This document shows, in pieces, positions 1-64,000 of a DNA stretch of 64,000 nt (position 1 is its first letter; each line of letters begins with the position of its first letter). Source of the DNA: Ralstonia sp. SET104 (GTDB lineage: Bacteria > Pseudomonadota > Gammaproteobacteria > Burkholderiales > Burkholderiaceae); contig NZ_BHVX01000013.1 in the NCBI RefSeq assembly GCF_003851545.1, positions 62,001 through 126,000 of the forward strand, given 5' to 3'. Under the pieces are notes generated by a model. The model did not search any database. It was not told the DNA's origin and saw only the letters and a program-made list of their open reading frames with translations. Position numbers and translations under genes: made by a program.

Positions 1-425
1 GCACCGCCGTGCTGCGCCAGGCGCGCGACTCCGGCCCGCTGCGCGACGAGATCGTGGCGATGCGCGAGCGTGTGGCCGAAGGCCATGCGAACCCGACCGA
101 ACTGTTTGATCTGAAGCATGATCGCGGGGGCATGGTCGATATCGAATTCACCGTGCAGTTTCTGGTGCTGCTGCACAGCGCGGCGCATGCCGAACTCACC
201 CGCAACAAGGGCAACATCGCGCTGCTGCACATGGCTGGCCAACTTGGGTTGATTGACGCGGCGACGGCCGGGCAAGTGGCCGATGCCTACCGGGATTTTC
301 GCGCGCGCCAGCACAAGTTGCGGCTCGATGGGCAATCCGCCGCGCGCGTGCCGGTCGACACCTGCGCGCATGAGGCCGCTCACGTGCGTGCGTTGTGGGC
401 GCAAGTGTTCGGGCCCGCGCAATGA
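1..425 (+). CDS. glnE: Glutamine synthetase adenylyltransferase, C-terminal part (5'-truncated by window edge)
   Basis: Only the last ~140 codons of this gene are present; the reading frame is open from the first bases. The motif FDLKHDRGGMVDIEF is characteristic of the second nucleotidyltransferase domain and following helical region of GlnE, the bifunctional enzyme that adenylylates and deadenylylates glutamine synthetase in response to PII and nitrogen status. The full protein is normally over 900 residues, so most of it lies to the left. The TGA stop overlaps the ATG of the rhombosortase gene (ATGA), so the two are probably co-transcribed. The assignment rests on the C-terminal motif and length only. 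Confidence 0.88.
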   Translation, partial: TAVLRQARDSGPLRDEIVAMRERVAEGHANPTELFDLKHDRGGMVDIEFTVQFLVLLHSAAHAELTRNKGNIALLHMAGQLGLIDAATAGQVADAYRDFRARQHKLRLDGQSAARVPVDTCAHEAAHVRALWAQVFGPAQ

Positions 426-1042
426 AGTGGCATCGGCACGCGCTGCATACCTGGGGCGCATGCGCCGGTGTGACCGCGCTGTCGGCAGCGTTTTCGTTTG
501 TGCCGTGGTTGTATGCAGTCGGGCTGTATCAACGCGATGCGGTGCGCGCGGGGCAGTGGTGGCGCATCGTCACCGCCATGTGGGTACATCTGGACACATG
601 GCATTGGCTGGCCGATGCGATGGCGGCAGCGGGGCTGATCCTGCTGCTCGCGCGCGTGTTGCGGCCGCAGGCCATCGTCGGGGCGCTGGTGGTGTGCGGG
701 GTACTGGCGCAGATCGCGCTGCTCACTCAGCCGGCGGTGCAGTGGTACGGCGGGCTCTCCGGCGCGCTGCATGGTCTGGCGGCGTGGGGCGGGTTGCGTC
801 TGCTTCGGCCTTCTACGGACGATGCCGAAGATCGTTTCTCGCGCTGGATTGGTGTTGCGCTGTGCGTGGGCGTGCTGGTGAAGGTGTGGCTCGAGCAATC
901 GTGGCTGTCGCCCATCGCCTATGACCCGCGCTGGGGGTTTGGTGTTGTGCGCATCGCGCATGCTTTTGGCGCCGCGAGCGGATTGCTGGTCTGGGTGCTG
1001 GGGGAGTGGCGTGCCCAAGGCCGGAGGCAGTCGCAGGGTTGA
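422..1042 (+). CDS. rrtA: Rhombosortase (rhomboid-family intramembrane serine protease)
   Basis: This 206-residue membrane protein has about six hydrophobic segments and the rhomboid catalytic core: GLSGALHG with the nucleophile at Ser113, and the partner histidine at His180 in AHAFGAASG. An HLDTWH motif (His56, His61) matches the first conserved histidines of the family. It is short, as expected for rhombosortases, which cleave C-terminal GlyGly-CTERM tails of exported proteins. The nearest genes beyond the terminator encode two S8 proteases with exactly such tails, which strongly supports this subfamily over a generic rhomboid. The start is the ATG inside the ATGA overlap with glnE. The function is inferred from motif and neighbourhood. 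Confidence 0.85.
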   Translation: MKWHRHALHTWGACAGVTALSAAFSFVPWLYAVGLYQRDAVRAGQWWRIVTAMWVHLDTWHWLADAMAAAGLILLLARVLRPQAIVGALVVCGVLAQIALLTQPAVQWYGGLSGALHGLAAWGGLRLLRPSTDDAEDRFSRWIGVALCVGVLVKVWLEQSWLSPIAYDPRWGFGVVRIAHAFGAASGLLVWVLGEWRAQGRRQSQG

Positions 1043-1072
1043 TCGGCTGATCAGGCATATGCCGATGCAGTA

Positions 1073-1112
1073 AAAAACGGACACGCCGGTGTGTGCCAGC
1101 GTGTCCGTTTTT
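1073..1112. terminator. Bidirectional intrinsic terminator between rrtA and S8 protease gene
   Basis: Perfect inverted repeat: AAAAACGGACACGC at 1073-1086 pairs with GCGTGTCCGTTTTT at 1099-1112 around a 12-base loop. The A-tract on the left and T-tract on the right allow it to act on both strands. It separates the convergent rrtA (+) and S8 protease (-) genes, whose stop codons lie 30 and 11 bases away. Confidence 0.9.
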
Positions 1113-1123
1113 CATTGACGCGG

Positions 1124-3091
1124 TTACGCTTTGCGGCGGCGGAAGGAGCGTGCGCCACTGGCGAACAGCAGGCCCGCCAGCCACAACGGAAGCTGGCCGC
1201 CACCGCCACTGCTGCTGCTATTAGGCGCAGTACCGTTGATCGTGCCCGTACCCGAGCTCGGCGCCGCCGTGGCCGTCACGCTCACGGTATCGGAAGCCGT
1301 CGCGCCCGAGCTGTTCGTCAACGTCACGCTGAATGTGTAGACGCCGGCAACCCCCGGCGTGAACGTGGCTGTGCTGACGCCGTTGGCATCCGGCCCGGAG
1401 GTCGTCAATGTGACGGGGTTTCCGGCGGTCTGGGCCCAGACGGAGCTGCTGGTCGTCTTGTTGTAGCCGGCGCCGCCCACGGAGGTCAGCGTGACGGCCG
1501 TGTTGGCGGTAACGCTCGACGCCGATGCCGCAGCGTGTACGGTCGGCGAGCCCTGAGCCTGCGTGAGGGCGGCCCCGGCATCCAGCGTGCCGGCCCCGCA
1601 AACGCCCGCGTGCGTCGCGCAATACGTGCCCGCCACGAATGGACGCGCCGATTGCTTGATGATCGCCGTGATGTTGTCTGGTGTGAGCGCAGGTTGAACC
1701 GACAGCATCAGTGCTGCGGTGGCAGCAACATGCGGTGTGGCCATCGACGTGCCGATGTCTCGGGCATAGGTGTCACCCGCGGGCGATGCCGCTGGCGACG
1801 TCGTGCCGCTGTTGGACAGCGACACAATTTTGCTGCCGGAGCCAGGAATGACCGTGCCTGAGCCACCGCCTGGCGCGCTGATCGTTGTTTGCGCGCCGAC
1901 GTTGGCGTAGAACGCGCTGTCGCCTTCCAGCGAGTGGGCCGTCACGGCGATGGTGCCCGTGCAGTTGGCGGGCGCATCCACGGGCCCAGCCTCGTTGCCG
2001 GCAGCCGCCACAATCGTCACGCCCAGGGCGCGCGCCGCGGTGATGCGGCTTTGCTCCAACGTTGAACAGCTTCCGGAGCCGCCCAGGCTCATGTTGATGA
2101 CCTTGACCGGCGACGGGTTGTTCGCGACACCGGGGACGCTGCCGCCAGACAGCCACGTCATCGCGTCCATGATGTCGGACGTCGCGCCCCCGCACTTGCC
2201 CAGCGCCCGTGCCATCTGCACGCGCACGCCAGGAGCAATGCCCGCGATGCCGATGCTGTTGTGCTGCGCCCCGATCTGGCCCGCGACGAACGTGCCGTGC
2301 CAACTGCTGTTGCTTGCGCTGCTGCCGCAGAACGTCGGATACGACGTTGCGTCGGTGCTGCTGACCCAATCGCCCGGATCGGACGGGTCGGTATTCGTGA
2401 GCGTGTTGTTCGCGCCGTTGTTGGCGAATCCGGACGGAATCGTATTGCCCGTTTTCGGATCGGAGCTGCCGGTCAGCGCACTGCTGCTGACGAAGTTGCG
2501 GCCGGTACCGAAGTTCAGCCCAACAAAGTCGGCATGGTCCGCTCGGATGCCGGTGTCCACAATGCCGACGCCGATGGTGCTCACCCCGCTGGTGGTGTCC
2601 CAGGCGGCCGTTACGTTGGCGCCGCCGGGAGCGCTGGCGCTGGGCGGCATCAGGTTCCATTGCTGGCCGAACAGCGGATCGGTGGCCAGCGCCATCGGCC
2701 GCATGATGCGATCCGGCGACACGTATTCGAACTCGCCGCTGGCCTCCATGCGCTGGGCGACGGTCTGGGCGTCGTCGAAGGTCATGACCTTGGGCAGCGT
2801 CACCACATGCGCACCGCCCGACATGGGCCGTTTGTACGTCATCGGCAATTGCGCTGCCGCCGACCAGCGTTGCACGGTTGCCACGTCCGCATGCGTGGCC
2901 GTGCCGTCAGCCGCAACCGATTGCGCCTTCAGGCCCGAACTTTTCTCTTTCACCACCAACTGCGTCACCCATTGCAGTTGCGTATTGAACGTTGTGGATT
3001 TCTCCAGCGCCAGTGCCGGCGCAACGTGATACGACACCAGCCCAAGCGCCACCAGCGCCTGCACTACACCCCCGGCAACCATCGTCTTCAT
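1124..3091 (-). CDS. Secreted S8 family serine peptidase with PKD-like domain and GlyGly-CTERM tail
   Basis: A 655-residue preproprotein. The order is: signal peptide (to about residue 29), I9-like propeptide with YVSPDRIMRP near 123-132, and a subtilase domain with catalytic Asp179 (VDTG), His265 (WHGT), oxyanion Asn366 (AAGNE) and Ser449 (GTSMATPH). A PKD/Ig-like domain follows at about 514-608. The Ser/Gly-rich linker SSSSGGGG leads to a hydrophobic segment and a basic end RRRK, the layout of a GlyGly-CTERM sorting tail. The chosen ATG has an AGGAC site upstream and begins directly with the signal peptide; an in-frame ATG at 3148 would add 19 residues that do not fit. It is the probable substrate of the adjacent rhombosortase and is likely released or surface-attached after cleavage. 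Confidence 0.87.
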   Translation of the reverse strand: MKTMVAGGVVQALVALGLVSYHVAPALALEKSTTFNTQLQWVTQLVVKEKSSGLKAQSVAADGTATHADVATVQRWSAAAQLPMTYKRPMSGGAHVVTLPKVMTFDDAQTVAQRMEASGEFEYVSPDRIMRPMALATDPLFGQQWNLMPPSASAPGGANVTAAWDTTSGVSTIGVGIVDTGIRADHADFVGLNFGTGRNFVSSSALTGSSDPKTGNTIPSGFANNGANNTLTNTDPSDPGDWVSSTDATSYPTFCGSSASNSSWHGTFVAGQIGAQHNSIGIAGIAPGVRVQMARALGKCGGATSDIMDAMTWLSGGSVPGVANNPSPVKVINMSLGGSGSCSTLEQSRITAARALGVTIVAAAGNEAGPVDAPANCTGTIAVTAHSLEGDSAFYANVGAQTTISAPGGGSGTVIPGSGSKIVSLSNSGTTSPAASPAGDTYARDIGTSMATPHVAATAALMLSVQPALTPDNITAIIKQSARPFVAGTYCATHAGVCGAGTLDAGAALTQAQGSPTVHAAASASSVTANTAVTLTSVGGAGYNKTTSSSVWAQTAGNPVTLTTSGPDANGVSTATFTPGVAGVYTFSVTLTNSSGATASDTVSVTATAAPSSGTGTINGTAPNSSSSGGGGQLPLWLAGLLFASGARSFRRRKA

Positions 3092-3121
3092 TAGAGCAGT
3101 CCTATTTTTTCGCGAGGAATT

Positions 3122-3133
3122 GCAAAGCTTTGC
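3122..3133. promoter_or_regulatory. Perfect 12-base palindrome upstream of S8 protease gene
   Basis: GCAAAGCTTTGC is a perfect palindrome lying 30 bases upstream of the preferred ATG of the PKD-containing S8 protease. It could be an operator or part of a leader hairpin. No matching copy was noticed in front of the second protease gene. Confidence 0.3.
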
Positions 3134-3239
3134 GATTGCATTGTCCAAAAGGTTTGAGACGGCGTGGCTCAGATTGAACTAAGTAAAAACCCTAGTATCT
3201 GGCGATAAACCGGGTGTGCGGGGGCGCCGCAAATGAAAC

Positions 3240-3260
3240 CCGCCGCCACATGGGCGGCGG
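3240..3260. terminator. GC-rich hairpin between the two S8 protease genes
   Basis: CCGCCGCC (3240-3247) pairs perfectly with GGCGGCGG (3253-3260) across a five-base loop. A TGTTTTT run follows on the plus strand; on the minus strand, the direction of the flanking genes, the hairpin is followed only by GTTTCATTT. It sits 30 bases past the stop of the upstream protease gene and may be a partial terminator. Confidence 0.45.
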
Positions 3261-3290
3261 TGTTTTTCGAGCGCGGGCGTCGGCAGTGTG

Positions 3291-4931
3291 TCAGTCGCGT
3301 TTGCGTCGGCAGGTCAGCCCCAGCGCCAGCAGCAGCGCCGCACCGGCCAGCGGGACGGCACCTCCGCCGCCGCCGCTACTGCCGCCGCTGTTGGTCGAGC
3401 CACTTGAGCCACTTGAACCATTGCCGGCACCGGCCGGCGAGGTCATCTGGGCATAGCCGACGGCGCCTGCAGTATCCAGCAGACCTGCCCCACAGATGCC
3501 GGTATTGACCGCGCAATACGTTCCGCTGGGGTGCGGTCGCGCGGTTTGCTTCAGGCCCGCCAGAACCTGGGCGTTCGACAATTGCGGCTGCACGCTCAGC
3601 ATCAGCGCGATGGTGCCGGCCACTTCCGGCGTTGAGAAGCTCGTACCCGCCACCGATTTGACGGTGGGGTTGCCCACTGTTTGCGTGCCGTCGTTGGAAT
3701 CAGCCTGGATGACTGAAACAGGCGCGGCACAAGTTGCCGGACTTGTGCTCGTGATGACCTTTGAGTTGCCGCACCCGCCGCCCGGTGCAGACAGCGCCAC
3801 CTGCGGCCCCACGTTTGCGTAACTGGCGTTCTCGCCGCTGTCGACATGCGCGGTGACGGCGATGGCGCCCGTGCAATTGGCCGGCGCGTCGACGCTTTGC
3901 GCGGCTTCATTGCCGGCGGCAGCTACCACGATGGTGCCGCGCGCGGCCAACTGGTTCACCGCGTCCTGCTCTGCAGCCGAACATTGGCCCACGCTGCCCA
4001 GGCTCACGTTCACTACGCGTGCCGGGTTGGCATTGGCTGGCACCCCCGATACGGCGATGCCACCGGCCCAGAGCATGCCGTCCACCGTGTCGGACAGCAG
4101 CGCGCCACATTTGCCCGACACGCGTACCGGCACGACGTTCGTGTTCCAGCCCACGCCAGCGATGTCGAGCAGGTTATTCGTACTGGCCGCCAAGACACTG
4201 CTGACCTCGGTGCCGTGCCAACTGCTATTGGCGATATCGGCCGTGGTACAGCCCGAAATGTTCGACACATCCGTGCTCGTCACGCCGTCGCCCAGGTCAT
4301 GGGCATCCGGGCCGCGGCCCGTGGTGTTGCCCGCGCGCGCAGGATCCGTGATGAAGTTGTAGCCCGGCAGGATCTTGCTCAACAGATCGGGGTGATCGGT
4401 GTACCCGGTGTCGACCACCGCCACCACGATGCTGGTCGACCCCTGCGTGATGCTCCACGCCGACGCCGCATTGATGCCGCCCGGCACCAGCGTTGGCGAG
4501 GCCAGGTTGTTCTGCGTGGCAAACAACGGATCGTTGGGAACGGTATTGGGTCGCAGAATCCGATCGGGCACCACATAGGCTACGCGCGCGTCCTGCGCAA
4601 TCTTGTTGACTGTCGCCTGAATGCTTGTGGTGTCGGTCAGACCGGTGTGCACGAGCTGCGCGTTGGTGGCCAGCGTGCGCTTGACCTGCAACGAACTGCC
4701 CGCCGCTTGCGCCACTGACAGCAACCGGTTGCTCGCCTCGCTGGCCGAGAGCGTTTTGCGCGTGCCACTGGTATCGTCGCGCCATTTGATGATCAGGTCG
4801 CCGGTGTATTGCGGCTGCGCGTTGGTGGCTGCGGCGGCTGCAGCAGGGTAGCCGCTCATCACCCAGGCCAGACACGCAACGCTGGCGCCTGCATGGAGCC
4901 AAGACTTCAACCGGAAGAGGGAGGGGGTCAT
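3291..4931 (-). CDS. Secreted S8 family serine peptidase with GlyGly-CTERM tail
   Basis: A 546-residue preproprotein: signal peptide ending near the AAAAAT stretch (residues 30-36), an I9-like propeptide (about 40-130, ending YVVPDRILRP), then a subtilase domain with Asp174 (VDTG), His239 (WHGT), Asn341 (AAGNE) and Ser431 (GTSFSTPE). A Gly/Ser-rich linker (about 502-524), a hydrophobic helix and the basic end CRRKRD form a GlyGly-CTERM tail. Unlike its neighbour it has no PKD-like domain, so the tail follows the catalytic domain closely. The ATG at 4931 has GGAG eight bases upstream and starts a good signal peptide; the frame stays open to 5168 but that extension is implausible. The two proteases are diverged paralogues. 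Confidence 0.87.
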   Translation of the reverse strand: MTPSLFRLKSWLHAGASVACLAWVMSGYPAAAAAATNAQPQYTGDLIIKWRDDTSGTRKTLSASEASNRLLSVAQAAGSSLQVKRTLATNAQLVHTGLTDTTSIQATVNKIAQDARVAYVVPDRILRPNTVPNDPLFATQNNLASPTLVPGGINAASAWSITQGSTSIVVAVVDTGYTDHPDLLSKILPGYNFITDPARAGNTTGRGPDAHDLGDGVTSTDVSNISGCTTADIANSSWHGTEVSSVLAASTNNLLDIAGVGWNTNVVPVRVSGKCGALLSDTVDGMLWAGGIAVSGVPANANPARVVNVSLGSVGQCSAAEQDAVNQLAARGTIVVAAAGNEAAQSVDAPANCTGAIAVTAHVDSGENASYANVGPQVALSAPGGGCGNSKVITSTSPATCAAPVSVIQADSNDGTQTVGNPTVKSVAGTSFSTPEVAGTIALMLSVQPQLSNAQVLAGLKQTARPHPSGTYCAVNTGICGAGLLDTAGAVGYAQMTSPAGAGNGSSGSSGSTNSGGSSGGGGGAVPLAGAALLLALGLTCRRKRD

Positions 4932-5140
4932 CAGCGCGTGCTCCGTGGTGTCTCGTTGTAATGAGAAAACGCCGTCAAGATGTGATCGTTGACAGACCGT
5001 TACACAAAACCAAAGGTAGCACGCGACCCGCCCGCTTGGGGTGGCGGCAAATAGCGATGACGTTTGCGAAGAGAAAAATCCGCCTGTGCGCTGCAGCCTA
5101 AGCAGAATACGGGCCTGACGATGGGGGCCGGGGCTGGAAT

Positions 5141-5163
5141 CGGACGCCGGGAGAGGGCGTCCG
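5141..5163. other. GC-rich hairpin downstream of the propeptide-like lipoprotein gene
   Basis: CGGACGCC (5141-5148) pairs with GGCGTCCG (5156-5163) around a seven-base loop, 35 bases past the lipoprotein stop. No U-run follows on either strand, so this is a hairpin that could stabilise or attenuate the transcript rather than a clear terminator. The rest of 4932-5197 holds only the leader of the S8 protease gene. Confidence 0.4.
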
Positions 5164-5197
5164 ATCATTCATGGTGTGGAGGGGTGTTGCTGGCCGT

Positions 5198-5671
5198 TCA
5201 GTGCTGGATCTTCACCACACGATCCGGGTCGGCCGAGGCGATGCCTGGCGTGCTGCGCAACGCTGCCACCGCACCATCCAGCGTCGCCGACGCGTCGCCC
5301 GAGCTGGCGCGCACTACCCAGAACCCGCCCGACATCGGGCGCACCACGTTAAAGGCCAGACGCGGCGTTGCACGTGCGCCTGCAGCATCGAGCACGCCTT
5401 GCACGGTGGCCGACGACGTGGTCGGTGCGCTCAGGCCGATGATGACGTCGCCCAGATTGTGCGCGGCCGACACGGAAGCCGGTGGCTGGGCGTTGGCAGA
5501 GGCGGGGTCCATGGCAGGCGGCTTGCCCGGGTCAATGGCTGGCACTGATTTGCACGCGGCCAGCAGGCACAGGCCGAGGGCCATCGCCAGTGCGGGCTTG
5601 GCGGGCGACAGCGGGGATCGGGAGCGGGCAGCCGATTGGGGCATGCGGGGCATGCGGGGCCTGCGGGCCAT
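5198..5671 (-). CDS. Lipoprotein resembling a stand-alone S8 protease propeptide (I9-like)
   Basis: A 157-residue protein with a basic N-terminus, a hydrophobic stretch and a lipobox LAAC (lipidated Cys40), followed by a Pro/Ala-rich linker (41-70). Residues 73-157 resemble the propeptides of the two S8 proteases encoded next to it. DVIIGL matches DLIIKW of the second protease. RPMSGG is identical to a segment of the first protease's propeptide. DPDRVVKIQ aligns with SPDRIMRP and VPDRILRP. There is no protease domain. I infer a membrane-anchored intramolecular-chaperone-like or inhibitor partner of the adjacent proteases. AAGGAG six bases before the ATG fixes the start; an upstream in-frame codon at 5743 is rejected. 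Confidence 0.65.
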   Translation of the reverse strand: MARRPRMPRMPQSAARSRSPLSPAKPALAMALGLCLLAACKSVPAIDPGKPPAMDPASANAQPPASVSAAHNLGDVIIGLSAPTTSSATVQGVLDAAGARATPRLAFNVVRPMSGGFWVVRASSGDASATLDGAVAALRSTPGIASADPDRVVKIQH

Positions 5672-5761
5672 GAAGTTCTCCTTGGATGCGTTGAATGGTA
5701 CTGGCAGAGCGCGCTGGAACCTTTGTGCCGGCGCGGGCCGCAATGGTTCCGGTATAGGCGA

Positions 5762-7468
5762 TCACTGCGCCACGCGGCGGGATTTCCGCGTCGAGGATTC
5801 CGGTGCCGGTTGTGCGCGGCCTGCGGCGAGCATCTCGTCTGCATGGCGGCGCGTGGTGTCAGTGAGCGACGCGCCGCCCAGCATGCGCGCGATCTCGTCC
5901 ACGCGGCCCGTAGCGTCCAGCACCAGCAAATCGGAGCGCGTGCTGCCGGCCACCGTCTGTTTGGCGACCTGGATGTGGTGATTGGCCAGCGCGGCAACTT
6001 GTGGCAGGTGGGTTACGCACAACACCTGGCGGCGCATGCCCAGCTCGCGCAGGCGCCGGCCTACAACGTCCGCCACCGCACCGCCGATGCCAGAGTCCAC
6101 CTCATCGAAGATCAGCGTGGGGGTCGGGCTCGCCTCGCTGGCAATTACCGAGATGGCCAGGCTGATCCGTGCCAGCTCGCCACCCGACGCGACCTTCGCC
6201 AAGGGCCGGGGCGAAACGCCTGCATGCCCAGCGACGAGGAATTCGACTTGCTCAAGGCCGGCGGCACCGCCGTGCTCCAACGCGTGCAGCGCGATGTCGA
6301 AACGGCCCCCGGCCATCGACAGGCCCTGCATGGCGCCGGTCACGGCTTCGGCCAGTTCGCGCGCGGCCTTTGCGCGGGCGCGCGACAGCGATTGCGCGAC
6401 CGTCATATAGGCAGCGTGGGTCTGCGCTTCCTGTGCCTGCAGCGCTTCCAGGTCGGATGCAGCCTGCAACGCAGCCAGTTGCGCCTGGCGTTCGGCCAGT
6501 TCAGTGGGCAGCGTTTCCGGCGCGACGCGGTACTTGCGCGCCATGGTGTGCAGTGCCTGCATGCGCGTGTCGACTTCGGCCAGGCGATCCGGGTCAAGCT
6601 CCGCGCGATCGGCATAGCGTGCGAGCGTGTGCACCGCTTCCTGGATCTGCACCTCCGCTGGCTCCAGCGCGGCCAGCACATCGGCCAGCGCGGGGTCGAT
6701 CTCGGCAAGTTCGCGCAGCGTGTGCAGCGTCGCGCCCAGTTGCGTGAGCACGGCGCCTTCTGATTCTGACAAGCCATCAAGCGCCGCACGCGTGCCTTCA
6801 ATCAGGCTGGCGGCGTGCGACAGGCGGTGGTGCTCGGTCTGCACCTCTTCCCACTCGCCAGGTTGTGGCGCGAGCTTTTGCAATTCGTTGACCTGCCACT
6901 CGATCCGCTCGCGTTCGAGCTGGGCTTCGCGCGATTGCTGTTCGGCGGCTTCGCGCAGGCGCACCACGGCGTGCCATTCGCGATAGTGTTCGCCAACCAC
7001 GCGCACGGCACCCTCCAGGCCGGCGTGGGCGTCGAGCAGGCTGCGCTGCGCATCCGTTTTCAGCAGCAATTGATGCGCGTGCTGGCCATGGATGTCGACC
7101 AGTTGCTCGCCCACTTCGCGCAACTGCGCCAGCGTGACGGCTGCGCCGTTGATGAATGCCTTGCTACGGCCGGCGGCATCGACGGTGCGGCGCAGCAGGA
7201 TCACGCCCTCATCGTCGTGCAGTTCATGCGCTTCGAGCCATGCGGCCACGTGCGGATGCACGTCAAATTCAGCGGTGATGTCAGCGCGTGGCGCGCCTTC
7301 GCGCACAACGGCTGCATCGGCGCGCTCGCCCAGTGTGAGTGCGAGTGCATCGATCAGGATGGATTTGCCCGCGCCGGTCTCGCCCGTGAAGACGGTAAAA
7401 CCGTCGGCCAAGTCGAGGTCCAGCGCGTGAACGATGACGAAATCGCGGATGGTGAGGCTGCGCAGCAT
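5762..7468 (-). CDS. recN: DNA repair protein RecN
   Basis: A 568-residue SMC-like ATPase of double-strand-break repair. The N-terminal Walker A is FTGETGAGKS (about 28-37). Long coiled-coil arms rich in Glu, Gln and Leu span roughly 150-370. The C-terminal signature LAKVASGGELARISLA and Walker B TLIFDEVDSGIGG complete the ATPase. Length matches the family (about 550). It lies 17 bases downstream of nadK on the same strand, the usual arrangement in Burkholderiaceae. The start MLRSLTIRDFVIV matches the conserved N-terminus, though no strong ribosome-binding site precedes it. Confidence 0.96.
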   Translation of the reverse strand: MLRSLTIRDFVIVHALDLDLADGFTVFTGETGAGKSILIDALALTLGERADAAVVREGAPRADITAEFDVHPHVAAWLEAHELHDDEGVILLRRTVDAAGRSKAFINGAAVTLAQLREVGEQLVDIHGQHAHQLLLKTDAQRSLLDAHAGLEGAVRVVGEHYREWHAVVRLREAAEQQSREAQLERERIEWQVNELQKLAPQPGEWEEVQTEHHRLSHAASLIEGTRAALDGLSESEGAVLTQLGATLHTLRELAEIDPALADVLAALEPAEVQIQEAVHTLARYADRAELDPDRLAEVDTRMQALHTMARKYRVAPETLPTELAERQAQLAALQAASDLEALQAQEAQTHAAYMTVAQSLSRARAKAARELAEAVTGAMQGLSMAGGRFDIALHALEHGGAAGLEQVEFLVAGHAGVSPRPLAKVASGGELARISLAISVIASEASPTPTLIFDEVDSGIGGAVADVVGRRLRELGMRRQVLCVTHLPQVAALANHHIQVAKQTVAGSTRSDLLVLDATGRVDEIARMLGGASLTDTTRRHADEMLAAGRAQPAPESSTRKSRRVAQ

Positions 7469-7485
7469 GAGAGAGTTGGAGCCGA

Positions 7486-8424
7486 TTAAAGCCGGTTGTC
7501 TTCGGTCGGATACTCGTGCCAGTGCAGCTTCTTGCGCAGCGTGGCGTAGTAGTTGTAGCCGATCGGATGCAGCAACTGCACGGTGCGCTCCGAGCGGCGC
7601 ACCACGATGCGGTCACCCGGCAACAGGGACGTGAGCGACTGCATGTCGAAGTTGACGCTGGCATCGCGCCCGCTGGTGACCTGGATGACGACCTCCGCAT
7701 CCTGCGGAATGACGATCGGCCGGTTTGACAGCGAATGCGGTGCGATGGGCACCAGCACCAGCCCCGAGAGCGCCGGATGCAGGATCGGCCCGCCGGCGGA
7801 CAGCGCATATGCTGTCGAGCCCGTGGGCGTGGAGACGATCAGGCCGTCCGAACGCTGGTTGTACATGAAGAAACCGTCGACCGACACGGCCAGTTCCACC
7901 ATGCCCGAGGTGCCCGAGCGGTTGACCACCACGTCGTTGAAGGCCAGGGCGGAGAAGATGACCTCGTCGTCGCGCACGACCTGGGCCTGCAGCAGCGTGC
8001 GGGTTTCAGCTTCGTAGCGGCCTGACAACATGTCGGGCAGCACGGTGTGCACGTCGTCGAACGGGATGTCGGTCATGAAGCCGAGCCGCCCATGGTTGAC
8101 GCCGATCACGGGCACGCTGGCGCCCGCGAGGTGGCGCCCAATACCGAGCAGCGTGCCGTCGCCGCCGAGCACCACGGCCACGTCGGCGTGGCGCGCCATC
8201 TCTTCGGGCGGCAGAGCCGGGTAGTCCTGGACGCCGATATTGAGCGCCGTTTCACGCTCGAACACGATGTCATGCCCGCGTGCCGCAATGCATGACGCCA
8301 GTTCCATGAGCGGGGCGGCAATGTTGGCGGCCGAATACCGGCCGACCAGTGCAACGGTCTTGAAAGGCGAGACAGAAGAGGCGGCGGGAGCTTGCGAGGC
8401 CACGGCGGACGGGGGGATCGGCAT
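7486..8424 (-). CDS. nadK: NAD kinase
   Basis: A 312-residue enzyme that phosphorylates NAD to NADP. It carries the diacylglycerol-kinase-like GGDGT motif ([11 protein letters not shown]) and the conserved [11 protein letters not shown] and [16 protein letters not shown] motifs that bind nucleotide and substrate. The family-conserved region begins at [10 protein letters not shown], preceded by a Ser/Ala/Pro-rich leader of variable length. The start is uncertain: ATG at 8424 is preferred, and an in-frame ATG at 8460 would add 12 residues but would run close to the divergent hrcA promoter. Probably co-transcribed with recN. Confidence 0.93.
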
Positions 8425-8535
8425 GCGCGCATTACACCATATCGATATGACCGTCGCCACGTCAGCGCATGTTTAGTGAAGAAACGCCCACATCACCCAT
8501 AGATTGGCGCCGATTTTGCGTAAAATTGAAAAATC

Positions 8536-9594
8536 ATGGACAAGCGCGCCACCATCCTTCTCAAGACTCTGATCGAACGGTATATCGCCGAGGGCCAGCC
8601 TGTGGGCTCGCGCACCTTGTCGAAGTATTCGGGGCTCGATCTGTCGCCGGCCACCATCCGCAATGTGATGTCCGACCTGGAGGAGATGGGCTTCATCGCC
8701 AGCCCGCACACTTCAGCCGGGCGCGTGCCGACGCCGCGCGGCTACCGTCTCTTCGTCGATACGATGCTCACCGCCAGCCCGCTGGACGTGCTGAGCACGC
8801 ACGACCGCATGGCGCAGCAGATGGTGGGCGCAATTGCCGAGCAGGTGCGCACGCAACTGGCTTCGCACGGGGCGGAATCATCGCAGCGGGTGATTGCGGC
8901 GGCGGCGCAGACGCTGTCCAACCTCTCGCAGTTTGCCGGCATCGTGATGACGCCGCGCCGCACCCATGCGTTCCGGCAGATCGAATTCCTGCGGCTGTCC
9001 GAGTCGCGCATCCTGCTGATCGTCGTCACGCCCGAGGGCGATGTGCAGAACCGCATCATCCATACCGACACGCCGTACACGCCATCGCAGTTGGTGGAAG
9101 CGGCCAATTACATCAACGCGCACTATGGCGGTCAGACGTTCGATGCCGTGCGCGAAAGCCTGCGCGGCGAGTTGTCTGCGCTGCAGGCCGACATGACCGC
9201 ACTGATGCAGGCGGCCGTCGAGGCGGGCAGCAGTGCCGTTTCAGAAGAGGAACCGGTGGTCATTTCCGGCGAGCGCAAGCTGCTTGACGTGGAAGATCTC
9301 TCTTCGTCCATGGACAAGCTGCGCCGGCTCTTTGCCGTGTTCGAGCAGAAGACCGGCCTGCTGCAATTGCTTGACGTATCGAGCCGTGCCGAAGGCGTGC
9401 AGATCTTCATCGGCGGCGAAAGCAGCCTCGTGCCGCACGAAGACATGGCTGTCATCACCGCGCCGTACGAGGTGGACGGCAAGATCGTCGGCACGCTGGG
9501 CGTGATCGGGCCGATGCGCATGGCGTATGAGCGCGTGATCCCGATCGTGGACATCACGGCCAAGCTGCTCTCCAGCACGCTCAGCCAGTATTGA
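8536..9594 (+). CDS. hrcA: Heat-inducible transcription repressor HrcA
   Basis: A 352-residue repressor. The N-terminal winged-helix region contains the conserved stretches [10 protein letters not shown] and [13 protein letters not shown], with [12 protein letters not shown] just after it; a GAF-like dimerisation region and an inserted segment follow. HrcA normally represses chaperone genes through the CIRCE element. No CIRCE sequence (TTAGCACTC-N9-GAGTGCTAA) was seen in front of grpE, dnaK or dnaJ in this window, so its target (classically groESL) is probably elsewhere. The gene is divergent from nadK; a TAAAAT -10-like hexamer ends only nine bases before the ATG, so the leader must be very short. 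It ends nine bases before the convergent hutC. Confidence 0.96.
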
Positions 9595-9603
9595 CCGCCC
9601 GCC

Positions 9604-10317
9604 TCAGAAACTGCCCGTGAACTGATACCGCCCGCCTGGGTGCCACATGGTCGCCACCGAGGCGACCTGGCCTTGGGACAGCGTCTTCCGACGCAGCATC
9701 AGGCACGGCTCGCGCACGTCCATGTGCAGCATCTCGGCAATCTCGCGCGGCGGCAGGCGTGCTTCGATGCCGTAATCCACGCCCTGCAATGGGGCGGCGC
9801 GCATCAGGTAGGCGTTTGGCGTGGTCTGCGTGAAATCCTGTTCCATGTAGTCGGGCGCCAGCGTTGCGTTCACCCACCGGTCTTCCACCTGGATTGGCAG
9901 CTCGTTTTCGAAATGCACAATCAGCGAGTGGAATAGCGCATACCCCGTCGACACCCCAAACGACGCAGCCAGCGCTTCATTGGCGCGTGCGCGTTCGAGC
10001 TTGTGCAGCTCGGCGCGGTGCTGGTGGCCGCGCGCGGCAATTTCCTCGGCGATGTTGCGGATTGCCACCAGCGTCGCCTGGTACTTCTGCTGCGCGACGA
10101 ACGTCCCAAGCCCTTGCACGCGCGTGAGGATCTGCTCGGCGGTCAGTTCGCGCAGCGCGCGGTTGACCGTCATGCGAGACACGCCAAAGGTCTGCGCGAG
10201 CGTGGTCTCCCCGGGAATCATCTCGCCCTCTTGCCACTCGCCGCTGCGGATGCGCGCGAGGATGTCTTCCTTGATGCGCTGGAAGGCGGGGGTGCTGGCG
10301 GACTGATCTTGTGACAT
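9604..10317 (-). CDS. hutC: Histidine utilization repressor, GntR/HutC family
   Basis: A 237-residue regulator. The N-terminal GntR-type winged helix contains IPGETTLAQTFGVSRMTVNRAL (split here as IPGETTLAQTFG and VSRMTVNRAL), followed by a UTRA ligand-binding domain (about 95-230) that in this family senses urocanate. It is transcribed divergently from hutU, with a perfect palindrome in the shared intergenic region that I propose as its operator. Family knowledge: HutC represses the hut genes and urocanate relieves repression. Start ATG at 10317. Confidence 0.95.
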   Translation of the reverse strand: MSQDQSASTPAFQRIKEDILARIRSGEWQEGEMIPGETTLAQTFGVSRMTVNRALRELTAEQILTRVQGLGTFVAQQKYQATLVAIRNIAEEIAARGHQHRAELHKLERARANEALAASFGVSTGYALFHSLIVHFENELPIQVEDRWVNATLAPDYMEQDFTQTTPNAYLMRAAPLQGVDYGIEARLPPREIAEMLHMDVREPCLMLRRKTLSQGQVASVATMWHPGGRYQFTGSF

Positions 10318-10426
10318 GGAGGCGACTTTGGGTGCGGTTTGGCGGCCGGTGTGATGTGCCGATGTGATGCTCGGACTGCGGCCATCATCAGGGTTTGCTC
10401 TTAGCTTGTAAAGTTTTCTTGCCTAA

Positions 10427-10440
10427 GTTGTATATACAAC
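10427..10440. promoter_or_regulatory. Candidate HutC operator
   Basis: GTTGTATATACAAC is a perfect 14-base palindrome 43 bases before the hutU ATG and 109 bases before hutC on the other strand. GntR-family regulators typically bind short palindromes of this kind, with TGTA and TACA half-sites. Its position would allow control of hutU and autoregulation of hutC. Confidence 0.7.
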
Positions 10441-10483
10441 ATAAGATGCGCTTCATGCCAAAGGAGTTCGTAGGAGACCTCAC

Positions 10484-12202
<1,719 letters not shown>

Positions 12203-12228
12203 GTTAGAAACATCCTCCTCGCACGTTT

Positions 12229-13785
12229 ATGAACACCATGACCACGCCTTCCATCCTCACGCTGCAACCCGGCGCCATGACCTTCGCCGATCTGCGCCGC
12301 GTCTGGCTGGCCCAGACGCCCGTCGCGCTGTCGGGCGACTGCGCCGCCGCCATCGAGGCATCGGCTGCCACCGTGCAGGCCATCGTTGCCAAGGGCGAGC
12401 CGGCCTACGGCATCAACACCGGTTTCGGCCTGCTGGCCAAGACGCAAATCCCCACGCACGAGCTGGAGCGCCTGCAACGCAACCTGATCCTGTCGCACGC
12501 CGTGGGTACTGGCGAAGACGTGAGCGACAGCGTTGCGCGTCTCATACTGCTGATGAAAGCAGCGAGCCTTGCACGCGGCTACTCGGGCGTGCGCCGTGTC
12601 GTGATCGACACACTGCTGGCGCTGCTGAACGCGGGCATCGTGCCGTGCATCCCATCCAAGGGCTCGGTGGGCGCGTCGGGCGACCTGGCGCCGCTGGCAC
12701 ACATGACGCTGGCCCTGCTGGGCGAGGGCGAGGTACGCGTGAATGGCGTGCGCACCCCGGCACGCGAAGCGCTGGCTGCTGCCGGTATTGAGCCGATCGC
12801 ACTGGCTGCCAAGGAGGGCTTGGCGCTCATCAACGGCACGCAGGTGTCGACCGCGCTGGCGCTCAACGGCCTGTTCCTTGCCGAGCGTCTGCTGCAGGCC
12901 GCCACCGTGGCGGGGGCGCTTTCCGTCGATGCCGCCAAGGGCAGCGACGCCCCGTTCGACCCGCGTGTGCACACTGTGCGCGGCCAGGCCGGGCAGATTG
13001 CCACCGCCGCTGTGTACCGCAACCTGCTGGCCGGCAGTGCCATCCGCAAGTCGCACCTCGTGGGCGACAAGCGCGTGCAGGACCCATACAGCCTGCGCTG
13101 CCAGCCGCAAGTCATGGGCGCATGCTTTGACCTGATCCGCCAGGCTGGCGCCACGCTGCTGACCGAAGCCAACGCCGTGACCGACAACCCCCTGGTCTAC
13201 GCCGATGCCGGTGAAGTGATTTCGGGCGGAAACTTCCACGCCGAGCCGGTAGCGTTCGCAGCCGACATGCTGGCGATGGCGATTGCCGAAATCGGTGCAC
13301 TGTCCGAGCGCCGCATCGCACTGCTGATCGATTCCACGCTGTCGGGCCTGCCCCCGTTCCTGGTCGAGCAACCGGGCCTGAACTCGGGCTTCATGATTGC
13401 GCACGTCACGGCCGCCGCGCTGGCGTCGGAAAACAAGACGTTCGCCCATCCGGCCAGCGTCGACAGCCTGCCGACCTCCGCCAACCAGGAAGACCACGTC
13501 AGCATGGCGACCTTCGCTGGCCGCCGCCTGAACGACATGGCCGACAACACTGCCACCATCGTCGGCATCGAAGCGCTGGCCGCCGCACAGGGCATCGACT
13601 TCCACAAGCCGTTAGCGACGTCCGACACGCTGGCGACCGCGCACGGCTGCATCCGCTCGCGCGTGGCGTACTACGGTGAAGATCGCCTGTTCGCCCCCGA
13701 CATCGAAGCGGCCCGTCGCCTCGTTCTCAGCGGCGATCTGGGCGATTCGTGCCGCGCTCAACTGGCGGCGCTCTCGCTCGCATGA
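12229..13785 (+). CDS. hutH: Histidine ammonia-lyase
   Basis: A 518-residue enzyme that deaminates histidine to urocanate, the first step of the hut pathway. The tripeptide Ala149-Ser150-Gly151 in [15 protein letters not shown] is the autocatalytic precursor of the MIO prosthetic group. Other conserved stretches are YGINTGFG and NPLVY. Its TGA stop overlaps the ATG of hutG by four bases (ATGA), indicating translational coupling. An internal ATG four codons downstream (MTTPS) is an alternative start. Confidence 0.98.
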
Positions 13786-14765
13786 TCATGCTGGTCCACG
13801 CCGAACCTACCGTCTGGCAAGGCCGCGTCGATGCGGAGGAAGGGCCGCTGGGCCTGCGCTGGCACCAGACCGTGCGCCGCATCGATACATCGATGCCGCT
13901 GGCCGATACCGTTGCGCTGGCAGGTTTTGCGTGCGACGCAGGTGTCGCGCGCAACCACGGACGCACAGGCGCACGGGCTGGCCCGAATGCCATCCGGAAG
14001 ATGCTCGCCAACCTGCCGGCGCGCGCGGGCCGGGTGGTCGTCGATGCGGGCGACGTGACGTGCCACGGTGACGCGCTGGAAGAGGCGCAGGCGGAGCTGT
14101 CCGGCGTGCTGCACGATCTGCTCGATCGCGGCGCATTCCCGATCGCGCTGGGCGGTGGGCATGAGATTGCGTGGGCGTCGTTCGGCGGTTTGGCGCGGCA
14201 TTTGGCGGGCAAGTCGAAGCAGGCGCCACGCATCGGCATCCTCAACCTCGATGCGCATTTTGATCTGCGCGCGGGCGAGCATGGCAGCTCCGGTACGCCA
14301 TTCCGCCAGATCGCCGAAGACTGCGCACGGCGCGGCTGGCCGTTCCACTACGCCTGCCTGGGCGTGAGCACCTACGCGAATACAGAGGCGCTGTTTGCCC
14401 GGGCGCGCCAACTTGGCGTGCGCTGGATGCACGACGACGAAATGGACATCATGCAGCTCGCCCATGTGCTGCAGGTGGTCGAGGTCTTCTTGAGCCAAGT
14501 CGACCACGTCTATTTGACGATGTGTCTGGATGTGCTGCCAGCGGGCATCGCCCCCGGCGTGAGCGCACCGTCTGCGCGCGGCGTGTCGATGGACGTGATC
14601 GAGCCCATCGTCGATCGCGTGGTCAGCTCGGGCAAGCTTCGGCTGGCGGACGTGGCTGAATTGAACCCATCGCTCGACATTGACAACCACACCGCTCGTG
14701 TCGCCGCCCGCCTGGTGGCGCGGGTGGCTGACGGCATTGGTCTGCAAGGAGCGACGCATGACTGA
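13782..14765 (+). CDS. hutG: Formimidoylglutamase (arginase family)
   Basis: A 327-residue metal-dependent hydrolase of the arginase/ureohydrolase family. The manganese ligands are visible in [13 protein letters not shown] and the later [17 protein letters not shown] stretch, the last being typical of formimidoylglutamases rather than agmatinases. It releases formamide from formimidoylglutamate to give glutamate, so this pathway ends in one step and needs no HutF deiminase. Start is the ATG overlapping the hutH stop; the 3' end overlaps hutI by eight bases. Substrate is inferred from context. Confidence 0.92.
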
Positions 14766-15984
14766 CATCCACTGGGATGCGCTCTGGACCAACGTCCACC
14801 TCGCTACGCTGGCCGCCGACGCTGATGGCTACGGCGAAATTCGCGACGGCGCCATTGCCGTCAAAGAGGGCCGCATTACTTGGCTTGGCGCCCGTGCGGA
14901 TTTGCCCGCCAACGCCCGCGCCACGTGCGAGCATGACGGCGGCGGCGCATGGCTCACGCCCGGTCTGATCGACTGCCATACCCACCTCGTCTACGCCGGC
15001 AACCGCAGCAATGAATTCGAAGCGCGCCTGAATGGTGTGCCCTACGAAGAGATCGCACGTGCGGGCGGCGGCATCCTCTCCACCGTGCGCGCTACGCGTG
15101 CGGCAAGCGAAGACGCGCTCGCCGGCGCCAGCCTGCCGCGCCTGAACGCGTTGCGCGCCGAAGGTGTCACCACCGTCGAAATCAAATCCGGTTACGGCCT
15201 GAACCTGGAAACCGAGCGCCGCATGCTGCGCGCCGCACGGCGCTTTGGCCAGACATTGCCGGTGCGCGTGCGTACGACCTTCCTCGGCGCGCACGCGGTG
15301 CCGCCTGAATTCGCCGGCCGGGCAGATGACTACATCGACCACCTCTGCGCCGACGTGCTGCCCGCGCTCGCGGCGGAGGGCCTCGTCGATGCGGTCGATG
15401 CCTTCTGTGAAACCATTGGTTTTTCCTCCGCGCAGACGGCGCGCATGTTCGACGCCGCGCAGCGTCTTGGTCTGCCGGTCAAGCTGCACGCGGAACAGCT
15501 TTCCGACCAGGGCGGGGCAGCACTCGTGGCGCGTTACGGCGGCTTGTCTGCCGATCACCTCGAATGCCTGACGGACGAGGGCGTCGCCGCCATGGCGCAA
15601 GCGGGTACCGTGGCTGTGTTGTTGCCTGGCGCGTTTTATTGCCTGCGCGAGACGCGCCTCCCGCCGATGGCCGCCCTGCGCGCGGCTGCTGTGCCGATGG
15701 CTGTGTCGACCGATTGCAATCCGGGCACCTCGCCGCTCACCTCGCTGCTGCTGGCAATGAACATGGCGTGCACGCTGTTCCGCTTGACGCCGCTGGAAGC
15801 GCTGACCGGCGCCACGCGCCACGCTGCCGCTGCGCTGGGCCTGTCCGGCACCTGCGGCGTGCTCGCACCGGGCTGCGCGGCGGACTTCGCGCTCTGGCGC
15901 ATTGATCGGCCCGCCGATCTGGCGTATGCGATGGGCTTTAACCCCTGCGTCGGCGTGGTCAAGGATGGCGTGGCGGTGGCGTAG
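14758..15984 (+). CDS. hutI: Imidazolonepropionase
   Basis: A 408-residue amidohydrolase that opens the imidazolone ring to give formimidoylglutamate. Metal-site motifs include [16 protein letters not shown] near residue 70, [12 protein letters not shown] and [16 protein letters not shown] seven bases before the ATG, inside the end of hutG, fixes the start. Last gene of the hut operon; no hutD, hutF or histidine/urocanate permease gene follows. Confidence 0.97.
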
Positions 15985-16006
15985 GAGCGCGCGAGAACTC
16001 GGCTCG

Positions 16007-16012
16007 TATAAT
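16007..16012 (+). promoter_or_regulatory. Likely -10 element of hemH
   Basis: TATAAT lies 29 bases before the preferred ATG of hemH. No convincing -35 is seen at the usual spacing. Transcription from here would start near 16019, leaving almost no leader for the GTG at 16027 and favouring ATG 16042. Confidence 0.5.
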
Positions 16013-16041
16013 CGGCCGGGTCAACCGTGAATCCGCGTTCC

Positions 16042-17157
16042 ATGCCCTTTTTGCCCGAACCCCTGTTCCAGCACGGCCAGCCCGATCGCACGGCGATCCT
16101 GCTGGTGAATCTCGGCACGCCGGACGGCACCTCGCCGCGCGAGGTTGGCCGCTACCTGCGCCAGTTCCTGTCCGATCCGCGCGTGGTGGAAATTCCGCGC
16201 GCCGCGTGGTGGTTCATTCTCAATGTGCTGATCCTGCCGCTACGCTCGCGGGCGTCGGCGCACAAGTACGAGAGCATCTGGCTGCGCGAGGCCAACATGA
16301 CGGGCTCGCCGCTACTGGTCTACAGCGAGCGCCAGGCGCATGCACTGCAGCAGTTGCTCAACGCGCATGGCCATGATGTGGTGGTCGCCTGCGCCATGCG
16401 CTACGGCAATCCGTCGATCCCGTCAGTCATACAGGCGCTGCGCAAGCAAGGCGTGGAACGCATCCTCGTGCTGCCGATGTATCCGCAATATTCCGGCACC
16501 ACCACCGCCACGGCCTTCGACGAGGTCTTCCGTGTGCTGGGCGAGATGCGCAATCAACCGGAGCTGCGGCTGGTCAAGCATTTCCATGACGACCCGGCCT
16601 ACATCAACGCGCTGCACCAGCAAGTGGGCGCGTACTGGGCGCAGCACGGCGCGCCGGACTTTGCGCGCGGCGACAAGCTGCTTCTGTCGTTCCACGGCGT
16701 GCCGCGCCGCACGCTGGAACTGGGCGATCCCTACCACTGCGAATGCCTGAAGACCGGCCGCCTGCTGGGCGAGGCGCTTGGCCTGCAGCCGGGGCAGTAC
16801 CTCGTCACGTTCCAGTCACGCTTCGGGCGCGCCGAATGGCTGCAGCCGTACACAGCGCCCACGCTGGAAGAACTCGGCCGCGTCGGCACCAACCGCGTCG
16901 ACGTCTTCTGCCCGGGTTTTCCGGCCGATTGCCTGGAGACGCTGGAAGAGATCGCGATGGAAGGGCAGTCCACCTTCCGCGTCGCCGGCGGCAAGGAATT
17001 CCACTACATCCCCTGCCTGAACGATAACGAGGCGTGGATCGCCGGTATTGCCGACATTGCACTGGCGCATCTGCAGGGCTGGCCGCTCACACTCACGCAT
17101 CCGCATGTGCTGGAGGCCAGCCGCACGCGTGCGCAAAGCAAGGGTGCCGCCGCATGA
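16042..17157 (+). CDS. hemH: Ferrochelatase
   Basis: A 371-residue enzyme that inserts ferrous iron into protoporphyrin IX, the last step of heme synthesis. The conserved opening is [14 protein letters not shown] and the metal-site histidine lies in [21 protein letters not shown]; a [12 protein letters not shown] stretch precedes the C-terminal part. Length matches bacterial ferrochelatases with a short extension. The frame also has a GTG at 16027, but the TATAAT at 16007 argues for ATG 16042. The stop overlaps the ATG of hslR (ATGA). Confidence 0.95.
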
Positions 17158-17552
17158 AAGTGAGTACGGACGCGACTGACCGCGTACGCATCGATAAATG
17201 GCTGTGGGCGGCGCGCTTCTTTAAAACGCGCTCGCAGGCAACCGACGCCGTGGAGCGTGGCCGGGTCCAGATCAACGACCAGCCGGTTCGCCCTGCCAAG
17301 GACGTCAAAATTGGTGACCACGTGCGAGTGCACGCGCATGAACAGCAGTGGGAAGTGCGGGTGCTGGCGCTGGCCGAAGTGCGCGGCCCGGCCTCGGTCG
17401 CGCAAACGCTCTATGCGGAGACGGAATCGAGCCGCTTAAAACGCGAAGAAAACGCCGACAGACGCCGGCTGTATCGAGAACCCGCCACGCAAATCATCGG
17501 CCGCCCCACCAAACGTGACCGGCGGAGCCTTGACAAACTTGGCGGAGAATGA
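17154..17552 (+). CDS. hslR: S4-domain RNA-binding heat shock protein Hsp15
   Basis: A 132-residue basic protein with an N-terminal S4 domain ([18 protein letters not shown], here shown as [10 protein letters not shown] and FFKTRSQA, about 12-29) and a Lys/Arg-rich tail. Hsp15 homologues bind stalled 50S subunits that carry a peptidyl-tRNA. Its start overlaps the hemH stop. The hemH-hslR pairing followed by grpE/dnaK heat-shock genes is consistent with a stress role. Confidence 0.88.
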
Positions 17553-17573
17553 GGCATGCCGCGCGAGTGTGTG

Positions 17574-17768
17574 CTAACTTGATATGCTCAGGCCGCGCGG
17601 CATCTGCTGCATTTGCGCGGGCTTGATGATGTAGTGCTTGAAGAATGCCTTGCCGCTACCGTATTCCGTATAACGCGGCGTGACGGCGCCAGACAGGCAA
17701 ATGAACGTTGTGGCTGCGGTCAGGGTCAACAGCAGAAGCACGGTCAGAACGGGCAGCTTGTTGTGCAT
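17574..17768 (-). CDS. Small single-pass membrane or secreted protein, unknown function
   Basis: A 64-residue protein with one N-terminal hydrophobic segment (VLTVLLLLTLTAATTFICL, about 7-25) that could be a signal anchor or uncleaved signal peptide, followed by a mainly polar, slightly basic tail. A GAGGG site precedes the ATG at 17768; the frame is open to 17828. No family is recognised. It is convergent with hslR and upstream of the divergent grpE promoter region. Confidence 0.55.
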   Translation of the reverse strand: MHNKLPVLTVLLLLTLTAATTFICLSGAVTPRYTEYGSGKAFFKHYIIKPAQMQQMPRGLSISS

Positions 17769-17924
17769 GGTACGAACCCTCAAAGAAGCTCGCGCCCCCC
17801 AGTTTTTTCTTGCATCATAGGCGGCCAATTAGGGCGTCGCAATTGCGGTGCCGTTGCAGTCTGATGAAAGTTGTAACCCCATATTTCGTGATGCACGGCG
17901 CACAGTTGTCGCGCATCCGGTGCC

Positions 17925-17950
17925 CTTGAAAAGCGCGCCAAATGCCCCAT
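17925..17950 (+). promoter_or_regulatory. Sigma-32 heat-shock promoter of grpE
   Basis: CTTGAAA (17925-17931), a 13-base spacer and CCCCAT (17945-17950) match the sigma-32 consensus (CTTGAAA-N11-16-CCCCATNT) at every listed -35 and -10 base. The grpE ATG is 80 bases further on. Confidence 0.88.
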
Positions 17951-18030
17951 AACGGGGACAAATCGTTTGTAAAAATCCAGCGGATCGTCTTCGGGCACAT
18001 GCCGTGCGTCGATCCGCTTTATCCAGCGCT

Positions 18031-18678
18031 ATGAAACACACTTCGGATACCCACTCGAACTCGGACATGCCAATCGACACCCAAGCCACCCAGCCGAACC
18101 AATCGGCGACGGATCAGGCGGCGAACGCCTATTCGAGCCAGGCTCAACGTGCCAGCGCCGACGCCCAGGCCGTCGCCGGCGACGAAGCTGCTGTGGCAGA
18201 AGCCGTGGCCGGAGCGGACGTCGCTGAACTGCGCCGTCAACTGGAAGCCGCTGAAGAAAAGGCGCGTCAGAACTACGAGAACTGGGCGCGCGCCACAGCC
18301 GAAGGCGAAAACATCCGCCGCCGCGGGCAAGACGATGTGGCCAAGGCCCACAAGTTCGCCATTGAAGGCTTTGCCGAATACCTGCTGCCTGTGATGGACA
18401 GCCTGCAAGCCGCGCTTGCCGACACGTCGGGCGACGCCACCAAGCTGCGCGAAGGCGTTGAACTCACGCTCAAGCAGCTCTACGCCGCGTTCGAAAAGGG
18501 CCGCGTGACCGAACTGAACCCGGTGGGTGAAAAGTTTGACCCGCATCGCCATCAAGCCATCTCGATGGTGCCCGCTGACCAGGAAACCAACACGGTTGTG
18601 ACCGTGCTCCAGCGCGGTTACACACTGGCTGACCGCGTGCTGCGCCCGGCCCTCGTGACGGTGGCTGCGCCCAAGTAA
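18031..18678 (+). CDS. grpE: Nucleotide exchange factor GrpE
   Basis: A 215-residue co-chaperone that releases ADP from DnaK. An acidic, Ala/Gln-rich disordered N-terminus (to about 65) is followed by the long dimerising helix ([20 protein letters not shown], shown in part) and the C-terminal beta domain with [12 protein letters not shown] and the terminal LRPALVTVA. Length is typical for betaproteobacteria. Start at ATG 18031 is chosen although no clear ribosome-binding site precedes it; ATG 18067 is an alternative. A textbook sigma-32 promoter lies upstream. dnaK and dnaJ are 3 kb downstream on the same strand, separated by trx-like, rnk and pldA genes. Confidence 0.97.
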
Positions 18679-18690
18679 GCCAACGGCCTC

Positions 18691-19116
18691 ATGATCCAGA
18701 ACACTGCCACCTCGCGTGATGCCAAAACGGCGATCCCGGTCGACAAGACCGCGTTCGCGGCGTTCGGCATGCGCGAGGTGAATATCGAGACCTTCGACGC
18801 GGCCATTGCGGCAGCGGGCGACGCGCTCGTGTGCGTGTTCTTCTGGGGCGTGGATTGCTTCAACTGCGAGATGGCCAAGAAAGCCATGCTCGCGCAGCCG
18901 GCTGCCATGCGTGAGCTTGGCCTGCATTGGCTGCATGCCAATGTCTACGCACACCCGGAGTTGGGTCAGCGTTTTGGCTTACATGGTATTCCGGTGTTCA
19001 TGTTCTTCCATCGTGGCAAGAAACTCGGCCGGGCGACCGGCTGGCATGGCCACGCGCAGTTTGCCGCTGCTGTTGCCAATGCGCGTAACAAGCTGGCCGG
19101 CAAGCCGCTCGTCTGA
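18691..19116 (+). CDS. Thioredoxin family protein
   Basis: A 141-residue cytoplasmic thioredoxin-fold protein (no signal peptide). The redox site is Cys-Phe-Asn-Cys in WGVDCFNCE instead of WCGPC, and a cis-proline occurs in GIPVFMFF as in thioredoxins. It follows grpE by 12 bases and is likely co-induced from the sigma-32 promoter. The role is probably a disulfide reductase or redox-linked stress protein; the substrate is unknown. Confidence 0.82.
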   Translation: MIQNTATSRDAKTAIPVDKTAFAAFGMREVNIETFDAAIAAAGDALVCVFFWGVDCFNCEMAKKAMLAQPAAMRELGLHWLHANVYAHPELGQRFGLHGIPVFMFFHRGKKLGRATGWHGHAQFAAAVANARNKLAGKPLV

Positions 19117-19447
19117 CGCAGCGTTCATCATGACGTCGATGCCGATGGCTGCGGCCTTTCTTCTCGCTTCGTCTTCCCGTGCCATGCGCCCTAAGCGCGT
19201 GGCGCGCACCTTGCCGCGCGCCGCTCAGGCGATGACCGCGGCCCTTGCCGCCGCCCGGCGGTTGTTCTAGTGCCCTTGCGGCACGTTGCCGCCGGGCTCG
19301 CTCCACCTTCACCAGCAGTTCCAGTTCCGTATTTCCGCCGGCCGGCCTGTGCGCCCGCTGGTTTTCTTGCCGCTGCATTGCGTTGGCCCGGAAGGCTATC
19401 GGCAGCGGCTTTGCCTAGTGTTGAACATAGACCCGTAGGAGATCGCC
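19117..19447. other. 331-base region without a convincing gene
   Basis: Between the thioredoxin-like gene and rnk. A short open frame (about 19130-19270, 46 codons, Ala/Arg-rich) has no ribosome-binding site or recognisable product. The right end carries the rnk leader with AGGAG at 19438-19442. I see no terminator or RNA gene. Confidence 0.5.
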
Positions 19448-19855
19448 ATGTCCAAAGCAGCCGCCATCTACTTGACCGAGCTTGACCTCACCCGCCTGGA
19501 AAACGCCGCCACCCGCGCCGGTAGCAATTCGCCGCTGGCCGATCTGGTCGACGATTTGATCGCCCGTGCCAATGTGGTGCCCGGCGACAAGATCCCCGCG
19601 GATGTGGTGACCATGAACTCGGTGGTGCGCGTGGTGGATGACGCCGGTGCGGAGCAGGAATGGACGCTCGTCTACCCGGACGAGGCCAACGTGACGTCAG
19701 CCAAGCTGTCGGTGCTCTCGCCGATGGGCGCGGCGCTGCTGGGCGCGCGCGCGGGCAAGTCGGTCAAATACTCGGCACCCAACGGTGTTGAGCATTCTTT
19801 GCGCATCGAGCGCGTTGCGTTCCAGCCCGAGGCCAGCGGCCAGCACACGCTATAA
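19448..19855 (+). CDS. rnk: Nucleoside diphosphate kinase regulator Rnk
   Basis: A 135-residue protein of the GreA/GreB C-terminal-like family. The beta-rich domain shows VTMNSVVRVVD, EWTLVYPDEA and SVLSPMGAALLGARAGKS, the hallmark FKBP-like fold that binds RNA polymerase. The N-terminal 40 residues form the short coiled region typical of Rnk rather than the long Gre coiled coil. AGGAG seven bases before the ATG supports the start. Rnk influences nucleoside diphosphate kinase levels; precise function here is inferred from the family. Confidence 0.9.
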   Translation: MSKAAAIYLTELDLTRLENAATRAGSNSPLADLVDDLIARANVVPGDKIPADVVTMNSVVRVVDDAGAEQEWTLVYPDEANVTSAKLSVLSPMGAALLGARAGKSVKYSAPNGVEHSLRIERVAFQPEASGQHTL

Positions 19856-19925
19856 GCCACACGGGGTTTAGAACCGATTCAAGATCCGTGGCGAGCAGCG
19901 ATGCAGCGGGATCGCGGGCGGGTTT

Positions 19926-21221
19926 TTAGCGCGAGAGGCTGTATCCGATGCGTAACTGCGAGCCCAGCTTGTGGTTGTAATCGAGCAGGCTCTCGCCGTA
20001 GCCGGTGAAGTACTGGATGAACAGATAGCCGGCCGTGCCGGTAAAGATCCGGCTCATCGGGTAGGTGAGTTGTGCGTCGACGCTGCCGTAGGCCTTGCGG
20101 GTGCCTTTGCGCAGCGTGGCGGCCAATTCCCAGCCGTTGGGCGCGCCGTACGACACGCGGAAATCCCCAAAGCCGCGGTAATGCGCAATGTCGGTGTTGC
20201 CGCTGCGGGTGAGGTACGCGTATAGCTTGGGTTCGAATTTCCAGTGGTAGTCGTTCAGATCCCCGAAGTGGAACGTCGGGCGCACGAATACCGTGTTGAT
20301 GGCGCGCGAGGCGTCGCCGTCGCGGCCGTTGGATTCGTGCTCGATGCCGCCCGCGAAGGACAGTCGTGTGAGGGCACCACCGTGGATGCCCGTATCGGGC
20401 CGGTAATAGAACACGCTTGGCCGGTAGTTCGTATCGCGGAAGGGCGCTGATTCCTTGCCCAGATCCCACAGCGAGAACTGCGTATAACCGAAGTACAGGT
20501 TATCGAGCAACGCTGCCGATGCCGGGTTCTCCGGCTGAAAAATCCGAAACTTGAAGCTCAACTGAAACTTGGCGTTCAGGCCTTCGTGCACGCCCACGGC
20601 CGCGAACATCGGTTCGTGGAAGGTCAGGCGGGCGGTTTCTTCGGGCGGGCGCGATGCTTCGCCGCTGCCGGCCACTGCCACGGCGGCGGGTGGTGTATCG
20701 GCTGCGCTGCCGGCGGGCGCATTCGGGTTGGCGCCCAGCGCGCCACCGGGGCGGGTTGCTTCGGCGGCGGCGTTGCGGGCAGCGCCGGCAGGGGCGCCTT
20801 CTGCGGCGATCTGCGGGGCGTCGGCACCGCGTACGAGCGTGACCAGAACGGGCGCCGCATCCAGATCCGGCACATCGATCCGGACCGTACCGCGCAGCAT
20901 CTCGGGCAGCGTGCCGGTATAGGTGACGGTGCGGACTTGGCCCGGACGCAGATGCAGGGTTTCGGCGCCCGCGTTGTGTCGGCTGAGGATCGCTTCGACG
21001 CTGCCCTGCAAATCAGCCGTGGCCGTCACGCGCAGTTTGGCCGGCACGGCATAGCTGCGCTGCGCGGTATCGCCTGAAATGACGAGGGTCAGGGAAAAGG
21101 GCTGGTTGGCGTCGACGCGGCGGGCGGGTTGGAGCAGGGCGACGGCGGCATCGGCGGAGGGCACGGCGCATGCGGCTAGCAGAGCGGCGCCCAGAAGGGA
21201 TCGAAGGGGGTGCAAAGGCAT
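19926..21221 (-). CDS. pldA: Outer membrane phospholipase A with N-terminal extension
   Basis: A 431-residue protein. A signal peptide (about 1-25) is followed by an Ig-like beta region (26-150), an Ala/Pro/Gly-rich linker (about 140-195) and the OMPLA beta-barrel. The catalytic triad is visible with family spacing: His295 and Ser297 in EHESNG and Asn309 in RAINTVF; YFGYTQFSLWDLG opens the barrel. E. coli OMPLA is about 290 residues, so roughly 150 extra N-terminal residues are present. The start is uncertain: ATG 21221 begins the signal peptide, but GTG 21278/ATG 21275 has an AAAGG site. The signal ends with LLAAC, so lipidation cannot be excluded. Confidence 0.86.
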   Translation of the reverse strand: MPLHPLRSLLGAALLAACAVPSADAAVALLQPARRVDANQPFSLTLVISGDTAQRSYAVPAKLRVTATADLQGSVEAILSRHNAGAETLHLRPGQVRTVTYTGTLPEMLRGTVRIDVPDLDAAPVLVTLVRGADAPQIAAEGAPAGAARNAAAEATRPGGALGANPNAPAGSAADTPPAAVAVAGSGEASRPPEETARLTFHEPMFAAVGVHEGLNAKFQLSFKFRIFQPENPASAALLDNLYFGYTQFSLWDLGKESAPFRDTNYRPSVFYYRPDTGIHGGALTRLSFAGGIEHESNGRDGDASRAINTVFVRPTFHFGDLNDYHWKFEPKLYAYLTRSGNTDIAHYRGFGDFRVSYGAPNGWELAATLRKGTRKAYGSVDAQLTYPMSRIFTGTAGYLFIQYFTGYGESLLDYNHKLGSQLRIGYSLSR

Positions 21222-21402
21222 GGACGCAAAAGCCGGTTGGCGTCCGGCGAGTGGCAATGCGACCAAGGGTACCATCACGACCTTTTGTGCCTGGTTTGCG
21301 GGCTCTGGGCGTTCAAAACGCGCGTTTTTGCCTGGTAGCGCACGTTTTCGGGTGCTTTCTCAAGAAAAACCGGCCAAAATGCTCAACTTTTCAAAATTCG
21401 GC

Positions 21403-21430
21403 CTTGAAAAGCCGGGCGGCACTCCCACAT
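21403..21430 (+). promoter_or_regulatory. Probable sigma-32 promoter of dnaK
   Basis: CTTGAAA (21403-21409), then 14 bases, then CCCACAT (21424-21430), close to the sigma-32 consensus with one deviation in the -10 block. It lies 55 bases before the dnaK ATG. No CIRCE inverted repeat is present. Confidence 0.72.
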
Positions 21431-21485
21431 CCGATCCAAGTTTGTATTCAGTGCAGTCCTGACACCAGATTTGAGGAGCAAGAAC

Positions 21486-23450
21486 ATGGGCAAAATCATC
21501 GGTATCGACCTTGGTACCACCAACAGCTGCGTTTCCATCATGGAGGGCAACACCCCCAAGGTGATCGAGAACGCAGAAGGCGCACGTACCACCCCGTCGA
21601 TCATCGCCTACATGGAAGACGGCGAGATCCTCGTCGGTGCCCCGGCCAAGCGCCAGGCTGTGACCAACCCGAAGAACACGCTGTATGCCGTCAAGCGCCT
21701 GATTGGCCGCAAATTTGAAGAGAAGGAAGTCCAGAAGGACATCGGCCTGATGCCGTACACCATCAGCAAGGCCGACAACGGTGACGCCTGGGTGGAAGTG
21801 CGCGGCCAGAAGCTGGCCCCGCCGCAAATCTCGGCCGAAACGCTGCGCAAGATGAAGAAGACCGCCGAGGACTACCTGGGCGAAGAAGTGACCGAAGCCG
21901 TGATCACGGTGCCGGCGTACTTCAACGATTCGCAGCGCCAGGCCACCAAAGACGCTGGCCGTATCGCCGGTCTGGACGTCAAGCGCATCATCAACGAGCC
22001 GACTGCGGCTGCGCTGGCCTTTGGCCTTGACAAGAATGAGAAGGGCGACCGCAAGATCGCCGTGTATGACCTGGGTGGCGGTACGTTCGATATCTCGATC
22101 ATCGAGATTGCCGACGTGGACGGCGAAAAGCAGTTCGAAGTGCTGTCGACCAACGGCGATACGTTCCTGGGCGGTGAAGACTTCGACCAGCGCATCATCG
22201 ATTACATCATCGGCGAGTTCAAGAAGGACCAGGGCGTTGACCTGTCGAAAGACGTGCTCGCACTGCAGCGCCTGAAGGAAGCCGCTGAAAAGGCCAAGAT
22301 CGAGCTGTCGAGCACGCAGCAGACCGAAATCAACCTGCCGTACATCACGGCCGACGCCTCGGGCCCGAAGCACTTGAACCTGAAGATCACGCGCGCCAAG
22401 CTCGAAGCGCTGGTCGAAGACCTGATCGCCCGCACGATCGATCCGTGCCGTACCGCCATCAAGGATGCTGGCGTGAAGGTGTCGGACATCCACGACGTGA
22501 TCCTGGTCGGCGGCATGACGCGCATGCCGAAGGTGCAGGAGAAGGTGAAAGAGTTCTTCGGCAAGGAAGCCCGCAAGGACGTGAACCCGGACGAGGCCGT
22601 TGCCGTGGGCGCTGCCATCCAGGGTCAGGTGCTGGGCGGTGACCGTACCGACGTGCTGCTGCTGGACGTGACGCCGCTGTCGCTGGGCATCGAAACGCTG
22701 GGCGGCGTGATGACCAAGATGATCGGCAAGAACACGACCATCCCGACCAAGTTCTCGCAGACCTTCTCGACCGCCGACGACAACCAGCCGGCCGTGACGA
22801 TCAAGGTCTACCAGGGCGAGCGCGAGATGGCTTCCGGCAACAAGATGCTGGGCGAATTCAACCTCGAAGGCATTCCGCCGGCACCGCGCGGCACGCCGCA
22901 GATTGAAGTGTCGTTCGACATCGACGCCAACGGCATCCTGCACGTCGGCGCGAAGGACAAGGCGACCGGCAAGGAAAACAAGATCACGATCAAGGCAAGC
23001 TCCGGTTTGTCGGAAGCCGAGATCGAGCGCATGGTGAAGGACGCCGAGGCCAACGCCGAGGAAGACAAGAAGCTGCGCGAGCTGGTCGACTCCCGCAACC
23101 AGGGTGAAGCGCTGGTGCACTCGACCAGGAAGGCACTGGGCGAGTACGGCGACAAGCTGGAAGCTGGCGAGAAGGACAAGATCGAAGCCGCGATCAAGGA
23201 ACTTGAAGAGGCCCTGAAGGGCACCGACAAGGCCGCGATCGACGCCAAGTCCGAAGCGCTGGCAACCGCCTCGCAGAAGCTGGGCGAGAAGGTCTACGCC
23301 GACATGCAAGCCAAGGGTGAAGCCGGTGGTGCTGAACAGGCCGCTGGTGCTCAGGCTGGTGCCCAGGCCGGTGCGCAGGCAGGACACGGTGCTCCGCACG
23401 ACGATAACGTCGTCGACGCCGAGTTCAAGGAAGTGAACGACAAGAAGTAA
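21486..23450 (+). CDS. dnaK: Molecular chaperone DnaK (Hsp70)
   Basis: A 654-residue Hsp70. The ATPase domain begins [15 protein letters not shown], with the [10 protein letters not shown] phosphate-binding motif near residue 200. The substrate-binding domain and helical lid follow, then a Gly/Ala/Gln-rich segment and the acidic terminal motif [11 protein letters not shown] that resembles the co-chaperone-contacting tail of proteobacterial DnaK. GAGGAG eight bases before ATG 21486 fixes the start over an in-frame ATG at 21471. Works with GrpE and DnaJ encoded nearby. Confidence 0.99.
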
Positions 23451-23457
23451 GCCGAAT

Positions 23458-23474
23458 CGTCCGCTTGGCGGACG
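23458..23474 (+). other. Hairpin in the dnaK-dnaJ spacer
   Basis: CGTCCGC (23458-23464) and GCGGACG (23468-23474) form a perfect seven-base stem with a TTG loop, starting eight bases after the dnaK stop. No U-run follows it. It may be a partial attenuator or RNA-processing signal that sets the DnaK:DnaJ ratio. Confidence 0.5.
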
Positions 23475-23584
23475 TGAAGGACCGCCGGGCAGTGGTCATT
23501 GGGTTGTGCAGAGCGCACCTGATGCCACGCTCGGCTTTTTTGCTATTCGACACGCAGTAAAAACAGGCGACGACTGAAGCCACC

Positions 23585-24736
23585 ATGGCAAAACGTGATT
23601 ACTACGAAGTGCTCGGGGTGGGTAAGAACGCGAGCGACGACGAGATCAAGAAGGCTTATCGCAAGCTCGCGATGAAGTACCACCCGGACCGCAATCCGGA
23701 CAGCAAGGAAGCGGAAGAGAAGTTCAAGGAGGCCAAAGAGGCCTACGAGATGCTCTCCGAACCCGAGAAGAAGGCCGCGTATGACCAGTATGGCCATGCG
23801 GGTGTCGACCCCAACATGGGCGCCGGCTTCGGCGCGGGCGGCGCAGGTTTTGGCGGCGGCTTTGCCGAAGCCTTTGGCGACATCTTCGGCGACATCTTTG
23901 GCCAGGCGCAGGGCCAGCAGGGCGGCCGTCGCGGCGGCGGCCCGCAGATGTACCGCGGCGCTGATCTGCGCTACAGCATGGAGATTACGCTGGAGCAAGC
24001 CGCGCACGGCTATGACACACAGATCCGTGTGCCGCACTGGGACGAATGCGACCACTGCCACGGCAAGGGCGCCGAGCCAGGCTCCAGCGTGGAGACCTGC
24101 CCGACTTGCCACGGCGCCGGCCAGGTGCGTGTGTCGCAGGGCTTCTTCACGATGCAGCAGACCTGCCCGAAGTGCCACGGCAGCGGCAAGTACATCCCCA
24201 AGCCGTGTACCAAGTGCCACGGCCAGGGCAAGTTGAAGAGCCAGAAGACGCTGGAAGTGAAGATTCCGGCCGGCATCGACGAAGGCATGCGCATCCGTTC
24301 GTCGGGCAATGGCGAGCCTGGCATCAACGGTGGCCCCCCGGGCGACCTGTATGTGGAAATCCACATCAAGCAGCATCCGATGTTCGAGCGCGACGGCGAC
24401 GACCTGCATTGCCAGATGCCGATCTCGTTTGCCACGGCGGCTATCGGGGGTGACATCGAGGTGCCGACGCTGGGCGGCCGTGTCACGTTTCCGGTGCCTG
24501 AAGGCACGCAGGCCGGCAAGACGTTCCGCCTGCGTGGCAAGGGCATCAAGGGCGTGCGCTCCGGCTATGCGGGTGATCTCTATGTCCACATCAACATCGA
24601 GACACCGGTCAAGCTGACCGAGCACCAGAAAGACCTGCTCAAGCAGTTCGACAAGTCTGTGCACGAGGGCGGTTTGCGGCACAGCCCGCAAGAGCAAACG
24701 TGGATGGACAAGGTGAAGAACTTCTTCTCTTCGTAA
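23585..24736 (+). CDS. dnaJ: Chaperone protein DnaJ (Hsp40)
   Basis: A 383-residue class I J-protein. The J domain has the HPD tripeptide (KYHPDRNP, about residue 33). A Gly/Phe-rich region (about 75-125) follows, then four zinc-binding CxxCxGxG repeats: [24 protein letters not shown] and CTKCHGQG. The C-terminal substrate-binding domains end at the stop 24736. It lies 134 bases after dnaK; a hairpin without a U-run occupies part of the spacer. Confidence 0.98.
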
Positions 24737-24902
24737 GAAACCGCGTAAAGCTACTGCGCGCTCCGATCTTGATCCCGAGTTTGCCAAATGTGTGCTCGCC
24801 GTACCCATGTACGGCTGCGCTTCTCAAATCAACCTCGGGGCGCTCGCTACGCTTTTCAGAGCTTCCGAAAATATCCGATTGTCGATAATCGAGGATATCG
24901 TC

Positions 24903-26801
24903 ATGCAGTTGCCGCAAGCCGGCGCGCCGTTCGCGCTGCTGGACGATGCCACCTCAGGCGGTGTGCCGTGCTCGCGCTGGTACACCGGCTATGCAGGCGA
25001 GTTTTTCCGGCCGGCCGGTGTGCTGGATGGGCTGGACGACGATCTCCGCGCTGCGTGGCGCGAGGGCTTGCATGCGCTGATCATCGCGCCGTACGAGTTT
25101 GGCGAGCCGCTGGTCGGCTTGTCGACTTCCACCGCAGTGTCTTCCGCATTGCCCGGCCACGATGGCCGCTTGCGCGTGCTGCTGTTCCGCTCGCTGCAGG
25201 TGCTGTCGCCGGCCGAGGTCGACGCGCTGTTCCGCGCATGGCCCGAGGCGACGGGCGCGGCCGGTTTATTTGACTGTGCCGCCAGCGTGGATCATGCCAC
25301 CTACACGCACGCCATTGACCGCATCCACGGCTGGATTGCGGCGGGCGATACCTACGAAGTCAACTACACCTACCGCCTGCGCATGACGGCGTTCGGCGCG
25401 CCGGCTGCGTTGTATCGCCGCCTGCGTGCGCGCCAGCCGGTGCCGTACGGGGCGTTTATCGGGCTGCCGGAGGGCGGGGCGATTCTGTCGTGCTCGCCGG
25501 AGCTGTTTTTCTCGCATCGCGCCGGCCAACTCGTCGCGCGGCCGATGAAGGGCACCGCGCCCGCCACGGGCGATGCCGAAGTTGACGAGACCCGCGCCAT
25601 TGCGCTGGCCGCCGATGAGAAGAACCGCGCCGAAAATCTGATGATTGTCGACCTGCTGCGCAACGATCTGGGTCGTCTCGCGCGTGCGGGCTCGGTGCGC
25701 GTGCCGGCGCTGTTTGAGGTGACGCCGTTCGGCAGCGTGCTGCAGATGACGTCGACTGTGGAAGCGGAGATCCCACCCGCCACCGGTCTCGCCGATTGTC
25801 TGCGCGCGTTGTTTCCGTGTGGCTCCATCACCGGTGCGCCCAAGCGTCGGACGATGGAGATCATCAATGCGCTGGAGCCCCTGCAATCTGGCAGGCGCGG
25901 CCTGTATACCGGTGCCATCGGCTGGGTCGATGCGCCTGCTGATGAGCGCGCGATGGGCGATGCGTGTTTCTCCGTGGCGATCCGCACGCTGGTTCTCGGT
26001 GCGCCCGGCACCGATGGCCTGCGCACGGGCGAACTCGGCATTGGCTCGGGTATCGTGCATGACAGCATCGCCGACGAGGAATACGCGGAGTGCCAACTGA
26101 AGGCGCGGTTCGTGACTGCGCTCGATCCGGGGTTGTCGTTGTTCGAGACGATGCGCGCAACGCGTGATGGTGTGGCGCTGCTGGATTGGCATTTGGCGCG
26201 ATTGGAGCGCTCTGCGGCTGCGTTCGGTTTTCCGTTCGATCGCATTGCGCTGACGGGTGATGTGTCGCGTGCGTGTGCATCGTTGGAAGGGGAGGGTGCC
26301 TATCGCATGCGCCTGTTGCTCATGCCGGACGGCGCCGCCAACGTATCGGCAGCGCCCTTGCCGCCGCTGCAGGCAACGTGGGAAGCGCCGGTGCGTCTGC
26401 TTGTCGCCCCGCAAGCGCGCGAGGTCACGCACAGCCTGCCCACGCACAAGACCACGCTGCGTGCTGGCTACGACGCGGCCTGGCAGGCGGCCGAGCGCGA
26501 AGGCGCATTCGATGCGGTCTTCTTCAATGCGGATGACACGCTGGCAGAGGGCGGGCGCAGTACGGTATTGATCAAACTGGATGGCGCGTGGTGGACGCCA
26601 CCGTTGTCTGCGGGTGTTCTGCCGGGCGTGATGCGCGCTGTGTTGTTGAGCGACGCCACGCCGTGGCTCAACGGGCCGCTGCGCGAACGATCACTCACCC
26701 GTGCCGACGTCGCCCGCGCCGAGGCCGTTGCCGTGTGCAACGCGCTACGCGGCGTGATGCCCGCGCATTTCGAGCCGGCCCTGACCGCCGACGTGTTCTA
26801 G
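24903..26801 (+). CDS. pabB: Fused aminodeoxychorismate synthase component I / 4-amino-4-deoxychorismate lyase
   Basis: A 632-residue bifunctional folate-pathway protein. Residues about 1-400 are a chorismate-utilising PabB domain. RPMKGTAPA has the lysine typical of aminodeoxychorismate synthases, whereas anthranilate synthases have Ala there. GSITGAPK and IGSGIVHDS are also conserved. Residues about 405-632 are a class IV aminotransferase-fold PabC domain with the catalytic PLP lysine in THKTT and FFNADDTLAEGGRS. Together they make p-aminobenzoate from chorismate once a PabA glutaminase, not in this window, supplies ammonia. GAGG ten bases before ATG 24903 supports the start; the frame is open to 24792. 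The 3' end overlaps the convergent ABC ATPase gene by 57 bases. Confidence 0.92.
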   Translation: MQLPQAGAPFALLDDATSGGVPCSRWYTGYAGEFFRPAGVLDGLDDDLRAAWREGLHALIIAPYEFGEPLVGLSTSTAVSSALPGHDGRLRVLLFRSLQVLSPAEVDALFRAWPEATGAAGLFDCAASVDHATYTHAIDRIHGWIAAGDTYEVNYTYRLRMTAFGAPAALYRRLRARQPVPYGAFIGLPEGGAILSCSPELFFSHRAGQLVARPMKGTAPATGDAEVDETRAIALAADEKNRAENLMIVDLLRNDLGRLARAGSVRVPALFEVTPFGSVLQMTSTVEAEIPPATGLADCLRALFPCGSITGAPKRRTMEIINALEPLQSGRRGLYTGAIGWVDAPADERAMGDACFSVAIRTLVLGAPGTDGLRTGELGIGSGIVHDSIADEEYAECQLKARFVTALDPGLSLFETMRATRDGVALLDWHLARLERSAAAFGFPFDRIALTGDVSRACASLEGEGAYRMRLLLMPDGAANVSAAPLPPLQATWEAPVRLLVAPQAREVTHSLPTHKTTLRAGYDAAWQAAEREGAFDAVFFNADDTLAEGGRSTVLIKLDGAWWTPPLSAGVLPGVMRAVLLSDATPWLNGPLRERSLTRADVARAEAVAVCNALRGVMPAHFEPALTADVF

Positions 26802-27443
26802 CTTCCAGCGCGCCACGCCGGGCAGGTTGATGAGCTCGCGGTCGTGGCAGACCATCAGCAGCGTGCGGCCCTCTGCTGCCAGTTCCCCTACCAGCGCGAT
26901 GACTTGCTCGCGTGCGGCGCCGTCCAGATTTGAAGTTGGCTCGTCGAGCAGCAGCACATCGGTGCGCAGCGCGCGGGCACGTGCCAATGCAAGGCGTTGC
27001 GTTTCGCCACCGGACAGGCGTTCGGGCGATACATCCACCACCTGCTGCAGGCCCGCCCAGCGGAGCGCATCGTCGACACGCGCAGCCAAGTCCGCATGTG
27101 CCACGCGGTGCGGGCCCGTCGTCAGCCCGTAGGCCAGATTCGCGCGTACCGACGTGCGGAACAGATACGGATGCTGATGCACGTAGGTCAGTCGTGCACG
27201 CAGTTCGGCCGGATAGGGCGACAGCGGTTGCCGCCCTCGGCCCAGGTCGACGGTCGCACCGTTGGCGGGCGCCAACCCTGCCAGCATGCGCAACAGCGTG
27301 GTCTTGCCGACGCCGTTGGCCCCCGTGATGACAATCGCATGCCCTGCCGACAACGCCAGGCGCGGAATCTCGAACAGTAGGCGCGCGCCATGCTGGCAGC
27401 GCAGGCCCTCAAACACCATCGTCGGCTGCGACGGCACGCTCAC
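26745..27443 (-). CDS. tupC: ABC transporter ATP-binding protein, tungstate (Tup) type
   Basis: A 232-residue ABC ATPase: Walker A GANGVGKTT, Q-loop region YVHQHPYLFR, signature LSGGETQRLALARA and Walker B VLLLDEPTSNLD. It starts with GTG in a GTGA overlap with the stop of the permease gene, so the two form a translationally coupled pair. Tungstate specificity is inferred from the permease; no substrate-binding protein (TupA) is encoded next to it. Its last 19 codons overlap the end of the convergent pabB gene. Confidence 0.82.
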   Translation of the reverse strand: MSVPSQPTMVFEGLRCQHGARLLFEIPRLALSAGHAIVITGANGVGKTTLLRMLAGLAPANGATVDLGRGRQPLSPYPAELRARLTYVHQHPYLFRTSVRANLAYGLTTGPHRVAHADLAARVDDALRWAGLQQVVDVSPERLSGGETQRLALARARALRTDVLLLDEPTSNLDGAAREQVIALVGELAAEGRTLLMVCHDRELINLPGVARWKLEHVGGQGRLEMRGHHAA

Positions 27444-28147
27444 GCTGTTTCCCCGCGATAGTTGCCGGCCCCCTGCAGCCACGCGAGCACGAGATTGACG
27501 AGCAACGCCAACACGATCAGCACGATGCCCAGCGCAATGCCTTGCGCGAACTCGCCCTTGCTCGTCTGCAATGCAATCGCCGTGGTCATGGTGCGCGTGA
27601 GGCCTTCGATGTTGCCGCCGACCATCAACGCAGAGCCCACTTCAGCAATGACCCGGCCGAAGCCCGCCACTACCGCGGCCATCAAACCGAATCGCAGTTC
27701 ACGGAAAACCGTCAGCAGCAGCCGAATGCGTCCGGCCCCGAGCACACGCGCGGTTTCAGCGAGGCGCGGATCGGCACGCTCAAGCGTTGTCAGCGCAAAC
27801 GCGACGATGACCGGCAGACCGAGCACCGCCTGCCCGAGGATCATCCCGCCCTGCGTGAACAGCAGCCCCAGACCGCCCAGCGCCCCTTGGCGCGAGAGCA
27901 GCAGATACAGCAGCAGCCCGATCAGCACCGTCGGAAACGACAATGACGCCTGCGCCAGCACCACCAGCGCCCGGCGCCCGGCAAAACGGTGCATGGCGAT
28001 GAGGTAAGCGATGAGCAGACCCAGCGGCGTTGCCAGCAGCAACCCCGCCAACGCAACCTTCAACGACACCCAGACGATCAGCCACAACGCCGCATCCCCG
28101 CTAACAAGCAGGGCGAAGGCGTCGACGGTGGCCGACCAGATTTCCAT
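27440..28147 (-). CDS. tupB: ABC transporter permease, tungstate (TupB) type
   Basis: A 235-residue inner-membrane permease with five to six hydrophobic segments. The segment with GFGRVIAEVGSALMVGGNI and the following TRTMTTAIALQTSKGEF is highly characteristic of TupB-type permeases, which import tungstate with the TupA binding protein; the EVGSALMVGG region includes the cytoplasmic loop that contacts the ATPase. ATG at 28147. It lies 11 bases downstream of panB, so transcription probably continues from there. Molybdate or another oxyanion remains possible. Confidence 0.82.
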   Translation of the reverse strand: MEIWSATVDAFALLVSGDAALWLIVWVSLKVALAGLLLATPLGLLIAYLIAMHRFAGRRALVVLAQASLSFPTVLIGLLLYLLLSRQGALGGLGLLFTQGGMILGQAVLGLPVIVAFALTTLERADPRLAETARVLGAGRIRLLLTVFRELRFGLMAAVVAGFGRVIAEVGSALMVGGNIEGLTRTMTTAIALQTSKGEFAQGIALGIVLIVLALLVNLVLAWLQGAGNYRGETA

Positions 28148-28158
28148 GAGGATGCCGC

Positions 28159-28977
28159 TTAGGCGAAGGTGTGTTCCGGGCCGGGGAACGTGCCGTCCTT
28201 GACGGCAGCCACGTACGCAGCGACGGCAGCATCGATGGTGGTCTGCCCGTCCATGAAGTTGCGCACGAATTTGGGCCGATGGCCAGGGAACACGCCCAGC
28301 ATGTCGTGCATGACGAGCACCTGGCCCGAGCACTCCAGCCCCGCGCCGATGCCGATGGTCGGGACGCTCAGCAGGCGCGTCACTTCGCCAGCCAGCGTGG
28401 CAGGCACCGCTTCCATAAGCACCATCTGCGCGCCGGCATCCTGCACGGCCAGCGCGTCGGCCTTGAGCTGCGCCGCCGCTTCGTCGCCACGGCCCTGCAC
28501 CTTGAAGCCGCCGAAGGCATGCACCGACTGCGGCGTCAGGCCGATGTGCGCACACACCGGAATGCTGCGTTCGATCAGGAACTTGATTGTCGGCGCCAGC
28601 CACACACCGCCTTCGAGCTTGACCATCTGCGCGCCGGCCTGCATTACACGCACCGCGCTGTGGAAAGCCTGTTCGGGCGTGCCGTAGGTACCGAAGGGCA
28701 GGTCCGCCATCAGCAACGCTTTGTCGATGCCGCGCGATACGCATTCGGTGTGATAGGCGATGTGTTCCAGCGTGACGGGCAGCGTAGTCTTCTGCCCCTG
28801 CATCACGTTACCGAGCGAATCGCCGACGAGCAGCACGTCGGCGCCGTTGCGGTCCATCAGGGCGGCGAAGCTGGCGTCGTAGGCGGTGAGCATGGCAATG
28901 CGCTCGCCGGCGGCACGCATGGCCTGCAGCGAAGTCACCGTGACGGCCTTGCGGTTCGATTCCTGGAGATAGCTCAT
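28159..28977 (-). CDS. panB: 3-methyl-2-oxobutanoate hydroxymethyltransferase
   Basis: A 272-residue TIM-barrel enzyme of pantothenate (coenzyme A) synthesis that adds a hydroxymethyl group from methylene-tetrahydrofolate to 2-oxoisovalerate. Conserved motifs are [24 protein letters not shown], the metal/substrate region [10 protein letters not shown], and [23 protein letters not shown] at 28977 (MSYLQ) is chosen; upstream codons to 29022 are not conserved-looking. It lies at the end of the pcnB-folK-dgk-panB run, with no panC in this window. Confidence 0.97.
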
Positions 28978-29038
28978 GGACTGGACTGGAGTTGGGCGCC
29001 GCAATGGCTCGGCCCACGCCACCCATGTGGCGGACCCG

Positions 29039-29683
29039 CTATCGCGTTGCCAGCTTGATGAATTCCTTGGGGCCGCGCATCGCGTCGATGCGGGCGAGCA
29101 AGGTGCGGAAATCGTCGTCGTCGCCTGCGGGGTCGAAGGCAGCGGTATCGACGATCAGCGTCGGTGCGGCATCGTAATACAGAAACAGCTCGCCGTATGC
29201 GGCACAGATGCGTTCGAGGTATTCGGCGTCGATGCCGGTTTCGTAAGGAACGGCGCGGCGCGTGATGCGCGGCAGAAGATCTTCCGCGCGTGCCTGCAGG
29301 CAGATCACGAGATCGATGCGCTGTTGCGGCAAGGCCAGTGCGCTGGCCATCGCGTCGTACAGCGCGAGTTCATCGGCGGGCAGCGTGAGTTGGGCGAACA
29401 GGCGGTCGCGCGGCAAGAAGCTGTCAGCGACGATGCGTTCACCGGCGAGTGTCGCCTTGTGCCACGTCTTCAGGCGCTCGGCACGCTGCAGCAGGAAGCG
29501 CAGTTGCACCGGCAGCGCATAGCGCGCGGGGTCTTCGTAGAAGCGGGCGATGAAGGTGTTTTCTGTGGGCGTCTCGAACAGCGTGGCCGCGCGCAGATGG
29601 TCGGCCAGGCGCTGTGCCAGCGCGGTCTTGCCCACGCCGATGGGCCCTTCAACAACGATGCGGCGCAGATGATCCAGTGCCAT
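29039..29683 (-). CDS. Deoxynucleoside kinase (deoxyadenosine/deoxyguanosine kinase-like)
   Basis: A 214-residue P-loop kinase: [15 protein letters not shown] near the N-terminus, an acidic/basic [11 protein letters not shown] motif equivalent to the family DRS-type site, and [17 protein letters not shown]. It phosphorylates deoxynucleosides for nucleotide salvage; exact base preference cannot be read from the sequence. Sits between folK and panB on the same strand, the usual order in Burkholderiaceae. Confidence 0.88.
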
Positions 29684-29712
29684 CGGCTAATGGTTGTGCG
29701 TCATGCAGGTGA

Positions 29713-30228
29713 TCAGGCGGCGGGTTGCTTGGCGCGCATGCACTGGCACATCGTGGTCTTCTCGATGCGCTGGTCGGCCACGCCGGACAGCAGTTCAGCC
29801 ACGGCGCCAATGCCCGGAATCACGAGATCGGGCGCCAGTTCATGCAGCGGCAGCAGCGTAAAGGCACGCTGGCCGACGCGCGGATGCGGCACAGTCAGCT
29901 CGGGTGAGGTAAGGACGTGATCGCCGTAGAGCAGCAGGTCCAGGTCCAGCGTGCGCGGCGCGTTGTGGAATGGGCGCTCGCGGCCGAACTGGTCTTCGAT
30001 GTGGTGACAGATGCGGAGCACTTGGTCGGCAGTGAAGTGCGACTCGATGCGCACCACGGCATTGATGTAGTCGTCGCCGCTTGAGTCGACCGGCGCGCTG
30101 CGATACAGGCTCGATTTGCCGGTGACGGTGATGCCAACCTGTTGTGCGAGGCAGACCACGGCGTCTTTAACTGCCTGGCGCGCGTCGCCCAGGTTGGCGC
30201 CGATGCCGATGTACGCCACTGTCTTCAC
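29713..30228 (-). CDS. folK: 2-amino-4-hydroxy-6-hydroxymethyldihydropteridine pyrophosphokinase
   Basis: A 171-residue HPPK of folate synthesis. Conserved features are YIGIGANLGD at the N-terminus, SSLYRSAPVD, the substrate region QFGRERPFHNAPRTLDLDLLLYG (split: FGRERPFHNAPRT and LDLDLLLYG) and VPHPRVGQRAF. It transfers pyrophosphate from ATP to the pterin. GTG start in a four-base overlap with the pcnB stop, so the two are coupled. Shares the pathway with the pabB fusion 3 kb away. Confidence 0.97.
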   Translation of the reverse strand: MKTVAYIGIGANLGDARQAVKDAVVCLAQQVGITVTGKSSLYRSAPVDSSGDDYINAVVRIESHFTADQVLRICHHIEDQFGRERPFHNAPRTLDLDLLLYGDHVLTSPELTVPHPRVGQRAFTLLPLHELAPDLVIPGIGAVAELLSGVADQRIEKTTMCQCMRAKQPAA

Positions 30229-31796
30229 GTTTCCTCCGAGCCTTCCGGACCAACGTGGCCAACTGTATCCGATTTTGCTGGACCGCGTCGGCGGCGGCGG
30301 CGCTTGGCCGGGCCGCTGGTGCCGGTGTTTCCGGCGGGGCTCGGCGCATGCTTGGCTTGCGCCATCAGTGCCTCGCGGGCTTCGCTGTCACCGCTCTGGA
30401 AGTTGGTCCACCAGTCAGCGAGTTCCTGCGGCAGTTCGCCCGAGGCGCAGCGCAGAACGAGAAAGTCGTAACCGGCGCGAAAGCGCGGCGACTCCAGCAG
30501 GCGATACGGCATGCGGCCCGAGCGCTTTTCAAAGCGCGGCTGCATGCTCCAGATTTCTTTCATGTCGGCCGTGAAGCGGCGCTGGATGGCGAGTTGCTCG
30601 GTCTGGCGGTCGAGCACTTCGTCCATGGCGGTGTGCAGCGCGGGGATCAGCGGTTCACCGGCCGCACGACGGCGGTTCCAGTGTTCGAGCACGTGGTGCC
30701 ACAGCAGCGAGGCGAACAGGAAACCCGGCGAAACCGGTTTGCCGGCCTTGACGCGATCGTCGGTATTGTCGAGCGCGAGCTGCACGAAGCGCTGGCCCAT
30801 CGGCTGCTCCAGCGCGACGTCCAGCAGCGGCAGCAGGCCGCGATGCAGGCCGGCCTTGCGCAGTTCCTGCAGCGATGCCCAGGCATGGCCCGACATCAGC
30901 AGCTTCAACATTTCGTCGAACAGGCGGGCGGCCGGCACGTTGTGGATCAGCGGGCCCAGTTCAGCGATCGGCGCGCGCGTGGCGGGGTCGATATCGAAAC
31001 CGGTTTTGGCCGCGAAGCGCACCACGCGCAGCATGCGCACCGGGTCTTCGCGGTAGCGTGTGAGCGGGTCGCCGATCATGCGCAGCGTGCGGCCGCGCAT
31101 GTCTTCCATGCCGTGATGGTAGTCATGTACCGTCTCGTTGGACGGGTCGTAATACATCGCATTGACGGTGAAGTCGCGGCGCGTGGCATCTTCGGCCTGG
31201 GTGCCCCAGACGTTGTCGCGCAACACGCGGCCGCTGGCGTCCACAGCGTGCGTGTGGTGGTCCAGCTCGGTGCGCTTGACGCGCTTGCCGGCGGGCACCT
31301 GCTCCGCGTCCACCGCATCGACCAGTGCGCGGAAGGTCGAGACTTCGATGATTTCCTGATCGCGTCCGCCGTAGAACGTCACGTGCACGATCTGGAAGCG
31401 GCGGCCGATGATGCGCGAGCGGCGGAACAGCGCCTGCACCTGTTCGGGCGTGGCGTTGGTCGCCACATCAAAATCTTTTGGCTTGATGCCCAGCAGCAGG
31501 TCGCGCACGGCGCCGCCGACGATGAAGGCGCTATAACCGGCTTCCTGCAGCGTGGACGTGACCTTGACCGCGTTGCGCGAGAGCAGCTTCGGATCGATGC
31601 CGTGCTCGTGCTCGCTCCATACGCGCGCCTGGCGCCGGGCGTAGCTCAGGCCGCCTGCGGCCTGGGTGCGCGCCTTGGCCGTTTTGGGCGGCCTGGGTGC
31701 GCGGGGCTTCTTGGCGGCGGGCGTTCCCGGTTCGGCAGGAGCGGTGGGCTCTGCGGAGGTCTTGCCCAGCAGGCGATTGATGAGTTTCTTGATCAC
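30225..31796 (-). CDS. pcnB: Poly(A) polymerase I
   Basis: A 523-residue enzyme of the class II nucleotidyltransferase/tRNA-CCA family. The motif GGAVRDLLLGIKPKDFDVATNA (split: GGAVRDLLLG and KPKDFDVATNA, about residue 97-118) holds the catalytic aspartates. RRDFTVNAMYYD and RVVRFAAKTGFDID follow. The N- and C-terminal ends are basic: an Ala/Pro/Lys-rich linker at 15-45 and a KRRRRRRG cluster near the end, typical of RNA-binding PcnB. It polyadenylates RNAs for decay. Start is GTG at 31796 (MIKKLINRLLG); folK overlaps its stop. Confidence 0.96.
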   Translation of the reverse strand: MIKKLINRLLGKTSAEPTAPAEPGTPAAKKPRAPRPPKTAKARTQAAGGLSYARRQARVWSEHEHGIDPKLLSRNAVKVTSTLQEAGYSAFIVGGAVRDLLLGIKPKDFDVATNATPEQVQALFRRSRIIGRRFQIVHVTFYGGRDQEIIEVSTFRALVDAVDAEQVPAGKRVKRTELDHHTHAVDASGRVLRDNVWGTQAEDATRRDFTVNAMYYDPSNETVHDYHHGMEDMRGRTLRMIGDPLTRYREDPVRMLRVVRFAAKTGFDIDPATRAPIAELGPLIHNVPAARLFDEMLKLLMSGHAWASLQELRKAGLHRGLLPLLDVALEQPMGQRFVQLALDNTDDRVKAGKPVSPGFLFASLLWHHVLEHWNRRRAAGEPLIPALHTAMDEVLDRQTEQLAIQRRFTADMKEIWSMQPRFEKRSGRMPYRLLESPRFRAGYDFLVLRCASGELPQELADWWTNFQSGDSEAREALMAQAKHAPSPAGNTGTSGPAKRRRRRRGPAKSDTVGHVGPEGSEET

Positions 31797-31808
31797 GCCG
31801 CGCTCTGC

Positions 31809-32483
31809 TTAGAAAAGATCCATGATGCGCCAGTTGCGCGCGGCTGCGAGGTTGCGCAGCGTGTCGTCGGGGTTGGTGGCCACCGGGTCGGTCACTTCTT
31901 CCAGCAGCGGCACGTCGTTGGCCGAATCGCTGTAGAAGGTGCTGCGCTCGAAGTCGCTCCAGCCGCGGCCCATGTTGGCCAGCCACTCGTGCACGCGCGC
32001 GACCTTGCCTTCGCGGAAACTCGGCGTGCCGGCCACGTCGCCGGTAAAGGCGCTCTCGGGCGCGCCGTCGGCGGTGGCCGGTTCAGTGGCGATCAGATGA
32101 TCGATGCCAAACGCCTGGGCAATCGGGCGGGTGACGAAGCTGTTGGTGGCGGTGACCACGCAGCACAGGTCGCCCGCTTCCAGATGTTTGTAGACCAGCG
32201 CTTGTGCCTGCGGTGTGATCTTGGGGCGGATCACGTCGTGCATGAACTCAGCGTGCCACTGGGCGAGCGTGTCGCGCGAGTGGGCGGCAAGCGGTGCCAG
32301 GGCAAAGCGCAGGAATGCGTGGATATCCAGCGTACCGGCCTTGTAGTCGGCATAGAACTGATCGTTCTTGCGCTGGTATTCGGACGCGTCCACCACGCCG
32401 CGGCGGATGAGGAAGCGTCCCCACTCGTGGTCGCTGTCGGTGGGGATGAGGGTGTGATCGAGGTCGAAGAGGGCCAGATTCAT
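31809..32483 (-). CDS. HAD-IB family phosphatase (SerB-like)
   Basis: A 224-residue haloacid-dehalogenase hydrolase. Motif I is FDLDHTLIPTDSD with the nucleophile Asp7 and acid Asp9; motif II is VVTATNSF; motif IV is FYSDSANDVPLLE. The alpha-helical cap lies between motifs I and II. Related enzymes dephosphorylate phosphoserine or similar small phosphates; the substrate here is unknown. Twelve bases upstream of pcnB in the same operon. Confidence 0.87.
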   Translation of the reverse strand: MNLALFDLDHTLIPTDSDHEWGRFLIRRGVVDASEYQRKNDQFYADYKAGTLDIHAFLRFALAPLAAHSRDTLAQWHAEFMHDVIRPKITPQAQALVYKHLEAGDLCCVVTATNSFVTRPIAQAFGIDHLIATEPATADGAPESAFTGDVAGTPSFREGKVARVHEWLANMGRGWSDFERSTFYSDSANDVPLLEEVTDPVATNPDDTLRNLAAARNWRIMDLF

Positions 32484-32535
32484 GGGCGGCGATTTTACCC
32501 GAAGGTGACGTCACCAGCCGCGACGGCCATCGCAT

Positions 32536-33237
32536 TCACTTCATTAACGCGAGCATGTCGCGCACGAGCGGCAGGGTGACGGCGCGCTTGCGGGCGAGCG
32601 AATAGGTGTCGAGGGCGTCCAGCAGGGCCATCAGGCTCGGCATGTCGCGATAAGAGTGCGTCACAAGCCACTGGGGAACGTCGGCCGAAAGCTGCATGCC
32701 GCGTTCACGGGCGGCCTGGCGCAGGGCTCCAACCTTGTCGGCGTCGGATAACGGGCGTAACCAGTAGACCAAGCCCCAGCCCAGGCGCGTGCGCAGGTCC
32801 TCGCGCAGCGGCATCGACATGGGGGCAACTGCCCCGGCGATGGCGATGGCGGCATGTGGGTGCGCGCGCACTTCATTGACGAGGTTGAACACAGCAATCT
32901 GTGCCCATTCGTCCAGTCGCTCCGCGTCGTCGATGGTCCAGACGGTGATGGTCGGGTCGAATTCGAAGGCTTCGGGCGGGGCGTCGGGTTCCAGCGTGCG
33001 GACTTCGTAGCCACCGGCTTCGGTCTGGGCGCAGATGGCCTGCAGCAGATGGCTGCGGCCGCTGCCCTCTTCACCCCAGAGGTAGACGAGGCGGTCGGTT
33101 GCGGTGCCGTCCACCACCTGCGGAATCAGGGCGCGCAGGCGCAGCACCGCCTCTTCGTTGCCGGTGGCGACGAAGTTGTCGAAGGTCGGGGCGGGCGTCG
33201 CACCGAGTTCGAGCGGGAGCTGTTCGGGTGTGGCCAT
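32536..33237 (-). CDS. hda: DnaA regulatory inactivator Hda
   Basis: A 233-residue AAA+ protein that promotes hydrolysis of DnaA-bound ATP together with the DNA polymerase sliding clamp. The N-terminal QLPLEL is a clamp-binding motif. The P-loop reads GEEGSGRSHLL, with Arg in place of the Walker A Lys as is usual for Hda. Asp-Asp in TIDDAERL is the Walker B region. Found between the AI-2E transporter and HAD phosphatase genes, matching the usual Burkholderiaceae order. Confidence 0.92.
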   Translation of the reverse strand: MATPEQLPLELGATPAPTFDNFVATGNEEAVLRLRALIPQVVDGTATDRLVYLWGEEGSGRSHLLQAICAQTEAGGYEVRTLEPDAPPEAFEFDPTITVWTIDDAERLDEWAQIAVFNLVNEVRAHPHAAIAIAGAVAPMSMPLREDLRTRLGWGLVYWLRPLSDADKVGALRQAARERGMQLSADVPQWLVTHSYRDMPSLMALLDALDTYSLARKRAVTLPLVRDMLALMK

Positions 33238-33292
33238 GAAACGTGAGGCGGCGGATGAGTCGCAGTTGGCTCGCGGTTAGTTCGCAGTTGGC

Positions 33293-34363
33293 TTATTCGC
33301 GGTACAGCTTGCTGCCCAGATAGAGCTGGCGAATCTGCCGCAAACCGACCAGCAGCACCGCGCTGATCGGTAGGGCCAGCAGGATACCGAAAAATCCGAA
33401 CAATTGGCCAAAAGCCAGCAAGGCGAGGATGACCGCCAGCGGATGCAAGCCGATGCGTTCGCCCACCAGGCGCGGCGTCAGATAGAAGCTTTCCAGGAAC
33501 TGGCCAATGCCATAGACCACCGCCACCGCCAGCAGGCCGTACAGGTTGCCGAACTGCAGCAGCGCTGACAGGATCGCCAGCGTCAGGCCCACGCCAAAGC
33601 CGATGTAAGGAATGAACACGGCCAGCCCCGTGAAGATGCCCACCGGCAGCGCCACGTCAAAACCTGCCAGCGCCAGGCCCGCCGAGTAATACACCGCCAG
33701 CACCAGCATCACGATGACCTGGCCGCGCAGGTATTGGGAGAGCAAGCCGTCGGTCTCGGCCGCCAGCTCGCGCGTCTTGGGCAACCAGCGACGCGGCACA
33801 GCGGTCTCGATGCGGCGCATGAGCATGTTCCAGTCCATCAGCAGGTAGAACATGACGATCGGCACCAGGAAGAAGATGCCCAGCACCTGCGCGGCCGCCG
33901 AGCCCGACACGCGCAAGTAGGTCAGCGCCCGAGCCATCACATCGTCCGGACTGGCGGCGAGCTGCTCGGTCAACAGCTTGCGCAGGCCGGGGAAATCCAG
34001 GCTGACATGCAGGCCCATATCGGCCAGCTTGGGCGAGAGGAACGCGTTGAGCTTGGCCAGCATGGCCGGCAATTGCTCGCGGATGGCCGGAATCTCCCGC
34101 TGCAGCACGGCCAGGATCAGCAGCATCAACGCCACACCCACCACCGTCAGCACCAGGATCATCAAAAACACCCCCAGCACGCGCGGCACGCGGCGGCGCT
34201 GCAGCCATTCGACACCTGGGTGCAGGATGTACGACAGGATGAACGCGAAGACGAAGGGCGTGAGCGTGGGCGCCAGCGCCTTGAGCAGCGCCAGAAAGAC
34301 AAGCGCCACGGCGATCCAGGCGAGCGTGCGCTTGGTTTCCTGCGACAGCACGGGGGCGTTCAT
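33293..34363 (-). CDS. AI-2E family transporter (PerM/TqsA-like membrane protein)
   Basis: A 356-residue polytopic membrane protein with about eight hydrophobic segments, including conserved stretches PFVFAFILSYILHPGVEWLQ (shown in part) and VFIPYIGFGVGLTLAI. A central amphipathic region (about 90-150) separates the first and second halves as in the family. Family members export autoinducer-2 or act as ion/proton antiporters; the substrate is not determinable here. It opens the minus-strand hda operon and is divergent from purM. Confidence 0.85.
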   Translation of the reverse strand: MNAPVLSQETKRTLAWIAVALVFLALLKALAPTLTPFVFAFILSYILHPGVEWLQRRRVPRVLGVFLMILVLTVVGVALMLLILAVLQREIPAIREQLPAMLAKLNAFLSPKLADMGLHVSLDFPGLRKLLTEQLAASPDDVMARALTYLRVSGSAAAQVLGIFFLVPIVMFYLLMDWNMLMRRIETAVPRRWLPKTRELAAETDGLLSQYLRGQVIVMLVLAVYYSAGLALAGFDVALPVGIFTGLAVFIPYIGFGVGLTLAILSALLQFGNLYGLLAVAVVYGIGQFLESFYLTPRLVGERIGLHPLAVILALLAFGQLFGFFGILLALPISAVLLVGLRQIRQLYLGSKLYRE

Positions 34364-34430
34364 GAGGGGGCGATGGTTCCGATTGCGGGTGGATGAGTCG
34401 GAAAAGCAGCCATCGGGCAGGCCGCATCCG

Positions 34431-34448
34431 GTAAAATTGCGATTTTAC
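34431..34448. promoter_or_regulatory. Inverted repeat with -10-like element upstream of purM
   Basis: GTAAAAT-TGCG-ATTTTAC is a perfect seven-base inverted repeat 80 bases before the purM ATG and 67 bases before the divergent AI-2E transporter ATG. TAAAAT at 34432-34437 could serve as a -10 element for purM, and the mirrored copy could serve the other direction. Confidence 0.45.
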
Positions 34449-34528
34449 TGGACCGGCGGGTCCATTTTTGATGACTTCCCGCTGCCGTCTGGTCTTCCTT
34501 ACCGGTTTTTTTCTATTCAGACGTCAGT

Positions 34529-35578
34529 ATGAGCGCTTCCGAAACCCCATCCGCAGGCCTGTCTTACCGTGACGCGGGCGTCGACATCGAGGCGGGTGAC
34601 GCCCTGGTCGACCGCATCAAGCCATTTGCCAAGCGCACCATGCGCGAAGGCGTGCTGGGCGGCATCGGCGGCTTCGGCGCGCTGTTCGAGTTGTCCAAGA
34701 AGTATCAGGAGCCGGTGCTGGTGTCCGGCACCGACGGCGTGGGCACCAAGCTCAAGCTCGCGTTTGCACTGAACCGCCACGACACGGTCGGCCAGGATCT
34801 GGTCGCCATGAGCGTGAACGACATCCTGGTGCAGGGCGCCGAGCCGCTGTTCTTCCTCGACTACTTTGCCTGCGGCAAGCTGGATGTGGACACCGCCGCC
34901 ACCGTCGTCAAGGGCATCGCCCAGGGCTGCGAGTTGGCCGGTTGCGCGCTGATCGGCGGCGAAACGGCCGAAATGCCGAGCATGTACCCCGACGGCGAAT
35001 ACGACCTGGCCGGCTTTGCCGTTGGCGCGGTTGAAAAGCGCAAGATCATCGACGGCACGACCATTGCCGAGGGCGACGTGGTGCTGGGCCTGGCTTCGTC
35101 GGGCGCGCATTCGAACGGCTACTCGCTGGTGCGCAAGATCATCGAGGTGTCGCGTCCGGACCTGAACGCCGACTTCCACGGCCAGCGCCTGCAGGACGCC
35201 ATCATGGCGCCGACGCGCATCTACGTGAAGCCGCTGCTGTCGCTGATCGAAAAGCTGCCGGTCAAGGGCATGGCGCACATCACCGGCGGCGGTTTGACCG
35301 AAAACGTGCCGCGTGTGCTGCAAGACAACCTGACCGCTGTGCTGCACAAGGATGCATGGACGTTGCCGCCGCTGTTCCAGTGGCTGCAAAAGGCCGGTAA
35401 CGTGGCCGATGACGAAATGCACCGTGTGTTCAACTGTGGCATCGGCATGGTGGTGATCGTCTCGGCGGCCGATGCGCAGGCGGCCATCGCGCACCTGGAA
35501 AACGCTGGCGAGGCGGTCTACCAGATCGGCGAGATCCGCGCCCGCCAAGGCGGCGAAGCACAGACGATCGTGGTCTGA
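34529..35578 (+). CDS. purM: Phosphoribosylformylglycinamidine cyclo-ligase (AIR synthetase)
   Basis: A 349-residue enzyme of purine synthesis that closes the imidazole ring of AIR using ATP. Conserved motifs include [40 protein letters not shown] and [15 protein letters not shown]. Length matches the family (about 345). No strong ribosome-binding site precedes ATG 34529, but the N-terminus [17 protein letters not shown] aligns with the family. Followed by a strong terminator. Confidence 0.98.
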
Positions 35579-35604
35579 CGATCTGACACGAAGTTCGCAC
35601 CCAA

Positions 35605-35637
35605 CAAAAAACCGCCGATGTGTTCGGCGGTTTTTTT
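35605..35637. terminator. Bidirectional terminator after purM
   Basis: ACCGCCGA (35611-35618) pairs with TCGGCGGT (35624-35631) around TGTGT, flanked by an A-tract on the left and TTTTTTT on the right. It separates convergent purM and the lipoprotein gene. Confidence 0.92.
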
Positions 35638-35658
35638 ATGCGCGTCGTTGTGCGGGGC

Positions 35659-36096
35659 TTACTTCAGCGGCACGTATTCGCCGCTTGCCGGGTCATCCTT
35701 CTGTAGCGCGCCGGTGCTCTTGTCGATCAGCAACGTGACCACGTGCGGCGCCGTGTTCGGATCGCCTCCACACGCCGGGGTGTGGTTTTCCAGCACCTCG
35801 ACGTTGTAGTGCATGTCGTCTTCCTGGCTGGCCATGAACGACAGGCAATCGGTCGACAGGCTGGTCAGCTTGTATTTCTCAATGGCGGCGCGGGCGATGT
35901 CCACCGCCTCGGCTTGCTCGGCCTCGCTGAGGGCAGAAGCGCTGGCGGCGGGAGCCGCAGGTGTGCTCGCGGGCGCCGGGTTGGGCGCGGAAGCAGGGGC
36001 AGATGGCGGCGCGGCGGGCTTCTGTGTGTCGCCGGAACGGCCGCAGCCCGCCAGCGCAACGGTGGCGAGCACGGCAAGAAACAGGGGTTTGATCAT
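35659..36096 (-). CDS. Predicted lipoprotein, unknown function
   Basis: A 145-residue protein with a signal sequence and lipobox LAGC (Cys18), then a Pro/Ala/Ser-rich linker (about 25-55) and a small C-terminal domain (56-145). That domain has two cysteines (in TDCLSF and TPACGG) that could form a disulfide. YNVEVLENH and VVTLLIDKSTGAL suggest a beta-rich fold. No named family is recognised. Convergent with purM across the terminator. Confidence 0.75.
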   Translation of the reverse strand: MIKPLFLAVLATVALAGCGRSGDTQKPAAPPSAPASAPNPAPASTPAAPAASASALSEAEQAEAVDIARAAIEKYKLTSLSTDCLSFMASQEDDMHYNVEVLENHTPACGGDPNTAPHVVTLLIDKSTGALQKDDPASGEYVPLK

Positions 36097-36134
36097 GGCG
36101 CGCAGGGCGTGTGTTCGAAGTCAAGACCGCGACT

Positions 36135-36398
36135 TTACCCGGAATGCGTCGATCTTTTCCACGCCGCATACGCCTGTGGCATGCACACCGCGCAGGGCCG
36201 GTAGCCGGCGGCTTGCGCGTCCGCCGCGTTCAGAAAGAACACGCGGTGGCGCACATAACCGCCGCGCGCGATGGCCTGGCGTGCGGCGGGGCAGTCGAGC
36301 CGACCGTAGATGCGCGCACGCCGATGCCCGCCCAGTGTGCCGGGCACGGCGCTTTCATAGGGCCCGCCGCTGGCGCCGATGCGTGTCCACGTTTTCAC
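36135..36398 (-). CDS. Small Ada metal-binding-domain-like protein
   Basis: An 87-residue protein resembling the zinc-binding N-terminal domain of Ada. DAQAAGYRPCAVCMP aligns with the C-terminal half of that domain (AGFRPCKRC in E. coli Ada) and keeps both cysteines (Cys69, Cys72). A third cysteine (Cys36) lies in RLDCPAAR. The preceding part (KTWTRIGASGGPYES) is not Ada-like. GTG start with a GAGG site; it lies 25 bases after the ada stop on the same strand. Family members of this size occur widely as putative metal-binding proteins; function unknown. Confidence 0.7.
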   Translation of the reverse strand: MKTWTRIGASGGPYESAVPGTLGGHRRARIYGRLDCPAARQAIARGGYVRHRVFFLNAADAQAAGYRPCAVCMPQAYAAWKRSTHSG

Positions 36399-36423
36399 GT
36401 GGCCTCATGCCCTTCATGGCCCT

Positions 36424-37509
36424 TCATGCGGCGGATTGCGCCTCGCGCTCCAGCAGCGCCAGTTTGCGCTCCACGCCCCAGCGATAGCCCGAGGCGCTGC
36501 CATCGCGACGGATCACGCGATGGCACGGGATCGCCACCGCAATGTGGTTGGCCGCGCAGGCCTGCGCCACCGCCCGCACCGCCTTGGGCGCGCCGATGCG
36601 TGCGGCAATCTCGGCGTAGCTGGTGGTGCTGCCGGGCGGCACTTCGCGCAGGGCTTGCCACACGCGCTCCTGGAACGCGGTGCCGCGCACATCCAGGGGC
36701 AAATCCAACCCGATAGACGGCGCTTCGATCAGCCCCACCACCTTGGCAACGAGCGCTTCAAAGCCCGCATCGCCACCGATGAGTTCCGCCTTGCGGAAGG
36801 TGTCCTGCAGATCGCGCACGAGCGCGTCGGGGTCGTTGCCCATCAGGATTGCGCAGATGCCGCGGTCGCTTTGCGCCACCAGGATCGAGCCGAGTGAGCA
36901 TTCGCCCACCGCAAAGCGGATCGTGGACTGCGCGCCGCCCGCACGATAGCGGCTGGCCGTCATGCCGAGCACGTTGTCCGAGGCTTCGTAGAAGCGGCTG
37001 CTAGCGTTGAAGCCGGCGTCGTAGATGGCCTCGGTGACGGTGCTGCCGCGCCCTAACTGCGTGCGCAGTTTGCGGGCGCGGTGCGCATCGGCGTAAGCCT
37101 TGGGCGTCAGCCCCGTGACGCTCTTGAACAGGCGGTGGAAGTGATACGGACTCAGGCCGGCGTCTTGCGCGAGCGCGTCAAGCGTGGGCGGAGTGTCGGC
37201 AGCCTCGATACGGCGGCACGCTTGTGCGACGAGCGCGGTTTGCTGCGCGCGCACTGTGGTCTGGTCGGGGCCGGCGCGGCGGCTCGGGCGGTAGCCGGCG
37301 GCCTCGGCATCGGCGGGTGTGTCGAAGAATTCGACGTTTTCGGGGCGCGGCAGGCGCGATGGGCTGCTCGGCTGGCAATACACGCCGGTGGTCTTCACGG
37401 CATAGACGAATTGCCCGTCGGCGCGGGCATCGCGCGCAAGCACGCGAGCCCAGCGCGGGTCGTGTATGACGGAGGTGGTGTCCGATACGGTGCGGGTGGC
37501 GGTTTGCAT
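36424..37509 (-). CDS. ada: Ada-type O6-methylguanine-DNA methyltransferase / AraC regulator with degenerate zinc site
   Basis: A 361-residue three-domain Ada. The N-terminal domain (about 1-82) should carry four zinc cysteines, but only Cys45 remains; the equivalents of E. coli Cys42, Cys69 and Cys72 are Ser49 (CQPSSP), Ser76 and Ala79 (YRPSRRAG). The AraC helix-turn-helix (about 95-190) contains LAQDAGLSPYHFHRLFK. The methyltransferase domain (about 195-361) is intact with acceptor Cys329 in IPCHRV. In E. coli Cys38 takes methyl from phosphotriesters and turns Ada into an activator; that switch appears lost here, while O6-methylguanine repair should remain. The codons are unambiguous (AGC, AGC, GCC). 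Confidence 0.9.
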   Translation of the reverse strand: MQTATRTVSDTTSVIHDPRWARVLARDARADGQFVYAVKTTGVYCQPSSPSRLPRPENVEFFDTPADAEAAGYRPSRRAGPDQTTVRAQQTALVAQACRRIEAADTPPTLDALAQDAGLSPYHFHRLFKSVTGLTPKAYADAHRARKLRTQLGRGSTVTEAIYDAGFNASSRFYEASDNVLGMTASRYRAGGAQSTIRFAVGECSLGSILVAQSDRGICAILMGNDPDALVRDLQDTFRKAELIGGDAGFEALVAKVVGLIEAPSIGLDLPLDVRGTAFQERVWQALREVPPGSTTSYAEIAARIGAPKAVRAVAQACAANHIAVAIPCHRVIRRDGSASGYRWGVERKLALLEREAQSAA

Positions 37510-37604
37510 GGCGTCATCCAGTGGACTGCGATGACTGTACTGTAGGTGCGGGGCTCGGCCGGGGCACTCCGGGTCTTGCGGTCAAATTCGGGGCACTGCT
37601 TGCG

Positions 37605-38522
37605 TCACTTGCCGGCGGATGTTTCGGGCTGATCGGCGCGTGCAGCAGCTAGGTTGGCGGCGATCCGCTTGGCGCTTGCGGATTCGGGCGGCAGCAGCCG
37701 GTAAAGGTGCTCCCACTGGGCGATTGCGTCTTTCGCGTCACCACGCTCGACTGCGGCGGAGGCGGCCAGGGCGAGCGCCTTGGGCTCGTCCGGATCGGCC
37801 TTGAGCGCGAGGCGGATTTGCTCGGTGGGCGGACCGGCGAGGACGCCGTCCTGCGCGGTGGCGAGCGCGTCGGCGTAATCGGCGCGCAAGCTGGCGACGT
37901 CGGGGGCCAGTGCCACCGCCTTCGCGTAAGCGGCGATGGCATCGGCTGGACGCTCCATTGTGCTGTAGGACCGCGCGAGCAGTGCCCAGCCGGGTGCATC
38001 GTCTGGCGTGTCGTGCAGCCGCTGTGCGAGGCTGTTGACCATCGATTCGATCTGCGCCTTGTCCCCAACCCGTCCACCCGTGTGATCGCCGCGGGCGGCG
38101 GTCATCATGTCGCCTGGCATCCAGAGCGAGGTGGGCTTGCCCAGGTGTTGGTAGAGCAGCACGGCGGCGGTGGGCAACGCAGCCAGCAGCAGTGCGGCAA
38201 GCACGACAGGGCGGCGGTCGGGTCGGGCCTGTGCGATGGCGGCGGTGCCGGTGTCAGCCGTATCGTCCAGCAGCCGCTGGCCGAGCTCCGCGCGTGCGCG
38301 CGCGTGATCGGCGGCATCAATCGCGCCAGTGTGGAGGTCGGCATCCAATTCGCGCAGTTGGTCTTGGTACCACCGGACCATCTGGTTGCGCGCGGTTGGG
38401 CGTTGGAGCGCCGTATCGCCAATATGGCTGCGCGGATGTCGCAGCAGCGGCGTCAGCAGGACTGCCATGGTGATGGCTGTCAGGGCGGCTGCCAGCAGCC
38501 AGAACAGGGTTATCACGGTCAT
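37605..38522 (-). CDS. ccmI: Cytochrome c maturation protein CcmI (apocytochrome chaperone)
   Basis: A 305-residue inner-membrane protein with two transmembrane segments (about 1-25 and 105-125) flanking a cytoplasmic loop, then a periplasmic TPR region (LARSYSTMERPADAIAAYAKA and AIAQWEHLYRLLP, the first shown in part). CcmI/CycH binds the C-terminus of apocytochromes and presents them to CcmFH. Its ATG overlaps the ccmH stop (ATGA). Last gene of the nap-ccm run. Confidence 0.9.
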   Translation of the reverse strand: MTVITLFWLLAAALTAITMAVLLTPLLRHPRSHIGDTALQRPTARNQMVRWYQDQLRELDADLHTGAIDAADHARARAELGQRLLDDTADTGTAAIAQARPDRRPVVLAALLLAALPTAAVLLYQHLGKPTSLWMPGDMMTAARGDHTGGRVGDKAQIESMVNSLAQRLHDTPDDAPGWALLARSYSTMERPADAIAAYAKAVALAPDVASLRADYADALATAQDGVLAGPPTEQIRLALKADPDEPKALALAASAAVERGDAKDAIAQWEHLYRLLPPESASAKRIAANLAAARADQPETSAGK

Positions 38523-38995
38523 GGGCGCGTGTCTTCTGGTGATGATGCAAGCAGGGCGGCGAGGCGCGCTTGCGCGTCAGAGTCCAACGGCTCTATCTCA
38601 GCGGTGGCGGACGTTGCTCGCTTGCGGGACGACGCGATGCCAAACACCACCGCCACCAGCAGCAGCGCGGGGCCAAACCACAGCAGATACGTCAGCGGCT
38701 TGACGGGCGGCCGGTAAAGGACGAAATCGCCATAGCGCTGAACGAGGTAGTCCTTGACGGCGTCGTCGGTGGCGCCGTCACGCAATTGTTCGCGAATCTG
38801 GCGGCGCAGGTCGACAGCCAAGTCGGCGTTTGAGTCGGCCAGGGTCTGGTTCTGGCAGACGAGGCAGCGCAGTTGCTCCGACAGCGTGTGGACCCGCGTG
38901 TCGAGATCGACGTCGGCCGCTGCGGCAAAGGCGTGCATCTGCAACGCGAACGCGGTGACGCCAGCGGCAACGAGGGCAGCCAGTTGCTTACGCAT
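38519..38995 (-). CDS. ccmH: Cytochrome c maturation protein CcmH
   Basis: A 158-residue protein: signal peptide, a periplasmic helical bundle with the redox motif Cys44-Leu-Val-Cys47 in LRCLVCQNQTLADSNADLA, and one C-terminal membrane anchor (about 110-130). It reduces the apocytochrome CxxCH disulfide before heme attachment. ATG 38995 lies inside the end of ccmG (eight-base overlap) and follows an AGGTGGTC-type site. The frame is open far upstream (to 39181) but the extension is only the shadow of ccmG. Confidence 0.95.
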   Translation of the reverse strand: MRKQLAALVAAGVTAFALQMHAFAAAADVDLDTRVHTLSEQLRCLVCQNQTLADSNADLAVDLRRQIREQLRDGATDDAVKDYLVQRYGDFVLYRPPVKPLTYLLWFGPALLLVAVVFGIASSRKRATSATAEIEPLDSDAQARLAALLASSPEDTRP

Positions 38996-39530
38996 GACCA
39001 CCTTCCTGTTCCAGTTGCTGCAGAAGCGGCTCGATCTTGCGTTCCATGGAGTCGGCCGTGACGGGGCCGACCTGCCGATAGCGCACCACGCCGGCGCGGT
39101 CGATGATGAAGGTTTCCGGCACCCCGTAGACGCCGTAGTCAATGCCGACCTTGCCGTCTGCGTCGATGAGCGAGGCGGCATACGGGTCGCCCATCTGCTT
39201 GAGCCACGCGCGTGCGGCGTCGGCGTCGTCCTTGTAATTCAATCCGTAGATGGGCACCCGCGATTGCTTGGCAAATGCGTTCAGCACGGCGTGTTCGGCA
39301 CGGCAGGCGGTACACCACGACGCCCAGACGTTGAGCATCCAGACCTTGCCGCGCAGGTCTTGCGGCGTGAGCGTGCCGACAGCCGGTTCCAGCGCCGCCA
39401 GCTTGAACGCAGGTGCAGGCTTGCCGACCAGCGGCGAGGGCAACTCACGCGGATCACGTGACAGCCCTGCAGCCAGCGCAATCACCAGGACGAAGAACGC
39501 CGCCAGTGGCAGCATGTAACGCAGCTTCAC
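38988..39530 (-). CDS. ccmG: Thiol:disulfide interchange protein CcmG/DsbE
   Basis: A 180-residue periplasmic thioredoxin-fold protein with an N-terminal membrane anchor (about 5-22). The active site is Cys73-Thr-Ala-Cys76 in VWASWCTACRAEH; GVPETFIID carries the cis-proline. It supplies reductant from CcdA/DsbD to CcmH and the apocytochrome. Overlaps ccmF by four bases and ccmH by eight. Confidence 0.95.
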   Translation of the reverse strand: MKLRYMLPLAAFFVLVIALAAGLSRDPRELPSPLVGKPAPAFKLAALEPAVGTLTPQDLRGKVWMLNVWASWCTACRAEHAVLNAFAKQSRVPIYGLNYKDDADAARAWLKQMGDPYAASLIDADGKVGIDYGVYGVPETFIIDRAGVVRYRQVGPVTADSMERKIEPLLQQLEQEGGHA

Positions 39531-41545
39531 CTTGGCTCCTCGGTTGCCGGCAGCGCCAGCGTTGGGTTTGCCAGGGCTGCGTCAGGCGTGCTGCGCGGTG
39601 TAGCGGCACGGCGGCGCAGCCGGTAGCGGCGATCGCACACGGCCAGCAGGCCGCCGATCACCATCAGCACACAGCCGCCCCAGATCCAACTGACGAAGGG
39701 CTTGATGTAGATGCGCATGGCCCAGCTGTCTTGCCCGATGGATTCGCCCAGCGCGACATAGAGATCCCGCGAGATGCCGCTGTCGATGGCGACTTCGGTC
39801 GTCGGCGTTTCCTGACTGTGGTACAGGCGCCGCTCGGGCAGCAGTGTGGCCACGGGTTTGCCGTTGCGGCTGACCTCGACGTGGCCGCGCAAGACGTCGT
39901 AATTGGGGCCTTGCGCCGGCGCAACACTGGTGAGACGGAACGTGTAGCCGCCCACCTCCGCCGTGCCGCCCACGCGCACCGGCAGTTCGCGCAGCGTCTC
40001 CTGGCTCAGCACCAGCGTGACCCCGGCGATGAACACGCCGACCCCCGCATGCGCCACCAGCATGCCGAAGTAGCTGGGCGGCAACTGACGCAGTGTCGTC
40101 AATCGATTGCCGGGCTGGCGCAGCTTTTCCGCCAGGCTGGCCAGCGCGCTTGCGAGGCACCATGTGGCCAGCATCAGCCCAAGACCTGCAAGCGCAGACG
40201 CCCGATACACCAGTGCCAACCCGAGCCCGATGACAACACTGGCCACCGCCGCCCAGCGCAGCCGCACCGCCATCGACGGCAGTGCACCGTGACGCCAGCG
40301 CGCCAGTGGTGCCGCACCCATCAACAGCACCGCAGGCGACATCAGCGGTACAAAGACTTGTTCAAAGTACGCCGGGCCCACAGAGATCTTGCCCAGCCGC
40401 AACACGTCCAGCACCAGCGGATACAGCGTGCCGAGCAACACCGTGGCTGCCGCCACCGCCAGCAACACGTTGTTGGCGAGCAGGAACGATTCACGCGCGA
40501 ACAGCGAGAACGCCGCGCCTTCTGATGCACTGCTGGATAACCGCTTTGCGCGCCACGCAAACAGGCCCAGCGCGCCGCCAGTGACCACCCCCAGCAGCGC
40601 GAGGATGAAGAGACCGCGCTTCGGGTCTACCGCAAACGCATGCACAGAAGTCAGCACGCCCGAGCGGACGAGGAAGGTGCCCAGCAGGCTCAGCGAGAAC
40701 GTGAAAATGGCCAGCAGCGCCGTCCACGCGCGGAACACGCCGCGCTTTTCCGTTACGGCCAGCGAGTGGATCAGCGCGGTGCCAGCGAGCCAAGGCATGA
40801 ACGACGCGTTTTCGACCGGGTCCCAGAACCACCATCCGCCCCAACCCAGTTCGTAATACGCCCATGCGCTGCCAAGCATGATGCCGGTGGTCAGGCACGC
40901 CCAGGCGGCGGTCGTCCATGGCCGTGACCAGCGGGCCCAGGTGGCATCGAGCCGACCGGAGAGCAGGGCAGCCATCGCAAACGAAAACGCCACCGCAAAA
41001 CCCACGTAACCCATGTAGAGCATGGGCGGATGCGACACCATGCCGGGGTCTTGCAGCAGCGGATTGAGATCGCGCCCTTCCATGGCCGGCGGCAACAATC
41101 GCAGGAACGGATTCGACGCCAACAGCAAGAACAGCAGCAGCCCCGTGCTGATCATGCCCATCACACCCAGAACGCGCGCCACGACGGGCGGCGGCAGTTG
41201 CCGGCTGAACACCGACACCGCGAGCGACCACAGCGCCAGCATCGTCGTCCACAACAGCATCGAGCCCTCGTGCCCGCCCCACACAGCCGCCACGCGATAG
41301 GGCAGCGGCAGCGCACTGTTCGAGTTGGCGGCCACGTACAGCACGCTGAAGTCGTTGCTGACGAAGGCCCACGTCAGCGCGCCATACGCCAGCAGCACCA
41401 GCGCGCACTGCATGCGGGCGGCCGGCCGTGCGACGGCCATCCAACGTTCGTTGTTGCGGGCCGCACCAACCAGCGGCAACACAGATTGCACGCTGGCCGT
41501 CAGCAGCGCCAGAATCAGTGCGAAGTGGCCGAGCTCGGCAATCAT
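39527..41545 (-). CDS. ccmF: Cytochrome c heme lyase subunit CcmF
   Basis: A 672-residue polytopic membrane protein (around 15 hydrophobic segments). The tryptophan-rich WWD motif [20 protein letters not shown] lies near residue 235-255 and binds heme from holo-CcmE; conserved periplasmic histidines flank it. It joins heme to CxxCH of apocytochrome with CcmH and CcmI. ATGA overlap with ccmE upstream and ccmG downstream. Confidence 0.97.
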
Positions 41546-42012
41546 TGCGACGCGCTCCGGGCAGATCCCTTCGCCATCTGCTCATTGACTTGCGCCGCGC
41601 GGCGCACGGCATCGGCGGCTTCGGGCGGCATATAGTTCTCATCGTGCTTGGCGAGCACTTCGTTGGCGACGAAGACACCGTCTTCGCCGAGCCGGCCGCG
41701 TGCCACCACGCCCTTGCCCTCGCGGAAGAGGTCCGGCAGCAGGCCGTGGTAGACGACCGGCACACCACGCGCCGTGTCGGTAACGATAAAGCGGATGGTC
41801 ATGCCATCACGCTCGCGCTGGATGGAGCCGCGCTCGACCAGCCCGCCCAGGCGGAAGACCTGGGCCACGGGCGCTTCCTTGGCGGCGATCTGGCTGGGGC
41901 TGAAGAAAAACACCAGGTTGGAGCGGAACGCATTGAGTGTGAGCGCGGTGGCCGCGCCTGCGCACACCAGCGCGGCGATCAGGATGCCCAGGCGGCGTTG
42001 TCTGCGCGTCAT
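41542..42012 (-). CDS. ccmE: Cytochrome c maturation heme chaperone CcmE
   Basis: A 156-residue periplasmic heme chaperone with an N-terminal membrane anchor (about 8-27) and an OB-fold domain. The covalent heme ligand is His123 and the axial ligand Tyr127 in [16 protein letters not shown] and [11 protein letters not shown] are conserved. Overlaps ccmD and ccmF by four bases each. Confidence 0.96.
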
Positions 42013-42155
42013 AGGGCGTTACTGTCGGCGTGATTCACGCGGTTGGCCGCGCGCCAGCGGCGCGCCAGCAGCAGCACTTCGGCTGCGATGCAGATGGCCG
42101 CCATGGCAAATGCGCCCGCAATGTAATCGACGTGATTGACGGTGAACTGGCTCAT
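42009..42155 (-). CDS. ccmD: Heme exporter protein CcmD
   Basis: A 48-residue single-pass membrane protein (hydrophobic segment about 12-32, then basic RRWRAAN) typical of CcmD, which stabilises the CcmABC-CcmE complex. ATG 42155 overlaps the ccmC stop (ATGA) and the TGA overlaps the ccmE start. Identified mainly by size, topology and position between ccmC and ccmE. Confidence 0.9.
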
Positions 42156-42940
42156 GCTGGTGTGCTCAGGTTGTGGTCTGCGTCGGCGTGTTCGCGCATG
42201 ATGCAGCGCACGCGGATCAACGCGACGCAGATGCTGTACATCCAGCACGCGAGCGTCATCAGCAGCATTCCGAGCAGCATCGTCATTGCCATTGACGGTG
42301 CCGCCGTCAGGCTGATGGATGCGCCTTGGTGAAGCGTGTTCCACCACTGCACCGAAAAATAGATCACGGGAATGTTGACCACGCCCACCACGGCCAACAC
42401 GGCACAGGCGCGTTCGGCGCGGCGCGGGTCTTCAATGGCGCTTTCCAGCGCAATGAAGCCGAGGTACAGAAACAGCAGCAGCAACTCGGATGTCAGTCGC
42501 GCATCCCACACCCACCACGTGCCCCACGTCGGCTTGCCCCACAGCGCGCCCGTCCACAGCGCAATGGCGGTGAACAGCGCGCCGGTGGGCGCCAGCGCAG
42601 AAGCCATCATTGACGACAGGCGCGTGCGGAGCACGAGCGCCAACGTGCAGTAGCCCGCCATCACCAGGTAGATGAACATCGACATCCATGCGGCCGGCAC
42701 GTGCAGGAAGATGATCCGGTAGACCTCGCCCTGTTGCGCGTCGGTGGGCGCCAACACAAAGCCGACATAAAGACCCGCGATGAGAAACAGGAGCGCCGCC
42801 GCACCAAACCACGGCACCAGTTTGCGCGCGAGCGGATCAAATCGCACCGGTGATGCATACGCCAGCCAGTTCCAGCGTCGAACGGCGGGTTCTCGCGCAG
42901 CGGCCATGGGGTTGGTGTGGAGTCCGGAGCGATTTGTCAT
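42152..42940 (-). CDS. ccmC: Heme exporter protein CcmC
   Basis: A 262-residue inner-membrane protein with six predicted helices and the tryptophan-rich motif WGTWWVWDARLTSELLL, which with conserved histidines transfers heme to CcmE. ATG 42940 lies four bases after the ccmB stop; ATG 42907 (MAAAREP) is an alternative start. The N-terminal ~45 residues before LVPWFGAAALL are variable. Confidence 0.95.
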   Translation of the reverse strand: MTNRSGLHTNPMAAAREPAVRRWNWLAYASPVRFDPLARKLVPWFGAAALLFLIAGLYVGFVLAPTDAQQGEVYRIIFLHVPAAWMSMFIYLVMAGYCTLALVLRTRLSSMMASALAPTGALFTAIALWTGALWGKPTWGTWWVWDARLTSELLLLFLYLGFIALESAIEDPRRAERACAVLAVVGVVNIPVIYFSVQWWNTLHQGASISLTAAPSMAMTMLLGMLLMTLACWMYSICVALIRVRCIMREHADADHNLSTPA

Positions 42941-42944
42941 CGGG

Positions 42945-43613
42945 TCATTCCACGGCAATGCGCAGCCCGGCAGCGGCGGCCAGCGGGCAAACGAACAATG
43001 ACAACGCCAGGCACGCGCCCAGCAGCGAGAAGTGCGGCATGACATTGAGCCCCGCATCGGCAGCCGAACCTGCGCCCGCGCCAAACACAAGCACCGGCAC
43101 ACACAGCGGCAGGACGAGGATGCACAACAGCGCCGCCCCGTTGCGCACACCCAGCGTGAGCGCTGCACCCACCGCGCCGATCAGCGCAATGGCCGGCGTG
43201 CCGATCAGCAACGTGGCCGTCAGCAGCAGCGTTGTATGCAGCGGCAGGCTGTACTGCTGCGCGAGGATGGGCGTCAGAAGCAACAGCGGCAGCCCGCTTG
43301 CGAGCCAATGCGCAGCAATCTTGGTCAGCACAATCAACGCAAGCGGATGCGGCGATAGCAGCAGTTGGTCGAGGGTGCCATCCGCGTGTTCCTGCGCAAA
43401 CAGCCGCGACAGAGACAGCATTGACGCAAGCAGCGCCGCGACCCAGAGGATGCCCGGCGCGAGCATGCGCAACTGCTGCGGGTCGGGCCCGATCGCCAGC
43501 GGGAACAAGCTCGCCGCAATCACGTAGAACACTACGCCGCTGACCAGGTTGCCCCGTCGCCGCCATGAGAGCGCCAGATCGTGCCGCAAGACGGCTATCA
43601 GCATCGGCTTCAT
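42945..43613 (-). CDS. ccmB: Heme exporter protein CcmB
   Basis: A 222-residue membrane subunit of the CcmAB ABC complex with six hydrophobic segments. Conserved stretches include LLSPHPLALIVLTKI and FAQEHADGTLDQLLL. It works with CcmA to release holo-CcmE from CcmC. Start overlaps the ccmA stop by four bases. Confidence 0.94.
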   Translation of the reverse strand: MKPMLIAVLRHDLALSWRRRGNLVSGVVFYVIAASLFPLAIGPDPQQLRMLAPGILWVAALLASMLSLSRLFAQEHADGTLDQLLLSPHPLALIVLTKIAAHWLASGLPLLLLTPILAQQYSLPLHTTLLLTATLLIGTPAIALIGAVGAALTLGVRNGAALLCILVLPLCVPVLVFGAGAGSAADAGLNVMPHFSLLGACLALSLFVCPLAAAAGLRIAVE

Positions 43614-44251
43614 GCTGTGCCCCCCTTAAGCCGCAGTACGCGGTCGGCGCCTTCGGGGCGTGCCAGCACTTGGTGCGTGGTCATGATCGCCATGCCGCCG
43701 GCGCGCAAATGTGCATCCAGTTGTGCGGTGAAGAGGCCGGCTGCGTGGTCATCGAGCGAGGCAATCGGCTCGTCCAGTAGCCACAGCTCGCGCCGCGCAA
43801 TGAGCAGCCGGGCCAGCGCCACGCGCCGCCGCTGCCCTTGCGACAGCTTGCGCACGGGCGTGGCGGCGAGCTTGCCGAGTTCAAGCGCTTCCAGTGCGGG
43901 GCGGATGCCAGCGGGCTCGGAGTCGGAGTCGGCGTCGCGCTGGCCGGCCAGTTGCATGGCCAAACGCAGGCTCTCTGCAACGGTGAGGTCGGGATCGATG
44001 CCGTTGGTGTGTCCTACGTAGCAGAGGGCGCCAAGAAAGGTCGGGTCGCCGCTGCGTACCCGCGCGCCATGCCAAGTGAGCGAGCCGCTGGCCGGTGCCA
44101 GCAAGCCGCAGAGCACGCGCAGCAGCGTGGTCTTTCCGCTGCCGTTGGCACCCGTCACCTGTACCAGCTCGCCCGCCGATACCGAGAGATCCAGCTCGCG
44201 GAAGATCCGGCGGCCGGCGCGCGAAAACGTCAATTGGCTGGCAACAAGCAC
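43610..44251 (-). CDS. ccmA: Cytochrome c biogenesis ATP-binding protein CcmA
   Basis: A 213-residue ABC ATPase: Walker A GANGSGKTTLL, signature LSQGQRRRVALARL and Walker B LWLLDEPIASLD. GTG start at 44251. It is the first ccm gene, 51 bases after the napC stop, so expression probably continues from the nap operon. Confidence 0.95.
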   Translation of the reverse strand: MLVASQLTFSRAGRRIFRELDLSVSAGELVQVTGANGSGKTTLLRVLCGLLAPASGSLTWHGARVRSGDPTFLGALCYVGHTNGIDPDLTVAESLRLAMQLAGQRDADSDSEPAGIRPALEALELGKLAATPVRKLSQGQRRRVALARLLIARRELWLLDEPIASLDDHAAGLFTAQLDAHLRAGGMAIMTTHQVLARPEGADRVLRLKGGTA

Positions 44252-44302
44252 GGCAAGGACCTGCGTAAAACGGAGTACGGCGCCGACAGCACGTTCACGT
44301 GC

Positions 44303-44890
44303 TTACTCGGTCTTCATCTTCGACATATCGGGCAGATGGTGCGCAATGCCCTTGTGGCAGTCGATACAGGTCTTCTCTTTGCTGCCCAAATACTGGGCGT
44401 GCATGGCAGACGCGCGTGGGCTCTGCCGCGTGAAGTCCATCGATTCGTAGTTGTGGCAGTTGCGGCATTCCAATGAATCGTTGGCCTTCAGGCGATCCCA
44501 TTCGTGCTGGGCCAGTTCGAGCCGGTGGGCCTCGAATTTCTCACGCGTGTCGATGGTGCCAAAAATCTTGCCCCAGACTTCCTTCGAGGCCTGCATCTTG
44601 CGCGCGATCTTGTTCGTCCAGGCGTGCGGAACGTGGCAGTTGGAGCAGATTGCGCGGACACCGCTGCGGTTGGTGTAGTGGATCGTGCTTTGCAGTTCTT
44701 GATACACGTTGTCGCGCATTTCGTGGCAACCCGTGCAGAACGCTTCGGTGTTGGTTACTTCCATCGCGGTGTTAAACGCGCCCCAGAACACCACGCCCGC
44801 AACAAAGCCGCCCAACGTCAGAAAGCCCAGGCTGAAATACGCGCTGGGCCGGTTGATCGTTTTCCAGTAACGCTTGATCAGGTCGAACAT
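44303..44890 (-). CDS. napC: Tetraheme cytochrome c quinol dehydrogenase NapC
   Basis: A 195-residue NapC/NirT-family protein anchored by one N-terminal helix (about 20-40). Four heme sites are present: CTGCH (52-56), CSNCH (82-86), CRNCH (142-146) and CIDCH (175-179). It oxidises membrane quinol and passes electrons to NapB. Twelve bases after napB. Confidence 0.96.
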
Positions 44891-44902
44891 GGCTGCACCG
44901 CC

Positions 44903-45406
44903 TCAGTTCTTGTCAACGCTCTTGCCATCAGGCTTGCGTTTGAGCAGTTGATCGACATCGACGAACGTATTGGTGATGAGTGGCTTGGCGTCGGCCTGCG
45001 GCACGTGGCATTGGGTGCAGAAGAAGCGGCGCGGCGAAACGTCGGCCAGTTGGTGGCCATCGCGGTCAACGTAGTGCGTCGGGCTGATCGCGATCGCACG
45101 CATTTCCTCGGCCTTCGTGCGCGCGTGGCAGGACAGACAACCGTTGTGATCCTTGTTGATCTGATACATGTAGGTGCCATCGATCTTGTGCGGAATCGTC
45201 GGTGGCTGTCCGGTGTAGTTGCGCTCGCGCCGAACGTCCTTGTTCTCGGTCGGATACAGGATCGGTGGCGTCGATTCGGCGGCGATCGGCGTCGGGCCGC
45301 GCATGGCGTCGACTACGCCTTGGGCCTGCGCGGGCAAGTTGGCAAGGGTCGCCAGCAGTAGCGCGCAGATGGCGGCTGGCAGTCCCAAGAATCGGCTGAG
45401 CTTCAT
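44903..45406 (-). CDS. napB: Periplasmic nitrate reductase diheme subunit NapB
   Basis: A 167-residue periplasmic protein with a signal peptide ending near AQAQG (about 29). Two heme motifs, CLSCH (90-94) and CTQCH (130-134), are spaced as in NapB. It carries electrons from NapC to NapA. Forty bases separate it from napA. Confidence 0.96.
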   Translation of the reverse strand: MKLSRFLGLPAAICALLLATLANLPAQAQGVVDAMRGPTPIAAESTPPILYPTENKDVRRERNYTGQPPTIPHKIDGTYMYQINKDHNGCLSCHARTKAEEMRAIAISPTHYVDRDGHQLADVSPRRFFCTQCHVPQADAKPLITNTFVDVDQLLKRKPDGKSVDKN

Positions 45407-45446
45407 GACGTTTTCCTGTTGCGCGTGTGTCGTCTGCCTGCGCTCA

Positions 45447-47963
45447 TCAGACCTTTACGATCTTGACGGCGCATTTCTTGAAATCCGTCTGCAGCGAGAT
45501 CGGGCAGGTGGCGTCCAATGTGACCTTGTTGATGAGCTGGCTGGCATCGAACCAGGGCACGAACACCAGTCCCTTCGGCGGCTGGTTGCGGCCGCGCGTT
45601 TCAATGCGGGTGCGCATCTTCCCGCGTCGTGAGATCACCTCGACCTCAACACCGCGCCGCAGCCCCAGGTTCTTCGCGTCTTCCGGGTGCATGAAGCAAA
45701 CCGCATTTGGAAATGCGCGATACAGCTCGGGCACACGGCGCGTCATTGAGCCTGAGTGCCAGTGTTCCAGCACGCGGCCGGTCGACAACCAGAACGGGTA
45801 TTCCTTGTCCGGCACTTCCGGCGGCGCCTCATAGGGCAGGGCGAAGATCACCGCCTTGCCGTCAGGGTTGCCGTAGAACTGATATCCGGTTCCAGCCTTG
45901 ACGTATGGGTCGCTGCCTTCTTTGTAGCGCCAGCGCGTTTCCTTGCCATTGACCACGGGCCAGCGCAGCCCGCGCGCCTTGTGATAGTCGTCAAACGGTG
46001 CGAGGTCGTGGCCGTGGCCGCGCCCGAAGCTTGCGTATTCTTCGAACAGGCCCTTCTGGATGTAGAAGCCGAACGCTTTGGCTTCTGCATTGTGGTATTC
46101 CGGGTCGACGTCATTGAGTGGGAACTTGTCGACGTTGCCGTTGCGGTAGAGCACGTCGTAGAGCGTCTTGCCGCGCAGCTCCGGCTTCTTGGCGATGAGT
46201 TCTTCCGGCCAGACTTCTTCTACCTTGAAGCGCTTGGAAAATTCCACCAGTTGCCACAGGTCGGAGCGCGCCTCGCCCGGCGCATCAACAAGCTGATGCC
46301 AGAACTGCGTGCGGCGCTCGGCGTTGCCGTAGGCGCCTTCCTTCTCGACCCACATTGCGCTGGGCAGAATCAGGTCGGCGGCCAGCGCCGTGACGGTCGG
46401 GTACGCGTCTGAGACGACGATGAAGTTCTCCGGATTGCGATAGCCCGGGTAGCCTTCCTCGTTGATGTTGGCCCCGGCCTGCATGTTGTTGTTGACCTGC
46501 ACCCAGTAGGCATTGAGCTTGCCGTCCTTGAGCATGCGGTTTTGCAGCACGGCGTGATAGCCCGGCTTCTCCGGGACCGTGCCGGCGGGCAGCTTCCAGA
46601 TGTGCTCGGCTTCTTCACGGTGCTTCGGGTTGGTCACCACCATGTCGGCCGGTAAGCGGTGCGAGAACGTGCCCACTTCACGTGCGGTGCCGCAAGCCGA
46701 AGGCTGGCCCGTCAGCGAGAACGGGCTGTTGCCCGGCGTAGCGATCTTCCCGGTCAGCAGGTGCAGGTTGTAGACCATGTTGTTTGCCCAGGTGCCACGG
46801 GTGTGCTGGTTGAAACCCATGGTCCAGAGCGACACGACCTTGATCTTCGGATCGGCGTACAGCTCGGCCAGCTTTTGAAGCTGCTGCTTGAACTCCTTCT
46901 CTTTGCTCTTGTCCGGGTTCGCCAGCTTGGTGGTGTAGTCCAGATCGTACGTTGAGACGAATTTCGCGAACTCGTCGAACGAGATCGGCTTGGAGTCGCC
47001 CACCTTGTCGGCGTTCTTGGCGGCCTTCTGCAGCGGATTGTCCGGACGCAGACCGTAGCCGATATCGGTCACTCCCTTCTTGAAGACCGTGTGCTTGTTG
47101 ACGAAGTCTGTGTTGACCTTCTTGTTGGTGATGATGTAGTTCGCGATGTAGTTGAGCATCGCGAGATCGGCCTGCGGCGTGAAGACGATCGGAATGTCGG
47201 CCAGATCGAACGAACGGTGCGTGAACGTCGACAGCACCGCCACCTTCGTCTTGGGCGCAGAGAGGCGCCGGTCAGTCACTCGGGACCACAGGATGGGGTG
47301 CATCTCCGCCATGTTCGAGCCCCACAGCACGAATGCGTCGGTGGCTTCGAAGTCGTCATAGCAACCCATCGGCTCGTCCATGCCGAAGGTGCGCATGAAC
47401 CCCGCCACAGCAGAGGCCATGCAATGGCGCGCGTTGGGGTCGAGGTTGTTGGAGCGAAAGCCGGCCTTCATCAGCTTGACGGCGGCGTAGCCCTCAAAAA
47501 CGGTCCACTGACCCGAGCCGAACATGCCCACGGCGGTCGGGCCCTTTTCCTTGATGACGCGCTTGAACTGCACCGCCATCTCGTCGAACGCGCGGTCCCA
47601 GCTTACGGGCGTGAAATCGCCGTTCTTGTCGTACTTGCCGTTCTTCATGCGCAGCAGCGGCTGGGTCAGCCGGTCTTTGCCGTACATGATCTTCGAGAGG
47701 AAGTAGCCCTTGACGCAGTTCAGGCCGCGATTGACCTCGGCTTTCGGATCGCCCTGCGTGGCTACCACACGGTTATCCTTGACGGCCACCTCAACGCCGC
47801 AGCCCGTGCCGCAAAACCGGCAAGGCGCTTTCGACCACTTGAGCTGCGTCAGCTCTTTATCGGTGACGAGATTGGCGGCGCTGGCGGGAAGCGTGACCCC
47901 CGCCACCGAAGCCGTGGCGGCGGCGGCGGTCTGCTTAATGAACGCGCGGCGAGAGACTTTCAT
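45447..47963 (-). CDS. napA: Periplasmic nitrate reductase catalytic subunit NapA
   Basis: An 838-residue molybdoenzyme. It starts with a twin-arginine signal, SRRAFIKQ. The [4Fe-4S] cluster is bound by Cys48, Cys51, Cys55 and Cys83 (CRFCGTGC and NCVKG). Cys181 in ARHCMASA is the molybdenum ligand expected for Nap-type bis-MGD enzymes. It reduces nitrate to nitrite in the periplasm. ATG 47963 has AGGAAATGG upstream and begins the Tat signal; an in-frame ATG at 47978 is rejected. The start lies inside the end of napD. Confidence 0.98.
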
Positions 47964-48276
47964 CGTCCATTTCCTCATTCATGGCGTCTGCCATTTCGTT
48001 GTGCTGGTAGATCAGGGCGGTGTTGAGCACGCCATCGATCTGCTGAATGAATGTCAGGTGAGCTGCGATGGCGCGCGAACTGGGCGCCTCGAGCGTGACT
48101 ACGAGCTTGCCGTTGTCGCTGGTTGCGTGAATTTCGCTGCCCGCGATGGCTTCGACGGCCTCGCTTACGGAGGCGATGTGGGTGGGCCGCGCTTGGACCA
48201 TGACCCCGGCGATATGCCACTCGTCATCAAGCGGCGCCGGCCGAACGGGGATATCTATTTTTTTTGTGTTTCGCAT
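47935..48276 (-). CDS. napD: Nap chaperone NapD
   Basis: A 113-residue cytoplasmic ferredoxin-fold protein ([21 protein letters not shown] and [13 protein letters not shown], first shown in full but short). NapD binds the Tat signal of NapA until its cofactor is loaded. Its last 29 bases overlap napA, indicating coupling. Eighty-five bases separate it from napE. Confidence 0.93.
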
Positions 48277-48361
48277 GACCGCGCTTTAGCGATAAACGCC
48301 TAATTAATCAGTGCTGCGCAAACATACAGCTCGACCGCCCTTAACTCCCCCGGGCGGTAAA

Positions 48362-48562
48362 TCAATGCGTTGGCGGACCGCTGAGTAGTTGGGTTGCCCA
48401 AACAATAAAGCCATATCCAGCAACGATAATGACGGAGAGAACCGGTACCATCACGGCTGTCAGAAACACGAAGCTTCGCAGCTCTTCGGATTTACGTTGC
48501 GCGTCAATGTTTTGGGGCTGTTCCACGATGACTCGATCAGTAATGAGCGGCGCAGTTGGCAT
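48362..48562 (-). CDS. napE: Nap membrane protein NapE
   Basis: A 66-residue single-helix membrane protein. RKSEELRSFVFLTAVMVPVL and IIVAGYGFIVWATQLLSGPP (each shown at 20 residues or less) are typical of NapE. First gene of the napEDABC operon; the role is accessory and unclear in the family. No convincing FNR or NarP site was found in the 125 bases upstream, which is shared with the end of the alkA-like gene. Confidence 0.9.
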   Translation of the reverse strand: MPTAPLITDRVIVEQPQNIDAQRKSEELRSFVFLTAVMVPVLSVIIVAGYGFIVWATQLLSGPPTH

Positions 48563-48687
48563 GCGAACGTTTTACAGTAAAGCGAAAGTTACGTCGGAAT
48601 TCAAGGTCTCCGCATACTCTCAGCGTTGCATATGTCGCGCAAGCAATATGTAGTAGGAGGCATGATCTGGCGCAATGCTTGCCGGGT

Positions 48688-49338
48688 TCACGCGCATGAA
48701 AGATTGACAGGCACGCGCCATAAATACCAAGCCGCAACGGTTCGATATGGGCTCCACGCGAGCCCGATCTTCTCCATCTGTTTGCGCGTGGGCGTGGTGT
48801 CGAGCCGTTTCAGGCGACGGTAACCGTCGCGTACGCCGAAGTCGTCGGCGGGCAGGATGTCGGAGCGCTCCAGCGTGTAGATCAGCAACATCTCGACCGT
48901 CCACCGCCCCACCCCCCGCAGTGTCGTGAGCCGATCGATGAGCGCTTCGTCGGGCATGGCGAGCGCCTGTTTGCGCGTGGGCACGACGCCGTCAAGCGTG
49001 GCTTGTGCGATGCCGCGAATCGTCGCTTGTTTGGTCGCGGAGAAACCACAGCTGCGCAGTGCTGCGTCGTCGGTATCGAGCACCTGCTGCGGCGCAGGAA
49101 ATTCGGCACCGGAGTACAACGCAAGGAAGCGGCCGAGGATGGCGTCACCGGCCTTGGCATGCAACTGCTGATATGCGATGGCGCGGATCAGTGCTTCGTA
49201 AGGTTCGCGCGCGGGCTTGGCGGCATGGCCGCATGGGCCAATAGCGGCGACGTGGCGCGCCCAGTCTTCGTCGAGCATGGTCAGGAAGGTTGCGGCTTGC
49301 TGGTAGGCGCGCTCGGATAGGTCTGCGGCGATGGTCAT
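48688..49338 (-). CDS. alkA: DNA-3-methyladenine glycosylase II (AlkA-like, HhH-GPD)
   Basis: A 216-residue base-excision glycosylase. The helix-hairpin-helix TTLRGVGRWTVEMLLIY and the catalytic Asp in LPADDFGVRDGYRRL identify the AlkA family; Trp and Tyr residues line the pocket. Shorter than E. coli AlkA (282), lacking its N-terminal TBP-like domain, as in Mag-type enzymes. It removes alkylated purines. It is followed on the same strand by napE, and preceded by alkB. Confidence 0.9.
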   Translation of the reverse strand: MTIAADLSERAYQQAATFLTMLDEDWARHVAAIGPCGHAAKPAREPYEALIRAIAYQQLHAKAGDAILGRFLALYSGAEFPAPQQVLDTDDAALRSCGFSATKQATIRGIAQATLDGVVPTRKQALAMPDEALIDRLTTLRGVGRWTVEMLLIYTLERSDILPADDFGVRDGYRRLKRLDTTPTRKQMEKIGLAWSPYRTVAAWYLWRVPVNLSCA

Positions 49339-49353
49339 ACGGTGGTTTGCCGG

Positions 49354-50010
49354 TCAACCGGCCTTGCGGAACGTGAGGTTGATGCGCTGGCTGCCCAGCA
49401 ATGCGTGCGGGTGGTCTTTGAGCGGCGCGACGCCGTGATAGCGCAGGCGATCCGGGCCGCCCCAGATGACGACATCACCATGAAAGAGCGGAATGCGCTG
49501 CGTTTTATCGGCGCGGCGGTGTCCACCAAACAGGAAGATGGCCGGCATGCCGAGCGAGACGGACACGATGGGCGCGCTGTAATCCTGTTCGTCTTTGTCT
49601 TGATGCAGCGATAGGCGCGCGCCGGGCACGTAGCGGTTGATGAGACAGGCGTCTGGCGTGAAACCCGGGAAACCCGCTTCAGAGGCGGCGTTGCGGGCGA
49701 GGCGCAGGAACACGTCGGGCAGCGGTGGCCACGGGTTGCCGCTGAGCGGGTCGAGCGTGGCATACCGGTAGCCACGGCGGTCGGACGTCCAGCCCAGCGT
49801 GCCGCTGTTGGTGAGTGCGACCGACATCTCGAAGCCGCCCGGCGTGACCATGTGACGAAACGCTGCTTGATGCGCGACGGCGTCCACCGCAGCGAGCAGC
49901 GCCGGCGCATCGCTCAACGCAAAACCGCGCAGCACGAACGCAGCCTCGCCGAGCACAATGCGCGCGTCGTCAGCAGGCAGATGGTCGGCAAACAAATCGC
50001 CGGTGGTCAT
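49354..50010 (-). CDS. alkB: Alpha-ketoglutarate-dependent DNA dealkylase AlkB
   Basis: A 218-residue Fe(II)/2OG dioxygenase. Iron ligands His136 and Asp138 lie in LHQDKDEQ, His192 in RYHGV; the 2OG-binding arginine is Arg209 and the terminal Arg215 lies in INLTFR. Spacing matches E. coli AlkB (131/133/187/204/210). It oxidatively demethylates 1-methyladenine and 3-methylcytosine. Fifteen bases upstream of the alkA-like gene. Confidence 0.95.
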   Translation of the reverse strand: MTTGDLFADHLPADDARIVLGEAAFVLRGFALSDAPALLAAVDAVAHQAAFRHMVTPGGFEMSVALTNSGTLGWTSDRRGYRYATLDPLSGNPWPPLPDVFLRLARNAASEAGFPGFTPDACLINRYVPGARLSLHQDKDEQDYSAPIVSVSLGMPAIFLFGGHRRADKTQRIPLFHGDVVIWGGPDRLRYHGVAPLKDHPHALLGSQRINLTFRKAG

Positions 50011-50020
50011 GGTGAAGTGG

Positions 50021-50761
50021 CTACAGCGCGTCGTGGAAGATGATGCCGACAGTATGCCGTCGGCCGGAACGCAAGCGGCTCACGCCGTGGCGCATGTTCA
50101 CGCGGTACGTGCCGCGTGTGCCTTGTACCGGGCGATGGTGCACCGCGAAAACGACCGCATCGCCTTTGGACAATGGCACCACCTCGGGGCGTGATTGCAT
50201 GCGCGGGCGCTGCTCGGTCATGACGAATTCGCCGCCGGTGAAATCGCCGCCGGGTTCAGACAACAGGATGGCGATCTGCAGCGGAAAGACGTGTTCGCCG
50301 TAGAGGTCCTGGTGCAGGCAGTTGTAGTCGCCGGGGCCGTATTGCAGGATCAGCGGGGTGGGGCGCAACTGGCCGGCTTCGTGGCAGCGGCGCAGAAAAT
50401 CGGCATGCTCGGCGGGATAACGCACATCGATGCCCAGCGCCTGGTTCCAGCGGTTGCCGATGGTTGCCAGCGGCGGGTAGAGCGATGTGCGTAACTGTGC
50501 GATCAGGTCCGGCAGCGGGTAGGCGAAATATTGATATTCACCGCGGCCGAAGCCATGGCGCTCCATCACCACGCGCGAGCGATACAGGCGGTCTTGCGGG
50601 TATAGCGCGGCCAGGGCGTCGCAGGCGCCGTGGGTTAGCAGGCTCGGCAGCACCGCGCTGCCGACCTCGTTGAGGGCATCTTCAACGGCATGCCAGTCGG
50701 TGCCATCAAGATTTGAGCGGTGCCCCGCGCTGATATGCGCGGCGGCCGTGGAAGGCGGCAT
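50021..50761 (-). CDS. 2OG-Fe(II) oxygenase adjacent to alkB
   Basis: A 246-residue dioxygenase. The iron site is His150 and Asp152 in CLHQDLYGEH, with distal His225 (MRHGVS) and 2OG-binding Arg near 234-235 (SGRRHTVGIIF). GDYNCLHQD and GGDFTGGEFV are characteristic of the prolyl-4-hydroxylase-like superfamily. GGAG before ATG 50761 supports the start; ATG 50806 is an alternative. It is ten bases from alkB on the same strand, suggesting a role in alkylation damage, but the substrate is unknown. Confidence 0.82.
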   Translation of the reverse strand: MPPSTAAAHISAGHRSNLDGTDWHAVEDALNEVGSAVLPSLLTHGACDALAALYPQDRLYRSRVVMERHGFGRGEYQYFAYPLPDLIAQLRTSLYPPLATIGNRWNQALGIDVRYPAEHADFLRRCHEAGQLRPTPLILQYGPGDYNCLHQDLYGEHVFPLQIAILLSEPGGDFTGGEFVMTEQRPRMQSRPEVVPLSKGDAVVFAVHHRPVQGTRGTYRVNMRHGVSRLRSGRRHTVGIIFHDAL

Positions 50762-50843
50762 ATGTGCTCCATTGTTGGAGGTTCGATATGCCAAGCCTAC
50801 GCTCACGGGAGTGCACTAGGCACTCCGGAGCTTGCGATCAAAT

Positions 50844-51383
50844 TCAGGCCTGCGTGACTTGCGCGGCCAGGCCGGAAGGCATCGGGATGGCCGCCAGCTT
50901 GTCCAGCGCATCACCCGTGGCGCGGCAGATGCGCCACTCGGGCAGCACATCAGCGCCCATGGCCTCGTAGAAGGCGATGGATGGCGCATTCCAGTCGAGC
51001 ACGCTCCACTCGAAGCGGCCGCAGTCGCGCTCCTGCGCCAGGCGCGCGAGGTGAATCAACAGTGCGCGGCCGATGCCGAGGCCGCGACACTCGGGTTCCA
51101 CGAACAGGTCTTCCAGATACAGGCCGGGCTTGCACAGGAAGGTCGAGAAATTGTGGAAGAACAGCGCAAAGCCCACGGCCCGGCCCTCGACTTCCGCCAT
51201 CACCGCTTCGCAATACGGGCGCGGCCCGAACAGCATCGTGGCGAGCGCCTCGGGCGTGGTCTGCACGAGGTGTGTGAGCTTTTCGTATTCGGCCAGCGCG
51301 CAGATCAGACGGACCAGCGCGGCGCAGTCATCCGGCGTGGCGGCGCGCAGTGTGAACGTGGCGTCGGCGTCGGTAGTTGTCAT
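50844..51383 (-). CDS. GNAT family N-acetyltransferase
   Basis: A 179-residue acetyltransferase. The acetyl-CoA site reads [20 protein letters not shown], followed by [20 protein letters not shown] (motif B-like, each 20 residues or fewer). ATG overlaps the miaA stop (ATGA). The substrate cannot be read from sequence; related small GNAT proteins acetylate amines such as polyamines or diamines. Confidence 0.85.
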
Positions 51384-52366
51384 TGCGATTCCAGTGAGGT
51401 TTGGACCAGGCGCGCGACCTGGTCGACGTAATCGGGCGCCAGGCAATCGACCACGTGCCGCTCCGGCGTGCTGCGCAGCCACGTAATCTGGCGCTTGCAG
51501 AGCTGGCGCGTTGCGGCGATGCCCTGTTCGCGCAGGGCAGTCTGGTCGATCTCGCCATCGAGATAGGCCCACGCCTGGCGATAACCCACGCAGCGGATGG
51601 ACGGCAGCGTGGGCGAAAGATCGCCACGGCGGCGCAAGCTTTCCACCTCGTCGAGCAGGCCGCTGGCGAGCATCGCATCGAAGCGCTGGGCAATGCGTGC
51701 GTGGAGTACGAGCCGGTCCGACGGCTCCAATGCAATCGTCAGATAAGGCGCGGCGGCATCGTGCTGTTGGAACGCATTCGCGCCAACCTCGCGTGCGAGC
51801 AGTGCCGACATGGGTTGGCCTGTCAGCCGATACAGCTCCAGCGCGCGCTGAATGCGTTGCGCATCCGTCGTATGCAGCCGCGCAGCGGTGATTGGATCGA
51901 CCAGCGCGAGCTTCGCATGCAGCGCGGGCCAACCGCTGCGCGCAGCTTCGGCGTCGATCTCGGCGCGGATGGCCGGGTCAGCGCCGGGCAAATCGGAGAG
52001 ACCTTGCGTGAGCGCCTTGTAGTACAGCATCGTGCCGCCCACGATCAGCGGCAGCTTGCCGCGCGCGCGGATGGCGTCGATCAGCGCGTTCGTATCGTTC
52101 GCAAACTGCGCGGCCGAATACGCATCGAGCGGATCAATGATGTCGATCAGATGGTGCGGGGCGATGGCCTGTTCTTCAGTGCTGGGCTTGGCGGTGCCGA
52201 TGTCCATGCCGCGATACACCAGCGCGGAATCCATGCTGATGATTTCGACGGGCCAGCGTTTGGCCAGCTCCAATGCGGCGGCGGTTTTGCCGGATGCGGT
52301 GGGGCCGAGCAGGCAGATGGCGCGCGGCGCAGCGGGGGACACAAATTCGGAAGACACGATCATCAC
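51380..52366 (-). CDS. miaA: tRNA dimethylallyltransferase
   Basis: A 328-residue enzyme that adds an isopentenyl group to A37 of tRNAs reading UNN codons. P-loop [11 protein letters not shown] near residue 20; [16 protein letters not shown] is the conserved substrate motif, and RCVGYRQAW and KRQITWLRS lie near the C-terminus. Start is GTG 52366 or ATG 52363. Four bases separate it from mutL, the usual mutL-miaA order. Confidence 0.96.
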
Positions 52367-52370
52367 AAAC

Positions 52371-54275
52371 TCACTGGCCGCGCAGGAACAGGCGGTCCAG
52401 GTCGGCCACGGTCAACTGAATCCACGTCGGGCGGCCGTGGTTGCACTGGTCGGCGCGTTCGGTGGCTTCCATCTGGCGCAGCAGCGCGTTCATCTCGTCC
52501 AGATTCAGGCGGCGGTTGGCGCGTACGGCGGAGTGGCACGCCAGCGTTGCGAGCAGTTCATTCTGGCGCTCAGCCAGCACGCGCGAGCCTCCGTAGGCTT
52601 GCAGATCGCGCAGCACGTCGCGAGCAAGTGCTTGCGCATCGGCCTTCTGCAGCAGCGTCGGCACCGATCGCACTGCCAGCGTGGTGGGCGACACGGCTGA
52701 GATATCGAAGCCAAGCAGCGTGAGCGTGTCGCGGAATTCCTCTGCTGTGCCGATTTCCACTGCGCTCGCGGCAAACGTGACCGGAATCAGCAGCGGCTGG
52801 ACTTCGACGCGTTTTGCTTCCAGCGCCGTCTTCAATTGTTCATACAGGATGCGCTCGTGTGCGGCGTGCATGTCGACCAGCACCATGCCACGTGCGTTCT
52901 GCGCCAGCACGTAAATGCCGTGCAACTGGGCGACTGCGAAGCCGAGCGGGTAAGCGTCGTCGTCGACTGGCTGCGCACCGGCAGGTTCTGCGACGGCGGT
53001 GGGCGCGTCGGCAGTCGCGGTGCCGCCATCGAACAACGTTGCAGCGCTTGGCACGTCGGCCATCCAAGCCGGACGGCTTGGCGGCATCGGCGCGCTGTCA
53101 CCACGCATCATCGACAGATATTCGGCACGCGGCTGCGCAATGCCGAGCGACGTCTGGCGTGCAGCCATCTGGTTGATCCAGCGCGTGGTGTTGTCGACAG
53201 GCGAGGGCGCGGCCGATACCTCGGGTGCATCCGCAATGTCGGTGCGCAGGCTGTCGCCCTGCTCACCGGCATGGCGTGCCAGCGCGCGTTGGATCGCGTG
53301 GTAAACGAACTGGTGCACGGCGCGGCTGTCGCGGAAGCGCACCTCGATCTTGGACGGATGCACATTCACGTCAACGGCTTCGGGCGGCAGCTCCAGGCAC
53401 AGCACGTAGGCAGGAAAGCGGTCGCCGTGCAGCACGTCTTCATAGGCGCTGCGCACCGCGTGCGTGAGCAGGCGATCACGCACAAAGCGGCCGTTGACGT
53501 AGAAAAACTGGTGGTCCGCCCGGCCGCGCGAAGCGGTCGGCAGGCCGGCAAAGCCGAAGAGGCGCAGCTCGCCTGCGGCCTCTTCAAATGGCAGGCGCGC
53601 GCGGGCGAACTCAGTGCCGAGGACGGCGGCCGTGCGTGAATCCGCCTGCGTGGCATTCCAGTGCTCCAGGGGCTTGCCGTTGTGATGCACGGAGATGGCC
53701 ACGTCGGGCCGCGCGAGCGCGGTGCGGCGGATGACTTCCATGCAATGGCCCAGCTCGGTCTGCTCGGTCTTGAGGAATTTGCGGCGCGCCGGCGTGTTGA
53801 AGTACAGATGCTGCACGTCGACGGTGGTGCCGACGCCACCCGAGGCCGGCTGCGCGCGCCCCGTTTGCGCAATGATTTGCGTAGCGTGCGCGTCATGGGC
53901 GGTGCGCGAGGTGAGCGTCAACTCAGCCACCGAGGCAATCGAGGCCAGTGCCTCACCGCGAAACCCGAGCGTCGCCACCGATTCCAGCTCTTCCAGCGAG
54001 CCGATCTTGCTCGTCGCATGCCGCATCAGCGCGACAGGCAGTTCACCGGCCGGAATGCCGCCGCCGTTGTCGGTAATGGCGATGCGCCGCACGCCGCCTT
54101 CCTCCAACTTGATCTGGAGTTGGGTGGCGCCAGCGTCCAGCGCGTTTTCCAGCAGTTCCTTGACCACAGAAGCCGGCCGCTCCACCACCTCGCCGGCCGC
54201 GATCTGGCTGATCAGCTGATCGGGAAGGGGGCGGATGGGGCGGCGGGAGGCGGCGGAATCAAGGGCGGAATTCAT
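52371..54275 (-). CDS. mutL: DNA mismatch repair protein MutL (with endonuclease motif)
   Basis: A 634-residue GHKL ATPase. N-terminal motifs are [17 protein letters not shown] and GFRGEAL. A Pro/Ala/Ser-rich linker spans about 345-440. The C-terminal domain has [12 protein letters not shown] (468-479), matching the DQHAx2Ex4E metal-binding endonuclease motif except for Met in place of Gln, as in Neisseria MutL. E. coli MutL lacks this motif and uses MutH. So this protein probably nicks the daughter strand itself. Divergent from the DedA gene. Confidence 0.97.
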
Positions 54276-54398
54276 CGCGGCATTATAAATGTCATGCCCT
54301 GCGCCGCGTGCGGACGAGAAGCCCCCACGCCCCCATTCAGGGCTAGGGGAAATCTAAGTCGCATCCGGTATCATTCCCCGCTCGTTTAGGGGGATGGT

Positions 54399-55058
54399 TT
54401 GGATATCGTGATGCAACTGGTCGACATCGTGCTGCATGTCGACAAATCGCTGGGCCTGCTGATTCAGCAGTACGGCGCGTGGGTATACGTGCTGCTGTTC
54501 GCCATCGTGTTTGCCGAAACCGGCCTGGTGGTGCTGCCGTTCCTGCCGGGCGACACGCTGCTCTTCATTGCCGGCGCCATGTGCGCCACCGGCCAGATGG
54601 ACGCCTGGCTGCTGATTGTTCTGCTGGTGAGCGCCGCAGTCACGGGCAATACCGTCAACTATTTCGTCGGTTCCTGGATCGGCCCCAAGGTATTTGACGG
54701 TCACATCCGCTTTCTTGATCACGAAGCGCTGATGAAGACGCACGGTTTCTACGAGCGCCACGGGGGCAAGACGCTTGTGATGGCGCGCTTCATCCCGGTG
54801 GTCCGTACGTTCGCGCCGTTCGTGGCCGGTGTGTCGAAGATGACGTTTGCCAAGTTCCAGCTCTTCAACATGATCGGCGCCGTGCTGTGGGTCGGTTTGC
54901 TGGTGGCGTCGGGTGTGTTCTTTGGCAACCTGCCCATGGTGCGTGATCACTTGAACACAATTGTGCTGATCGGCCTGGGCGCGGCGATTGTGCCGTTGGC
55001 ACTCGGCGGAGTCTGGAAGCTGTTCAAGCGCCGCCGCGGCGCGGTGGCACAGAAGTAG
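54399..55058 (+). CDS. DedA family membrane protein
   Basis: A 219-residue membrane protein with about five hydrophobic segments. The conserved DedA region FAETGLVVLPFLPGDTLLF and the arginine-rich FIPVVRTFAPFVAG motif (essential arginine in the family) are present, with a basic tail KLFKRRRG. DedA proteins are linked to membrane potential, lipid flipping and undecaprenyl phosphate recycling. Start TTG 54399 has AGGGGG before it; ATG 54411 is an alternative. Ends three bases before the convergent SirB1-family gene, with no terminator. Confidence 0.88.
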   Translation: MDIVMQLVDIVLHVDKSLGLLIQQYGAWVYVLLFAIVFAETGLVVLPFLPGDTLLFIAGAMCATGQMDAWLLIVLLVSAAVTGNTVNYFVGSWIGPKVFDGHIRFLDHEALMKTHGFYERHGGKTLVMARFIPVVRTFAPFVAGVSKMTFAKFQLFNMIGAVLWVGLLVASGVFFGNLPMVRDHLNTIVLIGLGAAIVPLALGGVWKLFKRRRGAVAQK

Positions 55059-55061
55059 GCG

Positions 55062-55907
55062 TCAATTCAAGTTCTTGCTCATGGCACGCAGCGTCGGCAT
55101 GCGTTCCTTGAGCTTGGCCGTGTCGGCCGCATCGGGCCTGGCGTCTACATAGGCTTCCAGGTCTTCCAGCGCGGGCCGGAAACATTCCAGGTTGGCGTAG
55201 GCCAGCCCCCGGTCGCGCACTTCCTCGATCGAATCGGGCAGCAGGATCACCAGCCGCTGCTGCACCGCCAGCAGGCGCTGCCAGCGCGATTCCTGCAAGT
55301 AGATCGCTTTCAGATTACGCAGCATGCGCGCGACGATCTCGCGGTGCGTGGCCACCTGCAGAAACACCCCGAGCGGCACCGTGTTCGGATCTTCGATGCC
55401 TTCCTTTTCCAGGTATGGGTCGAGCATGTCCTGCAACTCTTCCTTCGACAGCGTCTGCCCCGTCAGCGGATCGAGCACGACCTCGCCCGCAGGAATGCTC
55501 ATGCGCACAAGGAAGTGGTTGGGAAAGGACACGCCCTTGAGCGGCAACCCGATCTGCTGGCCGATCTCCATCAGCAGCACCGCCAATGAGATCGGAATAC
55601 CGCGCCGGCTCTGCAGCACGGTGTTCAGATAGGAGTTCTCGGGGTCGTAGTAATCGTTTGCATTGGGCCCGAAACCCAGCTCGCGATAGAAGAACTGATT
55701 GAGCAGGCGCAGGCGCTGGATGGCCGGTGTGCCGTCGGCAATACGGTTCTTGATCCGCGCGACCAGCACGTCAATGGCGGCCAGTTCTGCCTGCAGGTCC
55801 AGGTCTGGATACGCGTCCTGCGCAATCGACAGGGCGGTTTCTGTGAGGGGGATGCTGTCATCGTCCGCGACCAGGGCCGAAAAGTAATCGAGGACTTTAG
55901 TGGTCAT
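55062..55907 (-). CDS. SirB1-family protein (transglutaminase-like plus TPR)
   Basis: A 281-residue soluble protein. The middle region has LNTVLQSRRGIPISLAVLLME and GVSFPNHFLVR (first shown in part), the conserved SirB1/transglutaminase-like core; the C-terminal part has TPR-like repeats. Cys is absent at the typical catalytic place, so enzymatic activity is doubtful. ATG at 55907 overlaps the murJ stop by one base (TGATG). Function in the family is unclear; some members lie near hem or kdsA genes. Confidence 0.82.
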   Translation of the reverse strand: MTTKVLDYFSALVADDDSIPLTETALSIAQDAYPDLDLQAELAAIDVLVARIKNRIADGTPAIQRLRLLNQFFYRELGFGPNANDYYDPENSYLNTVLQSRRGIPISLAVLLMEIGQQIGLPLKGVSFPNHFLVRMSIPAGEVVLDPLTGQTLSKEELQDMLDPYLEKEGIEDPNTVPLGVFLQVATHREIVARMLRNLKAIYLQESRWQRLLAVQQRLVILLPDSIEEVRDRGLAYANLECFRPALEDLEAYVDARPDAADTAKLKERMPTLRAMSKNLN

Positions 55908-57460
55908 CAGATGGCCTTCTTTCGGAACGTGGAGAACTTCAATCCAGTGAGCCACAGTGTACCGAAATAGACCACCGCGCACAGGACCAGGCTTGCCCCC
56001 AGCAGCGCGATGCGCACGAGCGGCCTGGCGCCCAGCCCCACCCAATCGAAATTGTGTGCGAGCCACAGCAGCACGCTGGCCAGCAGCAGCACGGCCGACA
56101 CCACCTGCGCGAGGAACAGCCCCCAGCCCGGCAGCGGGTGGTAATAGCCGCGGCGGCGCAACCCGAAGAACAACAGTGCTGCGTTGATGGTCGCGCCAAA
56201 GCTGATCGACAGCGCGAGCCCCGCATGCCCAAAGATCGGCACGAAAACAGAGTTCGACAACTGCGTCGCCACCAGCACTACCAGCGCGATCTTCACCGGC
56301 GTACGGATGTCCTGCCGTGCATAAAAGCCCGGCGCCAGGATCTTGATGACGATCAGCCCGATCAGCCCGACGCCGTACGACGTCAGTGCCTGCCGTGTCA
56401 TCTCCACGTCCGTGCCGGTGAATTTGCCGTAGTGGAACAGCGTAGCCGTGAGCGGCGCGCCGAAGACGAACAGGCCTACCGCCGACGGCACCGCCAGCAG
56501 CACCGTCAGCCGCAGGCCCCAGTCCAGCAGGGACGAATATTCGTCGCGGTTGTTGTCCGCGCTCGCCTTCGACAGACTCGGCAGCAGGATCGTCCCGAGC
56601 GCCACGCCCAGCAGCGCGGTCGGGAATTCCATCAGGCGGTCAGCGTAATTCAGCCACGACACGCTGCCTGTCGGCAGACGCGAAGCGATGTTCGTATTGA
56701 TGATCAGGCTGATCTGCGCGACCGACACCGACAGCGTGGCCGGCAACATCTGCTTGAGCACGCGCCGCACACCTGGGTGGTGCCACGCCGTGCGCACGTT
56801 GAATGACACGCGCGGCAGCATCCCTATGCGGCGCAACGACGGAATCTGAATGGCGAGCTGGAGAATGCCACCCACCATCACCGCATAGGCCTGCGCGTAG
56901 ATGGGCGTGTCAAGAAACGGCGCCACGAACAGCGCTGCCACAATGAATGAGAGGTTCAGCAGTACCGGCGTGAACGCGGGCACCGCAAACTGCCGCCACG
57001 TATTCAGAATGCCCGACGCCAGCGCCACCAACGATACGAGCCCGATGTACGGAAACATCACTCGCGTCATGAAGATCGCCGAGATATAGGCTTGGCTCTC
57101 GTGTGTCTTGAAGCCGGTGGCGACGGCCGTGACGATCAGCGGCGCGCCGATCACGCCCAGCGCCGAGATGATCACCAGGAACCACGTCATCACCGTGGCC
57201 ACCGAATCGACCAGCGCGCGCGTCTCGGCTTCGCCCTGCCGGTTCTTGAACTCGCCCAGGATCGGCACGAATGCCTGCGAAAACGCGCCCTCGGCCGAGA
57301 GCCGGCGCAGCAGGTTGGGGATGCGGAATGCGACGTTGAAGGCGTCGGTGTAGACCGAGGCGCCAAAAGCGCGGGCGATCAGGGTCTCGCGAATGAGCCC
57401 CGTGATGCGCGAGAGCATCGTCAGGCCACTGATCGTGGCGAGGGTTTTGAGGAGATTCAA
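55907..57460 (-). CDS. murJ: Lipid II flippase MurJ
   Basis: A 517-residue membrane protein with about 14 hydrophobic segments, essential for moving lipid II across the inner membrane. The N-terminal signature LSRITGLIRETLIARAFGAS and AFNVAFRIPNLLRRLSAEGA (each within 20 residues) is diagnostic; SEGAF-type motif appears as SAEGAFSQAF. The start is taken as TTG 57460 to give MNLLKTLATISG, which matches the family length and N-terminus; the frame is open to 57613 without a better start. Upstream is the divergent rpsT region. Confidence 0.94.
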   Translation of the reverse strand: MNLLKTLATISGLTMLSRITGLIRETLIARAFGASVYTDAFNVAFRIPNLLRRLSAEGAFSQAFVPILGEFKNRQGEAETRALVDSVATVMTWFLVIISALGVIGAPLIVTAVATGFKTHESQAYISAIFMTRVMFPYIGLVSLVALASGILNTWRQFAVPAFTPVLLNLSFIVAALFVAPFLDTPIYAQAYAVMVGGILQLAIQIPSLRRIGMLPRVSFNVRTAWHHPGVRRVLKQMLPATLSVSVAQISLIINTNIASRLPTGSVSWLNYADRLMEFPTALLGVALGTILLPSLSKASADNNRDEYSSLLDWGLRLTVLLAVPSAVGLFVFGAPLTATLFHYGKFTGTDVEMTRQALTSYGVGLIGLIVIKILAPGFYARQDIRTPVKIALVVLVATQLSNSVFVPIFGHAGLALSISFGATINAALLFFGLRRRGYYHPLPGWGLFLAQVVSAVLLLASVLLWLAHNFDWVGLGARPLVRIALLGASLVLCAVVYFGTLWLTGLKFSTFRKKAI

Positions 57461-57670
57461 GATGAATACGTGGTTGGGCGCCGCCCGAGAGGCAAACAAG
57501 GCGATGGCGGTCTGACCGATGGTGCCTTGCAGGGTTCGCGTTGGCTGGCGCAATTGCGGCCGTATTATAGGGACCGCCCCGCCAGCCGCCCAAAAGTGCC
57601 GCAAAAGCCGCAATCTGTCGTTATCCGGATGATTTCACAACAGGGTTTGCGTTGAGGGCGGAAGTCTGCG

Positions 57671-57676
57671 TATAAT
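57671..57676 (+). promoter_or_regulatory. Likely -10 element of rpsT
   Basis: TATAAT in GCGTATAATTGCC lies 80 bases before the rpsT ATG. A weak -35 (TTGCGT at 57647-57652, spacer 18) is possible. The leader between them could allow S20 autoregulation. Confidence 0.6.
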
Positions 57677-57756
57677 TGCCGTCTTTCACCAATTTGCGCG
57701 CTTCGGCCTTCCGTGTCTCCCGGGGCGCTTGCTACCGTTTCTTCAGGGATTTTTCC

Positions 57757-58023
57757 ATGGCAAACACCGCACAAGCACGCAAGCGCGCACGCCAAGCCGT
57801 CGTTCAAAACGCTCACAACTCGGCTCTGCGCTCGCGTCTGCGTACCGCAATCAAGGGCGTCCGCAAGGCTGTGGCCGCTGGCGACAAGACTGCCGCTGCT
57901 GCTGCATTCAAGACCGCCCAAAGCACCATCGACAGCATCGCTGACAAGAAGATCGTTCACAAGAACAAGGCTGCGCGCGCCAAGTCGCGTCTGTCCGCTG
58001 CCATCAAGGCAATGGCTGCCTAA
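57757..58023 (+). CDS. rpsT: 30S ribosomal protein S20
   Basis: An 88-residue, Lys/Ala/Arg-rich helical protein beginning [14 protein letters not shown] and ending [12 protein letters not shown], the conserved S20 sequence. It binds 16S rRNA early in 30S assembly. Followed by a strong terminator at 58082-58109. The long open frame upstream to 57676 is not part of it. Confidence 0.98.
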
Positions 58024-58081
58024 GTTCGGGCGATGCCGGCCTGGCCGGCATGGTGCGGCAGTAACGTCGCGCCCCGACAAT

Positions 58082-58109
58082 AAAAAGCCCGTCTTCGGAC
58101 GGGCTTTTT
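58082..58109. terminator. Bidirectional terminator after rpsT
   Basis: AAAAAGCCCGTC (58082-58093) pairs with GACGGGCTTTTT (58098-58109) around the stable tetraloop TTCG. Serves convergent rpsT and the DUF3579 gene. Confidence 0.94.
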
Positions 58110-58162
58110 GCGTTCTGTGCACCTGCAATGTGTGGGCGTTGCGTCGGGTGGTCTTGGTAGCC

Positions 58163-58486
58163 TTAGCTTTTTGCGGGGGCACTGCCTTCCGGCAGGATGC
58201 AGGCTTCTACAAGCTGAAGGTTGTTGTCGTGCGCGAAGTTCAGCACGAAATCCAGCGCCTTGGGCTCGATGTCGCGCAGGCGCTCGTCGACGAACACGCT
58301 CCGGATGCCGCCCGACATGACAGGGCGCACATACGGCGAGTAGGTGAAGCGGGGGTCTCCGGTGTCGCCGGCGGGGCGGAACTGCGCCATGACACCGCAC
58401 AGCCGATCGGCCCAGTCGCTCGGACGGAAGGTCTTTCCGTCGCGGGTGACGCCCTGGATAAAGAATTGGCGAGGGTTGGCTGCCAT
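58163..58486 (-). CDS. DUF3579 family protein
   Basis: A 107-residue protein with the conserved order FFIQGVTRDGKTFRPSDWAD, RPAGDTGDPRFTYSPYV and VRPVMSGGIRSVFVDERLRD (each shown within 20 residues), typical of this betaproteobacterial uncharacterised family. ATG at 58486; the frame is open upstream to 58624 but the extra residues are a shadow of the leader. Function unknown. Convergent with rpsT, divergent from argF. Confidence 0.8.
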   Translation of the reverse strand: MAANPRQFFIQGVTRDGKTFRPSDWADRLCGVMAQFRPAGDTGDPRFTYSPYVRPVMSGGIRSVFVDERLRDIEPKALDFVLNFAHDNNLQLVEACILPEGSAPAKS

Positions 58487-58853
58487 GGACTGCGTGGGGG
58501 TGTGGAGATTTGCAAACGACTTCGACCGCGCGGGTGCCGCAACGTTCGAACGGGGTGCACTTGTGGTGCGGATGATGCGCTTGCCTGGTTGCCGATTCAT
58601 GAATCCGACGGACCGGCTTGTCATGCCGGTTTGCAGACGGTTGATGCATCCGAGGCAGCCAGTATTATATCTTATATAAGACTTTCATCGGCCTTTCAGC
58701 CGGGCCTTTGTGGTAGCCGGACAGCCCGGCGCGAAACTCGCCAAACCGGTGGCGATCCCGTATGATGGGCTGAATCTTCACCAGACAAGGCGGCTAGGGC
58801 GGCGTGCCACGGGACTTCCCGGTGCGTCATCTGCGGGCCGCCTTCGTTGTTTT
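58487..58853. other. 367-base divergent intergenic region between the DUF3579 gene and argF
   Basis: Holds an AT-rich core with a 12-base palindrome (58670-58681), a minus-strand TATAAT (58664-58669) that could serve the DUF3579 gene, and TATGAT (58761-58766) that could serve argF. No ArgR-box pair or attenuator-like hairpin was seen. Confidence 0.5.
58670..58681. promoter_or_regulatory. 12-base palindrome in the argF/DUF3579 intergenic region
   Basis: TCTTATATAAGA is a perfect palindrome embedded in the AT-rich core, directly upstream of a minus-strand TATAAT. It does not resemble the ArgR box consensus (TGAAT-N4-ATTCA). Confidence 0.35.
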
Positions 58854-59780
58854 ATGAACCCACCAAGCTCGATCAAGCACTACCTGCAGTTCAAGGACTT
58901 TTCGCTGGAAGAGTACGAATACCTGCTGGACCGTTCCAAGATCCTCAAGGCCAAGTTCAAGAACTACGAAACGTGGCACCCGCTGCACGATCGCACGCTG
59001 GCCATGATTTTCGAGAAAAATTCCACGCGAACGCGCCTGTCGTTCGAAGCTGGCATTCACCAGCTTGGCGGCCACGCCGTCTTCCTGAATACGCGCGACT
59101 CGCAACTGGGGCGCGGTGAGCCGATCGAAGATGCCGCGCAGGTCATCTCCCGCATGACCGACATCATCATGATCCGCACCTTCGGGCAGGAGATCATTGA
59201 GCGCTTTGCCGCGCATTCGCGCGTGCCAGTCATCAACGGGCTGACCAACGAATACCACCCATGCCAGGTGCTGGCCGACATTTTCACCTTCATCGAGCAG
59301 CGCGGCCCGATCAAAGGCAAAACGGTTACCTGGGTGGGGGACGCCAACAACATGGCGTACACGTGGATCCAGGCTGCTGAAATTCTTGGCTTCCGCTTCC
59401 ATTTTTCTGCACCGAAGGGCTATCAACTCGATCCGGCCATGGTGTCGGATTCCAGCTTGCCGTTCGTGCACGTGTTTGACAGCCCGCTCGAGGCCTGCGA
59501 TGGCGCGCATCTGGTGACCACCGACGTGTGGACCAGTATGGGCTACGAGGCGGAGAACGAAGCGCGCAAGAAAGCCTTCGGTGATTGGATGGTTACCGAG
59601 GCGATGATGCAGCGCGCACAACCTGATGCACTCTTCATGCACTGCCTGCCGGCACACCGCGGTGAGGAGGTCGAGGCGGCCGTCATCGACGGCAAGCAGA
59701 GCGTGGTGTGGGACGAAGCGGAAAACCGCCTGCACGTGCAGAAGGCGCTGATGGAATATCTGCTCTGCGGCCGTTACTAA
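58854..59780 (+). CDS. argF: Ornithine carbamoyltransferase
   Basis: A 308-residue enzyme that makes citrulline from ornithine and carbamoyl phosphate. Carbamoyl-phosphate motif NSTRTRLSF near residue 54, EYHPCQVLAD, and the ornithine loop HCLPAHRGEEV are present. Start ATG 58854 with TTT-rich leader; upstream frame to 58710 is noncoding. It converges on argG; the shared terminator is at 59801-59838. Confidence 0.97.
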   Translation: MNPPSSIKHYLQFKDFSLEEYEYLLDRSKILKAKFKNYETWHPLHDRTLAMIFEKNSTRTRLSFEAGIHQLGGHAVFLNTRDSQLGRGEPIEDAAQVISRMTDIIMIRTFGQEIIERFAAHSRVPVINGLTNEYHPCQVLADIFTFIEQRGPIKGKTVTWVGDANNMAYTWIQAAEILGFRFHFSAPKGYQLDPAMVSDSSLPFVHVFDSPLEACDGAHLVTTDVWTSMGYEAENEARKKAFGDWMVTEAMMQRAQPDALFMHCLPAHRGEEVEAAVIDGKQSVVWDEAENRLHVQKALMEYLLCGRY

Positions 59781-59800
59781 GCCCGAGTCTGAAGCCATAG

Positions 59801-59838
59801 AAAAAGGCCGCTCCGATTTATGTCGGAGCGGCCTTTTT
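59801..59838. terminator. Bidirectional terminator between argF and argG
   Basis: AAAAAGGCCGCTCCGA (59801-59816) pairs with TCGGAGCGGCCTTTTT (59823-59838) around TTTATG. Perfect 16-base stem including the A/T tracts. Confidence 0.95.
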
Positions 59839-59858
59839 CATTGGGAAGCGACTCGCGG

Positions 59859-61546
<1,688 letters not shown>

Positions 61547-61705
61547 GAAATGGAACGCAAAAAAAGGAAAATCAGGGAAGTCGTGGGGGCAAACTCACCA
61601 TTTTAGGCCATTGGTTCGGCCGCGGGTACGTCAGGCGGGGGCGGCCCGACTGCTGGGCGCGGTAATGTGGCTCAAGATGCTCAAAGAGCCCATCCTCCGG
61701 GGCAT

Positions 61706-62734
61706 TCACACCACGACTGGCTCGGGCTCGATGCGCACGCCAAATCGCGCATGAACCGCATCCTGAATCTCGCGTGCCAACGTCATCAACTGGACCGCGC
61801 TGCCGCCACCCCGGTGCACCAGCACCAGCGCCTGCTTTTCATACACGCCTACCGCGCCGCTTTGCCTGCCCTTGAAGCCGCATTGATCAATCAACCAGCC
61901 CGCGGCGAGCTTGTACGTGCCGTCTGGTTGCGCATAGCCGACCAGATTCGGGAAACGCTCGGCCAATGCATCACGCACGGTGGCATCGACGATCGGGTTC
62001 TTGAAGAAGCTGCCCGCGTTGCCGATCTTGGCCGGGTCGGGCAGCTTGCGGCGGCGGATACTGACCACTGCATCGAAGATGTTCTGCGCTGTCGGGCGGG
62101 CGATGTTCTGCACGGCCAGTTCGCGTGCGAGTTCGGCGTAGTGCGTGTCGGGCTGCCAATCAACGGGCAGGGCGAATGTCACCTCGGTGATGACGTAGCG
62201 ATCGGCACCGGCGCGCTTGAAGAGGCTGTCGCGGTAGCCGAAGGCACAGTCGGCAGTATCGAGCGTGACGAACTCACCAGCATGGCGGTCGTACGCGCGC
62301 AGGGACTGGAAGCGGTCTTTGATCTCGACGCCGTATGCGCCGATGTTCTGGATGGGAGCTGCGCCCACGGTGCCCGGAATCAGCGCGAGGTTTTCCAGCC
62401 CCGGCAAGCCATTGGCGACCGTGTGCGCGACCAGGCCGTGCCACGATTCACCGCCGCCTGCGGTGACGGTGTGCACGGCGCGGCCATCGACGGTGGTCCG
62501 GCCGGTGACGATGCCGGGAATCTCCATCAGCAGGACCAGGCCATCAAAGTCACGCGTGAGCACGACGTTGCTGCCGCCGCCCAGCACCAGCACAGGCAGC
62601 CCCTGCACGCGCGGATCGGCCAGCGCGGCGGGAATGTCTTCCGGCGCGCGCACGTGCGCGGCGTAACGGGCGGTAGCCTCAAAACGGAACGTGTTGTGCT
62701 GGCCTAGGGGATAATGCGTGTCGAGCAACGCCAT
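61706..62734 (-). CDS. murB: UDP-N-acetylenolpyruvoylglucosamine reductase
   Basis: A 342-residue FAD enzyme of peptidoglycan precursor synthesis (type I, E. coli-like). GGGSNVVL and [19 protein letters not shown] bind FAD; YRDSLFK carries the conserved Arg and NAGSFFKNP the catalytic Ser. Ends with [12 protein letters not shown] 62734 ([10 protein letters not shown]) is chosen; the frame is open to 63061 but overlaps the divergent YajQ gene. Divergent promoters must lie in 62735-62849. Confidence 0.96.
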
Positions 62735-62849
62735 GGCGCCAAATCTGCTGGGAAAGCCAGGATTATAAAAGCCATGGCGCACGCGGTACCCCATATGGAA
62801 CATGCAGTGGCTGCCGCAGCAACCCGAACAAGTCTGCAAGGAGAACACG

Positions 62850-63335
62850 ATGCCGTCATTTGACGTGGTATGCGAAGCCAACATGGTGGAAGTGAAGAAC
62901 GCCGTGGAACAGGCCAACAAAGAGATTTCGACGCGATTTGACTTTAAGGGCTCGGACTCCCGCGTCGAGCACAAGGAGCAGGAACTGACCCTGTTTGCCG
63001 ACGACGATTTCAAGATCGACCAGGTCAACGACGTGCTGATGAACAAGCTCGCCAAGCGCAACGTAGATGTGCGCTTTCTCGATTATCAAGACAAGCAGAA
63101 GATCGGCGGCGACAAGATGAAGCAGGTCGTCAAGATCAAGAAGGGCGTGTCGGGCGATCTGGCCAAGAAGATCGTCAAGACGATCAAGGACAGCAAGATC
63201 AAGGTCCAGGCCAGCATCCAGGGCGACGCAGTGCGCGTGACCGGCGCCAAGCGCGATGATCTGCAAAGCGTCATCGCCATGCTGCGCAAGGACGTGAGCG
63301 ATACACCGCTGGATTTCAACAACTTCCGCGACTAA
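62850..63335 (+). CDS. YajQ-family cyclic di-GMP-binding protein
   Basis: A 161-residue protein with two tandem ferredoxin-like domains. [19 protein letters not shown] and [12 protein letters not shown] are the conserved N-terminus; the second domain ends with [18 protein letters not shown] before ATG 62850 confirms the start. YajQ homologues bind cyclic di-GMP, and some bind a LysR-type regulator in Xanthomonas. Followed by a strong terminator. Confidence 0.93.
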
Positions 63336-63355
63336 GCCCATCGCACTCCCACGCA

Positions 63356-63381
63356 AAACGCCCCGCACGAGCGGGGCGTTT
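63356..63381. terminator. Bidirectional terminator between the YajQ gene and acylase gene
   Basis: AAACGCCCCGC (63356-63366) pairs with GCGGGGCGTTT (63371-63381) around ACGA. Separates the convergent genes. Confidence 0.92.
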
Positions 63382-63399
63382 GCATTTGCGGCGATGGAT

Positions 63400-64000
63400 T
63401 TATTGCGACAGCTTTGTCACCTTCAGCGCCGGGTCCGCTGCGATAGCGGCCTGCGAGAACGGCAGCCGGTTCCAGCGTTTGGCCGAGAACTCGCGCATCT
63501 GGTCGAAGGCGTGCGGCGAAGCCGGGTCACTTGATTCGCCGTAGGTGAGGAGGGCATCGGCTACCGGGCCATGGTCGTCAAACGTGACGGTCTGGATGTA
63601 ACTGGTGCCGAAATACACCTGCATGCCCTTCGGCCCGATCGGCGTGCTTTGCAGCTTGTTGAGCACGCCTTCGTACTCCTCGCCGCCATGCAGGGCGACG
63701 TCGCCGCCCGATGCGTGTGCTGCTTGCACCGTACCCAGCGGCGCGTCCGGCGCGAAGCCAGCGGTGCGCACCGCGCCCACGGCATCCTTCAGTGCCTTGA
63801 ACACCGCCGTGCGTACGGTTGCGTCACGCATGCGCAGGTTGCGCGGCGTGTGTATCGGGTCAGCCGGGTTGAAGTCGACGGCGTAGACATGCGGGATGTC
63901 CTTGGCGCGCATCCAGAACTCGCGGAACAGGTGGGCGGCGCGGGCGTCGACGTTGTCCGTGAGGTTCCACTGCGCAAGGGCAGCACAGCCGTCTCGCACA
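63400..64000 (-). CDS. Penicillin-acylase-family enzyme, C-terminal part (AHL/aculeacin acylase-like)
   Basis: The C-terminal ~200 residues of a larger Ntn-hydrolase; the 5' end lies beyond the right edge. FGTSYIQTVTFDDHGPVADA and YGESSDPASPHAFDQMREF are typical of the beta-subunit end of penicillin acylases. The N-terminal catalytic Ser of the beta chain is not in the window. Ralstonia is known to encode acylases of this family (AiiD; aculeacin A acylase) that cleave the amide of acyl-homoserine lactones or aculeacin A. The assignment to that subgroup is inference from genus and neighbourhood. Confidence 0.75.
   Translation of the reverse strand, partial: VRDGCAALAQWNLTDNVDARAAHLFREFWMRAKDIPHVYAVDFNPADPIHTPRNLRMRDATVRTAVFKALKDAVGAVRTAGFAPDAPLGTVQAAHASGGDVALHGGEEYEGVLNKLQSTPIGPKGMQVYFGTSYIQTVTFDDHGPVADALLTYGESSDPASPHAFDQMREFSAKRWNRLPFSQAAIAADPALKVTKLSQ

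What the first reader, a model, noticed from the sequence alone, without database searches (positions are those of the whole stretch)
422..5671. Rhombosortase beside two GlyGly-CTERM subtilases and a candidate chaperone/inhibitor
Seen: a rhomboid-fold protease with GLSGALHG and a distal catalytic His sits within 5 kb of two S8 proteases ending in Gly-rich linker, hydrophobic helix and basic tail, plus a propeptide-like lipoprotein. Known: rhombosortases cleave GlyGly-CTERM tails, which can lead to surface attachment or release. Inference: these genes form one self-contained sorting unit, with the lipoprotein possibly assisting folding or blocking the proteases until delivery. The convergent layout is compact enough to move as a module.
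Basis: partly seen in the sequence, partly recalled or inferred. Interest (0 to 1): 0.75.

Follow-up and report, generated by a model that had tools for sequence, protein, structure and literature searches.

The report
Lipid-anchored propeptide guarding surface subtilases
Next to a known protein-sorting enzyme and two surface-bound protease genes, this bacterium carries a small lipoprotein that is a free-standing copy of the proteases' own inhibitory prosegment, and related gene sets recur in other bacteria, sometimes inside the secretion-system operon.

Summary
In detail: rhombosortase (422-1042), two S8 proteases with sorting tails (1124-3091, 3291-4934) and a lipoprotein (5198-5671). The rhombosortase/tailed-protein pairing in Ralstonia was published in 2011 (PMC3237569). 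"Self-contained" fails: a third tailed S8 protease and the type II secretin gene lie on other contigs. "Moves as a module" fails within the family, where the locus lies between recN and glnE wherever contigs show it. The lipoprotein is the new part. It is homologous to the proteases' own propeptides (profile-profile probability 99.5%, controls at most 1%) and ends within about one residue of where the cis propeptide is predicted to be cut. In 150 family genomes it and above-cut-off rhombosortase occur in the same 28. Nine more genomes, in seven other families, carry a lipoprotein-like relative beside an S8 protease with a C-terminal membrane tail. The adjacent sorting enzyme, where there is one, is rhombosortase or the unrelated MrtJ. 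In four loci the set lies between gspF and gspG of the type II operon; in a fifth it follows gspF. Best reading: a membrane-held, trans-acting propeptide (inhibitor, perhaps chaperone) for type II-secreted, surface-sorted subtilases. Function is inferred; no structure or activity was obtained.

The parts
422..1042 (+). rrtA, rhombosortase (rhomboid-family intramembrane serine protease)
   Evidence: TIGR03902 146 bits, cut-off 84; PF01694 36.5 bits, cut-off 22.6
1072..1113 (.). inverted repeat between the convergent rrtA and mprA1 stop codons, A run on one side and T run on the other, bidirectional-terminator-like
   Evidence: read directly; terminator-like site on the - strand at 1097-1080 (9 sites found in the region, shuffles give mean 4.4)
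1124..3091 (-). mprA1, S8 subtilase with signal peptide, own propeptide, K319L-like PKD domain and sorting tail (ORF open to 3148; start inferred)
   Evidence: PF00082 142.7 bits, PF22352 28.8 bits against 27
1130..1207 (-). GlyGly-CTERM-type tail of mprA1
   Evidence: TIGR03867 26.8 bits in the whole-genome scan, 21.8 in the protein scan, cut-off 19.7
3291..4934 (-). mprA2, S8 subtilase with signal peptide, own propeptide and sorting tail (ORF open to 5168; start inferred from the signal peptide)
   Evidence: PF00082 133.4 bits; 39-40% identical to mprA1
3297..3371 (-). GlyGly-CTERM-type tail of mprA2
   Evidence: TIGR03867 29.6 bits in the whole-genome scan, 23.6 in the protein scan, cut-off 19.7
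5198..5671 (-). lpp, lipoprotein: lipobox (Cys40), Pro/Ala-rich linker, stand-alone S8-propeptide domain
   Evidence: lipobox by inspection; homology to S8 propeptides
5201..5458 (-). propeptide-homologous domain of lpp, ending 7 residues after the Asp of the PDR motif
   Evidence: hhalign columns; C-terminal ends compared

Best explanation
The locus is a dedicated rhombosortase system whose substrates are two S8 subtilases, plus a third component that I did not find described: a lipoprotein which is a stand-alone, lipid-anchored copy of the subtilase propeptide. Proposed working: the subtilases enter the periplasm and fold with their cis propeptide, which they cut. [quoted passage not shown] The lipoprotein sits in a membrane, probably the outer one, and binds the protease like a cut propeptide, its C-terminus lying in the active-site groove. 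It thereby blocks premature proteolysis in the periplasm and may also help folding or hand-over to the secretion system. Shown here: homology, lipobox, end point, gene neighbourhood, co-occurrence. Inferred: binding, inhibition, membrane, order of steps.
For: (1) Homology: a profile of 19 family lipoproteins (A1) hits propeptides of neighbouring proteases, best three 1.2e-9, 5e-8 and 7e-8. Profile-profile probability is 99.5%, E 1.9e-22, for 18 stand-alone against 33 cis propeptides, while reversed propeptides and four catalytic segments give at most 1%. 7 of 19 lipoproteins reach Pfam PF22148, fervidolysin prodomain, at E up to 1, best 7.6e-4. (2) End point: five solved homologues (7w2a, 5yl7, 9i67, 3ti9, 3ti7) place the mature N-terminus of mprA1 at Ala134, so the cut falls 6 residues after the Asp of PDR; the lipoprotein stops 7 residues after it in all 14 rows of the genus and 5-7 after in 6 of 9 rows from other families. 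(3) Co-occurrence: the same 28 of 150 family genomes have lpp (E up to 1.3e-8) and above-cut-off rhombosortase. (4) Neighbourhood: all 9 lpp genomes found outside the family have an S8 protease next door and a rhombosortase or MrtJ in the genome. In 4 of these 9 loci the set lies between gspF and gspG, in a fifth directly after gspF. lpp precedes the protease with a 4-base overlap in 5 of 9. (5) Among S8 loci of the class survey, an adjacent lpp goes with a C-terminal membrane tail: 7 of 8 against 1 of 13, Fisher p 5e-4. (6) The residue after the lipid Cys is never Asp in 40 of 40 named loci, as expected for the outer membrane (sorting rule recalled).
Against: No structure or activity: the structure server was busy at every attempt. 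Seven of 8 rhombosortase-S8 pairs inspected outside the family (order survey) lack lpp. The proteases already carry a cis propeptide, so a trans one is not needed for folding. With A1 the propeptides of the Ralstonia mprA2 type were not hit at all at E up to 1; with the wider profile A3 they are weak (window mprA2 3e-4). Direct blastp between window lpp and its neighbours is not significant. A phage outer spanin model, also a lipoprotein, is matched by 5 of 19 members, best 0.0028. In Cupriavidus-type rows and two other loci the lipoprotein runs 12-22 residues past the Asp, and L296 has no clear motif. Only 4 of the 9 outside proteins pass my strict lipobox pattern; the other 5 have lipobox-like sequences by eye. 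The mature N-terminus is taken from crystal chains, which may be construct ends.
Confidence: 0.68

Rival explanations
1. The lipoprotein is mainly a steric chaperone (foldase), like the lipase-specific foldases and CpaB, needed for the protease to fold or be handed to the type II system, not an inhibitor.
For: Membrane-held dedicated chaperones of type II substrates are known (PMC4713064, passages); four loci lie between gspF and gspG.
Against: The S8 proteases beside lpp keep a cis propeptide region (weakly scored in L163, L298 and the second S8 of L295), which should do the folding; seven rhombosortase-S8 pairs have no lpp.
Confidence: 0.3
2. The lipoprotein is a tether: it binds the mature protease and holds it on the membrane, adding to or replacing the tail anchor.
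For: Lipid anchor and Pro-rich linker conserved in the family; partners in the class survey are nearly all tailed proteases.
Against: An active-site-binding propeptide would silence the protease it tethers; the tail should already anchor (inference from VesB, PMC6219818).
Confidence: 0.12
3. The lipoprotein is a leftover duplicate of the neighbour's propeptide with no role of its own.
For: Homology to neighbouring propeptides. On the careful tree the family lipoproteins share a supported branch (95/96) with the family's mprA2-type propeptides, so they may come from an old duplication of that propeptide.
Against: It is not recent: the 9 family rows form one clade (100/99) that spans three genera, and lipobox, end point and position are kept.
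Confidence: 0.05
4. Nothing new: this is only the rhombosortase/GlyGly-CTERM dedicated pair already listed for Ralstonia in 2011, and the lipoprotein is an unrelated neighbour.
For: PMC3237569 Table 3 lists R. pickettii and R. solanacearum.
Against: lpp stays between recN and the protease in the family wherever contigs show it, at roughly 30-90% identity, and lpp-S8 pairing recurs in seven other families.
Confidence: 0.05

Closest known systems
Rhombosortase / GlyGly-CTERM dedicated systems (PMC3237569; VesB/RssP of Vibrio, PMC6219818)
   Same: TIGR03902 enzyme beside tailed protease(s); Ralstonia loci listed in 2011; type II export and surface retention shown for VesB.
   Different: In the passages and section I saw, neither paper describes a stand-alone propeptide lipoprotein; VesB is trypsin-like with its own propeptide. 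Haft found no link of rhombosortase to a subclass of type II systems; here three rhombosortase loci of two families sit between gspF and gspG.
MrtJ / JDVT-CTERM two-gene neighbourhoods (passage of PMC11980579, citing Haft 2024, which is not held)
   Same: In G706 and G561 MrtJ lies directly beside the tailed S8 protease.
   Different: Here the set has a third gene, the propeptide lipoprotein, and the same pair occurs with an unrelated sorting enzyme in other families.
Stand-alone propeptide-like subtilase inhibitors, MEROPS I9 kind (SUB1-ProM, yeast proteinase B inhibitor, Pleurotus proteinase A inhibitor 1, plant SPI-1; PMC6993865, passages)
   Same: Small separate gene product of propeptide kind; SUB1-ProM is also encoded beside subtilase genes.
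   Different: Those named there are eukaryotic; this one is bacterial, lipid-anchored and tied to a sorting enzyme and the type II system.
Membrane-bound type II substrate chaperones: Lif/LipB, CpaB (PMC4713064, passages)
   Same: Membrane-held, dedicated, encoded beside one secreted enzyme.
   Different: N-terminal transmembrane helix instead of a lipid; the passages describe other domains (lipase chaperone, SRPBCC), not a propeptide.

Membership tests
Rhombosortase (TIGR03902) | Match above the equivalog cut-off | tested here: met
   146 bits against 84
Rhombosortase (TIGR03902) | Rhomboid catalytic Ser (GxSG) and His | tested here: met
   GLSGALHG and a later His in the read-out sequence (by inspection)
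Rhombosortase (TIGR03902) | Cleaves the tails of these proteases | not testable with these tools
   needs mass spectrometry
GlyGly-CTERM proteins (TIGR03501) | TIGR03501 above cut-off | tested here: not met
   no match above cut-off in the genome
GlyGly-CTERM proteins, MprA form (TIGR03867) | Tail model above cut-off | tested here: met
   21.8 and 23.6 bits against 19.7
S8 subtilases | PF00082 above cut-off with Asp, His and Ser motifs | tested here: met
   142.7 and 133.4 bits; VDTG, SWHGT and GTS motifs by inspection
Stand-alone S8 propeptide / I9-like inhibitors | Sequence homology to S8 propeptides | tested here: met
   controls in 84
Stand-alone S8 propeptide / I9-like inhibitors | Curated Pfam model above gathering score for the window protein | tested here: not met
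   no above-cut-off Pfam family for the window protein
Stand-alone S8 propeptide / I9-like inhibitors | Propeptide fold | not tested
   structure server busy at every call
Stand-alone S8 propeptide / I9-like inhibitors | Inhibits a subtilase | not testable with these tools
   needs an assay
Bacterial lipoproteins | Lipobox with Cys | tested here: met
   Cys invariant in 19 of 19 family rows; pattern found in 40 of 40 named loci. Outside the family 4 of 9 pass the pattern, 5 are lipobox-like by eye

The most novel reading that the evidence does not exclude
A general three-part surface-protease cassette of proteobacteria: a lipid-anchored, pre-cut propeptide acting in trans, a tailed subtilase, and an exchangeable intramembrane sorting protease (rhomboid-type rhombosortase or the unrelated glutamic protease MrtJ), often built into the type II secretion operon between gspF and gspG, where the lipoprotein works as a membrane-held safety catch during export. 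It may have arisen more than once from subtilase propeptides.
Probability: 0.55. Interest if true: 0.78.

Novelty: new variant of a known kind. Interest (0 to 1): 0.62.

Why it matters
How Gram-negative cells keep a broad-range protease harmless while it folds in the periplasm and waits for export is poorly understood. A lipid-anchored trans-propeptide encoded with the protease, its sorting enzyme and sometimes the secretion machinery gives a small, testable system for that question. It also places rhombosortase and JDVT-tailed cargo inside the type II operon in some families; the 2011 paper reported no evidence that rhombosortase marks a subclass of type II systems.

Tried and rejected
Propeptide lipoprotein as a general part of rhombosortase systems: rejected. 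Of 25 order-level rhombosortase genomes outside the family I looked at 22 loci; 8 have an adjacent S8 protease recognised by my search and only 1 of these (G206) has lpp. G481, G405 and G249 were not fetched.

Propeptide lipoprotein as a general part of JDVT-CTERM systems: rejected. I fetched 20 regions, not all 38 places listed, plus L162; only L253 and L162 carry an S8 protease that my search recognised, and only L162 has the lipoprotein.

Mobile module: rejected in this family (synteny; no plasmid match at E 1e-5).

Weak family hits: one search matched 34 of 150 genomes at E 0.01. The six weakest genomes (best E 5e-4 to 0.01: G040, G072, G136, G100, G032, G128) were not counted as lpp. Two of their loci were looked at: L041 is not lipoprotein-like and L042 gave no hit; the other four were not. 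Two genomes with rhombosortase-like matches below the cut-off (G023, G106) were not counted.

One origin or several: undecided. In 0 of 200 bootstrap trees are all stand-alone forms one group, and starred branches force at least two changes, yet the AU test does not reject one clade (p 0.30); the family lipoproteins share a 95/96 branch with the family's mprA2-type propeptides. A FastTree on the same 94 columns placed the G743/G620 lipoproteins beside their own cis propeptides, which the careful tree does not show.

Direct PDB match of the lipoprotein profile: none meaningful. Blastp of the window lipoprotein against its neighbours: not significant.

Tail test: loci were found by the lipoprotein profile, so this is not a random set of S8 genes. 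L299 (broken protease), L302 and L313 (contig ends) and the window were dropped before the Fisher count; L315 holds a second S8-like stretch that was not counted. The eight lpp-side proteases come from seven genomes. L293 misses my hydropathy cut-off (1.39 against 1.4) although its tail passes the JDVT model (35.4 bits against 27). Tails in G206, G838, G743, G620 and G569 were judged by inspection and hydropathy; the NCBIfam scans reported no TIGR03501 for them. The tail of G561 looks JDVT-like but was not reported by NCBIfam. G748 has a membrane-plus-Arg tail with a weak Gly motif. Two class-survey hits (G606, ParB-like by eye; G625) are spurious; G844 carries the domain on another protein. 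In the order search G221 is spurious and G525 is a cis propeptide.

A3, used for the class survey, includes the G175 and G206 lipoproteins; those two were first found with A1, which does not. In one search one cis row (L292) was skipped because its catalytic-Asp pattern was not recognised.
Full report
What is in the window. From left to right: the end of glnE, rrtA (422-1042, +), then on the other strand mprA1 (1124-3091), mprA2 (3291-4934) and lpp (5198-5671), followed by recN and the NAD kinase gene (glnE named from recall). rrtA scores 146 bits against TIGR03902 (cut-off 84). The proteases score 142.7 and 133.4 bits against PF00082. Their C-terminal tails pass TIGR03867, a GlyGly-CTERM form, at 21.8 and 23.6 bits against 19.7, while no TIGR03501 match in the genome passes its cut-off. 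The genome holds a third TIGR03867-tailed S8 protease on another contig (25.8 bits in the genome scan; exactly at the cut-off in the protein scan) with no propeptide-like neighbour in the 16 kb fetched, and a type II secretin gene (GspD, 639 bits) on a third contig. The nearest named loci are from Ralstonia (lipoprotein identity 83-89%).

What was known. Haft and Varghese 2011 (PMC3237569; section 15 and passages seen) list Ralstonia pickettii and R. [quoted passage not shown] The intervening gene may be the second subtilase found here; that is my inference. The words lipoprotein, propeptide, chaperone and operon do not occur in that paper's main text. So the sorting pair is known; the lipoprotein is not mentioned there.

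Conservation in the family. In a sample of 150 genomes of the family, the lipoprotein (E up to 1.3e-8) and above-cut-off rhombosortase occur in the same 28 genomes: all 14 of the window's genus that were sampled and 14 others (six weaker lipoprotein hits and two sub-cut-off rhombosortase hits are not counted). The order nadK-recN-lpp-S8 then convergent rrtA-glnE holds in these wherever the contig allows, with one to three tandem proteases; in G002 and G115 the locus is split over two contigs and in G079 the contig ends before recN. In 40 named Ralstonia/Cupriavidus loci lpp is followed by an S8 protease in 40, preceded by nadK-recN in 39 and followed by rrtA-glnE in 36; the exceptions stop at contig ends. 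The locus is therefore old and fixed in this family. No relative of lpp was found on 72,556 plasmid records at E 1e-5.

What the lipoprotein is. All 19 aligned family members keep the lipobox Cys. The residue after it is Q, A, K, S or G and never Asp in 40 named loci. The domain is homologous to S8 propeptides. A profile of 19 lipoproteins hits the propeptide of neighbouring proteases with E down to 1.2e-9, though not those of the Ralstonia mprA2 type at E up to 1; with the wider profile A3 the window's mprA1 and mprA2 propeptides score 3.8e-7 and 3.1e-4. Profile-profile comparison of 18 stand-alone with 33 cis propeptides gives probability 99.5% and E 1.9e-22, whereas reversed propeptides and four catalytic segments give at most 1%. 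Seven of 19 lipoproteins also reach the fervidolysin prodomain of Pfam at E up to 1, best 7.6e-4; five reach a phage outer-spanin lipoprotein model, best 0.0028. Direct blastp between the window lipoprotein and its neighbours is not significant, so the homology rests on profiles.

Where it ends. Aligning mprA1 with solved relatives (7w2a, 5yl7, 9i67, 3ti9, 3ti7) puts the mature N-terminus at Ala134 of the 655-residue form; the cut falls six residues after the Asp of the PDR motif. The lipoprotein stops seven residues after the matching Asp in all 14 rows of the window's genus, and five to seven after in six of nine rows from other families. Cupriavidus-type rows and two others (L162, L163) run on for 12-22 residues, and L296 has no clear motif. 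In the window's genus and most outside loci the free-standing protein therefore looks like a propeptide already cut at the natural site, the form that in subtilases stays bound as an inhibitor (stated in PMC6993865, passages).

Beyond the family. An order search with the family-only profile (A1) matched 7 of 399 genomes; two of these, G206 and G175, carry a lipoprotein of this kind beside an S8 protease. A class search with the wider profile (A3) matched 26 of 369 genomes. The 25 other than the window were all examined at locus level. Seven carry a stand-alone relative beside an S8 protease: G838, G706, G743, G569, G748, G620, G561. The rest are cis propeptides, two spurious hits, and one domain on an unrelated protein. 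The nine genomes span seven families (f10, f27, f77, f85, f125, f136, f144). Four of the nine pass my strict lipobox pattern and five are lipobox-like by eye. In five of the nine the gene precedes the protease with a four-base overlap (L162, L163, L294, L297, L298); in L292 and L296 it follows the protease.

Partner enzymes and the type II operon. All nine genomes have rhombosortase or MrtJ. Rhombosortase is adjacent in G206, G743 and G620, about 2.6 kb beyond the protease in G569, and on other contigs in G838, G748 and G561. MrtJ, an unrelated glutamic protease, is adjacent in G706 and G561; in G561 its gene overlaps the protease gene by four bases. In G743, G620, G569 and G175 the set lies between gspF and gspG, both identified by equivalog models above cut-off; in G569 two or three further genes also lie there and gspG is found only from model position 27 on, in a second frame. 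In G748 the set follows gspF directly and no gspG was seen in the fetched stretch. G175 has no rhombosortase; its protease carries a JDVT-CTERM tail (30.1 bits, cut-off 27) and MrtJ is elsewhere in the genome.

Specificity. In the class-survey loci, S8 proteases with an adjacent lipoprotein have a C-terminal membrane helix plus basic tail in 7 of 8 cases by a fixed hydropathy rule, those without one in 1 of 13 (Fisher p 5e-4; dropped rows are listed under Tried and rejected). The reverse does not hold: of 8 order-level rhombosortase-S8 pairs outside the family only 1 has the lipoprotein. One untailed S8 protease without a lipoprotein also sits just upstream of gspE-F-G (L306), so S8 genes near gsp genes are not unique to the set.

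History. On a tree of 94 columns the nine family lipoproteins form one clade (100/99) that shares a 95/96 branch with the family's mprA2-type propeptides, and eight of nine others form another clade (87/88). Holding all stand-alone forms together is not rejected (AU p 0.30), but 0 of 200 bootstrap trees show it. So they are not recent copies; whether they arose once or several times is open.

Mechanism. I commit to a membrane-held trans-acting propeptide that keeps type II-exported, surface-sorted subtilases silent in the periplasm, perhaps also aiding folding (0.68). VesB work shows rhombosortase cleavage, a glycerophosphoethanolamine-containing modification and type II export, and suggests activation after outer-membrane passage (PMC6219818, passages). 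Dedicated membrane chaperones for type II enzymes are known (PMC4713064, passages), and stand-alone propeptide-like inhibitors are known in eukaryotes (PMC6993865, passages). A bacterial, lipid-anchored one tied to a sorting enzyme was not seen in my literature searches (titles and abstract starts of the rows listed, open-licence library only; Haft 2024 on MrtJ is not held). No structure could be computed and no activity is shown.

Noticed in passing
L094-L098 (G113, G105, G043, G096, G129): Five genomes of the window's genus have a second rhombosortase at another locus; in L094 it lies beside an ExeM/NucH extracellular nuclease (NF033681 668.7 bits), and L095 shows a similar neighbour by eye. 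L096-L098 were fetched but not read in detail.
   Followed up: partly
L093 (G000:C6, about 267.7-269.9 kb): Third tailed S8 protease of the window's genome, 56% identical to mprA1, with no propeptide-like neighbour; it may be served in trans by the lipoprotein and rhombosortase of the window.
   Followed up: partly
L305:6913-8805 (G844): A propeptide-like domain at the C-terminus of a long ORF with no S8 protease recognised in the 14 kb fetched.
   Followed up: no
L306 (G807): Untailed S8 protease directly upstream of gspE-gspF-gspG, without a lipoprotein.
   Followed up: no
L083:6039-6368 (G121): A 110-residue remnant ORF that keeps a glycine-rich sorting tail next to the intact protease.
   Followed up: no
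L103:4606-6342 (G131): The S8 protease of this locus is split by an in-frame stop while the lipoprotein and rhombosortase are open.
   Followed up: no
L292:5467-6207 (G838): The S8-lipoprotein pair is followed by an ordinary rhomboid protease gene (GlpG-like, below cut-off); rhombosortase is on another contig.
   Followed up: no
L233, L239 (G406, G463; family f49): A glnE-like gene followed directly by a rhombosortase-like gene also in another family, so the glnE-rrtA adjacency may be older than the window's family.
   Followed up: no
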